From Icerya purchasi (lineage: Eukaryota; Arthropoda; Insecta; Hemiptera; Monophlebidae): 64,000 nt of DNA. The notes under the pieces were generated by a model that saw only the letters and a list, made by a program, of their open reading frames with translations, had not been told where the DNA came from and searched no databases. Position 1 is the stretch's first letter. Each line of letters begins with the position of its first letter. Shown piece by piece: positions 1 to 64,000 of this stretch. The DNA lies in the NCBI GenBank assembly GCA_039619475.1, contig CM077116.1:104887164-104951163 (forward strand). The letters run 5' to 3'. Both the position numbers and the translations under genes were made by a program.

Positions 1-129
1 TTTGTAAGGTACTGAAATATACAAAGAGGACCTTCCTTGTTTTTGTTAGCTTTGATGGGAGAGCTAATAGTTTGGTAACCGATGAGAGGAAATATTCCAA
101 AGTTTTCAGCAGATGCCTACAGAAGAACA

Positions 130-310
130 ATGGCGCTGCCAAATATTAGAACTCTCTGTCAATTGTTGTGCACATTTCCTGTGACTACTAGTACTGCCGA
201 GCAATCTTTCTCCACCTTACAACAGGATGACCGAAGATCGTTTGAATAGACTGGCTTTAATGCATATCCATCGAGACATTGCGGAAAAAGTGAACCCAAC
301 GAAGTATTAA
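130..310 (+). pseudogene. hAT transposase C-terminal relic (dimerisation domain)
   Basis: Two short frames together resemble the end of a hAT-superfamily transposase. The first (from position 130) reads a TSTAEQSFSTL motif, typical of the hAT C-terminal dimerisation region. The second, one frame over (from about 229), reads MTEDRLNRLALMHIHRDI, the usual last helix of ZBED-type hAT proteins, and stops at 308-310. The frame change lies at about 225-230. Nothing upstream gives a longer transposase, so this is a truncated remnant cut off by the window edge or decayed. The family assignment rests on the motif pair; the exact hAT subfamily is not determined. Confidence 0.7.
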
Positions 311-2464
311 ACATGTAATTTTATATTGTTTTGATATTAATAACTTTTATATTAATATTAAAAGTTTGTTTCTTACAGTCATCGTTGTATTTTGTTTGTT
401 AATCGCAAAAATGGAAACACTTTTTGCCCGTTTGCCGCTTGTGTCATTCCAAGAAAAAAAGCCTAGATCCACCCTTGCGGGTATGCACATATTTCTAACC
501 TTGTTCAAAATTTTGAACTATAATACTCACATCGCAAGGGGGTTACGTGCCATTTTTTGCGATTTTTTGCACTTTTCGTTAACTTCGATAGTTTCGGTAA
601 AGAAATGAGAACCGGGTTCGTTGTCGGCAAATAGCAATCTTTCCAATGATATATCGCATGCCCGGAAAAAAGAAAATATTGTTTTCAAAACTTTCGAGCT
701 TCCAGCGCCCCGGAGGCCTAATTAGAAAGCTGTAAGCTCAGCTAGAATTTTCCTATAAAACGGTTCTTTGTGCGTTAGTCTGAGATATGCTTTGGTTTTC
801 TCTACTTTTTTACTCGAGCTATTGTTTGTGTGAACATAATTTTTTTTCTGTTTTTGGGACCAAAGGGAGGGTCCATATAAATTTTTAACTGTAATTTTTT
901 GTTTTTATGAAAGATCTTCTACGTTTTGTTTTATATTTTGAATTTTACTTTGAAGAGTTTATCTAGTGATGAGATATGAATTTTTTTAGGTCGTTTTATA
1001 TTCTATTTTATATATTCTTGACGGCTTTTTGGGTGTTTTTTTGAATTTATAAGTCTATCAGTTTATGAGTTATTGATTTTTATTTGATATTTTTGCCGTT
1101 TCTGAACCATCTAGTTGGGATTCGGTGCATTATATGTATACGGAATCCTAAAAGCCCGATGTAAGAAGAATTCTATGGTAGCACGGTACAGGGAAAATAA
1201 AAAAAATAAAAACATGAACAATTTTAATAGTAGGTATAATAAAGAAATGGCATTTTCTTTCAAAACAAATAGAAAAATTGAAAATTTCTAATGAAATACA
1301 TAAATTTTTATTATTATTATAATTATTGTGATTATTATTATACCTTGATCTTAGCTTTAGATGGAATTGTTTTTTTTTGATAATACAAGTTCCAACCATG
1401 ATCCTTAGTATCTCTCAATTAGCGTCGTAATACACATGCTGTTCCTAACACTGCTGCGTTCTGTAGCTGTAGTGATGATGATTCCGTGAATCTTAAGATT
1501 TTTACAAATTTTTGAAATTTTTATGATACCGTTCCGGGACTATCAGGTTAATGCTCGTCTGTTTCCTTCATAGCCGTTTTATTTCGATTGTCAGATCGTT
1601 CTGTTCTTAAGTATCTTCTTCTGTCCCTTGTTATTTTTAACCCTTCCATCATTTGTTATTGGCACATCCATAATCTACACTTAATTCTCCTCCATTACTG
1701 TTATATCCGGAATACTATGTTCTAAATGTTTATCAGTTTGTAGCTTGAAATCCTGTAGTATTTTGTTTTCATTATTTTCGATTACTTTTTCTACTCGGTG
1801 CTGCCAGTAGTTTTTCGCTGCATTGATATTTTACCTTTTACTGATAACCAGTGTATTAGTTTTGTTTATCACGCCTAGCCTTATAATCCGTTCGTGCAAT
1901 TTTATTATATTCACATGTGGATACGTGATACGGTTTTATCTTTTATATGACAAAGCCTACATTTTGGATTGCTGCTGATTTTATGAATTCTTACTTTTAT
2001 GACATTAGTTATTAGCGCTGGTTCTGCAAATATTAAACTTTCAATGTCTATCTTGACAACTTCTGTGTTTAACCAGGCTCAAGCCAAATTACTGTCACGC
2101 TTACCTTCAATTATCACGAGAAATCTGTAAAGCCTCTTGTTCCAGTTATTGAGCATCAAACCAATATTTTCTGTATTTAGCTTTAGTTCCAAATGTCCTT
2201 AAAACCCTCTCTATCTAGATTAACAACTTTCATTAATTTTTCGAAACTGTTAATAATGTGTTCATATAAGCTACTTTCTTCCTGTCGAATACGAAGTCTC
2301 TACTTCCGGATCGTTTAGATAAATATAGGCTATTGATATCGCTTCTTGGAAGTAATGATGTATTTTTAGTACTTTTCGGGGTTTCCTATTTATGTTTTAT
2401 ACTTCATTCGCGTTCCAATCAATTATTCCAGCTGAACATCTAATTGTTCGGATTATACAAATAT
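311..2464. other. No recognisable gene; AT-rich
   Basis: Scattered short open frames without a family match or low-complexity explanation. An ATT/ATA-rich stretch lies at about 1308-1343. The lower part (about 1700-2460) may be further decayed sequence of the minus-strand non-LTR relic next door, but I could not align it convincingly. Confidence 0.5.
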
Positions 2465-2790
2465 TTACAGCTTTAATTGCATTAGCCCCATTCTTATTCG
2501 AGTCCCAAAAGGTTTGTATCGTGTGTATTGCTTTTCTAGATAGGAGTGAAATATTTTAAAATGATTTGGGTGGTGTTCGTTTTCCGCAACCTCGATGTAG
2601 TGTTTTATAGATAATTGGTTTCTTCTATTTTGTAGCGTGATGGTACCTATTTCTTCATAAAGTTTTGTGATTGGACTTGTATGAAAGGCTCCAATGCATA
2701 GGCGTAGAGCGATGGTTGAAATTAGCTTTGTCAATTGACTGAAGTGAATACTTAAACTGTCGATAAAGACCGCCAATGATGACTTGTGGA
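2465..2790 (-). pseudogene. Non-LTR retrotransposon relic (post-RT region)
   Basis: A 109-codon minus-strand frame contains LRLCIGAFHTSPITKLYEE, the conserved block (LRLxLGAFRTSPxxSLYxE) downstream of the reverse transcriptase fingers/palm in Jockey/I-type non-LTR elements. It is followed by a charged stretch and a PFGTRI block at the position expected before RNase H or the ORF end. No catalytic YADD box or endonuclease is left. The piece is a short remnant of a larger ORF2; its clade is uncertain. Confidence 0.65.
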
Positions 2791-4770
2791 CCATTATTAA
2801 GAGAAATATACATTGCGTAAAAATTTAAAAATGACTAAAGTTTCCACAACAAAAGTAGAAAGGTGATTGTGGAAACTTGTTAGAAGTGAAAGTATTTTAA
2901 AAAAGCGTCCTACTCGAGCAATGGGTGAAAAAAACAAAAACAAAATCTAATAAAGTCGAAGCCAATAAAGACATTTCAAGAAAGAAGGATAAGAATCATG
3001 AATGTTTATTCGTAAAGTCATTATTCAAAACAGCGCCAGAGGATTAGAACGACCATCGGAGCGTTTCACAGAAAGGTATTATAAAAGATTGTAATGCAAA
3101 TTATCGATTAAGGTGTACGGTAATCAACTAATCTGTTATGTTTATTACATCGATTCTGGTTTAACCATGATATGAACAACTGAGCGAACAATCTGCAGGG
3201 AAGATTTCAACTGTAATCGCCGAAAGATATATTTAATAACGCTCGTTTTAAAATATTTGTTAATAATTCGGAATTATAAAGTTTATTTTAAAATTCATTT
3301 TCACTGAAGTAGGTCACTAGAAAGAAGCAACCATAGTGCATTTTGGTTTCAGTATAGTTTAGGAACTGAAAATTATAAAATCATCTTTAAATCTTATCAA
3401 ATTACTTATCTTTTTCTATAAGAAATTATTTTCTGCCTGCCTCGTAGTCCCGTGGTAAACTTTCACCTCATTAGAATTGTGTTCTTTAGTTTTTCCGCGT
3501 TTAGTTTATTTAGTTACACTTGAAAAATAAAACTTTGTAGGACCCACAAATTATTTTACTAAAAAAAAAATGTAAATAAATAAAATACCTGCAATCCGAA
3601 TGGACAAAATAAAAATATTACTTATATACGGTCTAAATTAGGGAAAACCAGGGAATTATCTAGAAATCTTCTCCTTTAGACACATAACGCATTTTATAGT
3701 GCACTCTTGCACGTTTGATGTGCGAAGGAGAAAACTATATTAAAGGTTCGCAAGTGTGGATTCAAGTTAGAGGAAAGTCAAATTAGATTTGTAATTTTGT
3801 CCGTAGTCCACGGAAGAAGAATTGGTGTGAAATCCGAACAAATAGAAAGTTCTCTAAAACAGTATACTTTATCTTTATATTCTCTACAGACTCTAGTGAT
3901 GAGCGAGTTTTTCCGCAGCTAGAACAAGGAGCAATATCATCGCTGTGGAGGGGAATTATCGCGGCGATGAAGAACGCGATGAAGCTATGCGGAAGTTTCA
4001 AACTACAAATGAATTTCGTTAAGCGACTCTAGCTGGAAAATTATTACAAATGTCACTTGCAAAGGCTATTGTACTTTGTTAGAGTATTTTATTAACCAGT
4101 CTTTTCTTAAAAAATGAGAACTGTACGCTTTAGCATTGTATTGCGAAAATTACTAGTCTTTCCGATGAGAAATGCTGGTTTTCGCTACTTCGTAGAAACA
4201 TATATCACCAAATTATATCGGTAAAAGTAACACTGAATTATTTAGACATTAAGAAATTTTAATAAGCACTTGTTTTAACACACCTTTAATTTTTTGTTAA
4301 GTAAGCTCATAAAGCTGCGGGACTGATAATTCGAAATTAAAAATTTGAACGGGATAATTTATGGACTCGAATATCAAGAAAGTAGGCTATTGATCCGAGA
4401 AATCGACAAAATAAGTAGGAACGATCTCCCTGTCTGGAATTTCACGAAAAAGTATAGCAAAAATACAACTAAACCGACGAGAGAAGAGGTTAATTATTCA
4501 AACGGTACGTGACTGAGTTCGAAGCATTAGTATTTAGTTTCAATTGAACTAACTAATGGAAGGTGTTTTTTACAAGACGAAGAGAATTTACCAAAAATAC
4601 TGACTGAGTAGTAAATGCAATAAAATGACAGATCATTTCATTGAATATCACTTTTTTTTTTTTAATGCTAATTTCATTTCTTTGAACTATGCACTACATA
4701 AAGTCACGAAAATGTTTAAAACTACCAAAGTTAAATTAGCATAACCGCTATGTACATGTACACTCGTATA
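2791..4770. other. No recognisable gene
   Basis: AT-rich non-coding sequence with stops in all frames. A 72-codon minus-strand frame at 3783-4001 has no family match and is probably chance. I see no clear repeat structure. Confidence 0.5.
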
Positions 4771-5967
4771 TGCGGTGTACTAGAATAAAATACGCATCTG
4801 AAAAACTAGATGGCGCACCAATGCAATGTGTAGTATAAAGATTTGACATATATGACATTTGGTCGTACCATCGATATACATATGTCAAATGCGCATCAGC
4901 GGTAAATTGAAAAAGTGTTTGCATCGTATCGTTTTGTTGTGTTTTATGTTAAATAAAGATCATTCGCGGACAGCATTAATTTTCCGTTTTCATTTGAAGA
5001 AAACTGCTGCTGAATCATACCGATTGATCCGAGAAGTTTATGGTGAACACGCTGCTTCGCAAGGTCCGTGTGAACGATGATTTCGCCGTTTCAACAGTGG
5101 TAATTCCGCTGCTGCAGACAAGGAACACTGAAAACCGTTAAGGTACGAAGATGCAGAACTACAAGCATTGTTAGACGAAAATGATGCGCAAACTCAGAAA
5201 TAACTCGCAGAGCAATTAAGCGTTAGTCAACATGCTATTTCCAATCGCTTACGAAAAATGGAAAAGATTCGCGAGGTGGACGGATGTGTAACACATGAGT
5301 TGACCGGGAGGCATACGGCAAGGCGAAATTTTGTTCCAACCATGTAAAAAAGTTGTGTTTGCATTATATCGTTACTGGGAATGAAAAGTAGATTTATTTT
5401 ATGAATTCTGAGCGGAAACAGACCCAGGCGCACAATTCACAGCGACCGCAAGACCGAATTGCTTCAGCAGGAGATGCTTTGTATTTGATGAGAGTAGAAG
5501 GGGATGGTCTATTGTAAGGTGTTAAAGTCTAGTGAATGTTCGCTGCTCAAAAAACGACCAGAATATGAAAAAAGGCAACACAATGTAATATTTCTCCGTG
5601 GCAATACTTTACCTCATACGGCAAATCCAGTTCGCAACACAGTGGAAGCATTTAATTGGTAAATGCTAGCCCGTGCGGTTTACTCGTCAGACTTGGCTCC
5701 TTCCAATTCCCACTAGTTTGCATCGACGGGTCACGCACTTGCTGAGAAGCGCTTTGGTTTGTATGAAGTTGCGAAAAAGTGGCTCAATGAAGAGTTTGCC
5801 GCAAAGGAGAAAAATTTTTACAGGCGTGATATCCACAAATTTCTCGAAAGATGAGAAAAGTGTGTAAATAGTGGTTTTTAGATATATCATCTTTTTATCA
5901 TTTTTCCAAATTTAAAGTGCTTTTTTTCGAGAAAAAAATCCGAATTTTATACTTGTACACCTGATGT
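4771..5967 (+). mobile_element. Mariner element, dead copy with recognisable terminal inverted repeats
   Basis: About 1.2 kb, the usual mariner size. The left end (4773-4790) reads GGTGTACTAGAATAAAAT. The right end (about 5946-5963), read in reverse complement, gives GGTGTACAAGTATAAAAT. These are near-matching inverted repeats flanked by TA-rich sequence, consistent with TA target sites. The interior encodes a decayed mariner transposase on the plus strand. Exact outermost bases are uncertain by a few positions. Confidence 0.8.
4889..5869 (+). pseudogene. Mariner transposase pseudogene
   Basis: Plus-strand fragments in shifting frames follow the order of a mariner transposase. First comes an N-terminal HTH (HLKKTAAESYRLIREVYGEH, about 4996-5055), then an ALLDEN...LAEQLSVSQHAISNRL helix-turn-helix (about 5165-5250), decayed middle sequence, and a C-terminal stretch reading HALAEKRFGLYE and EEFAAKEKNFY (about 5735-5820). 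The full family is about 345 aa with a DD34D triad. Several in-frame stops and frameshifts disrupt this copy (for example after HAASQGPCER and after the first third), so it is non-functional. No intact catalytic triad can be read. Confidence 0.85.
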
Positions 5968-6526
5968 ATATAAAGTGCAGCCCTTGGAGCTTGCAAGGGG
6001 GCAAGCCCCCGTGGCCCCGATCTTTTTTCTTCTAAAATTCTTTTAGAAAAATGGTTTTTAATTAACTACGTCACCCTTTCCCGTCTTTTATTTTAATAAA
6101 AAAACCTCAGCAATTGTACAACTCAGAATTTCAACCTTTGTACCTTATATAACGTGACGGGCATAAAACAAAAAATTTAGTGTACCCTGGTGTAAGAATA
6201 ACGTAGTCATTAATACATATCGTCGTAGTTGTAGCGTCTCCTGTAACAGGAGTTAAAAAATATCTTCATTGCACTTTTATTACTGTATCCATTTATTTCT
6301 GACTGCCGCAGTTATGTTTTTTTAGATTATTGTGCGATAGATTCGTGGTTATTATTTCGTCTTCTTCTTTTTTTCACTATTCTCCCCTCCCCCCCTCCCC
6401 CTTGTGCGGTCAACATGAATATTCCATAATCTCTGATCATATTTACCATGCACTTTAAATTCCTTCTGTTTACCTCAGTGACTAACGTTACTTCGTAAGA
6501 ATTTTAACAAACATATAGTATATTCA
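5968..6526. other. No gene; short GC-rich hairpin
   Basis: Non-coding. A perfect short inverted repeat (GGGGGC AAG CCCCC type) sits at about 5996-6011 in otherwise AT-rich DNA. A C-rich pyrimidine run lies at about 6383-6403. Nothing else is recognised. Confidence 0.5.
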
Positions 6527-6774
6527 CAGCGGTTCCCAAACTTTTATGATCGTGGAACCCTTATAAAATCTATTTTATTTTATGAAGCCTCCAATGCCAA
6601 ATGAAAACTTGACAAGTAATTGATATGTAAACAAAATTCGATTGTTTTCTTTTTAATTACAACTTTCACTACGATTATTCTACATTCTATTAACATATAA
6701 TAAAAGGTATCGCAATTTTAAATACGTAAATAAAAGTTGTTTAATAAAAATTTTTAAACAAATTAATCGGAGTA

Positions 6775-7079
6775 GCATCCAATTTGCCCCTGAATTTGTT
6801 TTTCGGCATAAGCTGAAAAGGCTGTTTTGCATTCATAAGTAGTTATAAAAGGAAGCCGAAAATAGTCTTCTTGGCTAGTTACAATTAGAGGTATTCATTT
6901 TTAATACTAATCCAAAACTCGTCGAGTGACACTGATTTAAATGTGTACTTTAAAGCGGTTGAACTCTCAATATCAATGAGTGATTCATATTCCAGCATTG
7001 ATAAAGTTTCAGATTTATTTTTATTGATAAATGGGTTTTGTACGCAGTCAATGTCATTATAGGTAATCGGGAAGTATTC
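6775..7079 (-). pseudogene. hAT transposase, C-terminal part
   Basis: Minus-strand sequence starting just left of the retrotransposon insertion reads EYFPITYNDIDCVQNPF, then a LKYTF...LDEFWI block, then a decayed AKKTIFGF...KNKFRGKLD end. This is the C-terminus of a ZBED5/SCAND3-like hAT transposase (consensus around LxxFWxxxxxxYPxLxxxA...IKxKxRNRL). The frame joins the upstream part at 12197 when the retrotransposon plus one copy of TAACG is removed. Stops after the FWISIKNEYL stretch and the loss of the usual TTYLCE motif show it is dead. Confidence 0.75.
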
Positions 7080-7176
7080 TAACGTATTTTTTTTTTTTTT
7101 TTTTTTTTTTTAACCCCCCTTTGGGCATATCAACAAAGGATCTTCGCCCAGAAACGAAAGGAAGGAGAAGGATCAG

Positions 7177-10100
7177 TTAAATGTAGATTCGGTCAGCTAT
7201 TGATAAGATAAAGGAACTGAGGATAGGAACAACTGAGATCGACGGAAACGATAAGATATACGAGGCACAATAAGGAGTAGGGAGTTTGAGTGACAGCAGA
7301 TTGGAATACAAAGAGGTACGTTCGTTCACGAGGGATGGACATTCAAAGAGGATATGGTCAGGATCACAGACGGCTACGTCGTCAGGATGAAGAGGGCAAT
7401 AAGGGGAAAGAGCGAGATGAAAACGAAAGCGTGAGGAAGGAAGAAGAGTATGATTCAGACGTAAACGGATAATAGGAACAATAACGGAGCGGTGAAGCGA
7501 AGGAAAATCGTAAAACCAAGGCCGCGTGGGAAGATTAGGTTGGATGGAAAAATAAAAGGAAGAATGATTAGAAAAGGAGGAAACGTAAAAATCTGACCAA
7601 AATCTAACATGAAACTTTTTGCACAATGGGAGTAAATTCGAAACGGGAATTTTAGAGAAAAAAAGCGGGAGGATACAGCAATCTGAGCCAAAGAATCAGC
7701 CATTTCGTTACCCTCTATCCCCATATGACTGGGGACCCAGAGCATTTCAATGCGGATAGCGTGAAGTGAGAAGAGAGTGTGAATGAGAGAGCGAATACGG
7801 AGGATGAAAAGGTCAGAGGAGTGAGAGGGGAAATGAGAGGAAATAGCTTTAAGAGCACACATGGAGTCGGAGATAATTAAAAATTTAGAAGAAGAACGAT
7901 GTGAGGAAATATGGATTATGGCGCGTAAAATGGCCGTTAACTCGGCCGTAAAGATAGTACAAAAGGAAGGGAGACGAAAAGATTCAGAGAAATTAATGCT
8001 CGGAATGATGAAAGAAGCTCCAACTCCATTAGGCCCCTTCGAACCATCCGTAAAAATAGCAATATGGGAAGGAAAACGGGATTTGATATAACTATGGAAT
8101 TCCTGTATAACTGTTGGATAGGAAAGGGATTTGGAGGAAAAAGGAAAGTAGAATACATTGGGAGGATTGGAGAGATCTGCAAAATTGAAAGAAAAGTAAG
8201 GGAGATTGTTATAAGAAATTGTGCAGGATAAAAAGGAATTTAGGCGCAAAGCAATGTGGGCTAGAATAGGAATTTTCTTGGGAGTAAAACGCCAGTTTTG
8301 CAGAATAGAAAGATATGAAGGAATAAGTTTGGAGGATGATAACGGTAGGCGTTTACACAAGAAACGATAACCTAAATAGGATCTGCGAATGAAAAGGGGA
8401 GGCGAGTTAGACTCAGCGAGAACTGCTGGTACTCGAGAAGATCTAAGAACACCAAGGCAAAGACGAATACAAGAATTTTGGATTATATCCAGCTTGGAAA
8501 GAAGTGATTTTGAGGCAGAGCCATAGATAAAGGAACAGTAGTCGAATTTGGAACGGATAATCGAATTGTACAAGGAAATAAGGAGAAAGGGATCGCCTCC
8601 CCATTTTGTTGGAGAAAGAGCTTTCAGTAAGTTTAGTCTTTTAAGGGCAGAAGAGGAAAGGAAATTAATATGTTCATAAAAGGAGAGACGACTATTGAGA
8701 AATACACCGAGATAGCAGAAGCATTCCCTACGAGGGATAAGATTGGAGTTTAAGGATACAGAGACTAAAGCGGGATTAAAAGGACGAAGAGAAAAGACAA
8801 TACAAGAGGATTTTAAAGGGGAAATAGAAAGGTTCAAAGAGGAAAGAGATTGTTCCAAAGTAGCTAGAGACGAATTAACACTTTCGTTAGCATCTACGAT
8901 ATCACGGGATGAGGAAAAGAGAAGAATGTCATCGGCAAAAAATAAGGAAGAGGAGTTTATAGAAAGAGAAGCAACAGAAATAGTATAAATATTAAAAAGA
9001 GTAGGACTAAGGCAGGATCCTTGTGGAAGACCACGTGAAACAACTCTTGTAACCTCGAACGAAGAAGAAGACAGGAGAATAGTACGATTTAACATCAAGT
9101 TAACAATGAGGGAACAAAAATGCGTCGGGATGTTAATTGCTATCATTCTATCTCGAAGAGTAGGGAGATGGACATTATCAAAAGCACTGGAAATATCGAT
9201 AAAAGTAGCTAGAGTGTACTGTTTATCGATGAAAGATTTATAGATATAGGAAACAAACAGACTGACGCAGTCAGCAGGACCTAAGCCTGGACGGAAACCA
9301 AACATATTAGAAGGAAAAACATTATTGTGTTCGAGCCACCAGACCAGGCGCTTGTTAAGCATGCCCTCAAACAGTTTTCTGAGACACGATGCTAGGGAGA
9401 TCGGACGAAGAGAGGAGTTTTTCTTAGGGATAGGAATGATAATAAAGGTGTTCCAGTCAGGAGGTGTGACTCCTCTGGACAAAAAGGAGTTGAATATACA
9501 AAGAAGGGTTCGGAGAGCAAGATCGGATAACTTTTTTAGGACAAAGAAGGGAATACCATCACGACCAGGAGTGGGGCTGGAAGATTTTTTGAGAATGGAT
9601 TTTAATTCATTAATATTAAACGCAGAGGAAAGAGAATGAGAATTAGGGTTTTCCATAACAGGAAACAGGCAGGATTCATCAACGTTAGGAACATAAGCAG
9701 GAGCAGAAGACAAACTGTCGGAGGAAATAGTATGGATAGAAGGACGTTCAGAAGAAGGGAATTTGAAAGCTCTGGCCATTTTCCAGATATGCTTGAGAGG
9801 AGTAGTTCTCGAAAAAGATGAACAGAAATTTTTCCAAGAGGATTTCTTAGACGATTTTAGAATAAACCTAGCCCTTGCATTGGCCCTTTTGTGGGCAAGA
9901 AAGTTTTCGCGTGTAGGATTTGATCGGAAAATTCTAAATGTAGCGCGACTATGATCGAAAGCGGCATTGCATTCTTCGTTCCACCAGAGGGACGATGCTG
10001 ATCCACGATGGCCTGACGATGACGGTTTACGGGAAGGAGAAGACAGCGATAGAGCATTTGTAATCGAATTTAGGAATAGATGGTAATGGAGTACAGGATC

Positions 10101-10895
10101 AAAGCCATCTAGAAGTTTAGGAAGCATAGAATCAACTAAGGAGTGGAACAGAGCCCAATTAGTTTTCGATAGGTTCCATCGAAGGTAATTGAGAGGTTTA
10201 AAGCAAGGAGAAGAAGGAGGATTCTGGGGAGTAATTAGAATAGGAATATGATCACTACCATAGGAGCCCATGAGAGTTGACCAATTGTAATCAAAACCAA
10301 TAGAAGGAGATGAGAAAGTTAAATCGAGAGTACTATAACTAGATGCGCTCTTGTAATAGGTAGGAGAGAGATCATTAAGAAGGACTAAATCATTAGAAAG
10401 AACAAGATTTTCAAGAGCAGTACCGTTGTTGTTATGGTTTGAGCAGCCCCATGAGGGCGACCGAGCATTCCAGTCACCCCCAATGATGAACGGATGCGGG
10501 ATAGACCTGAGGAAAGAAACGAGAGGGAAGTGACGAAGGTCGCAACTAGGGGGAACATAAATAGAAATAATATTAAGCGGACGAGCTGCATTGGAAGGAA
10601 TGGAAATGTGTACAATATTAGGCTGATTAGGACTAGAAGGGGAATTAAAGGAAACATCATGAGATTTAAATAGAATGCCGTTCCTAATAAGAATAGCAGA
10701 TCCACCATAACCATCGTCACGATCGCATCTGATTATCTTATACCCACGAAAAGTAATATTCATATCCGACCGTAGCCACGTTTCCGAAATGAGAGCAACG
10801 TTAATACTATGAATGTCTAACAGACCCTCTAATGCATTTTTGTTGGCTCTAAGGCTGCGACAGTTCCACTGTAAAATATTAAAAGTACCCGGCAT
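7177..10895 (-). CDS. ORF2 of I-group retrotransposon: endonuclease-RT-RNase H (one frameshift)
   Basis: Reads from ATG at 10895 (MPGTFNILQWNCRSL...). Domains in order: APE-type endonuclease (about residues 1-220: LQWNCRSL, LISETWL, GGDWNARSPSWG, SDHIPI); linker with SLWWNEECNAAF; reverse transcriptase (about 440-700: LRPISLASC, TFIDISSAFD, GLPQGSCLSPTLF, FFADDILLF catalytic box); then RNase H (IFTDGSKGPNGVGASF, TAELTAILRAI, LIISDSMCAL, WVPSHMGIEGNEMADSLA). An uninterrupted 1,146-codon frame runs from 10895 to 7455. The last ~150 codons (7177-7626, ending in a C/H-containing CDPDHILFECPS block and ADRIYI) are one frame over. Comparison with the copy at 26-42 kb puts a single-base frameshift near 7641-7655. 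Otherwise all catalytic motifs are intact, so this is a recently active copy or close to one. The protein would nick target DNA and copy its mRNA by target-primed reverse transcription. Confidence 0.92.
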
Positions 10896-11417
10896 AGTAA
10901 ATTATAAAAGGAAAAGACTTGAGTAGGGAAAGGAAAAAGAAATAAAAAGAAAACAAAAATATAGGGGGGGAGGAAAAGGAAGAGAGGCGAAGAGAGTGCC
11001 AGAAGAAAAACAGCAAGGTAGAGTAGGAAAAAAAATAATAATTACAATATAAAAAAGAAAGACAGAAGGAAAGAAACTTTAATGGGTGGAGGAAAATTGG
11101 GGCTAGCAAGATGAGAGGAAAGTTAATAAGAAAAGGGAAGGAACAAATAAAAACAATTAAACAAAAATAGACTGTTGATGAAAAAAGGACGGCGATGGAT
11201 GCTAGACTGGAATAAATAAAAGAGAAAATGAAAACTAAGGAACAGGATTTTAGAGGCAACGGACAAAATGATTCGGAGCCCATTGCAGCTAAGTTGCATA
11301 ACAGAGCGAAATTCGTAGTCGCTATGATTCTCGATAATTGTCTCAACTTTTCGAGAATATAATGTAAATTACAATAGCGTAAAACAGTGTCAAAGTGCTG
11401 CGGTCTCAAAAATATTA

Positions 11418-11735
11418 AGACAAGAGTACAATGCAGAACGACACAAATAAAACCAATATATCTGAGCCCGGCAGTGATTTTAGTCACAGCAGCGTCAGTA
11501 CATTGAAATGTGAAAAAATAAATTACTACATGTCTGCCTCTGGGCATTACACCCAAGTATCTTAAAATCCGGCAAAAGACAAGAGTACAATGCATCATGA
11601 TACGAATAAAACCAATATATCTGAGCCCGGCAGTGATTTTAGTCACAGCAGCGTCAGTACATTGAAATGTGAAAAAAGCAACTGCTGCTTGTCCGCCTCT
11701 GGGCAATACATTCAGGAGTCTTAAAATCTGGAAAA
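11418..11735. repeat. ~160-bp tandem duplication in the 5' part of the I-group element
   Basis: Two head-to-tail units start at AGACAAGAGTACAATGC (11418 and about 11577). They share a long nearly identical core (ACCAATATATCTGAGCCCGG, then GTGATTTTAGTCACAGCAGC) and diverge slightly near the unit ends. They lie about 0.5-0.8 kb upstream of the ORF2 start on the minus strand. Repeated 5' units occur in some non-LTR elements as internal promoter modules; a regulatory role here is only inferred. The 10896-11921 stretch holding them has no supported coding sequence. Confidence 0.8.
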
Positions 11736-11921
11736 GGAGGAAATTAATATGAAAGGAAATATTGATAGTAATAATAATAGTGATCTTAAAAAGAGAATAG
11801 GGAGAAAACAGAAAATGGAAAGAAATAAAGACAGAAAAATCAGAGAAAAAACGAAATGGGAAAGAAAAGGCTAGCCCCGGTTGCATTCACTTTCACTTTA
11901 TAACAAAAGTGAGAAGAAAGA

Positions 11922-12191
11922 CTAATTAAGGTGAATGTAGTTAGATAAAAAGAGAGGTAGGGAGTCAACAAGGGAAGGAGAAGAATCAATGTTATTGGAC
12001 GCAAGAAGATCTAAAATCGCTTCAGCTATAAAATTTGCTGTAGGAAGAACAGTAGATGAAGGAACTTTGGAAGTAGAAGCGGAACTAGAACTGGAAGCGT
12101 CATGAACTAAGGAATTACTATTAATGGAGGTGGAATTACTAGTAGAAGAAGAACTATTAAAAGCCCAACCATTAGAGGGCGACGTAGATTT
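11922..12191 (-). pseudogene. Serine-rich coding remnant, possibly tail of ORF1
   Basis: A minus-strand open frame of about 90 codons enters from the 5' end of the element without its own start. It has a long Ser/Asn/Thr-rich stretch and then a hydrophobic tail (FIAEAILDLLASNNI...PLFLSNYIHLN) ending at 11922. In I-group elements the gag-like ORF1 precedes ORF2, so this could be its C-terminus left by 5' truncation. No CCHC zinc knuckle is visible. The larger open frame that includes it (to 12308) is fused by chance to hAT sequence. Function is not established. Confidence 0.4.
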
Positions 12192-12196
12192 TAACG

Positions 12197-13530
12197 GGTT
12201 CGCCAAATGTTCACTAATGATGTTCTGAATTCCAGTTGGTAATTCGATCATGTTTTCTTGTAGAATTTCATTTAAAAGTGGAAAACATTCAACATTGTTT
12301 TTTTCCATGCAAGAAATCTAGAAATATAGTTTCGTTTTTAGAGTTCGCAGTAAATGTAGTTGTTGCTTTTCCTTGTAAAGATGCAGTGACCTCGTTAAGT
12401 TTTCCAAAGACTTCAGTAAGATAAGCTAATTTCATAGGCCATTGTTCATCATGCAAAACATCGAAAATTTTCCCAGATTCTAACATATTTTGCCTCATTT
12501 GAAAATCCTTCAGCTCGTCTCGAAGTTCATATAACCTAATTAAATCTTTACCTCTGGAAATCCATCGGACTTCTGTTTTGAACAATCTTGACTGAGACGA
12601 GGACGGGATTTAATGTAATTTACGATCTTTATAGCTTCATCCAAAACTTTCTTTAATGATAATGGCATTTTCTTCATTACAAGAGCATGTCGATGCAAAA
12701 TGCAAATGACTGCTGCTGCATTTTGACGCAACATTTTTAATTCTTGATACGGTGCCTTTTATTTTTTTCTTTCCATTGTAGCAGCCTCATCATTGCATTC
12801 ATCAATGCATTTATTCCAATCAATGTTATGTTTCCTCATAATATAACTATCTATTACATTGAATATTTCGTTTCCAGTTGTGTTGGATTCCGAAGGAGTG
12901 CAGAGAAGCAAATCTTCTTCAATAGATGAGCCAAAAATATACCACACAAATATAAGCAATATTGATAGTCCAAACACATCTGTACATTCATCAAGGTTGG
13001 ATTGCAAACATATCAGAATGATTCAATCTGTCCACCAATTCTCACCTTCGATGTAATCAGATATTTTACCAATCCGGTCAGGGATAGTGATGTTGGAACA
13101 TTACACTGCTACAACTTTCTTTACAGCTTTTTCCCCTCAAGTATGCAGCAAACTATGTCTAACGTACACATGGATTAATTAAATTCTCGGCTATCGTGTC
13201 TGAATATCCAGATCGAGCAATCCTATAGCTTAAGAGGAATGATACTTCTATGTTCGTTATCAGTTTTTGCAAATTTATTGAAGTTGGACACTACGGCTTG
13301 ATGAGATTCTTTTTGCTTTCGAAAAAACCTGATGTCTTTTTCATTTAGATTTGCGTGGTTTGTGTCAAAATGTCGCTTTAACTTCACTGGCACCAGTGAA
13401 CTGTTTAGTAGAATTTTTTTGCAAATAATTCGTTGCCCCCATCCGGTTTCTCTGCGTTTTCTGCAGGTATAAATCGAAAGATAAATAAGATTTGTTATAT
13501 TTTCTTTTTTTCAAAAGTCGTTATTGTTCG
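12197..13530 (-). pseudogene. hAT (ZBED5/SCAND3-like) transposase, N-terminal and middle parts
   Basis: Minus-strand segments in three frames follow a ZBED-type hAT transposase. A BED-like region around 13520-13380 has a LVPVKLKRHFDTNHANL block. It is followed by QKESHQAVVSNFNKF, then (13007-12759) the catalytic-domain stretch with NLDECTDVFGLSILLIFVWY and IDWNKCIDECNDEAATM (expected CTDGAAAM), then HRHALVMKKMPLSLKKVLDE, RWISRGKDLIRLYELRDEL and WPMKLAYLTEVFGKLNEV (12734-12289), and NEILQENMIELPTGI up to the insertion site. Several frameshifts, and DECNDEA in place of the usual DG-containing motif, indicate an inactive copy. It continues across the retrotransposon into 6775-7079. Confidence 0.85.
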
Positions 13531-13866
13531 TTTTCGTCTCTTGGTTTCTCAACAATTGCAGTACAACTAACATCAACTTAACTTAAGTACTACTTTCTGT
13601 TACAGCTTAAAAAGTGTTAACTTATATATTACTATACTACAAAATCCAGACTCTCGTTATTTATCATTTATATTACAATTATACCATCATCTAAAATAAT
13701 ATTTCCTATTACAATACCTTAATATGATAACTTATATATTACAATAATACAATATAATTTTTATACAACTACCACTCTCTCATTAGCAGCTTAAAACTGG
13801 AGATAGTAACGAGTCTCATGTCAACGTAGTCAATGTTATAAGTGGTTATTATTAGTATTACGATAC

Positions 13867-14936
13867 TTTTTTTTTTTTTTTTTGTTACTATTTCTATTGC
13901 TCTTTGCACCATGCTATCAACCAAATTTTAACCTTGTTTTTCCATCTCTCCAGATTTTTTTCATTTCGAATTTCCTTTGGTATGTTCCCCATTAATTTTA
14001 TTAATACCTCTTCCTCTACATTGTCTATTTTACTGTTAATCCCCCTAGATCGTACATAGCAAGGTTTATCGCAATTTCTAGTCCTGTAAGTTCTTGTTCT
14101 AGTTGGTAACTGTCTATCTTCTAGTTTAGCACTGAATAACATTTTTGGTGACATTTCGTTATTTTTGTTCCACCAAGTGATGTTAGCTAATGCGTCCGTT
14201 TTGCTCTCGTTGTGTAAGACCAGTTTTAAACATTTTTTTTGCAATTTGTTGATTTTCTTCATTTCTGTAATTTTCGCCTCACCCCAAATTCCGATTCCGT
14301 ATTTAATTCTGGACATTATTTCAGCTTCGAAATATAACCTTAGGCTTTTTTATGTCATACCTTGTTTTAATTTATATAATGCTGGAATAGTTTGTCTAAC
14401 TTTCCCCGCAATATTGCCAATATGGTTTCTCCATGTTAAACCTTTATCTAATGTTATCCCAAGATATTTAAATTCATTCACATTTTCTAACTTTTCACAA
14501 CCACATATTTCCTTTCTAAGTAAATACTTTGTATTGTGTAAAATTAATTTTGGGGACGAACGTTCTAAACCGGCTTGGCGTTCTTATATGCACCACTTTT
14601 GTCTTTTTTAGCATTAATTAATAGTTTTTTGTCATGCGCCCATTTGCATACATTATTGAGATCTTCTTGTAACATTTTTTCAGCACTTTCAATGTCAGAG
14701 TGTTCAATAACTAGTGCGATATCATCTGCATAAACATACACTTTAGAGTTCTTTACATATCGGTAGAGCGAATTCGTATATATCAAAAATAGTATAGGTA
14801 CCAATATTGTCCCTTGTCCAACTCCATAGTTCATTATTTCTTTTCTACTGTGTTCACTCCCGATCTTTACTAAAAATTCTCTTCCTCTTATGTAACTCCA
14901 AAACGATTTTAGATACCTCCTTTTTACAACCATTTT
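13867..14936 (-). mobile_element. Second non-LTR family (RT domain), 5'-truncated
   Basis: Minus strand with a poly(A) tail (T-run 13867-13883). The upper frame (14565-14933) encodes RT palm motifs GVGQGTILVPILFLIYTNSL and VYVYADDIALV. The lower frame (13894-14316) encodes the post-RT tail with RIKYGIGIWGEAK, KLQKKCLKLVLHNESK, ITWWNK and a conserved end (NSKIDNVEEEVLIKLM ... KIWLIAWCKEQ) just before the tail. A frame break lies between them (about 14317-14564). The same family recurs on the plus strand at 46.1-47.9 kb. It sits inside the hAT at 6527-15546; its TSD was not identified. Confidence 0.8.
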
Positions 14937-15929
14937 TCTTATGTCCTATTAATTTATGAATCATGTAAATCATACCAAACAATCGACAACTATGTTTTCG
15001 GAAATATTTTCGTGTGCCTCGCTTTCCTTATTAAATTAACCGTTTTCAGAAATTGCGTTAGAGTTTACAGCCTGCCAGTCTTAAGATTCATTTCAACTAA
15101 AAAATGAATCAATCTGTAACTACGTATAATCGAAACTTACATACGAAAGTCACATATAAATTAATGAACATATAGGTGTACGGTGCCCTGTTTTAATAGT
15201 CAAACACTATTAGAAAATCGCATTCCCCTTCTCGTGAATTCCACGAAATTAGACGAAAAGCAACCTATCATGTTACAAATCCGTTGTTTAATTTTGTTTT
15301 ATAATTACAAAACTGAATAATTAATTGACTTAAAAGTCAGATCAGTATCAATTTCGTTTGAAATGAATAAGTAATAATAGTTTTATTGTAGAAATTACAG
15401 CGTAAAGTGTAATTCTAAGTTTCAAAAAAAAAAACATTTTTTCTCCGTTTTGCGAAAAATTTCTGGCTTACTCTTGGTTTCCCGGTTTCTCTAATTGGAA
15501 GACAACCCTGATGATTTTCTCGCGAGACCCACTTTGTGAACCGCTGCAATAGCATATACTATATAGCAAGTGTGGCCAAACTTTTATCTCTTATGGGCGA
15601 CTTATTCTGTAAAATGTAATCTACGGGCGACTGTGAATATGGGCAAACAATTTCAGGATTTTTCAAATTTTTCATTGATATTTTAATAAATAACTAACAA
15701 GAATTTCACTTTAAAAAAATATTATGGCAAATAAAGCAAACAAATGATTATATTTCTTTATTTTATGAAGCACAATAATATTTATGAAATTTTAAAAAAA
15801 ATTACAATGTAAAGAAATTAGTACACAAAAAAATTTTAGCAAATAAAGAAAAAAAATAATAATTGTACTTTTTTTTTATTTTTTTCGTTATGAATTACTT
15901 ATTAACTTAGAAAAAATACACCGGAAATA

Positions 15930-16920
15930 AGCAAATGAATAAAAATGTGACCTTGCATAAGTGCAGCAAATTTCTCAAAATTTGGTTCATATGAACTTAA
16001 GGCAATTCTCAAACATGGTTCCAAATGTTTATCTGTTAATTGCGTTTTTTTTTTGTTTCTTTTTACCCCCCTTGGGTTTGCTACCAGAGAGCATTAGCCC
16101 AGCAAAATGGAATAGATGCATGGAATAAAATAGAAATTATATTTTTATTTTGTCGACAATGGAACCAAAGAACACCCCTAGAATAGGAACAACTGAGAGA
16201 ATGGGTAGAGAAAGAACATAAGAGGCATTGAAAGGAGCAGCAAGACCAAGCTTTAAAAGATGATAATGAAGTAACTTGTTTTGATCGCATTCATAAATGA
16301 AAATGCGGATTCACATAAATATGTTGATCCAAAGAAGGCATTGAAACGTGTAACAATTGTCCATATATTTGGATATTTATCTTTTCTTACCAGTTTCCAA
16401 AAATTACAATCTGAAACCAGTGACTTAAGATTTATGTCACATTTAATATTTATTATTTCTTCTTCAAAGCTTGTTAAATTTGTAGTATCGAGAAAGTTGT
16501 TTAGTTTCTGAGCTACACTTTCGACATCGATGTTGTCATTAAATGGGCAACGCAAAAAACTGGCAATATCTTCAAGCTCACTTAATGTTAGAAATCTTTT
16601 TTCAAATTCTTTTAAAAGCAGTGCAATAATATCGGCATATTTATTGTAAGATTCTTTTTATTTTTAGACTCATCAGCCAGATTTTGATAATGCTTTAAAT
16701 CACGACGTTTTAATTGCATTGCAAGCATATTTAGTTTCTCTTTAAATGATTTCAAAATGCTTATCATATCTATTATTGTTTTACCTTTACCCTCTAGTTG
16801 CAGGTTTAATTGGTGTAATTTTTCAGTAATATCGCAAAACAAAGAAAAATCAAGAAGCCATTATTGATTATTTAGTTGAAGATATGAATCACCTTTAGTT
16901 TGTAAATATGAGAGTGCATG
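15930..16920 (-). pseudogene. hAT transposase pseudogene (element 2)
   Basis: Upper part (16612-16842): CDITEKLHQLNLQLEGKGKTI then FKEKLNMLAMQLKRRDLKHYQNL, a GTF2IRD2/ZBED-like hAT core. Next part (16253-16555): CNFWKLVRKDKYPNIW and FFGSTYLCESAFSFMN, the diagnostic hAT C-terminal dimerisation motif. The last part lies left of the inserted retrotransposon scrap (about 16045-15930): QLTDKHLEPCLRIALSSYEP. The insertion and at least one frameshift break the frame. The N-terminal half of a full transposase is missing, so the 1.7-kb element is a deletion derivative as well. Confidence 0.85.
16046..16260 (-). mobile_element. 3' end fragment of the I-group retrotransposon
   Basis: A short T-run and TACCCCCCTTGGG motif (the tail signature of the 7-12 kb copy) is followed by about 170 bp. 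In reverse complement these encode the last ~45 codons of its ORF2 (NASYVLSLPILSVVPILG ... IVDKIKI, compare the intact copy's CASYILSFPSISVVPIL). It is extremely 5'-truncated and sits inside hAT element 2. Confidence 0.8.
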
Positions 16921-17302
16921 TTTGCGGCAGAAGTTCTCTTAGCATAATTTTAAATTAAAACTTATTACATATAAATTTGTCTTCAAACGAAATAACCTCA
17001 TTATTTGCTGTCTGGCACATGATTTTGCGTCATTTTGTGCGATTGCCATTTATATGCGCATGCGTTACGACTATAATTAATTTAAAAGTTAACATTCGCT
17101 TGCATTGTTCATCGGGATAAATATAAACAGTATGGGGCTATTATGTTGCATAGTCTATTCTGGTAAGAATAATCAATCGCATTCAGATTTTCAAACATTA
17201 ACTTTTAAGTGAAAGCAAATTGTTCAACTTTAGCTTCGCGGGCTACTTTCAAAACCTTTGCGGTCGATCGGTCGACCGCGGTCGAAGTGTTGACCACCCT
17301 TG

Positions 17303-19548
17303 CTATATGGAAACATATAATATATTACATATATGATAATCAAAAAAACAAATATAAAAGGTATAATCCACCAACTAGTTAGTTCGAAAGTTGCTCCAGT
17401 TATCACTTCACCTGGGCAACATCACAGTGCTGCAGATCGATAGTTCTTTTTAGAGTTACGCACCACTAACCAGCGCGCATTACCTGGTCGCCGCGCTTAT
17501 TCTGCGTGGCGTATGCCTCATTAGCAAGTTCAGTCGCTATTGCTTGACTAGGTTAATCACTGTTTCAGAGAAGTACTGAAAAATTCATTCTTTTCTAATT
17601 TGCTTTGTTAATTCTCTATGTATATGCACACACACACACACACACACATTTATATATATTTACATAAATTCAGTATTTGTGGCGCTATCTTTGTTGATAC
17701 TCGCGCTAGAAATGATTATTCAGCTAAAATCTTTAAATTTTAATCTCCCAAGCATAATCTTGTTTCAATGTCGTCACCTAAAGCATATTAAGAACGCCTA
17801 TTTTGCCGAAATCAAAAATTCTAAACATGGTCGGATGTATGGCACAAGTTTTGGTTGGCATCATGTAAGTGTTTTTGTGCTAGTGGCATGTGCGAACAAT
17901 AAATCTTTTCAACACACGAGTGGTAGATGAACACAGCATCGATGTAGTATTAATGTTGGGTCAATTCTAAACTATATTACACGCAGGCGATAGAACAGCA
18001 GCATCAATGTGTCAATAAAAACTGGATTACAGTTTGTAATTGCGCAGAGTAATCAACATATATATATATAAAGAAAAAAAACGTTTTTTTTTTTGTTTTT
18101 GTCCTATTTGGTTTATAAACAGAAATCTCTCGAAAAGGTGATACATTAAAGGTGTCGAATGTAGAAATAGGAATACTCATAAATATAACATGAAAAATAA
18201 TAGTTCAACGCGTGCAACCGGAAATGACTTACGCTAGCGAAATCGGGATTATAACTGAAAAACGACAGAATTAATTGCAAGACAGAGAAAAATGTAACGA
18301 CTTGTTTTTAGAATTACATAAAGAGTGAGGTAGACGATAGAGGAAATAAAGCAATTAAAATGACAAATATAATGGAAACAATACAACGGAATAAACGGAG
18401 ATGGACAGAACATAAAGCTAAAAGCCAAGAAGAAAGATGGATTAATGAAATAAAAATATTGGAAAGCGGAAGGGAAACGAAAGATAGAATGTCCAGAGAA
18501 AGGTGAGAAGAGGATTTAAAGTCTTTTAAAAATAAATGATGGTAAGTAACCCAAAATAATCGAGCGACATAGAAATCAGATAAGCCATTCGTCCAAGAGT
18601 GGACTGATAAATAAGGGAAGAGAAGAAAAAGATATTTGTTTAGGAAATATTTAGGTTATAAATCCTCAATCACATTCATTAAATTATCAGCAAACAAGCG
18701 TTACAAAATTTAAAGGAGACTAGTAGAATTATATGCTTAAATTATCGTAACAAACTGAAAAAATGTATCCAATTCTGAGTGAGAAGACTATAAAAATATT
18801 ATCAAGTGATTTTTCAAAAACGCTTTTCAGAAACGGACGACTTACGTTCAACACTAAGGAATCAAAATTGAAGCAGAAATTTAAGTAAATTAAAAATAAC
18901 TAAATAAATTATATATTTATCTTACACTGTACGTTAATAATTCGAGTATGTTTCCTATAGATGTGACTCGGATTAATTTGATTTTCATAATTCTTAAAAA
19001 CAGCGAGTTTTATTTAAAATACAGCAAGAAGATTAAAAACAAATTTCACGAAAATCTTTCACGGTGTAACAAAACCAAAAGGTGTTAAATTTTTAAAATA
19101 CGCTTAATGTTTTAGAATATGCAACTCGAATTGATATATTATATGCAATTTCCTTCAGGCATATAACGGGTTGTTCTAAAAGACTACTACCTTGTTTCTT
19201 ACATTATGAACAATTAGACGCGTTAAGGCTACAAAGAAATTTGTGTTGGGTCGCACGTCAAGAAGATTGATAAATTCGACTGTACTTTATTTAAAAAGAA
19301 AACGGGTAAAAACTATCGTCTTAAAAAATTTAACAAACGGATTTAAAAAAATAATCGTTTCAATTGAGTACGAACGTATTGGACAAAAAACATAACCAAT
19401 AACATTATATTAATTCTAACATAACTGAATATCCAAATATCGATACTAGCTGAATATCATTCTCATTTTTTTCATTATGACGTCGAATCCAGCATTTTAT
19501 TCCAGCAGCAACAAAAGAACTTAACAAACAAAACCTTTTATTATCGTT
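17303..19548. other. Mostly empty; (CA)n microsatellite and possible RTE-like scrap
   Basis: A CA-dinucleotide run lies at about 17627-17648 and a short TA run at about 18058-18070. At 18320-18540 (plus) a short frame reads RNKRRWTEHKAKSQEERW, then a stop. This resembles the tail found after the RT in RTE-type non-LTR elements (pattern RRRWxGHxxRxxDxRW). I see nothing else coding. Confidence 0.4.
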
Positions 19549-19556
19549 AAGTTCCT

Positions 19557-20338
19557 CAGGAGTTCCGCAAGGAAGCGTTCTCGGACCTATCTTGTACCTC
19601 TTGTATACGATGGATATTCCAACCGATGATCGGACTACCATGGCTACATTTGTTGATGACACCGCAATCCTTTCCGTAAGTGATTCGCTGCCAGAAGCAA
19701 ACAACAACTTGCAACGCGCGTTGGATCGCGTTCATACCTGGACGCGACGCTGGAAGATTAAGCTCAACGAAGCCAAATCCCAACACGTGTTATACACATT
19801 AAGACACACTGATTCTTTCCATCAAGCATATACATATATCACAGTCAAAGTACCACAAACAGACTGTGCCAAATATCTTGGAATGTACTTAGACTCTCGT
19901 CTAACGTGGAATCCCCATGTTAAGATGAAAGCTAAGCAAATCAAATACAAGGTTTCCAAGTTATACTGGCTGATTGGGCGTCAATCTATTCTCGACGTTA
20001 CTTGTAAACGCCTACTCTACAATCAAATAATTAAGCCGATTTGGACGTACGGTCTTGCTCTGTGGGGCTGTGCAAAGAAATCAAATCAAGACAAGATACA
20101 AGCTCGTCGTCAGAGCATCATTCTAGGTGCTATCGTAAACGCGTACAGATACTCACGGAACGACGATATACATAACGATCTCCAGGTGAAATTCGTCAAC
20201 GAAGTCATCAAGAATTTCGCAGAACAACACCAGAAGCGCCTACATCAACACATCAACGTTGAGGCACTGCAACTTCTCGACACCGAATATGACGTACGAC
20301 GCCTTAAGCGTTATAAACCACAAGACTTGGTCTTGTAG
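19557..20338 (+). CDS. Truncated Jockey ORF2: RT palm/thumb and C-terminus
   Basis: The frame is open from the 5' truncation point and reads SGVPQGSVLGPILYLLYT (RT motif), then TFVDDTAILS (catalytic box with VDD in place of the usual ADD), RWKIKLNEAKSQHVLYT, KYLGMYLDSRLTWNPHV, YNQIIKPIWTYGLALWGCAK, and a basic tail ending RRLKRYKPQDLVL* at 20338. The first internal ATG is at 19592. The missing N-terminal part (endonuclease and RT fingers) makes it inactive as an enzyme. There are no internal stops. The 3' UTR is about 190 bp before poly(A). Confidence 0.88.
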
Positions 20339-20525
20339 TTAACGTAAATATTGTAAATAATTTTTGGGGCTTTGATCAATGGATCTAATGTCCCCGCTCA
20401 AGTTTTACTTAGTCTAGAAGATACGTTCTGTCTAGTATTAAATACATTTTAATATATGTAGTATTTATTTAACGTTAGTCGTTAAGATCGTACTAATTAA
20501 TATTAATAAAAAAAAAAAAAAAAAA
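19557..20525 (+). mobile_element. Jockey-type non-LTR retrotransposon, young 5'-truncated copy
   Basis: Bounded by an 8-bp target-site duplication AAGTTCCT (19549-19556 and 20526-20533) with a poly(A) tail ending at about 20525. The 5' end is truncated inside the RT domain. The remaining ORF is undamaged to its stop, so the insertion is recent. Confidence 0.9.
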
Positions 20526-20533
20526 AAGTTCCT

Positions 20534-22439
20534 TTAGCGCAGCTGTCAACGAATTTTTCGTTTTAAAATTCAACTCGATACGCGTTTTTCGAACGGAAAA
20601 ATAATTATTATCTAACGTGTAGTTTCTCTTTGTAATATAAAAAGGAAAAAAAAGTTATTTCGTCTACAATTTTCTGAATAGTTAATTTAACTTGTCGAAT
20701 TAATAAAGAAAATTGATTTCAATTGTTTAATGATTTTACGAAATTAAAAAATTCCGTATAATTTTAAAATTTTATCATTAAAAAAATGTTACAAAAAAAA
20801 TAATAATAAGACGGGGCGAAATAGTATTGTAAAAAAGTAAGTTAAGAGTAAAAACATTCTATGACTTTGAGCGCTTTCCTAAAATAACTATTAAAAATTT
20901 TGATTTGCTTGCTTTTTTATATAAATCAAATAACTCTGCCAATTTTTCCCCCTGCCGATTAGAATATCGCATTATACCGTATTTAAAAATGTTCTCCTAT
21001 GTGTGTTAATTCCCATATATTGAGAGTTCCATTGTTGAACACTTACCAAATTACTAAATTTTGTTACAATTTTAATTTTTTTTCAAATAGATTTTGTTCT
21101 GATTTTCACGGTACATTAAAAGAAATACCGTTTTAATAATTGTTTCTTTTAAGTAATGCTTTTGCTGAAACATTTTCTTTAAAATACAGCTAAAGTTCGG
21201 CTATTTGGACAGAGATGTGTGAATAGCTAATGAAAGATAGGGTGGGCGTAACGATTTTAAAAACGTAATATTAGCCGCATTTCAGGGAAACTAAAGAGAA
21301 TAAAATTGTAATGAAAGCTAATTTACAAAGTATGTGACGAAAATTTTCGCATGATGGAGGAATATTCAATTGAAGAATTTGCAGAATGAACGAATAAAGC
21401 ACAAAGATATTTTTGACATCGCACATTATTTTGCAAGATGAAAAATACATAATTCAAGAACGATAGGGTCTTTCGCTATCGATGAATTAAATTACACCTC
21501 TTTGGTAAAAACGTGCCACAGAGGATAAACAGCGAAAGGTGTGCAACCAAAATTCAGACGTCTTACCCAATGATACACCTGGCGAGTTTTCTTTATTACG
21601 AAAAGGATATATTTCCTATGAATTATTTATAAATGGCGTCGGACCGCACCAAATGAAAAGTAAGCTTCCCCTATAAAGTTATAATTAAATTTAATATTTA
21701 TGTTTTACGTCGTAATTTTGTCTTCGTCAATTCCGTAAAATTGAGTTTTATTTATCTTCGAAACCGGGGATACTTCTGGGAAACTAAGCACGTTTGTTTT
21801 TTTTATTTTATTTTTTTTTTGTTTGTTGCTTAAGTTACGAGAAAATATAAAAATCTTATCCTAACTGCGGACAGAAATCAAATGTAATTCGCGAAAAAGA
21901 CCAAAATTGAACGCGTAGAGGATACTCCGTCATACGATGCGTTGAATTACGTACCGGACTAGCTAAATTGGTTACATGCTTAATATTAAAAGGTACGATT
22001 AATAATAATGCGCTCGTAAAATTTTCACAAAAAACATCAAAAGGAAACTATGCGATAGCAGAGTTTGGTTCAATATGACCTGTGCATTTTAAGAATATTT
22101 TAACCAGTCAAATATTGTGCAAAATAAAACATAACAATTCAGAAAATTGTGTTTGTCGCGTTGTGCGGTAGTTGTGTTGTCTCTCACCTTGCTGTTATCA
22201 ACTCCATACATATTCGTATATTCGATTATGAGATAAAAAAAAACTTCGTTCTATTTTATATCCGGCGCTTAAACCGAACTCTTATTCTTATTGTATATAT
22301 TTGTCTTATTAGCAGGCTATTTATAGTATTACTTTCTATCATGACATACTGGAGCTGGTATTTCAAGCTACGAACGAAGATCTCAAAAATTTGATCAGCA
22401 AATTTAGATAAAATTACGGAATATTTAGTTAGGCGAAAC
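20534..22439. other. No recognisable gene
   Basis: AT-rich sequence with many homopolymer runs and no open frame of interest. I could not identify repeats or terminal structures. Confidence 0.5.
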
Positions 22440-25400
22440 GAGTACACTTTTCAAAATCATAACGGGAAATATCGACCTTATATTGCGACCAGGGGGATAC
22501 AGCGTACGACCCTTTCACTTTACCGATCATGGCATCATTGATTTAGTCGTTTCATTAATAAAAGGTGAATATTATGAGGAACCACTTCTATGTGATACTG
22601 CCTTGTCGACTATAAAAAATTGGAAACTAGCCGAAGTTAAAGAATGTATCAAAAATACTGTTACCATCAGTGGTCTAAATCTTGAAATAGAAAATTTATA
22701 AAAATGGCTAATTGAATAAACCGCTTTTTGCAGTGAAATTAATAATTGGGGAATGCTAAATTAAAAAAAATAATAATTAAGGAGACTATAAATCAGGCAA
22801 GAATAATCAACAAAATTATTTTGAAAGAGTCGAATAAGGATTATAAAATATTATGTGAATCAACCAAACTTAACAGATGGAAAAAATTTGTTAAATACTC
22901 CAAATATCTGGGCGAACCATATCAAGTTATTTCTGATTAATTTAGTGCATTTCAGTCCGCAGCTTTAAAATTAAACAATGCAACGCTAACCTGAAAACGT
23001 CGATAAATGTATAGGATTGCTTGAACCCTTTTTTTTTCTCTAATAAAACGGATATCGGTATAAAAAAATTAAAAGCTAACACTTATGTTAAGAATTATAA
23101 CATTTTCAGTTCCGTACTTAAGACTGTAATTAAAAAATTAAATAAAAAAATGTTTCACTAATTAATAGAGTTATGCGTAAAGAACGCTATCAGTTCAGCT
23201 CCAGTAATCACCGCTTTTTATCCTATAAATTTATTCTTATTCGAGTCAGTATTTGAATTCATAAGTTTATCAGAATTAATAAACTTCTGATTAGTGAACT
23301 TTCTGCGCCCAGTTTCATAAGACTAACGTATAACGTATGGCGATTTCGTAGCTTATAAATGTTCTTCCCTAATATAAAAGAAGATTAAGTTTTTAAAATA
23401 TTTGGATATCACTTTTCCAATCAACATCTTCCGGATCAAGTAAACTTTTGTCTTTACAAAAAAGATGATCAATGAATAATAATTTTGCAAAGACTGTCAG
23501 CGGACGGTTGGAAATAATTGGTGAATTAAGCATCAATGTGGTTAATTTCAAACCTATAACGACATTTTTGAAATCAACTATTATGATTAGAAATATTAAT
23601 TTTAGTTAATTTTTTGGTAGTGTATATCACAACTATACCCATATCGATATTATCATTCATCCGATTTCCTTAGTTAGTGCTCTGTCGAAAGTACGAAGAA
23701 AATGGTTAACAGACGGCTTTATCTCGAATCAAACAACTTACTTTCCTCCACACAGGCTGGCGGCCGAACACCTAAATTTACTTTGTCTCATCTTATTAGC
23801 TTTCAAAGGTATACTCTTCGCGCCTGAAACAATGGTCAATGTCTGTACGCAATATTTTTCGACATTGAAAAAGCGTTCGACCACGTATGGCGGTACGGCT
23901 TGCTAATTGAAAAATACTGCAATAAGTGACAAAATGGGCAATTTCACCTTATATTTCCTATTTAACAAAGTAATACAAGTTGAAATCGGCTCTGTACTGT
24001 CCTTTTCTGTTCCTATTAAGAATGGAATCTCCCAAGGATCCGCTCTGAGTATGGCATTACTTATCCTATTTATTAATGACATTTCCTGCTGTATTAGGTC
24101 GCCAGTAACAACCCGATTATTTATTGATGACCTAAATATATGAATCTCATCGAATTTATCCTATCGAAAGTTCAGTCTATCCTCCAATAGATAAACTATA
24201 TACCTAGGCTGTACGCAATAGGCTAAATTTCTCGACTTACAGAAAATCTTGTGTTAATTTCCACAGGAGTCGTTTGCAGAGAGGTAACCAGAAAATTAAC
24301 TTTCATCTCAATAGTTTTCCTCTTCCTCTTTCCAACTCCGTTAAATTTCTAGGTGCAGTGTTCGATTCCCCCCTGTCCTGGTATCTTCATATTTCCAAAT
24401 TTAAAAATAAATGCACAACGAACTTCTCCATTATAAAATATTTATGCAGTCATAAATTCAATATTGACCCGAAGCTGCTGGTTACCATAAAGCTCTAATC
24501 CTTTCCAGGTTACCTTACGGGTGCCAGGTGCATTCCTTGACTAGTCAGTCGTTACTCAGTAAACTTGATTCTATTCATCACACTTCCATCCTCTTAATTC
24601 TTGGTCTTCATCGAACTTCGCCTTCAGTGAGTGCTTGTTTCTTTATTGGCATACTCCCACTTCTTATGATCCCCTTTGTTACCTTCACCATTATGAAATT
24701 ACTTTTCTCCTAACGCTGCATATATTTCATCTCTGTCTTTCCCAAATGACCCTAACTTAGTAAAACAAATTGTTGATGATGCAAGTGCCAAAGTTCGACG
24801 TCCCTCATTACAAAGTTTCTCCTTGGCAGACATACCTGCAAGGATAGACTTATCCCTCATAGATGCAATAGCTCACAGATCGGCTACAAACATAACGCAC
24901 TGCGTCACCGAGAAAATCAATAATCATCCTAACTTTTTGATCATTTATAATGATGCTGCGAAAGCAGACCTGCGCATTTTCCCATCGCCAACCATTTGCG
25001 CTTATGACATTGCCAGTGAAATTATTTCAGTTTATCTAAACGATTACTGCATGGTGCAGGAAGCAGAGTTATACGTCATAAGCAGTAGCCTCGAGGTTTG
25101 TTTATCGGCAGGATGAACAAATAGAAACGTACTTTTAGTAACTGATTCTTTGCATCTCTAAAATAGATTGCCCCATAGAACAAGATGGATATCCTGGCCC
25201 TGAAGGTTAATTACGCTCCATCATGCAAAAATCAGGTAACGCTTTTTATGGGTGTCGGGTCATATAGAAAATTCAAGGAAACGAGCAAGTCAATTTAGCG
25301 TCCAAGTCTGCACTGCGCGCACCAATGCCGCTAGCAGCGTCATTAATCTGCAAGATGATGACTGAGTGGACCAGCCAGTGACAAAGGAAACTATCCTTTA

Positions 25401-25735
25401 TGAAAAATATAAAATAAACAGCTGAACCATGGTTTTCTCCTCTTTACATTGTGCATGGAGAATATGCTGCTTGAACTGGTTGCGGGTTGCATATACAGTG
25501 ATCTCCCAAAACCATGTGCTTGAAAATATTTTTCCCTCACTCACATGTCCTTTCTGTTCCAGTTCTTGCTATCCTTCTGTGCAACACCTGTTGCAACAAT
25601 GTGTGGCGTTCGCCAGCTCCGCGCTCGACGGCGTTCTACTTTCAACTACCCTCTCAAGTGACCCGAATCACATACAAATTCTACTTGGATTTCACAGAGT
25701 TAACTATCTACTAGGTACGTTATGAAGTAGCCTCC
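22440..25735 (+). pseudogene. Decayed RNase H-bearing non-LTR retrotransposon
   Basis: Plus-strand fragments in changing frames follow an EN/linker-RT-RNase H order. The linker (about 22850-22940) reads LNRWKKFVKYSKYLGEPYQV. The RT follows (23907-24143: GISQGSALSMALLILFINDI and TRLFIDDLNI, the catalytic box), with KFLGAVFDSPLSWYLHI (about 24330-24400) and LLSKLDSIHHTSILLILGLHRTSP (about 24545-24620). Decayed RNase H lies at 24823-25116 (FLIIYNDAAKADLRI, VQEAELYVI) with WVSGHIE near 25255. The C-terminal CPFCSS...VQHLLQQC zinc-like block (about 25555-25600) precedes the end at 25723. Many stops. The resemblance is to the I-group, but it is a different and older family from the minus-strand copies. 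Confidence 0.7.
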
Positions 25736-26052
25736 TCACCCTGGTTCATGTGCTGTAGTGACCTTTGCGGTTACAAACGGCACGTGAGCGTTACTAGGGA
25801 AAAAAAGAAAAATATAGAAAGGTCATAAAGATGAAAATTAGAATAGTTTCAATTTAATACGCAGCAGTGTAGAAATAGTTTGGCAGTTGAATAATACTCC
25901 CCATTTTTATAAAGATAAAATTATTCCTGGAGAAAAATATAATTTTTTTTCGAAACTATATGACGAAGTTAAAAATACTGGCTAGAGAGAATGAAATCTT
26001 TCAATAAAAACTAGTTTCTTGTTTTTCAAACTGAAGAATTTTTGCCTTCGTT

Positions 26053-26054
26053 AA

Positions 26055-26087
<33 letters not shown>

Positions 26088-26893
26088 GGCTTGTCAACCA
26101 GGGACCTTTACCCAGAAACAATTGGAATAGAAAGGAATCACTTATATCCTGATACGATCAGATATTGTTAGGAGAAAGGAACAAATAATAGGAACAATTT
26201 GTGGAGAGGGAAGAGATAGAACATAAGAGGCGCAGTATGGAGTAGGAAGACCAAGTCCCAGCAAACTAAAGTAGAAAGCCGAGCACACAGCAGAAAGAGA
26301 TGAACACTCAAAGAACACATGGTCCGCATCGCAAACATGCTCTTCGTTCGAGTGGAGATGACAATATGGAGAGGAAACCAAGGAAAAACGAAAACGGGAG
26401 GAAGGCAACAGAGAATGGTTAACGCGCAAGCGAATAACGGAGACAACAACAGAACGACGAAGTGAAGGAAACAAAGAGAACCACGGATTGGCAGGAAGAC
26501 TAGGTTGGACAGACAGATAGAAAGAACGATTGTTAGAGAAAGAGGAAACGTACATATCCGACCAAAACCTAAGATGAAAATCTTTGCACAGAGGAAGGAG
26601 ATTGGACGAAGGGACTTTTTTAAAAAAGAAGTGAGAATAGGCAGCAAACCGAGCCAATGAGTCCCCCGCTTCATTACCGCAGATGCCCGAATGGCTAAGA
26701 ACCCACAGCAAATCGATTTGAATAGAATGAAGGGAAGAAAGAGCGTGGATAAGTGAGCGAATGCGGAGTATAATGAAATCACAGGAATAATCAGGAAGGA
26801 GAGAGCAAATGGCCTGAAGGGCGGTTATGGAGTCCGATATAATCAAGAATTTGGAGGAAATGTGATTAGAGGAAATGAAAATAATGGAACGTA
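26053..26893 (-). mobile_element. I-group retrotransposon copy 2, 3' half (left of the palindromic insertion)
   Basis: Minus strand. Poly(A) tail (T-run about 26059-26087) and the same GGG/TTGTCAACCAGGGACC 3' signature as the other copies. The outer TSD CTTCGTT lies at 26046-26052 and pairs with 42897-42903. The coding part (26142-26893) encodes the second half of RNase H (FLIISDSITALQAI, LLWVLSHSGICGNEAGDSLA) and the C-terminal CDADHVFFECSS zinc-like block, ending in SDRIRI*. The 5' part of the same copy is at 40933-42896. Confidence 0.9.
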
Positions 26894-26946
26894 AGTAGTC
26901 GATAAACCAGGCGACTGGCCGTTCCGCTAATCCGAACCCCAATTCA
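26894..26946 (+). repeat. Terminal inverted repeat, left
   Basis: 53 bp starting AGTAGTCGATAAACCAGGCG and ending in AATTCA. It matches the right end (40880-40932) in reverse complement with one mismatch seen (GCCGTTCCGC left, GCCGTACCGC right). After AATTCA the left end continues into 2.65 kb absent from the right side. The original inverted repeat was therefore probably much longer, covering the whole arm. Confidence 0.9.
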
Positions 26947-27180
26947 TGTCCAGGTGGCCAAAATTCACCCAAGTTTCCCCCGATTCCTCCGAGTTTCCCC
27001 CGGACGGTTCCCGTGCATATCCGCTGATCCGAACGTCCAAACAGTGTCCCGAGGTCAATAAACTGTCCAAAGTGTTATTCGGGGGCGCAAGTAACCCCAA
27101 TTAGTGTCCAGGTGCTGAAAGTTCCCCCAAGTTCCCCAAATTTCTCCGAAATTCCCCCGTACGCGTCCCGCTCGTTTCCG
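26937..27180. repeat. Subterminal GC-rich repeats of the palindromic element
   Basis: Two related ~80-bp blocks about 158 bp apart begin CCCCAATTxxTGTCCAGGTG (26937 and 27095). Both continue into a run of CCCCCAAGTT/TTTCCCCC motifs. A related CCGCTRATCCGAAC motif occurs at about 26925 and 27021. Subterminal repeats often serve as binding sites for replication or integration proteins; that role is inferred. Confidence 0.65.
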
Positions 27181-27420
27181 ATAAACTGAACCGATTATTA
27201 ATTAACATAAGTATATTAATTAATGTCCGAAAGTAACCCAAGTCTCCGCTGAACCCGCCAGTCCTGCTATGGTACTGCAATTTTTTTTCAAAATTCAGGG
27301 CCTAAGTATGAAAATTCCAAAATTTAACCCCAATATATTATTTAAAGCGTAAATCTAACCTATAACTCCAGTCCACACCTCTCACACGTATACTTCGTTC
27401 TCGCGCACGCTCCGGTCGCC

Positions 27421-27960
27421 GTCGCGAAAGCGCACGCGCCGATCCCACGCATATTCAGATTTCCGCCGCGATATCACACCCACACACACACGCGCTCCGT
27501 TCCCGATACCGCGATTGTTTTAATATATTTCAAAGTCTAAATTTTAATTTTCCCGATTCCCCGATTTTACTGCCATATGCCAAGACGCACGTCCCGATCC
27601 CGCGCATATATCCAATATAACGTTCTCCGCCGCAAAAGCGCACACGCCGATCCCACGCATATTCCGATGTCCACAGCGATATCCCGCGCACACACGCGCT
27701 CCGTTCCCGATACCGCGATTATTTCTTTAATATTTCAAAGCCTAAGTATACATAATATAAAATTAGCCGAAGTATATTTTTTATTTTCCTGATTTCCCGA
27801 TCTTACTGCCATATGCTAAAGCGCTCGTCCCGATCTCGCGCATATATCTAACACAGCGTTATTTTCCGCGAAAGCGCACGCGCCGATCCACCGCATATAT
27901 CCAATATAACGTTAGCTGCGTGGAAGCGCACGCGCTGTTCCCCCGCACGTGTCCTCCGTT
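27421..27960. repeat. CpG-rich tandem repeat, ~215-235 bp period, about 2.3 copies
   Basis: Units start with (C)GCRAAAGCGCACRCGCCGATCC at about 27424, 27636 and 27866. They contain CACACACGCGCTCCGTTCCCGATACCGCGATT and a TACTGCCATATGC block, and are rich in CGCG/CGCA against the AT-rich surroundings. Short open frames across it (for example 27577-27792) follow the repeat and are not credible genes. Confidence 0.75.
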
Positions 27961-28261
27961 TACGCTGCCACAATTTTTTTTAATTATTATTTTTTTCACA
28001 TAATAACCCAATCCCTTCTCTGTTGTCTAAACCTAACCGGTTATCTAAAACATTCACAAATTAACAAATCAAGTATTTCTATAGTTTAAAACTATCCTTA
28101 GTCTCCTTTACCCCTTCCACCCTCTTTTCCGATCGATTCCGTTGTTTTAATATCGAATATATCGCATTCTATTTACTTTTACTACGACCATTAAACCCCC
28201 GATCGATGCTCCCGACGCCTCCGTCATTTCATATTGAGAGGTAATTATTTTTTATGTGACC

Positions 28262-28660
28262 GCTATGAATGCACACCGTCCATTCCCGCACACCCATCTG
28301 CTGTCGTTAGTTCCCATACCGTTCATAATAACTTTTATTCAACTCCAAGTATTATGGAATTATTCCAATTATATATTTTCATCACTTCCGATCATTTCTT
28401 CTGACCGTTCATAATATTTTTATTTTCCTGCGGTTCTAAAAATAAATCCTACAATGTCTTCAACGCGATGAATGCGCACACATCTCCTACAGTTAGTTTC
28501 CATATCGATCTTAATAACTTTTTTCAACTCCAAGTATTATGGAATTATTCTAACTATATTTTTTTTTTCGCTTCCGATCGTTTCTCCCGAACGTTTATAA
28601 TTTTTTTCCAGACATATGTATTCAAAAATGAAATCAAGTATAATATTATTTAACGCGGTT
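28262..28660. repeat. Second tandem repeat in the left-only region, ~200-bp period
   Basis: Two units (about 28265-28465 and 28466-28660) share GAATGCRCAC, the CATCTxCTxxxGTTAGTT block and CAACTCCAAGTATTATGGAATTATT. A third diverged relative begins at about 29870 (GCGCACCATCCATTCGCACAC), inside the arm. The rest of 27961-29597 is AT-rich and without genes. Confidence 0.65.
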
Positions 28661-30013
28661 TCATAATTTCCCTCTCCATCGCCTATTCATCCTACACAAA
28701 TTACAATTCTTTCATAATAAATGTTCTAGACCCAGGCAAACAATCAACTCTCGCAGAAGTGTAGACGTTGCCTCCAACACCCATTTTACTATCAATTATT
28801 GTATATTATTGTTAGATTATTTTTCCAAAAAGTCTTTTGAAATTTTTGTCCGTTCGTACATATTTTTTTTATTTTATTTGCACGACATCCATTTCCATGC
28901 ATACACGTTTCCCTAGCAATTATAATATGTTTTATTTATTTTTCAACTCCACCCAGACTTACATACACGTCCTATTAGGTTCCTTATTAATCGTGAACAT
29001 TTTTTTTTCTATATTAGCCACAGGAGCATATCACATCAGACCCACGCACAGTCATTATATTTAATTTTTAATTATCGATCTTTAATTATTTTTACTGGTA
29101 TTATTTTTCCGACACATTCACCCCGTCATACATACTTTACATCTTTTAACATTTTGATAGAGAAAATCTCAGAGCACTAAATAATTTTTATCAACATCGT
29201 AACTAATTTTAATATTATACACATCTCAGTATAATTATTAAACGAAGGAACTATTATTTTCATTGACGATATTGTTGCTACAAACATTAATCGTCCTTTT
29301 CCAGGTATAGTCAACCTGTTCATGTATTCGTCTCGTCTTTCTATCAACCTTTGACCGATCAATACTCCCCTGCTATTTACCGTTATTCGCTAGAAGAATA
29401 TTTTTTTAGACTCGTTCAAATACACACATGCACATAAAAAAATCGACATCAACATCATCGAACACTGATCTCGACATTTCCAAGAAATTCAATCGCTGCT
29501 CCGCAGTCTAAGATGTCTCCGCACGCCTCACCAGTCGTTTGTAACATTATTGAAGCGCCTGTCATGTACCGTTATTTACGACCTTCTACAACATACAAAT
29601 TCACGACATGTATACACCTTTTCTAGAAAGCATGGTGAAAATGGACAATCTCTCCCGATGAAAACTAGCTTGAATGATGTACCGTTATTTCATTTATTTT
29701 GCAGAAGGTTAATTTAAGGCGTCCATGCACCTTTTCTACTATTAAATAAGCAAATGTATCCTTTAAACCTTTCTACCTTTTTGCAATCAATTTACTGACT
29801 GTACATACTTTTTATATTTTTTCCACATACTCCTTGATCGTCACAACCACCACAAAAGCGCACCATCCATTCGCACACACTCATCTGATACCGTTAGATC
29901 TCATATCATTCATAATCATTTTTTCGATTCTATTAGTTTAAGAATATTTCATTTTTTTTTGTTGTTTTTTTTCCAACTCTAACATTTTTTTTCTTTCGAA
30001 ATCTTTCGTATTA

Positions 30014-30475
30014 TATTTTTTCTCCCATATAGCTGTCACGTAGTCGTAGTGTAAATGTACGTCGCTCATAACCTTACATGCATGTTACCATACCGATGTA
30101 TTAGATCGTGCGACAATGTTATTGAGTCTGCTGAAACAGGATCTTCCTCTTCATATCTCTTGTAGAAAACGGTTTACATGTACACACCTACACACAAACA
30201 CACATATCTTCATCTCCCTTTGACGACGTCTTTCAAACACCTCTATAACCAAAGGAATGTGGTTTTTCTGGTACAACCCTCCCTTTTCAAAGGCAAGCAT
30301 CGAGGTAGATTGTTGAACGGATCTGATCGTGCAGACAGTATTAGTTTTATGTTAAACGTGTGCATTTTGTAGAATCTGTGTTCTTCACGCATTATTAAAA
30401 ATTTACTGTAACAGTAAAAGTAATAATTTTATACGGTTCTTTTTTAGTAAAAAGTTAAAAAAATAGTAATCAAAC
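30014..30475 (+). promoter_or_regulatory. Upstream module 1 (shared by both genes of the arm)
   Basis: About 460 bp directly before the 334-aa gene, closely similar to 32172-32742 before the 282-aa gene. Shared blocks in order: TTTTTTCTCC.ATAT; CGTAGTGTAAATG; CCTTACATGCATGTT; GTATTAGATCGTGCGACAATGTTA; GAAACAGGATCTTCCTCTTCATATCT; GTAGAAAACGGTTTACATGTACACACC; CAACCCTCCCTTTTCAAAGGCA; GAACGGATCTGATCGTGCAG; TTCTTCACGC.TTATTAAAA; and TAATCAAA directly before the ATG. The strict order and position before both starts imply a common promoter/5' UTR. Mirror copy: 40008-40469. Confidence 0.75.
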
Positions 30476-31480
30476 ATGAATAACAATACCGATTCGATTG
30501 ATATTAAAGCCGACGAATTTATTCAGAATTCATTTTCGAATGATACTGACTCGCTTTCGTCTTTTTCACCTCAAACACCGCAATATGATGAAGGTTATAC
30601 ATCAGAAGAATCAACACCCCTTGTACGTAAAATCGTTGGTCCAGTATTATTATCAGAACAAGTGGATATAGCGGAATATTTTGTAGATATCAGCGTCCAT
30701 ATAGATTGTGATTATGGGTTTCGAGTAACTGAACTAGCAATGATTGATATATCTGGAGGGAAGTGTTTGCATACGCTGTATAAGCCAAGCAGAGCATGGC
30801 ATGCATCAAAAATGCCACATTTACAATGTTCTTCAGTGAGTTATTACTTGAAGAACCCTTCATTATTTCCCTGTCGTGAAGAAATATTCATCGCGCGCGA
30901 TATATTCACGATATTGTCCCAAAAACCGAGGGCTCGCGTATATGTTTTAACAGTATATGCTAAACTTACACTAATGGAACTTAACGAAAAGTCTGAATTG
31001 TTGCGTGATTTAGACTACGAAATCGTTAATATGGATCAAGTCTTTCGATTATCTAGTATTGAGAATCTACATGAAGAGTATTTTAGTATAAGCAATTTGA
31101 TAACTTGTAAACACCATAATGAGAATGATAGTTTTCATTGTGCGGTGAAAAACGTTATGGTGATGAAGGCATGGTACGATCATGTCATCCGTCCGCTGAA
31201 GCTTATGAATAATCTCAATATAAATGATTTAAGTCAGTTGTTCATTACAACCACCAAAGAAATGATAATTACGTTATTTCCAAGTTGTGTTGGAGACATT
31301 TATACATTTTTACCAGATAGACTAAAACAGGATGATACGATAAAATCACTTCTACCATGTTTTGAACATGAGAATGATGAAGAATATTATTTCGATGACG
31401 ATATATTTCTGCATAGTACTCGAAATTGTATGAAAGTAAAAGATTGTATCGACTGCCAACGTACAATTCGTCTAGATTAA
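30476..31480 (+). CDS. 334-aa protein of the palindromic element, unrecognised (weak DEDDh-exonuclease resemblance)
   Basis: Intact frame starting MNNNTDSIDIKADEFIQNSF, the same opening as the neighbouring 282-aa protein. It follows the shared upstream module and AAACATG. Residues 1-60 are acidic, Ser/Thr-rich and probably disordered. A compact region runs from about 65 to 240: EYFVDISVHID (68-77), TELAMIDISGGK (85-96), LHTLYKPSRAWH (98-109), RVYVLTVYAKL (154-164), a CKHH...FHCAVKNVMVMKAW block (211-233), and a C-terminal DCIDC pair (323-327). The layout (a D-x-x strand, an ELAxID strand, then a late Cys/His-xx-A-xx-V helix) recalls DEDDh 3'-5' exonucleases, but the second acidic residue of motif I is S73 and the expected late D is N226. 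If related, it has lost catalysis. No signal peptide or membrane segment. An identical copy is at 39003-40007 (minus). Function unknown. Confidence 0.8.
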   Translation: MNNNTDSIDIKADEFIQNSFSNDTDSLSSFSPQTPQYDEGYTSEESTPLVRKIVGPVLLSEQVDIAEYFVDISVHIDCDYGFRVTELAMIDISGGKCLHTLYKPSRAWHASKMPHLQCSSVSYYLKNPSLFPCREEIFIARDIFTILSQKPRARVYVLTVYAKLTLMELNEKSELLRDLDYEIVNMDQVFRLSSIENLHEEYFSISNLITCKHHNENDSFHCAVKNVMVMKAWYDHVIRPLKLMNNLNINDLSQLFITTTKEMIITLFPSCVGDIYTFLPDRLKQDDTIKSLLPCFEHENDEEYYFDDDIFLHSTRNCMKVKDCIDCQRTIRLD

Positions 31481-32171
31481 AAATTCATTAATTCGATCGT
31501 TTTTAACAATTTTGTATATTTTTTCTGTATATTTTTGTGTGTATTTGTACATATGTATATATTTTTTTTCAGACCGTTCGTTTTTATGTTTTCTTTAAAA
31601 TTTTTTAAATATATTTTTATACACATGTAAATACTGTTTTGTATATATTTTGTATATATTTTGTATATATTTTTTCCCTCAATATCTATTCATTCTCATA
31701 TTGTATATATTTTTGCTAATTATTTTTTCATCTTTTTCCGATCCTTTCCGATTTCTGTTTATTTAATTTATTTAGCGATCTATCCTTCTCTCCCCCTCTT
31801 AACTTAAAGTACTGGTAATGACGAAATTTTCAAAAATCTGAACCAGTCGAGTATAATGTATATATAATTATTTAATTTTCGAATATATTTCCACATAATT
31901 TGTCCATATCTGTTTAGATTAAAAAATTAGATTTTTGTCTGTAATACAACATTTTTTATTTTTTTTGTGTGTAATAAGCGAATTCAACTTTTATACTTTT
32001 TCACGTACATCACGTATTTCCACAGCTGCGAGAGTTTTCATCTGTTTGTAAGATACAACCTCTGACTCTAAATGTTCTCTAAATATTTTTTTTTTTAAGC
32101 CTAAATATTATAGAAATAGCCGAAGTATATTTTTTTCGTTTCTGACCATTTCTTCCGACCATTCATAATTT

Positions 32172-32742
32172 TGTATTTTTTCTCCAATATGTATGCTCAC
32201 TATCGTAGTGTAAATGTGCGTCGCTTATAACCTTACATGCATGTTGCCATACCGTTGTATTAGATCGTGCGACAATGTTACAGAGTCTGCTGAAACAGGA
32301 TCTTCCTCTTCATATCTTTTGTAGAAAACGGTTTACATGTACACACCAACACACACCAACACACACATACACACACATATAACCCAAAGAACACCTGCAA
32401 ACTTCGTTCAGACACACCTGCAACCATCTTTCACCAAAGGAATGTGGTTTTTCCTGGTGCAACCCTCCCTTTTCAAAGGCATGCTTCGAGCTCGAATGTC
32501 GAACGGATCTGATCGTGCAGGCAGTATTAGTGTTATGTTAAACGTGTGGAATTTGTTGAAGCTGTGTTCTTCACGCGTTATTAAAATATTCTCAAGAATG
32601 ATAAAGTCTGTAATTTCCTACGTCTTTTCTCTTTTTCGTTCACTCTTTATTTTCTGTCTTTTTTCTCTCTTATTGCACGTTATTCTTTTCGCTCTTATTT
32701 TCTCTCATTTTTTTAGTATAAATATTACAATAATAATCAAAT
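32172..32742 (+). promoter_or_regulatory. Upstream module 2 with TATA-like box
   Basis: Second copy of the module at 30014-30475, with a CA-rich expansion (about 32339-32400) and an extra pyrimidine-rich segment (about 32590-32716) before the start. TATAAATA at 32717-32724 lies about 20 bp before the ATG of the 282-aa gene. A 137-codon frame (32337-32750) runs through it and overlaps the gene start by 8 bases. The first module keeps only 64 codons of this frame, so I treat it as regulatory sequence rather than a gene. Mirror copy: 37741-38311. Confidence 0.72.
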
Positions 32743-33591
32743 ATGAATAACAATACCGAATCGAATGTCGATAATGTCGTGGATTTCATTCAAAATTTTT
32801 TCGTAAATGATAATGATAATGCAATGTTTCCGGACGATTTTCCAAATATACATATGCCGCCACCACCACCACCAGCAGAAGAAACATCATTACAAGGGCC
32901 TTCGCTACATTCATTCTCAGATTTCATTACATTGGCTACATCAATACCTTTAGCATCACCGGTAATGTCACAAGATTTGCAAACTCCGCCGTTAACGCAA
33001 GTACCTTTGGTACATGATGAAAAAGAATATAGCACAACAATGTTGGAATTACCCAAAGAAATATTTAACCGAAAAGCAGTCGTCTATGTTAAAGACCCTA
33101 ACGATCCAGAAAATAAAAATAGTTTCATGTATGCGGTTTTAGCAAAATTTACATCAAAACCGTCATCGATGTGGCAGTACAATATTCTACAGAAAGTATA
33201 CGATTTCAGCTTTATACACTTACCGATCCAATCGCTGGCTGATATTGAAACGTTTGAAAGAATAAACGCTGTATCAATCAACTTATACAAGCTGATAGAA
33301 ACCGACTATACAGATCAAAGTACATTCAACTACAAAATAAAAGTCGTGTACGCCTTCCGAAAAAATCACAGTTTGTTAAATCATAAACATCACACAAACA
33401 TATTATATTGGGGATCTAATGGAAATTATCAATTCGCATGGATAAAAAAATTCAGTCGATTGTTGCGGATCCAGTCGCCGAAAGCGAAATTTGTATGCTG
33501 GTCATGTCTCGATCCCATGAATACCGATTACGAACATAATAATACTCACAGATGTGACGCAGTCAGTTGGCGTAATATGCACTATATGTAA
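32743..33591 (+). CDS. 282-aa protein matching the N-terminal (pre-polymerase) region of Polinton-type DNA polymerase B
   Basis: Starts MNNNTESNVDNVVDFIQNFF. Residues 21-110 are low complexity with a proline run (PPPPPP, 39-44). Residues 115-272 match the conserved block before the exonuclease domain of protein-primed PolB in Polinton/Maverick elements: NSFMYAVLAKF (126-136), ADIETFERINAVSINLYKL (166-184), HTNILYWGSNGNYQFAWIKKF then SRLLRIQ (217-244), and a zinc-binding pattern C252-x2-C255...H265-x3-H269-x-C271. In those polymerases this motif is followed by Exo I. Here the frame stops 11 residues later, with AATAAA (33595-33600) right after the stop, so it is a stand-alone N-terminal domain and not a polymerase. 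It may bind DNA or template ends, or interfere with the parent polymerase; both are inference. Identical mirror copy: 36892-37740. Confidence 0.85.
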   Translation: MNNNTESNVDNVVDFIQNFFVNDNDNAMFPDDFPNIHMPPPPPPAEETSLQGPSLHSFSDFITLATSIPLASPVMSQDLQTPPLTQVPLVHDEKEYSTTMLELPKEIFNRKAVVYVKDPNDPENKNSFMYAVLAKFTSKPSSMWQYNILQKVYDFSFIHLPIQSLADIETFERINAVSINLYKLIETDYTDQSTFNYKIKVVYAFRKNHSLLNHKHHTNILYWGSNGNYQFAWIKKFSRLLRIQSPKAKFVCWSCLDPMNTDYEHNNTHRCDAVSWRNMHYM

Positions 33592-33939
33592 TTAAATAAA
33601 GACGTATTTTTCGTATTCATAGATGTATTTTTATTTTTCAAAAAATCTTTTTACATTGTTTCATACAAATTAATGTAATCTATATAATATAATAAATATT
33701 TTCATATGTATATATTTTTGTTTTTATTTTCCATAAACTTAAAATTCCAATTTTACTATTGTTGTTAATATATTCCAAACTCCAGTTTGTATTAAATCCT
33801 CTCGCTCTTTATGTTGAACAGACGAATCAATATTATTTAACTGTTCAGTTAAGTATGCAGAGTCTTTTTATCTTGCTTAACTTTAAAGATATATGATAGA
33901 TTCTTTTTTCATTTGACAGTGTAAACGTTTTCTTCTTTT

Positions 33940-34370
33940 ACAATTTTCTTATGCTTTATCACTATTACAACATTTTTCATCATTTTCTAACTAATTGTAA
34001 ACATTTTTCCACTATTTCGTAACATGTTCTTATGTTTTAGGACTTTTTGCCCTATTTTTTTCACCAATTTATACTATTCCGAAGCATTTCATATGATTGA
34101 ACGCTACTTAAGAAGTTTTTCGATAATTATCACCATTCCTCGCAATATTCATATGTTTTAACGCTTTTTACACTATTTTTCACAAATTTATGATATTTCG
34201 CTTCATTTCTAATGTTTGAACGACTCATATGCAGTTTTTCGACAATTTTTCACCGTTCATCACTATATTTTTTTATGTTGTATCACCTTTTATGAAGTCT
34301 TCATCAAATTTTACCATCATTCAACAATATTTTCGTTATTGTACCCCTTTGAACTGTTGTTTTACCCTAA
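33940..34370. repeat. Degenerate ~55-60-bp tandem repeats in the arm
   Basis: Repeated blocks of the form CATATGTTTGAACGCTTTTTACACTATTTTTCACAAATTT, with CAT/TATG, GAACG, TTTTTC and TCACCATTC anchors recurring about every 55-60 bp. AT-rich, with no gene. Mirror copy at 36113-36543. It lies between the 282-aa gene and the central spacer. Confidence 0.6.
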
Positions 34371-34898
34371 AAGCGAGTGTATATCTAATTTGTTATAATT
34401 AAGAAAGAATGTAATGTATATTACAAATTTCCTTTCCTGGGAGTATGATTGTGTGTGCAGAATAATAAACTCTGGTAAGAAGCAGACTGTATCCAACATC
34501 AAGCAGGGTGTGTAAAGCGTGGTAATTAACTCTGGCATTGCACACATTGCAAGGTAGTTATGATATGTTTGAGCATAAATTAGTTGTTGTATATCATTCA
34601 TGTTAGTCATTAAATGTTCACACTGAGAGATGCAAGGGGGGCGTCATCATATGAACCATTACGATTTTTATAATTATAATATACACTAAGCATGTATGTA
34701 TTACAACGACCACATCAACTCTGTTAAGGACGGTAATGTTTGGAGGTAGATAGTGAACCGTTACATTAGAAGAGGAACATGGGTACATACATGGAAACAT
34801 CATTAGCGATATTACATCACATGTATGTCATCAAATTTAACTAAAATATTGCGTCCATAGTAAAAAATGCGAGGATTTTTCCTAAGAGGTTAAATTTT

Positions 34899-35584
34899 GT
34901 GTGTAAAGACTGTTGAAATAATTAAAATTACTTTACATTATGAACCTTGTACCATGAAAATTATCAAAAAACATTATAAGAGTCGTTCAAAATATAAAAA
35001 AAAATGGTGATTACAAATTAGTGAAAAATAATGTAATGATTGCATGGATCTTGATGATGACGAGTCCATCGCGTCTCTCAGTGTGATCGTTTAATGTAAA
35101 ATCCTGAACGAGATACAACAACTAATTTTGACTTAACATATTATAATTGACTTGCAATGTGTTTAAATGATAGAGTTAATTATCAAACAGTACTCTCCTT
35201 GCTTGATGTGGTACATTCCACCTCTTACCCGTATTTATTATTCCCATCCAAACACCATCAACTCACTAACACACAACAACTATTATGCTATAATCGATGC
35301 ATCAGAAAAGTTTGGAAACTTCCCACAACCAGACACAAACCCTTTCAAAGCGCTTCACAATGAATGGAATATCACATCAAGAAGTATATAGGCCAGTCTA
35401 AAAAGTGCCATTCACACGGACAAAAAATAGCCACATTTAGAAAAAACATAAAATTTTATATGAAAAAAGACCGTTTATCTCCCCAAATAATCTCACTTTA
35501 AGTGTAAAACAACGATTTTAGTGTAAAATACCCCATCTTCAGCTAAAATCGCATCAATTTTATTATATTCGCCGTCTTAGACAT
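34899..35584. other. Central spacer of the palindrome (686 bp)
   Basis: Not inverted-repeated with the flanks. About 35055-35260 is a diverged copy of right-arm sequence 35838-36035 in the same orientation: both contain TCTCAGTGTGA, ATTTAATG/GTTTAATG, ACTAATTT, CTTGCAATGTGT, AGAGTTAATTA, and TTGATGT followed by CCC/TATTATT motifs. No credible coding sequence. The start has an AT-rich block with TTGTGTGTAAAGACTG; the end has AAAATACCCCATCTTC. Confidence 0.75.
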
Positions 35585-36891
35585 AAAATTTAACCTCTTA
35601 GGAAAAATCCTCGCATTTTTTACTATGGACGCAATATTTTAGTTAAATTTGATGACATACATGTGATGTAATATCGCTAATGATGTTTCCATGTATGTAC
35701 CCATGTTCCTCTTCTAATGTAACGGTTCACTATCTACCTCCAAACATTACCGTCCTTAACAGAGTTGATGTGGTCGTTGTAATACATACATGCTTAGTGC
35801 ATATTATAATTATAAAAATCGTAATGGTTCATATGATGACGCCCCCCTTGCATCTCTCAGTGTGAACATTTAATGACTAACATGAATGATATACAATAAC
35901 TAATTTATGCTCAAACATATCATAACTACCTTGCAATGTGTGCAATGCCAGAGTTAATTACCACGCTTTACACACCCTGCTTGATGTTGGATACAGTCTG
36001 CTTCTTACCAGAGTTTATTATTCTGCACACACAATCATACTCCCAGGAAAGGAAATTTGTAATATACATTACATTCTTTCTTAATTATAACAAATTAGAT
36101 ATACACTCGCTTTTAGGGTAAAACAACAGTTCAAAGGGGTACAATAACGAAAATATTGTTGAATGATGGTAAAATTTGATGAAGACTTCATAAAAGGTGA
36201 TACAACATAAAAAAATATAGTGATGAACGGTGAAAAATTGTCGAAAAACTGCATATGAGTCGTTCAAACATTAGAAATGAAGCGAAATATCATAAATTTG
36301 TGAAAAATAGTGTAAAAAGCGTTAAAACATATGAATATTGCGAGGAATGGTGATAATTATCGAAAAACTTCTTAAGTAGCGTTCAATCATATGAAATGCT
36401 TCGGAATAGTATAAATTGGTGAAAAAAATAGGGCAAAAAGTCCTAAAACATAAGAACATGTTACGAAATAGTGGAAAAATGTTTACAATTAGTTAGAAAA
36501 TGATGAAAAATGTTGTAATAGTGATAAAGCATAAGAAAATTGTAAAAGAAGAAAACGTTTACACTGTCAAATGAAAAAAGAATCTATCATATATCTTTAA
36601 AGTTAAGCAAGATAAAAAGACTCTGCATACTTAACTGAACAGTTAAATAATATTGATTCGTCTGTTCAACATAAAGAGCGAGAGGATTTAATACAAACTG
36701 GAGTTTGGAATATATTAACAACAATAGTAAAATTGGAATTTTAAGTTTATGGAAAATAAAAACAAAAATATATACATATGAAAATATTTATTATATTATA
36801 TAGATTACATTAATTTGTATGAAACAATGTAAAAAGATTTTTTGAAAAATAAAAATACATCTATGAATACGAAAAATACGTCTTTATTTAA

Positions 36892-37740
36892 TTACATATA
36901 GTGCATATTACGCCAACTGACTGCGTCACATCTGTGAGTATTATTATGTTCGTAATCGGTATTCATGGGATCGAGACATGACCAGCATACAAATTTCGCT
37001 TTCGGCGACTGGATCCGCAACAATCGACTGAATTTTTTTATCCATGCGAATTGATAATTTCCATTAGATCCCCAATATAATATGTTTGTGTGATGTTTAT
37101 GATTTAACAAACTGTGATTTTTTCGGAAGGCGTACACGACTTTTATTTTGTAGTTGAATGTACTTTGATCTGTATAGTCGGTTTCTATCAGCTTGTATAA
37201 GTTGATTGATACAGCGTTTATTCTTTCAAACGTTTCAATATCAGCCAGCGATTGGATCGGTAAGTGTATAAAGCTGAAATCGTATACTTTCTGTAGAATA
37301 TTGTACTGCCACATCGATGACGGTTTTGATGTAAATTTTGCTAAAACCGCATACATGAAACTATTTTTATTTTCTGGATCGTTAGGGTCTTTAACATAGA
37401 CGACTGCTTTTCGGTTAAATATTTCTTTGGGTAATTCCAACATTGTTGTGCTATATTCTTTTTCATCATGTACCAAAGGTACTTGCGTTAACGGCGGAGT
37501 TTGCAAATCTTGTGACATTACCGGTGATGCTAAAGGTATTGATGTAGCCAATGTAATGAAATCTGAGAATGAATGTAGCGAAGGCCCTTGTAATGATGTT
37601 TCTTCTGCTGGTGGTGGTGGTGGCGGCATATGTATATTTGGAAAATCGTCCGGAAACATTGCATTATCATTATCATTTACGAAAAAATTTTGAATGAAAT
37701 CCACGACATTATCGACATTCGATTCGGTATTGTTATTCAT
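36892..37740 (-). CDS. 282-aa PolB N-terminal-region protein, mirror copy
   Basis: Same 282 residues as 32743-33591 with no difference, including the FSRLL block and the C252/C255/H265/H269/C271 zinc pattern. It is preceded on the minus strand by the mirror of upstream module 2 (37741-38311) with its TATA-like box. Keeping both copies free of any change implies a very recent duplication or ongoing gene conversion between the arms. Confidence 0.85.
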   Translation of the reverse strand: MNNNTESNVDNVVDFIQNFFVNDNDNAMFPDDFPNIHMPPPPPPAEETSLQGPSLHSFSDFITLATSIPLASPVMSQDLQTPPLTQVPLVHDEKEYSTTMLELPKEIFNRKAVVYVKDPNDPENKNSFMYAVLAKFTSKPSSMWQYNILQKVYDFSFIHLPIQSLADIETFERINAVSINLYKLIETDYTDQSTFNYKIKVVYAFRKNHSLLNHKHHTNILYWGSNGNYQFAWIKKFSRLLRIQSPKAKFVCWSCLDPMNTDYEHNNTHRCDAVSWRNMHYM

Positions 37741-39002
37741 ATTTGATTATTATTGTAATATTTATACTAAAAAAATGAGAGAAAATAAGAGCGAAAAGAA
37801 TAACGTGCAATAAGAGAGAAAAAAGACAGAAAATAAAGAGTGAACGAAAAAGAGAAAAGACGTAGGAAATTACAGACTTTATCATTCTTGAGAATATTTT
37901 AATAACGCGTGAAGAACACAGCTTCAACAAATTCCACACGTTTAACATAACACTAATACTGCCTGCACGATCAGATCCGTTCGACATTCGAGCTCGAAGC
38001 ATGCCTTTGAAAAGGGAGGGTTGCACCAGGAAAAACCACATTCCTTTGGTGAAAGATGGTTGCAGGTGTGTCTGAACGAAGTTTGCAGGTGTTCTTTGGG
38101 TTATATGTGTGTGTATGTGTGTGTTGGTGTGTGTTGGTGTGTACATGTAAACCGTTTTCTACAAAAGATATGAAGAGGAAGATCCTGTTTCAGCAGACTC
38201 TGTAACATTGTCGCACGATCTAATACAACGGTATGGCAACATGCATGTAAGGTTATAAGCGACGCACATTTACACTACGATAGTGAGCATACATATTGGA
38301 GAAAAAATACAAAATTATGAATGGTCGGAAGAAATGGTCAGAAACGAAAAAAATATACTTCGGCTATTTCTATAATATTTAGGCTTAAAAAAAAAAATAT
38401 TTAGAGAACATTTAGAGTCAGAGGTTGTATCTTACAAACAGATGAAAACTCTCGCAGCTGTGGAAATACGTGATGTACGTGAAAAAGTATAAAAGTTGAA
38501 TTCGCTTATTACACACAAAAAAAATAAAAAATGTTGTATTACAGACAAAAATCTAATTTTTTAATCTAAACAGATATGGACAAATTATGTGGAAATATAT
38601 TCGAAAATTAAATAATTATATATACATTATACTCGACTGGTTCAGATTTTTGAAAATTTCGTCATTACCAGTACTTTAAGTTAAGAGGGGGAGAGAAGGA
38701 TAGATCGCTAAATAAATTAAATAAACAGAAATCGGAAAGGATCGGAAAAAGATGAAAAAATAATTAGCAAAAATATATACAATATGAGAATGAATAGATA
38801 TTGAGGGAAAAAATATATACAAAATATATACAAAATATATACAAAACAGTATTTACATGTGTATAAAAATATATTTAAAAAATTTTAAAGAAAACATAAA
38901 AACGAACGGTCTGAAAAAAAATATATACATATGTACAAATACACACAAAAATATACAGAAAAAATATACAAAATTGTTAAAAACGATCGAATTAATGAAT
39001 TT

Positions 39003-40007
39003 TTAATCTAGACGAATTGTACGTTGGCAGTCGATACAATCTTTTACTTTCATACAATTTCGAGTACTATGCAGAAATATATCGTCATCGAAATAATATT
39101 CTTCATCATTCTCATGTTCAAAACATGGTAGAAGTGATTTTATCGTATCATCCTGTTTTAGTCTATCTGGTAAAAATGTATAAATGTCTCCAACACAACT
39201 TGGAAATAACGTAATTATCATTTCTTTGGTGGTTGTAATGAACAACTGACTTAAATCATTTATATTGAGATTATTCATAAGCTTCAGCGGACGGATGACA
39301 TGATCGTACCATGCCTTCATCACCATAACGTTTTTCACCGCACAATGAAAACTATCATTCTCATTATGGTGTTTACAAGTTATCAAATTGCTTATACTAA
39401 AATACTCTTCATGTAGATTCTCAATACTAGATAATCGAAAGACTTGATCCATATTAACGATTTCGTAGTCTAAATCACGCAACAATTCAGACTTTTCGTT
39501 AAGTTCCATTAGTGTAAGTTTAGCATATACTGTTAAAACATATACGCGAGCCCTCGGTTTTTGGGACAATATCGTGAATATATCGCGCGCGATGAATATT
39601 TCTTCACGACAGGGAAATAATGAAGGGTTCTTCAAGTAATAACTCACTGAAGAACATTGTAAATGTGGCATTTTTGATGCATGCCATGCTCTGCTTGGCT
39701 TATACAGCGTATGCAAACACTTCCCTCCAGATATATCAATCATTGCTAGTTCAGTTACTCGAAACCCATAATCACAATCTATATGGACGCTGATATCTAC
39801 AAAATATTCCGCTATATCCACTTGTTCTGATAATAATACTGGACCAACGATTTTACGTACAAGGGGTGTTGATTCTTCTGATGTATAACCTTCATCATAT
39901 TGCGGTGTTTGAGGTGAAAAAGACGAAAGCGAGTCAGTATCATTCGAAAATGAATTCTGAATAAATTCGTCGGCTTTAATATCAATCGAATCGGTATTGT
40001 TATTCAT
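39003..40007 (-). CDS. 334-aa protein, mirror copy
   Basis: Identical to the product of 30476-31480: same MNNNTDSID start, same ELAMID and FHCAVKNV blocks and same CIDCQRTIRLD end. It is read on the minus strand behind the mirror of module 1 (40008-40469). The two gene copies of the element therefore point toward each other and converge on the central spacer. Function unknown. Confidence 0.8.
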   Translation of the reverse strand: MNNNTDSIDIKADEFIQNSFSNDTDSLSSFSPQTPQYDEGYTSEESTPLVRKIVGPVLLSEQVDIAEYFVDISVHIDCDYGFRVTELAMIDISGGKCLHTLYKPSRAWHASKMPHLQCSSVSYYLKNPSLFPCREEIFIARDIFTILSQKPRARVYVLTVYAKLTLMELNEKSELLRDLDYEIVNMDQVFRLSSIENLHEEYFSISNLITCKHHNENDSFHCAVKNVMVMKAWYDHVIRPLKLMNNLNINDLSQLFITTTKEMIITLFPSCVGDIYTFLPDRLKQDDTIKSLLPCFEHENDEEYYFDDDIFLHSTRNCMKVKDCIDCQRTIRLD

Positions 40008-40879
40008 GTTTGATTACTATTTTTTTAACTTTTTACTAAAAAAGAACCGTATAAAATTATTACTTTTACTGTTACAGTAAATTTTTAATAATGCGTGAAG
40101 AACACAGATTCTACAAAATGCACACGTTTAACATAAAACTAATACTGTCTGCACGATCAGATCCGTTCAACAATCTACCTCGATGCTTGCCTTTGAAAAG
40201 GGAGGGTTGTACCAGAAAAACCACATTCCTTTGGTTATAGAGGTGTTTGAAAGACGTCGTCAAAGGGAGATGAAGATATGTGTGTTTGTGTGTAGGTGTG
40301 TACATGTAAACCGTTTTCTACAAGAGATATGAAGAGGAAGATCCTGTTTCAGCAGACTCAATAACATTGTCGCACGATCTAATACATCGGTATGGTAACA
40401 TGCATGTAAGGTTATGAGCGACGTACATTTACACTACGACTACGTGACAGCTATATGGGAGAAAAAATATAATACGAAAGATTTCGAAAGAAAAAAAATG
40501 TTAGAGTTGGAAAAAAAACAACAAAAAAAAATGAAATATTCTTAAACTAATAGAATCGAAAAAATGATTATGAATGATATGAGATCTAACGGTATCAGAT
40601 GAGTGTGTGCGAATGGATGGTGCGCTTTTGTGGTGGTTGTGACGATCAAGGAGTATGTGGAAAAAATATAAAAAGTATGTACAGTCAGTAAATTGATTGC
40701 AAAAAGGTAGAAAGGTTTAAAGGATACATTTGCTTATTTAATAGTAGAAAAGGTGCATGGACGCCTTAAATTAACCTTCTGCAAAATAAATGAAATAACG
40801 GTACATCATTCAAGCTAGTTTTCATCGGGAGAGATTGTCCATTTTCACCATGCTTTCTAGAAAAGGTGTATACATGTCG

Positions 40880-40932
40880 TGAATTGGGGTTCGGATTAGC
40901 GGTACGGCCAGTCGCCTGGTTTATCGACTACT
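40880..40932 (-). repeat. Terminal inverted repeat, right, fused to the arm at a deletion junction
   Basis: Inverted copy of 26894-26946. Its inner edge, TGAATT (40880-40885), is also the outer edge of the long right arm. The left side has the matching AATTCA twice (26941-26946 and 29598-29603), so the right side lacks 2,657 bp between two 6-bp microhomologies. Confidence 0.88.
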
Positions 40933-42896
40933 AACGTAGGATAGCCATCAATTCGGCTGTGAATATGGAGCAGAAAGAAGGTAAGCAGAAAGATTCTGAA
41001 AAGCCAAAATCTGGGAGGATAAACGAAGCACCGACACCATCCGGCTTCTTCGAGCCATCTGTAAACACAGTTACATGCAAGGGAAAATCAGAATTGATAT
41101 AACTGCGGAATTCCTGTCTGATTAGGGCCTGCGGAAGAAACTTAGAGGCGTAGGAACAGTAAACATATTTTGAGGATGGCAGAGATCGGCGAAATTAAAA
41201 GTGAAATAAGGGAGATTGACAAAGGACATTATGTAAGGACAAAACGAACTGAGCCGTAGAGAAATGAGAGAAAGAATTGGAATTTTTCTAGGTACGAAAC
41301 GCCAGTTCCTAGAAATGGAAAGATAGGAATGGATAAGAGTAGAGGATGTGAGTGGGAGGCGCTTAGTAAGAAAACGATAGCTTAAATAAGATCTTCGGAT
41401 AGAAAAGGGTAGTGTGTTAGATTCGGCAAGGACTGCTGGAACTGGAGAGGATTTAAGAGCACCAAGACAGAGACGAAGGCAAGAGTTTTGGATTACATCC
41501 AATTTAGAGAGTCGGGACTTAGAGGCACAACCATAGAGAAATGAACAGTAATCAAATTTTGAGCGGATGATAGATTTATATAGAAAAATAAGGACATAAG
41601 GATCACCACCCCATTTGGTTGGAGATAAGGCTTTCAGCAGGTTTAGTCTTTTGATTGCTGAAGAGGAAAGATACTTGATGTGTTCGGAGAAGGATAACCG
41701 ACTGTCAAGGAAAATACCAAGATAACAGAAACAATTAACACGAGAAAGGAGTGTATTTTCTAGGGATAGATAGACAGAAGCAGGATTATAAGGTCGCAGA
41801 GTAAATACGGCATAACAAGATTTAGTAGGAGAAATAGAAAGGTTAATTGAGGAAAGAGAGTGATCCAACACGGAGAGAGACGAATTAAGTGCCTCACTGG
41901 CTGATATAATATCGTGAGATGAGGCATAAAGTAGGATGTCATCAGCAAAGAATAAAGACGACGAATTTAGAGGAAGAGAAGCCACACTGATAGTGTACAT
42001 GTTGAAAAGAGTAGAACTGAGGGAGGAACCTTGAGGGAGACCTCGAAAAAAGATTCTTGAAGATTCAAAGGAAGGAGCAGAGAGGTGGATAGAACGATTC
42101 TGCATGAGATTGATAATAAGAGAAGTAAAGTGCAATGGAACGTTAATTGCTATCATCTTATCTTTTAGAGTGGGAAGATGGACATTATCAAAAGCACAGG
42201 ATATATCGATGAAGGAAGCCAGAGTATAGTTTTTTAGGATAAAGGATTGGTAGATATGGGAGACAAAAAGACTAATGCAGTCGGAAGGACCAATACCAGG
42301 CCGAAAGCCGAACATATTGCTAGGAAATACATTATTATGCTCTAGCCACCAAACAAGGCGCTTGTTTAACATACCTTCAAACAATTTTCTGATACAGGAG
42401 GCTAAAGAAATAGGGCGTAACGAAGAACTTTTTTTAGGAATAGGAATGGTGATAAAAGAATTCCAAGAGGGGGGAGTTATACCTCTGGAGAGGAAACAAT
42501 TAAAAAGATGTAGGAGAAACGCAAGAGACAGTTCAGACCGGTTTTTAAGGACCGAAAAAGGTATACCGTCAAGACCTGTAGTGGGGCTAGAAGATTTGGA
42601 AAGGACAGATTTTAATTCATAAATATTGAAGGCAGAAGTTAGGAAATGTGTCTGGGAATTATGCGGAGGTGGAGTTGGATACAGTTCATCAACGTTATGA
42701 ACATAGGCAGGAGCAACGGAATCAATAAAATATTCTAAGCTAACTTTAGAAAGGTTGAGATTTGAAGGACGTTCAGAGGATGGGGATTTGAAAGCTCTAG
42801 TCATTTTCCAGATATGAGAAAGAGGGGTATTCCTAGAGAATGAAGAACAGAAATTCTTCCAGGAGGACCTTTTTGAAACTTTAAGTATATACCTAG
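40933..42896 (-). mobile_element. I-group retrotransposon copy 2, 5' half (right of the palindromic insertion)
   Basis: Continues 26053-26893 on the minus strand. The first ORF part (41122-42804) encodes MTRAFKSPSSERP..., then RT motifs FIDISCAFDNVHLPTL, RGLPQGSSLSSTLF and FFADDILLYASS, and the post-RT LRLCLGALKSSPVPAVLAESN block. The following part (41120-40933) encodes the start of RNase H (VTVFTDGSKKPDGVGASF, FTAELMAILR) one frame over, so a frameshift lies at about 41140-41150. The 5' truncation is in the EN-RT linker at 42896, flanked by the TSD CTTCGTT (42897-42903). This copy was already defective, apart from the palindromic insertion. Confidence 0.9.
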
Positions 42897-42963
42897 CTTC
42901 GTTGTATGTTAATAAGTGTATCTTTCATAAAAAACAAACGTTATTGTCTATTTATAGTAATTT

Positions 42964-43164
42964 AATGATATGATAAGTTATATATTTTAAAACCTTAATT
43001 TACGTTACAAAAGTTATAGTTTTATATATTGCACGGACACAAAGTACCTTTTAATTCGTTAAAACATATAACATTTATTTATATTAACTTGTCCGTGTAA
43101 TATATAAAACTATAACTTTTGTAACGTAAATTAAGGTTTTAAAATATATAACTTATCATATCAT
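42964..43164. mobile_element. Small palindromic MITE
   Basis: Inverted arms of about 73 bp (AATGATATGATAAGTTATAT... and its complement) contain TTAAAACCTTAATTTACGTTAC and GCACGGACA. A loop carries ACAAAGTACCTTTTAATTC on the left-arm side only. A one-sided flank (AACGATTACAGGAAGAAATAACACAT, to about 43193) recurs next to the related palindrome at 55402-55919. No coding capacity. Confidence 0.7.
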
Positions 43165-43193
43165 TGAAACAAACGATTACAGGAAGAAATAAC

Positions 43194-45273
43194 ACATATA
43201 GTAATTTACTTAAAATAAAAATAAACAAGTAAATAAAGTTGTTGCAGCAACTTTCAAATGAAAGGCTTATAGGAGCTCACTTGAAAATGAAACGTTCTAT
43301 GTAGTTTATGCTCTTCTTTTTTAATACCTTTCCCTGATCGAAGAAGCGATGCGGTCATTAACGATTTACTAACAAACACATCAAAAACAACATATGAAAA
43401 CTATTGCACTTTAAATACTCATAAATGCACTATGAAGCTAATTTGATTCTTCGGGCAATAAAACATAATTTTCAATGGAAATGCGAAAGAAAAATGACAG
43501 TTCTACGTTCAATTACAGACTAATGTCGTTTATGCATGCAATTTATCAGTGCTTACCGCAATATTGTCGAAGTAATTATTTCGTTTAGAACGGTTCCGCT
43601 TTGTAGCGGTTTAATAAGCACCTGTCTTTTAAGTACAAAATTATCTTATTACCGGATCAGCTACGTATCGCTATACCATCTAATAATAATCAGACCACCG
43701 GAAATGTATCCAACCGCGCTGTAAAGATTACAACTGTTCCCACATACATGTCTTTTACGCATTCCACTGAAGATTAAGGGATAATTTTCGATCACGCTAA
43801 CGAATATGTAATGCAGAACTATTTTTTAGCTTTGGCAGATAATGTAAATAGTCGAGAGAACAATATTGCTCTCCTCAGCTTATCAGCAGGAATAGGTCTG
43901 TTTTATTTTTTTCCACTGTTAAACTGATCAATAATTTTTTCTCCGACAATGATGGATTCGTGCTCGACTTAGCGGTAGTCAAGCAAGAAAATTACAAACC
44001 GAGATCGCTAACCAAAATTTTCTACTATCCCACCAGTAAATCCAAAGAATACTCATACATTAAAACTTTCCCTGAATTTTAATTTAATCTGAAATTATCC
44101 CCTCCCGTTTCTTTACGAAAAAGCTAGCTCAATAAAAATTTAACTAGGTTTTTTTTCAGCTGTAAAAAAAAACCGAACTTACCGAACTAGTTCATATTAT
44201 ACCGCCATGGACGATCGCGTAGAACGTTTATTATGTATGAAAATCGTACCTACTTCGAATACAAAGAGGAAACTGTTCTAAGAACAGGCGATTGCCTTTA
44301 ATATTTGAAAATGTTTTAGATATTTCAGACGTTACTGCTCCGTTAAATTTATTCACCTATATCGTGCCGTAACAGTACTAAATAAAAATTACTCCCGCAT
44401 TAAAACTGCGAAACTATACAAAACATCGCCGGAGCCAATTGAAAGGCAACTGCTCTTAACTTCTGGACATCAGATAATACCGAATCTGGAGTACTTGATA
44501 AATCGCAAACAGCATATTGGTTTCGTAAAAAAAGTATATAGAAATATTAACACCCCTACTAATAACGCAATAACAAATAATGTAGATAATGCATCTGCTC
44601 CATTAGAAGAACTTGGCGAACCTTTATGAAAGTAATCAATGTAAAAGAAAGCTGAAAAACAATCTTTGAACCGTTAAAGTTGATAATGTTGCAAAACTAA
44701 GGTGTTACTGATTTTCTCTTATTTATTGATGTGTGTCACAAAAGTGAAGACACGCTGACTGTTGCACGGAAACTTACGAACAATACGCCACAGCTTCGAT
44801 AAATATGATTCAGGAAACATTTATTACGGACAGAGGTACACTTATAAAGAACGGCTCACTAAAATATTAACAAAAATTAAGCAGCATAGGTAGCTACACT
44901 TTAATTTAAAGTAACACTATGAATAATATATTGTAACGGTATAAGGAAGTTACTTTACCAAGGATATCACCACGATTTTTTTAATACCGTGGACGTGAAT
45001 GTATTATTTTATGTTTAAATTATTATGAATTTAAAACTGAAATTTAAAAATTATATTTTTATTTTCCAATAACTTACAACGATCTTCCTTTACCAAATAT
45101 ACAATTATTATATATTCGATGCAAGAACAATAATTACATAATATTAAATAAATTTGTACGTAACACTGTCTGTCGGCGGTGGTTTTGGAATGCTGCGATG
45201 ACGGGTTCGAAGAATACGACCAAAGTTATTCTCTTTGCGTTGGACAACGGAGTGAATTCAATTTAATTCGGTG
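43194..45273. other. No recognised gene; one unexplained open frame
   Basis: AT-rich. On the plus strand, 44309-44629 is open for about 106 codons without an in-frame start near its beginning. It reads RAVTVLNKNYSRIKTAKLYK, then a TSGHQIIPNLEYLINRK stretch, and ends GEPL*. I do not recognise it. It could be a relic of a retroelement or chance. The remainder shows no structure. Confidence 0.4.
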
Positions 45274-45381
45274 CCGCGTAATTTGGTAATTTAATAATCA
45301 ATTTCCGCGTAATTTGGTAATATAATAATCAATCTTAGCGTAATTTGGTAATTTAATAATCAATCTCCGCGTAATTTTAAA
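45274..45381. repeat. 31-bp tandem repeat, 3.5 copies
   Basis: Units CCGCGTAATTTGGTAATTTA plus ATAATCAATYT start at 45274, 45305, 45336 (TAGCG variant) and 45367 (partial). The repeat directly follows a locally GC-richer stretch (45170-45270). Confidence 0.85.
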
Positions 45382-46099
45382 TATAATACAACGATTCTGG
45401 CGGGCGATCATTTATTACTTCGCGCTGCAGATGGCTTGATTAATAATCACTAAACTGCTTTTTATTAATCGTTTTCGCGACTCTTTTTGGATGACTAACC
45501 GAACTGATTAAAAAATCTTCTAAGAACGCTACCTGGCTTCCATTTTCTATCCATGCACTCATTATTTTACTTTTCCTTTGTTCCAGCGGGGACCAATCAT
45601 CGCTATTTCTCCAATCATCGATCTTTCTCCAGTTTGACCGCGTGGTAGTCCTTTTACTCCTGACCGACAAACAGTTCCACAGTCACGCACACTCGCGCTC
45701 GCAACACATTCTTCTAAATTACTTTTATGATTTTTTATTTATTTTATTTCTATATGTACACATTACAATGTAATACTCAATTTCAATTTCGGAGTAGTAA
45801 CAGTTTAATTCGACATTGTGGAGACTTTCTTTATTAGCCTTTCAGTCATATGCGCACAGAAAACTCAACTTAGAAACTATCACAGCTTTAAATTACCTAC
45901 TTATTTCCGACTATTCTATAAAGTTCAAGCTGAGAACAAAGTAGCTCATGATGGAGTCTTTACGATATTCAAAAATTATTTAAGTTACTAAAAAAAATCT
46001 TATTTACGAAGTAATCCGCAAGTTATAGCTATTCAAATTCAAATATGAATTACAATATTCTGTATTTATTTGCTATTCGATGAACACACGCTGAAGAAT

Positions 46100-47870
46100 T
46101 TCTGAATATAATTATGCTACTTCTGATGATGAGCGGTTAGTTAAAACATTTACTAATACAGCAGAAACTGTTGAGGAATTTCGGGAAATTTTTACGGCTG
46201 ATCTCGATGCGTGTTTTTCGGTTTGTAATAGGTAGTTATCAACAGTGGAGGAAATAAGCAATCACTCGTCATCCTTTTACTTGCCTCTAGTTACGGAGGG
46301 ATCTGTGGAAATGATACTGAGGAAATTAAACAAATATAAAACGCCGGGATGGGATAAAATAGGAGTTAAAGACTTAACGAGCAACTGCAAGATTTTTATA
46401 CCGCTCCTCGTCAAAATGTTTAATTACACAATAAAAACTGGTTGTATATCACAAGGTTTAAAACTAGGTATCGCGTTAAACCGATATATAAACGAGGGGA
46501 TCGCTCATGTAAACTACAGGCCAATAACTTTAATTTCTGTATATGCAAAGATTCTGGAACATTATGTTGCGTGGCATTTGCCACAATTTCTCGAAGAAAA
46601 TTATCTTATTGCGGATAATCAGTTCGGACTTTATCGGGGGAAGTCCACAACAATGTTACTGCAATCGTTTGCAAATCACAAGTTAACTGTAGTGCGGCAG
46701 AAGGTAGTATATTTTTAGTGGCTTTTTTAGACTTGAACAAAGCCTTTGATTTTGATAATCATGACCTACTTATGCGGGATTTAGGAAACATAGGAATATT
46801 AGGTAAACAGAAAGAGAATGGTTCCACAATTACATGACAAATCGGGGAAGATTATAGTGAAAATAAAAAATATACAAAGCGCAGTGGCAGTCATTAATAC
46901 GGGTTTGGGGCAGGGAACAGTCTTAGCGCCATTACTGTTTCTTATCTACACGAACTCGGTTTTTGCTGCCGTAAAATGTTTTACCATATTTGCTTATGCG
47001 GATGATTTCGTCATTGTAACAAAACACAAAAATATACATGTTGCTGAAAAATTACGGTAGGAAGATTCGGATAACGTAACCAGGTGGACCCATGATAGAG
47101 GTATAGTTATCAATAAGTAAAAAACTCAAATAGTGTACATAAGGACTCCTAGTCGTTATAGAAAAATTATACCGAAAATAACATTACGTTGCCCAGGTTG
47201 TTTGCACAGGAATGCTGATCATTGTGACAATTACTCTGATTATGTGCTACTTGAAGTTGTTAAGGGCTACAAATATCTGGAGTTAGTGATTGACAACGCA
47301 TTAACGTGGAAAATGCATATAAATAACCTTACTCTAAAAATAAGGCAATCTATACTAGCGTTATATAGATTAACATTTCTGATGTCCCACGATGTGGTAA
47401 GAATGTATTATAAAGGTTTTAATAGCGTCTAGGGTCCATTATACTGTTCAAGTAAGGGGTGAGGCCAAAAAATCTGAAATGATCAAAATCGGCAATTTAC
47501 TAGCGATATGTCTGAAGTTAATAACTCATTCCGGAAATCAAGGAAACAGGAATATTTCTGAACCTATATGGTGGATAGAAAATAAGGAACTACCTTCAAA
47601 AGCGATGTATTGTTATCACAAGCTGCTAAAAGGTAAATTGCAGGACGTGCAACTGCCATTAATAGATAAGAAGCGAAGTACCAGGGTACCTAACGAATTG
47701 TCCTTTCAATTCAGGCGGGGAGTAAATAATAAAATGGATAATGTCGAAGAAAATGTATTAATGAATTTATTGTTAAGAGTACTGAAGGAAATCTGGACAG
47801 AACAGTATTTAGCAGTTTGAAAGGAAAACATAAAAATTTGGTTAATTGCATGGTTGCAGGGATAGGAGTA
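46100..47870 (+). pseudogene. Non-LTR retrotransposon ORF2 relic (same family as 13.9-14.9 kb)
   Basis: Plus-strand fragments: an RT N-terminal region (46245-46718: KTPGWDKIGVKDL, then YRPITLISVYAKILEHYV and NQFGLYRGKSTTMLL); then, after a break, FLDLNKAFDFDNHDLL (about 46720-46770), GLGQGTVLAPLLFLIYTNSV and FAYADDFVIV (46818-47060). Next come YKYLELVIDNALTWKMHI (47133-47432) and a tail (47479-47820: ISEPIWWIENKELPSKAM, NNKMDNVEENVLMNLL) followed by a stop and ENIKIWLIAWL. The tail is the same as in the minus-strand fragment at 13894-14316. At least four stops or frameshifts; inactive. The endonuclease is not seen. Confidence 0.85.
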
Positions 47871-48564
47871 ATAATTTTCAGGTTTCTTGGTCACCCTCCA
47901 AATACAGTATAAACGAGTATTCGGGCTTGCGTGAATTGTGGCATAATAGAGCATAATTACCTATTTGATATTTGTATAGAGTATTTATTATCGTTAACTA
48001 TGTTGCGTTGGCCGTAGCCGTTATTGGGATATATTATTCTGTTTTAACATTAATAGCGTTAATGTATAGGATATGATTATTTCTTCTGTGTCGTATTTGT
48101 TCTACCTAATTGTACTGTCTAGTTGCTTTTATGGGTTGGGATATGTTTGCGGTGATACTGTAAAATACATACTGTATAATAATATTATTAGTTATTAAAA
48201 ATTTACAGGTTGGAAGTGTATACGTTTTATTAATAGAATAAGATGTTAGCTTGATTTACAAAGATTGTTGTTTTATTTCACGCGTTCGCGGTTGTGTGGC
48301 TGTTCTAGTAGATATGCCGCTATGTATAATAGTGCTTAGCTTATAGTCGGACGTTGATATTATATTGTACGTTATATTTATGCAATAAACGATAATAAGT
48401 GTTTGGGCACCCACAATATAAACATTGGCCTCGTGGGACCCTTTGCAGTTATTTCAAAAAAAAAAAAATCTCATCTGCAAACTAAGATAAATCTACCATA
48501 GAACAGCGCAAAGCACTATTGTTAATAAATACTTCTTCACCATCTTTACACACACACAGACATA

Positions 48565-48590
48565 TATATATATATATATATATATATAAC
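48565..48590. repeat. (TA)n microsatellite
   Basis: Run of about 13 TA units after a short CA-rich stretch (48549-48558). From 47871 to 50109 I otherwise see only AT-rich non-coding DNA, with an A-run at about 48457-48468. Confidence 0.8.
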
Positions 48591-50109
48591 GGCTATACGT
48601 AACTTTGATTTTTCATTTTAAAACAATATACGAAGTACTCCAACAGGCGCCATTAGTGGGAAAGGAAATTAAATGTTCCTGATCACACTTTTTACTACCG
48701 GTGGAAAAAATACAATAGAAAATTTTTTCAAATCTATCCCGCGGAAGAGCAGATTAGTAATTTCGCAGCCCCGTTAAAATCGCACTGATTTAATTTAATT
48801 CGGTGAAAGGAATAAGCGCGCACACTCGAAACAGAGGGGAATGCAATTAAACTGCTCCAGCGAGCGAAGAAATTCGTCAAAATTCAAATTATGCCTTTAA
48901 TGAAATTTTAGCATAAAATTGGAATTTTGATCTTCGGAAGCATCATGAATATTTCAATATTCTACGAAGAATTGAAAGTCTATTGGATTTTTTTGTGTCT
49001 TTTGAAAGATATTTTTCGTTTCTTCCGGTTTTTATTCTCTCGCTTCCAAATAAGTCGCCCATTTTATAAGTACGAGTAGTTTGCCGCCATTACCGTCATT
49101 ATCCGTTTTTATTCACTTTTCTAACACGATTGATAAGGGCCCCTCGGCCCTATTTTCATGCAGTTTCAGTCCATTCATCTGAAAACCGTTAAAGGGGCTC
49201 GTTCTTCATGACAGTTTGCTGTTTAATGAAGAACGTCCGGTGAAAACGAAATCGTTACATTAATTTTTGAACCATTCTACAATTTTTGAGATTGCTGGAA
49301 GCGATTACGTACGCATCTCGAAGTGTACGAAACACATTCGGTCGTGTGGTTTTCATCGGAAGCACTTCTAGCACAGCGTTAGTCCACGTTTTTCATTGAA
49401 GCCGAAATATATATGAGATCGGAAACAATTCTCGTATAGTAGACGTGATTGTGTTAATTTTTTCTTATTTTTAAGCAGCGTTTGTACCGCTTCGTCCTTA
49501 TTTAAAATTTTATTCCTAAAAGACGTTTTTTTTTACATCCGAATGAATTTTAACTAACGCGAGCTTTACCGCGTTTAATTACGCAACGAACGGCGGTAAA
49601 TAATTTTCTCGGAAAAAATTTCGGACTCTAATAGACCGTGTGGTATCGAGCTAATAATTAATTTCTCCATTGTTTAAATGAAAACAAGAAAAAATACAGT
49701 ATTGTGTGTCATTCAAATCTACCGTACATGTGAAAAAAATGAAATAAAAAAGAAAAATTGTACATAATTACGTGTACATTTGTCACAGTATTACAGTATT
49801 AATTTCGTAGTACTCCGTTGGCAAAAACGGAAAACGTTTTACCTACCAAATTACGAACTGTCACATTTCGACTACTCTTTACACTGGCTGTTTCCCATAT
49901 TGTTCTCAAACTGCTAACAGCGTTGATTTACAGTGTCGTTTTCGTTTGAACGTTTCAAAGTTTTTTCTTCAAATAAATCGATTGTAGTTTTTCAAAAGAA
50001 GAAAAAGTAAAAGTTATTATTATAAAACATGCTGTTATCAATTATAGAAAATTAAAAATAAATATAATAAAAAAAATATCGCTTAAAAAACATCTAAGTA
50101 GTGTATTAA

Positions 50110-51368
50110 TTCAGTAAAGCATTCGATAAAGTTAATCACAGCGTACTGTTACATAAACTCGGCAGTTACAAGGACTTTCAATGAGTTACATAAAGTTCCT
50201 TAGTTCGTATCTTCAAGCACCTCTATCGTACGTTGTTATCCCTCGGGGTTCGAATTTGGGTCCGCTGTTATTTACCACCTTTGCAAACAATATAGGATCT
50301 AACCTTAAATCCAAATTTCTTTTATTTGCGGATGACTTAAAGATCCTACGCACCAATATACACATTCTGTGATTCACTGTGCAACATTGCAAGCAGATGT
50401 TACAATTACACTATGAATGATATTACAGTATCCGTTGTGGATTGTGAGTTTACATTGACAGTGAACTCAAATTTATCTTTCGCGTCAGTTATTCAGCATA
50501 CTTATCAAACATCAGGTTTTATTATAAGAAATTCATCCAGATTCCGCAATCCGAAAACTTTTTTCTTCTTTTACAATTCTTTTGTAAGGTCCCCCCAGCT
50601 GGAATATTTGTTTATTATATGGCATCATCCTTAGTATTATGATATATATATTAGGATAATTGAAAGAATCAAGAACAAGTTTACGAGGTATTTGTCATAT
50701 TACTCGACTGGAAATTATCCTAAATACGCAAATGATCTTACATTGTGCAGTTACCTCAATGTTAACCACAATATATATGCGAAGGAAAATATGTAAGTTA
50801 AAGTTTTTGCATAATATGAGTGTTCTGGGCACATAGACGATTTGCTATCAACTGCTTACTAAATAGTACCAAAATGTGGTAGCAGAAATAGATTATGAGC
50901 CACGAAGACGTACGAATCTGGGGTTTTTAATCTCCATTAATCTCCACTTTTAGGCTATACAATTCCTTATTAGGTTGTTGTTATTCCCAGTTAGATATTC
51001 ATGTAGACAGTAAAAATATCTATCTTAATTTAATTCAACTTTAATTTTATATCACTCCACTATGCACTTATGTGTGTGAGTTTTGCAGTAGAAAACACCC
51101 TGCTGGATTTGTTGTTTCACAATTTTAAATAATCATTTATTCCCCCGTAAATTAGCGTAATACTGTATTTGTTTTTGTTTTCGTTTTTTCCTTGTATTCA
51201 TGGTTGCAGTTGTTATTATTTTTCTTTTTTTTCTTCTATTTATACAGATTTTTATTTCTTTTTCCAATTTTGCATATCACGTTTATTCCTAGTTAATGTA
51301 ATTATATTGCGGAGTGTTTCGAATAATAAGGCTAATTCCTGTTCGAAACATATCCGAATCATTACAAA

Positions 51369-51411
<43 letters not shown>

Positions 51412-51413
51412 AT
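50110..51413 (+). pseudogene. Non-LTR retrotransposon relic with (AAAT)n tail
   Basis: Decayed RT on the plus strand: a KAFDKVNHSVLLHKLGSY-like block at about 50115-50170, VIPRGSNLGPLLFTTFANNI and FLLFADDLKILR (50181-50360), then FRNPKTFFFFYNSFVRSPQLEY (50540-50610) and KNKFTRYLSYYSTGNYP. It ends in a long AAAT/AATA tetranucleotide run (about 51366-51413), a plausible element tail since some non-LTR clades end in microsatellites rather than poly(A). Several stops. RNase H and endonuclease are not seen. Confidence 0.7.
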
Positions 51414-51989
51414 GATATTTGACGAATATTAATTACAAACGGATTGCAACGATATGTTAAAAAAAATCGATCTTTAAAATCTCGTCTAAGGAGTTCCAAA
51501 CGATAGTCTCCTATAATTTTTACAAAAAAGTCGATTTTGACTATGTCATTTTTAAACGCTCCGGAATGGTTTTAGGTTGCTTGTTCTCGATAGTCTTCGC
51601 TTCCTGTTTTTATGTTCAAAAAACACATGTCTCACTACAATGTAAAGACGCGTCGAGGTTAAAACTCAAAACATGGCAGATTTCTTAGCGGGATTTTAAA
51701 ATAACGTAAAAACGTAACAGGATTTTCTTATTAACCTTTTAGTATGCAGATGTTGTTGTTTTCTTAGAGTTCATATTCGGCAACATATATTACGGGACAG
51801 CGCAATATGCTTCAAAATAAATCGTCAATTTAAAAATTGATGTTTAAATTTACCTCGTCGGACGAGATAAGTTTAAAACTAGTGACTACATAAGCGCCAA
51901 CGACGGAGTACTTTTATAACGGCATCAGCGTAAACATTTCTGGTAAGGTATATTTTTCCTTTCATCTTGAAGCAGTAGAAGAGAAGAAA

Positions 51990-52760
51990 AGTTAATTAAA
52001 TTTTAATCGAGTCGGATGTTGACGATGCAGAAAACTAATAGCGGAAATTGTAGACAGACAAAGAAAAGACAAGACATAGGAAGCGCGATAGGACGTCGGC
52101 ATATCATAATGAAGAGAGCGCTTAATGTAAAGAGATAAATAAGCGACCAGTGCTGCGAACGGATAAATTATTAAGGCGTATGGGACGACAGAGAGAAGGG
52201 AGCAGAGACGAAGGCAAAATAAAGGCAAGAGGAAATGAGACTAAAACGTAGTTAAATATTAAGGGTAATATATTAGGTTGGATAAATTAGAAGGAACGAC
52301 TGTCGAAAAATAAACATCGGACTAAAATTTGGCGTGAAATTTTTTAAAATAAGAACAAGAGATTTAAAAGAAAAACCTCAGAAAAGCAACTAGCTCGTTT
52401 ACATAACTATGCAATTATGAGCCGGCGCTAAATCAATAGGAATGAAGTAGAGAGTGCAGAAGTCACAGGAAGGAGCAGGGGAAGTGAAGGACAGCAAACC
52501 TGAAGGGTACTTATAACAGTGGAAAAATCGAAAAGCTGGAAGAAAGGCGATTAGACAAAATATAAATAATAGACCGTAGAATGAGAACTGATCGAACGGA
52601 TGTTTAAGCGGTTCAGAAAAGTTTGTGAACTAGGAGATATCACTGAAAATTAATGATGCTGTGGAATTCCGTCTCGTTGTAACCTGTGAAATAGGTTTGG
52701 AGCATAGAGGCAGAAAAAATACTCTAGTAGGATGTAGAAGTGTGAAGATAGAACGTGGAA
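51990..52760 (-). pseudogene. Badly decayed copy of the I-group retrotransposon
   Basis: In reverse complement, 51992-52228 ends with PTSYRASYVLSFLCLSTISA...HPTRLKF, which aligns with the ORF2 C-terminus of the 7-12 kb and 26-42 kb copies (PTPYCASYVLSLPSPQIVPI...SDRIRI). Purine-rich plus-strand text up to about 52760 has the same style, but stops are frequent. No tail or TSD identified. Confidence 0.65.
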
Positions 52761-54389
52761 ATACTGCAGGAGGTGCTATGAAACATTGCTCAAAGAATTG
52801 CTATTTAATCATCTATTAAAAGAATAATCTGATTGTACGATACACGAACTTCAATCTGATAAAAAATGAATTAATCTGAAGGACATTAAGTTTAAGAGAA
52901 ATAATCGAAAATAAAGATCGATTAATTGTTTTAATAATGATTTAAATAACACCAAGGTTATGACAAACATTTGAAGTTCATCGATATCCTTCGTAATGAA
53001 CTTTGATTTTCTTTTCATTTTCGTAATTTACATATTTTTGAGTTAACGATTGAAAAATATTTCAATGTAAACAGTCCCTATACACATAGAAGCGCATACA
53101 ACAGAACTGTACTAATTAATTGGAAAGATCGGTTCGAAAATTTAAAATTAACCCTTTACCCTGGAAGTTAGAAAACTAACTTGAGCTACTCCATTCATTT
53201 CAGATATGCCTTCAATACACACCTGAAAAGGAATTATTCAGTTTGTCTCTTTAATTACGTAAATGACATTCTTACCGTAATTGTATAATTTACAGTGATG
53301 TATCGTCAGAGAAACTTGGAAGAAACGCGACGTCTTCAGTTACGCTACAATAGTTTATAATTATTATTATTAGGAACATTTTCAAAAATGTTGCTGGTCA
53401 GAAGCATAGAAATGGAAATTTATTATTGACATCTAAATTTTTACAAAAAACAAAAAGGACGAAAATCAGTTTCCTAAAACGATAGGCTTTTCTAGAAAAT
53501 ATAACTTTTACCGCATGTCTAATCATATTGTACGACATGATACATTCTAAATTCTGTTTTACCATTAGTATAGCGTAGCATAGAACTGGTGGAGATCAAT
53601 ATCAAAAGGTAAACATGTTAAACTTCAAAAGTGTAACTTGCGTAGTAAAATAAAAGATTCGTTAATAGGTATGTCAACAATTATCTATAACCGCCCCCAA
53701 ATAAGTTTGATCGTTTTATTTTACGTTATAAGGCGATTGCGCGTCCGTTAATTACGTAATTTATTTTTTAATACATTTCTCTTTTCCATTATTATCTCGA
53801 ATATTTCGCTGTCATTACAATTTCTAGCTACGCTTTTAATAGAGAGATATAACTCTCAATCCTGCTGATTAATGTCAATAAATAGTAGCATAATTGTCGA
53901 TACACATGTTTTGCATTGAAAGAAATAGAATATTTTCATTGTTTTATGGTATTCTGTTTGACTTTTTAATTTCCCGCTGATTGCCATTTAAAGTTCATAC
54001 AACTTCGAAACATTAAGCGTAAATCAAAGTTAATTTTAATTATTCCGTTCACAATCTGTCGTTTTGTATTTTAGCGAGTGTTTAACGAAAAAAAGCATAA
54101 TGTATGTATAAAATGTAATCTTTCGAAATAGTTATACTTTAAAATGGTATAGAAATCAATTTTGTACATAATTGGGCGCAAAATATAATTAGCCGTACCT
54201 ACTCTTACTTCGTCCGAATTAGCATATTACTATTTCCAGATAAATCAATTTGTTCTATATTAATAATCACATTGTTTTTCTCTGTATTTGTTTAAAAAAT
54301 ACCTTGCTAATAATGGCATAGATAGACGCGGCTATCAGAGGGGGTCCAAGTAAAAATTTTTTTGAACAATTCTGGAATTACCCATAAAG

Positions 54390-56723
54390 GGTTTAGCCGC
54401 CCCGGTTTAGGAGGGAAAAAGTGTCTCTGAACCAAACTTTATAAAAAACATATATACATCTAGAGCGCAAAAAAAGTAGTTGATGCTGAACGTTTCAGAC
54501 CCCTAATTCCACAGGGGGCTATCGTAGTCACCATTTTGTGGTTTTCGGTTTTCTAACAACATAACAGCCATTTTCCGATCGATTTTAATAATTCTTGTTG
54601 CATGTTAAAGATAATGCAAAGTCCTATAACGGTGAATTTTTTCGAATTTTTAGACTCTAAATTCAAATTTTTAAAAATGTTCCAGATTTTTAAAACGTCA
54701 TAAAAAATATTTTAAAAATTCAATAACGACGAATAAAATATATAACATGTATTGTAGTGTAAACTATCTCCTGAAATTTTTTCAGATCTTTAAAAGTGGT
54801 GAAAGAGGTTCAAAAAAAATAAAAACATACATTTTTGGCTGAAAACCCTCTTGAAATTAAACTAATAACAATGTAATAGATATATGTTACGTATTTGAAG
54901 ATAACAAGTTTTCCTGAATTTTTTCAGATTTTTGGAATGGGTGGAACGAGTGAAACAAATCAAAAATTAAATAAAATTATACGTTTTTGGTTGAAAAACC
55001 TTTTGAAATTCAACTAACAACAACGAAATAGATATGTTACGTATATTATAATAAAATGTTTTTCTGAATTTTTTCGGATTTTTGGAACAGATTAAAAAAA
55101 TGAAAACATGCATTTTTGGCTGAAAATCCTCCGAAACTTCAACTGGAAGCAAACTATAAAATGTAAGTTACATAATTTGCCATTATGTTGCTACCTAATT
55201 TGCTATTATGAGATTTTTAAATTCGTGCAGAATCTCTATATTCTTTTTTTATTTCTTAGAAGCATTATATACTTTTTTAGTTATGATAGATTAGTTTAAA
55301 TGCATTTGTGTCATATTTGGAACAAAGAAAAACCCCGTAAGTTTTTTCAACACTCTTTAAAAGTGAATAAAACGGGAAAAAAATCGGACGTTTAGTTATT
55401 TTTTATTATGTGTTATTTCTTCCTGTAATCGCTTGTCTCAATAATATGATAATTTATAAATATTATATTTTAAAACCCTTAAATTACGTTACAAATATTA
55501 TATATTTTTATATATTGCACGGACACAGAGTACCTTTCAATTCATTAAAACATATAACTTTATTTATATTAAATTATTAATTAAATTAAAATACAAGTTT
55601 TACAAACATAATTAATTCACAAAATATATATAAAAAATTCGTCCTACCGGTTTCGTCTACTTGACATATTCATGGACTCTTGAATATGTCAAGTAGATGA
55701 AACCGGTAGGACGAATTTTTTATATATATATATATATATTTTGTGAATTAATTATGTTTTTTAAACTTGTATTTTAATTTAATTAATAATTTAATATAAA
55801 TAAAGTTATATGTTTTAATGAATTGAAAGGTACTCTGTGTCCGTGCAATATATAAAAATATATAACATTTGGAACGTAATTTAAGGGTTTTAAAATATAA
55901 TATTTATAAATTATCATAGTTATTTTTTAATGATTTGTAACAACTGAGCTAGCTTAGAGCTAGTCCTGTGCAATAAGAATCACCGGAAAAAAGCTCTCGT
56001 CGATTTACACGTAAGATTTCAACTACAGACTTTAAAAATACGCAAATTCAGGAAAACTTATTTTAAAATACGTAACATTCCTTTGTTATTAGTTGAAATT
56101 TCAAGAGGTTTTTCAGCCAAAAAATCACGATTTTATTTATTTTTTTACTTGTTCCACTTATTCCACCCTTTCCAAAAATCTGAAAAAATTCAGGAAAACT
56201 TGTTATCTTCAAATACGTAACATATATATATATATATATATTACATTGTTATTAGTTTAATTTCAAGAGGGGTTTCAGCCAGAAATGTATGTTTTTATTA
56301 TTTTTGAACCTCTATCGCCACTTTTAAAGATCTGAAAAAATTTCAGAAGATAGTTTACACTACAATACATGTTATATATTTTATTCGTCGTTATTAAATT
56401 TTAAAAATATTTTTTATGACGTTTTGAAAATTTGGAACATTTTTAAAAATTTGAATTTAGCGTCTAAAAATCCGAAAAAATTCACCGTTATAGGACTTTG
56501 CATTATCTTTATCCTACAACAATAATTATTAAAATCGATTGAAAAATGACTGATATATTGTTAAAAAACCGAAAACCACAAAATGGTGACCACAGCAGCC
56601 CCTGTGGGACTAGGGGCCTAAAACTTTCAGCATCAACTACTTTTTTCTCGCTCTAGATTAATATATTTTTTTTTTATAAAGTTTAATTCAATGACACTTT
56701 TACCCTCCTTAACTGGCTAGACC
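54390..56723. mobile_element. Long inverted-repeat element with an inner palindrome
   Basis: Left end GGTTTAGCC... (54390) and right end ...GGCTAGACC (56723) start arms of several hundred bp. These pair across the element: for example 54530-54800 (ACCATTTTGTGGTTTTCGGT, CCTATAACGGTGAATTTTTTCG) against 56330-56600. Inside each arm a ~130-bp unit (CTGAATTTTTTCAGATTTTTGGA ... TTTTTGGCTGAAAAxCCTCTTGAAATT) is repeated two to three times in mirror orientation. The centre (55402-55919) is a second palindromic element of another family. No coding sequence. TSD not identified. Confidence 0.75.
55402..55919. mobile_element. Palindromic MITE nested in the centre of 54390-56723
   Basis: Near-perfect palindrome 55447-55919 centred at about 55676, where CTTGACATATTCA faces TGAATATGTCAAG. 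Arms contain TTAAATTACGTTAC, GCACGGACACAGAGTACC and GTCCTACCGGTTTCGTCTAC. The right arm has a slightly longer TA run. A left flank (ATGTGTTATTTCTTCCTGTAATCG) matches the flank of the smaller MITE at 42964-43164 in inverse orientation, so both belong to one family. Confidence 0.8.
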
Positions 56724-56754
56724 TTTTGTTTCATTCTTTCGATTGAAACGTTAC

Positions 56755-58437
56755 AGTTTTTTTTTTTTTTTTTCTTTTGGGTTTGTTAAAGTGGATATTG
56801 GCTCAAGAAGAGGGAAAAGGATGAAAGATGGAACCAGATGTTTACATGATTAGACGTAGTTGATAAAAAAGACTCAAGTGCCGCGAGATAACCAAAGAAA
56901 ATGACAAAGAAAGAACTACTCAATAATGAGTTGGAAGACCAATTAATAGAAGCGAAGAATAAATAGAGAAACGTTCGGAAGGGATACGGGTGCACTGAAA
57001 TAAAATGTGATCAGCATCGTCTATAAAATGTAAGAGGAATGGTGAATAAAACGGATGCAGGAAGCAAACTGTTTCCAAAGCGCAGACGGCAGATTGCAGA
57101 AAGAGTTGAACGCCACATGGGAGAAGAATTGAAGAACCAGGAATAAGATAGTCGACTAGGCTGCATAAAGAGAGGTAAAAGGAATCCTCGTATTTGGGAG
57201 TGAGGAAAAATGCGAATTCAACCATAGATTAGAATGAGAAGCTGTGAAAGAATATTAATATTGTAGGATGAAAAAACGTTGAGAAATCTACCGGTAGAAA
57301 AGCATAGACGAGCTATTATATCGGCTGAGTCGTTACCTTTGATTTCAGAGTGTCCAGAAATCCACAGTGAGTCAATTTGGATAGAGTAAGAAAGGAAAAT
57401 GTCGCGGATGAGAGGACGTATGAGAAGGATTACATAATCCGCAGAGGTAGAAGGAAAAAGAGGTGAAATGGTTTGTAGGACACCGTGGGAATCTGATGTA
57501 ATGAGGACCTTATGAGAAACCAGAGAAGAAGTAGTGAAAAGTACGGCACGCAGGATAGCCGTAGACTCGGCATAGAAAACTGAGTAGAAGGAGGAAAGTT
57601 TAAAGGTTTCTGAATAATTTAAGGAAGGATAAAAGAAGACTGAACCAACTCCATTGGGTCCTTAGAGCCATCAGTGAAGATCATAAAATGGTTAGAGAAA
57701 AGAGAGCCCAAGGTGCTTAAAAACTCTGATTTAACAACATGTTGAAGAATAGGTTTGGTAGAGCAAGTTGCGAGAAGGCAATTAATAGGATGTAGGAGGG
57801 TGGAAAAACTGAAAGAAAAGAATGGCCACTTGTCGTAAGAATAAATATTTGGTGAAAACTCGGAGAGACGAGTGGTAATGAAAGATAGTATTGGAGTTTT
57901 GTTGATGGAAAATCGCCAGTTGGTGGTAGATAGAAGAATATAGGTAAGCGCGTTTGATTAGAAAGAGGCAGCCTAAATAAGATATTCCAACGAAAAGCGG
58001 TTCGGCGTGTAAAGCAGAAATACGAGTGCTCTTTCTAGTTCCCACACAGAGGCCAAAACAAATATTCTGGACACGGTCGAGTTTGGAGAACAAGGACCTG
58101 GCAGAATTTCCATAGATGAAACAGCAGTAATCAAGGATAAAACGAATAAAGGGTTTGTAAATCACTAGTAGAATGCAAGAATCTCTCCCTCCCCCCACCA
58201 ATTAGTATGGAAGAGAGACTTTATCAGGTTGATCCTTTCGAGAGAGGACAGGTAAAGATGGTTGAAGTGATTATGGAATGAAAGACGATTGTCCAGGTTA
58301 TACAGCCCGAATATACTAAGTAAATAACAATAACTGTTGGTGAGACATGAAATTAAAGGAAAAACCATATCTACTATCCAGATATTTTTTAACTTTTTTT
58401 TTTTTTTTTTTTTAATAGAAGGAGGAAACATCTTCAA
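56755..58437 (-). pseudogene. Decayed I-group retrotransposon copy
   Basis: T-run and TTTTGGGTTTGTTAAAGTGG 3' signature at about 56758-56795, then minus-strand ORF2 remnants. The C-terminal block (56920-57225) contains FIDDADHILFQCTRIPSERFS. A decayed RNase H lies around 57340-57620. A post-RT block (57782-58201) reads FILDYCCFIYGNSARSLFSK, then LDRVQNICFGLCVGTRKS. RT thumb text (58165-58437) reads DNRLSFHNHFNHLYLSSLER and TNWWGE. Multiple frameshifts. An unexplained T-run (about 58397-58412) marks the 5' side. Confidence 0.8.
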
Positions 58438-58868
58438 ACTTCCCTTTCATATAATAGTTTGCCCATATAACTATCCTGCCATTCATTATAGTCTATAATT
58501 ATAAAGAAAACGGAAGTTTTCAAATAAAATTAAAAAGCATATACACAAGGTACACATTTAAATAAAAACTTATTACAATTTTGACTTATTTTCGGAAATA
58601 AAGTTCGCACGTCGCCTTCATTGTAACTAACGATATGCTACTGCCAAATTCACAATTTCGAATGCTGTTTCATTATAATTTGCTATTTGCTGTTTTTTAT
58701 ATATATTTTTTATATACATATATTCAATTTTCTAAAACGGAAATAAACATTTCACCTTCGAAAAAAATTAAGTTTGGGGAAAATACTCATATATACTCGT
58801 ATTTAACAAGTAGCAAAAGCTTAATTTATAACCTAAGCCAAAAAAACTTTAATAAATCTTAACACCAT

Positions 58869-58960
58869 CTAGCCAGATGAAGAGGAAATATGGATAGAGC
58901 GATTCATCATGAGATTAATAATAAAGGAAGAAATCAAAGGGGCCATAAAAGCATTATTTA
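58869..58960 (-). mobile_element. Scrap of the I-group RT domain
   Basis: About 90 bp (GATAGAGCGATTCATCATGAG, then ATTAATAATAAAGGAAG) match, in reverse complement, the LIINLMQNRSIHLSAPS region of the RT in the copy at about 42090-42130. It is probably part of the decayed copy to its left, displaced by intervening sequence. Confidence 0.55.
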
Positions 58961-59834
58961 TATGTGTTGCAGAGTCGTTTCGGTAGAAATTTATTTATTT
59001 TTTATTATATCAAATTGGAAATTTTTTTCGTTATAAATTCTAATGGGACTGGCCTAAGAATTACGTGGTAAATTTTGATCGTTTTATACAAAGTTTAGAA
59101 GAGAAAGAGACAGAAATGTAAGCAAGAGGGGTCAAGGGGCACAGCGCCTTACGAGGCCAAAATGGCGGAGTTTATATATATGTATATATACGAGGAGATT
59201 GGATTCGCTGACCGTTTCGCGGGCCGTTCTTTCGGACTTTAAACTGTATTACTTCGTACATTTTCATAAAATCTGCAGCGTTTATATATACTAATTTCAT
59301 TTTTGAAAAAATATGTACACCAATACGTCAATTAAAAAAGTAGGATTTAGATTAAAATATCAGAAAAACTGAAACCGCCAGCAGTGTAATATATGTGAGA
59401 GGAATATATTACATTTAATTCTTTTTGGAGACTTTAGTATGTAGGTTAAAAAGAATGAAATATATCTATACGTTATCTGAAATATTATATTCTAATTGCA
59501 ATTTAAAGCACTTTCTTGCCAGTCGACCGCTAAGGAACAACACAATAATAATAATATACAAAGTTTTGTGGATAGAATAAAGGAAATATTTAAAACAATA
59601 CGTATCACTGTTATCGGCTGGAGTGCGATGATGGTTAACTTGGTATCAGTTCACTACGTTTCTGATTCTGGAGATCAATTTCAAATCACTCGACAAAATA
59701 ATTAATATAGCCTAATATATAATTTCGATGAAATATAACGACGAAATTAGTCATGCAGTATTAAGAAAAAAGAAACTGATGCCTCATTAATAAAAAATAA
59801 TTTCTTCGCAATAGCCAGATATTTTTTCATAAAA

Positions 59835-61398
59835 GGTATAGCCGGGTTTATATGGGAAATCTGCCCTTGCGGCTTTTTCGACTCGCATTTGGGGGAGCCT
59901 TTCTGGATAGTGTCACTCACCAAATTTTGTCAGAAAATGTCTTTTATACTCCTCTATACTCAGGAATTTTTTCGAAATTTTTAAAGTGGTGGAACAATAT
60001 GAAAAAAATTAAAAAGCAATTTTTTTCATAATTTTGCGTTTAAACAAATTTAAATATTTTTTATTGCTAAAAAATTCATAAAAAATATATTTTTTTATTG
60101 AAAATTAAGAATTACATCGTTAAAAAAAATTTTTCAACACTTTACTGCAAAGTGATTGCATGAAGACCTTTAGAAATTACATAAAATATAGGCTAGCTCA
60201 CTACATTGCCATCTACGGAGATTTTTTCTTGTTAATAGTAGATTTACACACGCGAAAGAAAATGTTTATTTTTGTTTATTTTTAATATTTGTCTAAATTC
60301 CGTGTTCGCCTATCAATTCCGCTTTTAGTGTTATTTCTTATAAAGGCACAATTTTTAGTTGTTTTCAGCTATGGCCAGTCATTTTTGTTTACCGCCGCGT
60401 AACAAAAACGGAAAGATGGCCGCTCGTCAACCGTTTGCGATCGAGTCTTTTCGCCTGTGTTGTTGTTGTCCGCTCGTTGTTGAAGTAACTCCTTGAGTCG
60501 TCTGTTTATTGATGAAAAAGTCAATGTCGTTGTGAATGAGGACGGTGACGAAGACTAACCTTATTTAAAATATCATCATAAATTTTTGAAAATTATTATA
60601 TCTAATGTCAGTTATTTGAAATAATTCTGTTAAACGGTGTCTAAATTATAATAAAGTTACTTTAATAATCGAAATTTTTGTCTTTATAGGATCGAGACTG
60701 AAAAATTATTCCCAATACCCTGGAAATATTATATAATCGTCTTTATGTACAATTTAGCGTGGAGTAATATTCATTTAAAAACTCTTTAATTATTTTTTAC
60801 ACTCCTAATAACTTTATGCAGGATATGTCTTAGTTTTTTATGGTTTTCTTTATGTTTTTTCTTTGGTGAGATCGTATTTTCGTTTAAAAAAATTATTATT
60901 TGTGAATTTTTTATACAATAAAAAATATTTAAATTTGTTTAAACGCAAAATTATGAAAAAAATTGCTTTTTAATTTTTTTCATATTGTTTCACCACTTTA
61001 GAAATTTCGAAAAAATTCCTGAGTATAGAGGAGTACAAAACACATTTTCTGACAAAATTTGGTGAGTGACACTCTCCAGAAAGGCATTGAAAAAAAAGAT
61101 TTAAATTTTATTTCCGTCGACAAAAATCGGCTTTTCGTTTAAAAATTATGACCATATATTTTTTCATGTATTTTATTCCTAAGAATAAGGGAAAAAATCA
61201 CCATTCATTAATTTTGAATTTTACTATGAAAAAAAAATAAAATCGAAAAAATAGGTTTTTTTGAAAAACTCGAAGGTCGTTTGAGATAAAGAGCTAAAAA
61301 TTTGGCTAAATTTTTTTTTATTCGACACCAAAATGATCCCCCAAGTGTGAGTCAAAAAAGCCGCAAGGGCAAATTTCCCATATAAACCCGGCTATACC
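59835..61398. mobile_element. Non-autonomous element with long terminal inverted repeats
   Basis: Left end GGTATAGCCGGGTTTATATG (59835) and right end ...GGCTATACC (61398). Inner blocks pair too: CTCACCAAATTTTGTCAGAAAATGT and a CGCAAAATTATGAAAAAAATTG block (59915-60060 against 60916-61070). The right arm has about 250 bp extra (61085-61340) absent on the left. The interior (60130-60910) includes a GC-richer patch (60361-60560) with a 41-codon open frame from ATG 60371. No transposase. Ends resemble those of 54390-56723 (GGTTTAGCC), suggesting a common superfamily. TSD unresolved. Confidence 0.75.
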
Positions 61399-61719
61399 CT
61401 TTATAAACTGTATCTGTTCATAGATTTCAATAATAAATTTTTTATATTTAGCACACTAATTCAGTATACATAAATAAATAAATGTTGTCAAAAATAATAT
61501 ATTGTTATATTAACTCTGTTCATACAGAAACGTCTAGGACACAATGATAATGATAGTTTAAATATTTAAATTTCAGGAAGTGCTACGTTTCCATTGTAAC
61601 TAACATTGATAATTTTTGTTACATTTTTTTAAAATTGTGGAATCCTGAATTTTAAAATTTTGGATATTTCATATTTTTCTTATGCTTTAATGAAACAACA
61701 TTGGGTAAAAAAAAAAAAG

Positions 61720-63045
61720 CTGTAGCTGTTATGAGGGCTGTTGACTTTTTTATTATTTTTCTCCCACGACAGTAATACTTCGGGCGCATTAGATATAAAG
61801 CAAAAAATAGAGCAAATGTCCCTAGTTCCATTCTATAGCAGCTGGAGATATTTTTATTTTTTTAATTGACGTATTTTCGCCTTTATAATGTGGAAATAAA
61901 TAAATGGGCAAAAATTTTAAAACTTAAAGAATCAAATTTTAAAAATTCGGATTGTGGCTTGAATAAAATTATTAATCTCTTCATTAGTTACGAACGAATT
62001 TTTTACTCTTAAAGGAATATGAGCATGAGGAAAACGTATTTTTTGGAATTCGATTACGTATAAAATATAAACCATTTTTCTGAAAATTTCATCTGACTTT
62101 CAAACTTTTAATAAATCATTTAATTTTAATTGGAATATCCTTCAATATAGACAATCGATGTGATGCTTTTCATTTAAATTTAATTTAATTTCTCTCCAAA
62201 TAGGATTATACGTCATCGTAATAAAAAACGTTAGTTTACCTAATCTGGCAACAACTGCCATACCATCCTGATATTTTAATTGCATATAACGCGGACCGTG
62301 TGTACATGAGCTTGGAAGGCAAATTTTCCTGGTTTTGGACCTATGACGGTCAGTTTTTCGAATTTCATAAAACTGTTCATGTCCATTTAACTTTTAAATT
62401 CTGGGGCTCCCGCATTTTCCATATATTCCAGCGATTCTATAACATTATTTAAAAAAGAGAATGACCCTCCAGCTACCATTGAAAGAGCTGTGGACTTTTT
62501 TTTAGTTTCCAGTCTTACCGCTTTCAGCATATATGTTCCCAAATTTTGGTTCCTAAATATCAAAATATTCCGAATCTCTTATTTTTCCTGTATTTGGGGA
62601 CCTTAGTGTGCAAGTTAAGAAGAAAATCAATACCGTAACACATATAGATCCGGCTGAGGAATTTTTTTAACTTTTTTTTCTTGAAACTTGACTTTCAAAT
62701 TTTTCAAAATTTGAGCACTTTAATTTTGAAATTTTATTTTATCGATTGAAATATATAATTTAAAAAAAAAATTGAGTTCCCAGCTACCATGGAAAGGGCT
62801 GTGGACTTTTTTTTAGTTTCCGGAGTTGCCGCTTTAGCGTTATTTTCCAAAATTACGGTTCCTTAATATCAAAATTTTTCGAATTTTATATTTTTCCTCT
62901 ATTCTGGAGACCTTAGTATGTAGGTAATAAAGAAAATCAAAACCGTAACTTATATAGAAGCGTCTGTGGAATTTTTTGAAAATTTTTTGCTTAAAATTTG
63001 ATTTTCACATTTTTCAAAAAAATAATAAAAATGCTTTATTTATGT
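61720..63045. repeat. Degenerate ~300-bp tandem repeat
   Basis: Blocks AGCTACCATKGAAAGRGCTGTGGACTTTTTTTTAGTTTCC recur at about 62475 and 62775 (offset 300). Each is followed by GGTTCCTxAATATCAAAAT and a GGAGACCTTAGTRTGxAGGT block. A more diverged relative begins near 61720, and a GGAGACTTTAGTATGTAGGT scrap lies at about 59427. No coding sequence. Confidence 0.65.
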
Positions 63046-64000
63046 ATTTTTTTTTTATCAAACTCCAAAAGAACATCCTTCAAAATGCTACTAACTAATT
63101 AAACGGGCTGGTGTTGATCAGTGTTTTTCCCCCTTATTTCGAGCTAGTTGGCATCGGTGGACAGTTAAACTTTAATAGTTCATATCTCAGTATTGCTTAC
63201 CTACATCCTTGATGAGTCAGCATCTTTTATGGATTAACGTAAAAAGGAGTAAATAAATAAATAAAAACTTTCCAGTGTTTACGAAAATAAATCAACTAAA
63301 ATTTTTAATAAACGAACTTGTTTTTTGAAACGGCAAATAGAATGAAATGAGGAAAATCATGGTACCTTAAGGCAGGAAAAGTTGAATAGAGAGCTAAACA
63401 GATTGTAAATTTTGGAAAAAATGGAAGATATATCTGCGAGGTTTAGTGTCAGTTATTAAAAGAAAGTTAATGCTAAAGACAGGGAATTTAGTAAGAAATC
63501 AACCAATACAGACAGCAGATCGGGTAAACGGACACAGCTTGCTCACAGCTATTTATGCCGAACCGGTAAATATTCCGATTACTAATCTCCAACACTCGTA
63601 TCTGCATTGATCGAATATTGAGTGAACAAAAGTTCTTTAAGAGCCACGGTTTTTTGATTTTTTTGATGGGTTCGTCAGGCAGGAACTTCTGATAAATGAA
63701 TAAAAACACGAAAATCTTGTGCACCGCTTCTAATAAATACCTTTGTGATAATCGTCTGAATGTAATTATTAAATTGTCCGCTTTCGAAAATCGTTCGATA
63801 AAAGTGTATTTTCCTAGATAAATTTTTTAATAAACAAATCATAACAAACGGGTTTAAAGTAGGCGAAAAATTGCGTTAATTTATTTGCTTTATACTATGT
63901 ACCATCTGGGTTTTATTAAATGGATATTGATTATAAACAAATATTTATTTATGTTTCACACTAAAATATTATTGTTTTTTTAATAAATACAAATATAAAT
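63046..64000. other. No recognisable gene
   Basis: AT-rich DNA to the window edge. A 78-codon minus-strand frame at 63488-63724 has no family resemblance. Confidence 0.5.

Follow-up and report, generated by a model that had tools for sequence, protein, structure and literature searches.

The window analysed here is a stretch of 64,000 nucleotides from Icerya purchasi (contig CM077116.1). Positions 26894-40932 hold an element of 14,039 bp whose ends, read directly, are AGTAGT...ACTACT. The features of the locus are as follows.

26888..26893, no strand: left target-site duplication (TSD) AACGTA, letters read directly
26894..26946, + strand: left terminal inverted repeat, AGTAGTCGATAAACC..., whose first 60 bases have at least 40 matches in the genome
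26947..29597, + strand: left outer arm part, single copy, from comparison with sister copies
29598..34906, + strand: left palindrome arm, from self-comparison
30011..30403, + strand: block upstream of the 334-aa gene, 84% like 32171-32590, which lies upstream of the 282-aa gene
30476..31480, + strand: 334-aa gene, an open reading frame whose homologue adjoins the capsid gene in ordinary Polintons of Icerya purchasi
31638..31873, + strand: block 93% like a stretch just 3' of PolB in PolB palindrome L053
32743..33591, + strand: 282-aa gene, an open reading frame whose product is similar to the N-terminal region of Polinton PolB
34907..35576, no strand: central spacer, 670 nt, from comparison with sister copies
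35577..40885, - strand: right palindrome arm, 4 mismatches against the left arm
36892..37740, - strand: mirror copy of the 282-aa gene, identical open reading frame
39003..40007, - strand: mirror copy of the 334-aa gene, identical open reading frame
40880..40932, - strand: right terminal inverted repeat, with the 6-bp microhomology AATTCA at its junction with the arm
40933..40938, no strand: right target-site duplication AACGTA, letters read directly

Direct reading bore out the TSD, the AG...CT ends and the terminal inverted repeats of the original prediction; these repeats are 53 bp long and 98% identical between left and right. The inverted arms it described are real, and its lengths for arms (5,295 bp) and spacer (686 bp) give way to measured values of 5,309 nt and 670 nt. 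All four mismatches between the arms fall within the innermost 321 nt, and an identity of 99.9% over a 5.3-kb inverted repeat is far beyond chance. The stretch 26947-29597 (2.65 kb) is present on the left only, the arm of the window copy beginning well inward of the left terminal repeat; the right mirror of this stretch is missing here, and sister copies (L011/L012, L017-L019) have both sides. Since the spacer sequence forms the inner end of both arms in several sister copies, we read the spacer as an unpaired remnant of a central deletion. Judged from these comparisons, the window copy belongs to an abundant palindrome lineage and has undergone two deletions, and it does not stand alone as a derivative of one Polinton end.

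Open reading frames and a Pfam scan agree with the earlier claim of two intact genes in mirror duplicate with polymerase and integrase absent; none of the three window proteins scanned exceeded any family cut-off. The 282-aa protein is the only PolB-like product of the window copy and, as predicted, matches the region that precedes the polymerase proper: it aligns with the N-terminal region of PolB from the same terminus family (32% over 168 aa, E 9e-13). Single-sequence searches of 5.8 billion sequences with the 334-aa and 282-aa proteins gave zero matches, a 6-row alignment of the 334-aa family used as query found one 158-aa protein (E 1.4e-7), and searches of PHROGs and of PDB sequences gave no significant match. 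The predicted structure of the 334-aa protein (mean pLDDT 31) is unusable. Values of dN/dS were 0.19-0.83 for the 334-aa gene (ten pairs) and 0.57-0.98 for the 282-aa gene (three pairs), all with few changes, and suggest weak constraint. Among the matches listed for the 334-aa gene, 16 of 40 lack a facing partner among those listed. The likeness of the blocks upstream of the two genes possibly reflects a duplicated promoter region.

A 6-bp TSD is the rule in the Polinton/Maverick family, and the window copy has this feature together with terminal inverted repeats and AG-type ends. It has no PolB, rve integrase, ATPase, cysteine protease or capsid genes, and after its deletions it measures 14.0 kb, against the 15-25 kb given for Polintons in PMC6431247. 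The proposed kinship with Polintons is supported: one of the ordinary (non-palindromic) Polintons that we also found in this genome has a 6-bp TSD (CCATCA) and AGTAGT ends.

The genome search with the terminal repeat (40 matches scored, out of 436 first-look candidates) recovered additional palindromes ending in the same way, as had been anticipated. The matches formed 14 facing pairs, 12 of them palindromic where read (including one suspected assembly fault), and the centres of the other two (L036, L041) are filled with microsatellite. The span is 17.5-19.5 kb in 12 of the 14 pairs. In six copies, the longest block of arm is 99.7-99.97% identical within a copy and about 95-97% identical between copies; in the palindrome L015/L016 the arms show zero differences over the first 8,909 nt. 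Clean 6-bp TSDs (AACGTA, GTAATG, GTAATC, TACGTT, GGCGAG, ATCGTC, GTCGTC) flank seven of the ten palindromes with both flanks read; the flanks of L011/L012 show no clean 6-bp TSD, and that of L020/L021 (ATATAT) is ambiguous. Many dispersed copies have one centre region in common, and centres L029 and L032 gave no match in the centre comparison. A right end predicted for the L049 palindrome was not found (L062). Note that L017-L019 measures 23.8 kb with an additional inner terminal repeat, a later rearrangement. In L013/L014, one of the six copies compared, 54 bp of flank are mirrored and followed by 100 N; its right half may therefore be an assembly fault and was set aside.

The Polinton genes expected between these ends are present, divided among separate palindromes with complementary gene sets. 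All gene counts are lower bounds: at least one same-end palindrome with the capsid/integrase half and at least two with the polymerase half were read. The former, L015/L016, carries in mirror duplicate rve integrase, A32-like ATPase, PLA2, C5 protease and DJR capsid, each above its Pfam cut-off; the integrase also gives a weak chromo match, and the capsid reading frame in L015 is interrupted. The polymerase half, likewise in mirror duplicate with window-type ends, is found in L050/L045/L054 and L053/L046/L056, where PolB (L050, L053) belongs to family PF03175 and the terminal 0.9 kb is 91-93% like that of the capsid palindrome; the arms of L045 are broken by an insert. The window copy has its ends and at least 0.65 kb of adjoining sequence in common with palindromes in which rve integrase, capsid and PolB genes are found. 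We do not claim one snap-back event for both L045 and L046, whose turning points lie about 500 nt apart, and consequently the dN/dS of 0.17 between the two PolB genes (82 synonymous and 58 nonsynonymous changes) is no proof of selection since palindrome formation. A scan of IMG/VR with the capsid protein of an ordinary Polinton and a search of a phage collection with the L015 integrase each gave zero matches.

A snap-back join can be read at base resolution in a different terminus family, where PolB palindrome L022/L024 meets its ordinary sisters L027, L028, L030 and L031 (95.5-98% alike at comparison). One end is doubled head to head at this join, in which GATTT is paired with AAATC (5 paired bases) around a 53-nt loop. 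L015/L016, compared with a cousin element, likewise has one of its ends doubled in head-to-head orientation around a small loop, and the arms and ends of the window lineage fit this form. The snap-back idea originally put forward for the window element is right in kind; among the matches listed, neither the whole parent of its lineage nor the original join was found. Nor did a longer, whole element ending like the window copy turn up, as had been predicted: among the matches listed, 0 of 40 terminal repeats come closer than 25 kb to one of the 89 PolB sites, and the two same-end PolB palindromes fall outside those 40. Of six distinct centres compared, four fall in a stretch of about 170 bp where the mid-element homologue of the 334-aa gene has its 3' end; the clustering stands at 4/6 since PolB centres L045 and L047 are not placeable on ordinary sequence. 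The points where capsid palindrome L015 exits and PolB palindrome L046 enters ordinary sequence are no more than about 25 bp apart.

We propose, with a probability of roughly three in four, that the window element is a copy, shortened by two deletions, of a palindromic family of about 18 kb that shares its ends with capsid-integrase-half and polymerase-half palindromes, was formed by mid-genome snap-back and was moved by enzymes of other copies. This proposal builds on direct observation of the family, its common ends, its complementary gene sets, 6-bp TSDs around whole palindromes and one exact join in a sister terminus family. Protein-primed synthesis would start at one genome end, and the nascent 3' end, having reached mid-genome, would anneal to a short complementary stretch a little way upstream and then copy back to the end from which it had started. 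Half a genome would thereby yield a molecule of full length, functional at both ends, which the Polinton integrase would insert. Elements of the window kind, to judge from their gene content, would be copied and inserted in trans, and arm likeness may be upheld because a strand can refold into a hairpin at each replication round. Several observations count against the proposal, among them the parent and original join that were not found among the matches listed, the suspect half of L013/L014, the palindromes lacking a clean TSD and the weak constraint on the window genes; a pure snap-back would also leave no mismatch beside the loop, which is where all four window mismatches sit.

A doubtful but possible alternative is that a linear Polinton broke mid-genome and that each end folded on short inverted homology, hairpin copying then giving two complementary palindromes without a polymerase strand switch in normal synthesis. 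The close spacing of the L015 exit and the L046 entry is as expected for two products of one break, and inverted duplications have been proposed to arise by foldback priming at breaks (PMC10622511). However, PolB centres L043 and L022 lie 100-170 bp off, belong to other lineages and require events of their own, centres L045 and L047 are elsewhere or not placeable, and centres could cluster without any break, through selection on length or through forks from the two ends converging at that place.

The remaining accounts are considerably less probable. It is unlikely that the long arms were acquired by ordinary elements once inserted, whether by gene conversion, by nested insertion or by inverted duplication, as one could suppose for long-armed elements like Foldback/Galileo. 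Conversion does keep palindrome arms alike and L017-L019 did rearrange later, but TSDs enclose the whole palindrome, one centre region recurs in many dispersed copies, and PolB palindrome L022/L024 has a snap-back join with a loop in place of a duplication of both halves. We consider it highly improbable that hifiasm or scaffolding folded contigs back at these repeats. An 18-kb palindrome approaches the usual HiFi read length, and L013/L014 resembles such a fault; against this stand the matching TSDs joining the flanks in seven of the ten palindromes with both flanks read, arms that differ by few bases where copies differ mutually by several percent, the mere 14 kb of the window copy, and the HiFi reads of the Icerya purchasi assembly (PMC11183206). 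Equally remote is a non-autonomous DNA transposon of another superfamily with acquired Polinton fragments: the window copy by itself has no Polinton enzyme, but its ends and adjoining sequence recur in the palindromes with integrase, capsid and PolB, and its TSD is 6 bp long, as in an ordinary Polinton of the same genome.

Mid-genome snap-back, our preferred reading, is a likely way for half of a linear, protein-primed genome to turn into a two-ended molecule of full length. Molecules of this kind are present as many integrated copies in the genome of an animal. More tentatively, the family may be a multipartite palindromic virus-like transposon, its whole genome replaced by self-complementary segments (capsid with integrase; polymerase; accessory, e.g. 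the window element), each snap-back-doubled to a particle-fitting length. If so, complementary defective genomes would have led from a linear double-stranded DNA genome to a multipartite one, and a single insect genome would preserve the stages as fossils. Ordinary elements, older palindrome families and a palindrome whose join can be read occur side by side in one assembly, so DNA fossils could serve to test models that derive multipartite viruses from complementary defective genomes (PMC10159356; PMC10223652). The palindrome length near 18 kb may also offer a handle on the capacity of Polinton particles; an extracellular form was described in 2021 as yet to be detected (PMC7805220). A Polinton genome has here likely been split into mirror-doubled halves, each of which would depend on the other for its movement. 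Among the titles listed from open-licence PMC papers, none dealt with palindromic, foldback or segmented Polintons, and PMC12721341, considered as a prior report, was rejected because its subject is gene order.

Like Polintons/Mavericks (polintoviruses, adintoviruses), the Icerya elements have 6-bp TSDs and AGTAGT ends, and same-end palindromes hold their integrase, ATPase, protease, capsid, PLA2 and PolB genes; unlike them, they divide these genes among separate elements, each a palindrome about as long as a whole element, and the window kind has no defining enzyme. Bidnaviridae are single-stranded DNA viruses with two segments and a PolB of Polinton origin, and are not known to be palindromic half-genomes. 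Their protein-primed PolB and separately packaged segments (PMC4061559) would be the likeness to the Icerya family. Half-genome doubling is not known in Galileo. This Foldback-type element shares very long inverted arms, but its transposase places it in the P-element superfamily (PMC3573991) and it has no Polinton genes. Among the titles listed in a literature search, none was on point for snap-back defective genomes or symmetric adenovirus recombinants. In defective viral genomes of the snap-back or foldback type, as in symmetric adenovirus recombinants, one end of a linear genome is present twice in head-to-head orientation around a small loop, so that both ends are functional. The Icerya products differ in being integrated, mostly with TSDs, in many copies that jointly carry genes of both complementary halves.

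The element in the window belongs to a family of palindromes, elements with two mirror arms, in which target-site duplications (TSDs) lie mostly around each palindrome as a unit. Its ends are common to separate palindromes with complementary Polinton gene sets, and in one relative from another terminus family a snap-back origin is resolved to the base. The window copy, read directly, has the following parts.

26894-40932: whole element, 14,039 bp
29598-34906: left arm, 5,309 nt
35577-40885: right arm, 5,309 nt

Direct repeats AACGTA border the element, with termini AGTAGT...ACTACT and a 53-bp terminal repeat. The arms differ by 4 mismatches, every one within the innermost 321 nt, an inward clustering with a chance of 1.3e-5 if mismatches were spread evenly. 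The right arm lacks the 2.65 kb adjoining the terminal repeat (the join holds 6 bp of microhomology, AATTCA), and the 670-bp spacer corresponds to the inner end of both arms in several sister copies, so that one spacer copy has probably been lost; the window copy would thus have been deleted twice, in the outer right arm and, probably, at the centre. Each arm carries a 334-aa and a 282-aa gene, whose proteins matched no Pfam family above its cut-off. The 282-aa protein resembles the region before the polymerase domain of one protein-primed polymerase (PolB) from the same terminus family (32% over 168 aa) and that of another PolB (26% over 170 aa). The element is Polinton-derived and non-autonomous; because PolB, integrase and capsid genes were tested for and absent, it is not classed as a Polinton under the definitions applied, taken from PMC4028283 and PMC6431247. 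Minus-strand ORFs flank it at 26142-26674 and 41122-42804; their motifs suggest two pieces of a single non-LTR retrotransposon, and the element may therefore be located inside such a retrotransposon. The L022 palindrome likewise lies within retrotransposon-like sequence.

The assembly searched comprises 1,103,370,081 bases, with large contigs of 601.66 and 497.30 Mb (coordinates prefixed C1 and C2); the published genome of Icerya purchasi is described as 1,103.38 Mb in two chromosomes, with a scaffold N50 of 601.66 Mb, assembled from PacBio HiFi reads with hifiasm (PMC11183206). With the first 60 bases of the element as query, the best 40 of 436 first-look candidates were scored; among these 40 matches were 14 facing pairs, and 12 matches had no partner in that list. 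Twelve of the 14 pairs measured 17.5-19.5 kb, the window copy 14.0 kb and one 23.8 kb. This last copy (L017-L019, C2:115040631-115064427) has an additional terminal repeat within its right part. The original prediction of further palindromic copies with these ends was borne out: the window copy and six others, read nearly whole, were all palindromes. One of the six (L013/L014, C2:341043850-341062600) was then set aside as a likely contig-end folding fault of the assembly, because its mirror extends 54 bp into both flanks and is followed by 100 N. Seven remaining pairs were read at the centre; five were palindromic (L037-L040, L042), and two centres (L036, L041) were filled with microsatellite, the mirror being neither confirmed nor excluded. 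Arms of the same copy were 99.7-99.97% identical in their longest block, and copies compared with each other about 95-97% in longest blocks and lower in shorter ones; two copies depart from the within-copy figure, as one side of L009/L010 is diverged over its outer 2.4 kb and an outer part of L017-L019 reaches 97.6%. L011/L012 lacks the canonical first base at its left end, and its flanks share at least 14 bp with no clean 6-bp duplication. A search with the 334-aa gene (best 40 of 1,845 first-look candidates scored) placed 24 of the 40 listed matches in 12 facing pairs and left 16 with no partner in the list.

Three palindromes with the same ends carry Polinton genes.

C2:107086834-107104864: capsid/integrase-half palindrome (L015/L016), TSD GTAATC
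C2:167988700-168007845: PolB palindrome (L050 with L045, L054), TSD ATCGTC
C1:284133397-284152815: PolB palindrome (L053 with L046, L055, L056), TSD GTCGTC

Both arms of the first encode an rve integrase that also matches chromo weakly, an A32-like ATPase, a PLA2 domain and a C5 protease, along with double-jelly-roll capsid matches spread over two separate frames; the capsid frame is interrupted. An adjoining 236-aa protein, with no Pfam match, is a candidate minor capsid protein by position, and at the centre is a protein homologous to the 334-aa one, at 26% identity. The L050 and L053 palindromes hold long open PolB genes as facing pairs (PF03175 search), and their terminal 0.9 kb is 91-93% alike to that of L015. 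The genes missing from the window copy do occur between these ends, with integrase, ATPase and capsid on one palindrome and PolB on others. A further kind (L020/L021, C2:275580652-275598990), also with these ends, has a single 322-aa gene; its arms contain a homologue, at 50%, of a gene from the capsid half, and a long microsatellite lies close to its centre.

Scoring 91 of 638 candidates with PF03175 gave at least 133 matches at at least 89 sites. Twelve of the 89 listed sites formed six facing pairs, all palindromic where read (L022/L024 by its arms, L043-L047 at the centre, the L045 arm being interrupted). L043 and L044 (C1:427203115-427222515) are PolB palindromes some 12.7 kb apart whose centres are identical over 1,892 nt. 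Six predicted centres near single L022-kind PolB sites were also read: four (L027, L028, L030, L031) match the palindrome arm up to the centre and then continue without a mirror, and two (L029, L032) match nothing. One ordinary, non-palindromic Polinton was traced to both ends.

C2:121154541-121175291: ordinary Polinton, 20,751 bp, TSD CCATCA

Its terminal repeat is 392 nt at 97.7%. The capsid half (L033) aligns collinearly with L015, with 74-83% of nucleotides identical, over a stretch that takes in the genes for integrase, ATPase, PLA2, protease, capsid and the 334-homologue, named via L015, and has one unbroken 412-aa capsid frame; the other half holds a PolB site (PF03175) and a terminus like that of L022. 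In a second ordinary group a cousin terminal repeat is common to 5/5 starts, and 3/3 centres are non-palindromic, the PolB side continuing into the capsid half. PolB in L022, from an insect Polinton group, is adjoined by a pair of F-box proteins at L022:7512-7994 and 8444-8914, both passing the cut-off of PF00646.

At the L022/L024 centre the ordinary strand reads ...AAAAAGATTT and, some 50 nt further on, ...AAATC; in the palindrome (19,809 bp, TSD GGCGAG around the whole), the complement of the sequence preceding GATTT comes right after the 3' AAATC. Five paired bases, a 53-nt loop and copying back are, as read from the bases, the expected product of a strand snapping back on itself. The ordinary elements compared are 95.5-98% alike to this palindrome, and are therefore sisters of its parent and not the parent itself. 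L015/L016 against the second ordinary group gives a similar join, with a loop near 120 nt. The snap-back origin originally proposed for the window element is thus base-resolved in a relative of another terminus family, whereas for the window lineage itself we infer it. Mobilisation would occur in trans, and arm upkeep might proceed through hairpins.

Counted from the 334-homologue stop codon, the L022 turn lies at about 0 (loop C2:121165599-121165657, stop at 121165605), at 53% of the ordinary element, where this gene stands in mid-element. On the cousin L065, with an accuracy of some 10-20 nt, the L043 turn (L044 identical) falls at -35, L046 at -160 and L015, approached from the capsid side, at -140. 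Since L045 and L047 found no placement on L065, the apparent clustering is partial, covering 4/6 distinct centres. Forks from both ends might meet at that place, particle fit might restrict palindromes to halves near this size, or whole genes might have to be kept in each half. The exit of the capsid palindrome and the entry of one PolB palindrome lie within about 25 bp, so that those two halves together would span the whole genome. The palindromes may live as parasites on whole Polintons, or they may be the segments of a multipartite element.

PolB of L053 against L050 gives a dN/dS of 0.17, based on 82 synonymous and 58 nonsynonymous changes. Between L015 and the ordinary element, the genes of the capsid half give 0.09-0.17 with high dS, mostly a record of earlier history. 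Values for the window genes, 0.19-0.83 over ten pairs from five copies for the 334-aa gene and 0.57-0.98 over three pairs from three copies for the 282-aa gene (excluding L013, where the frame is shortened, and L017, where it is broken), point to weak or recent constraint on accessory genes. The 334-aa protein (30476-31480) has no Pfam match and a predicted structure of unusable quality; D71, D79, E86, C211, H214 and C222 are invariant between it and its L015 and L033 homologues, a pattern that may point to a DnaQ-like fold carrying a C-H-C site, the arrangement seen in the piRNA-pathway protein Maelstrom.

Among the titles listed for open PMC text, none was on point for Polintons with palindromes, foldback or segmentation. 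A 6-bp TSD is the rule for Polintons in general, and symmetric recombinants are known in adenovirus.
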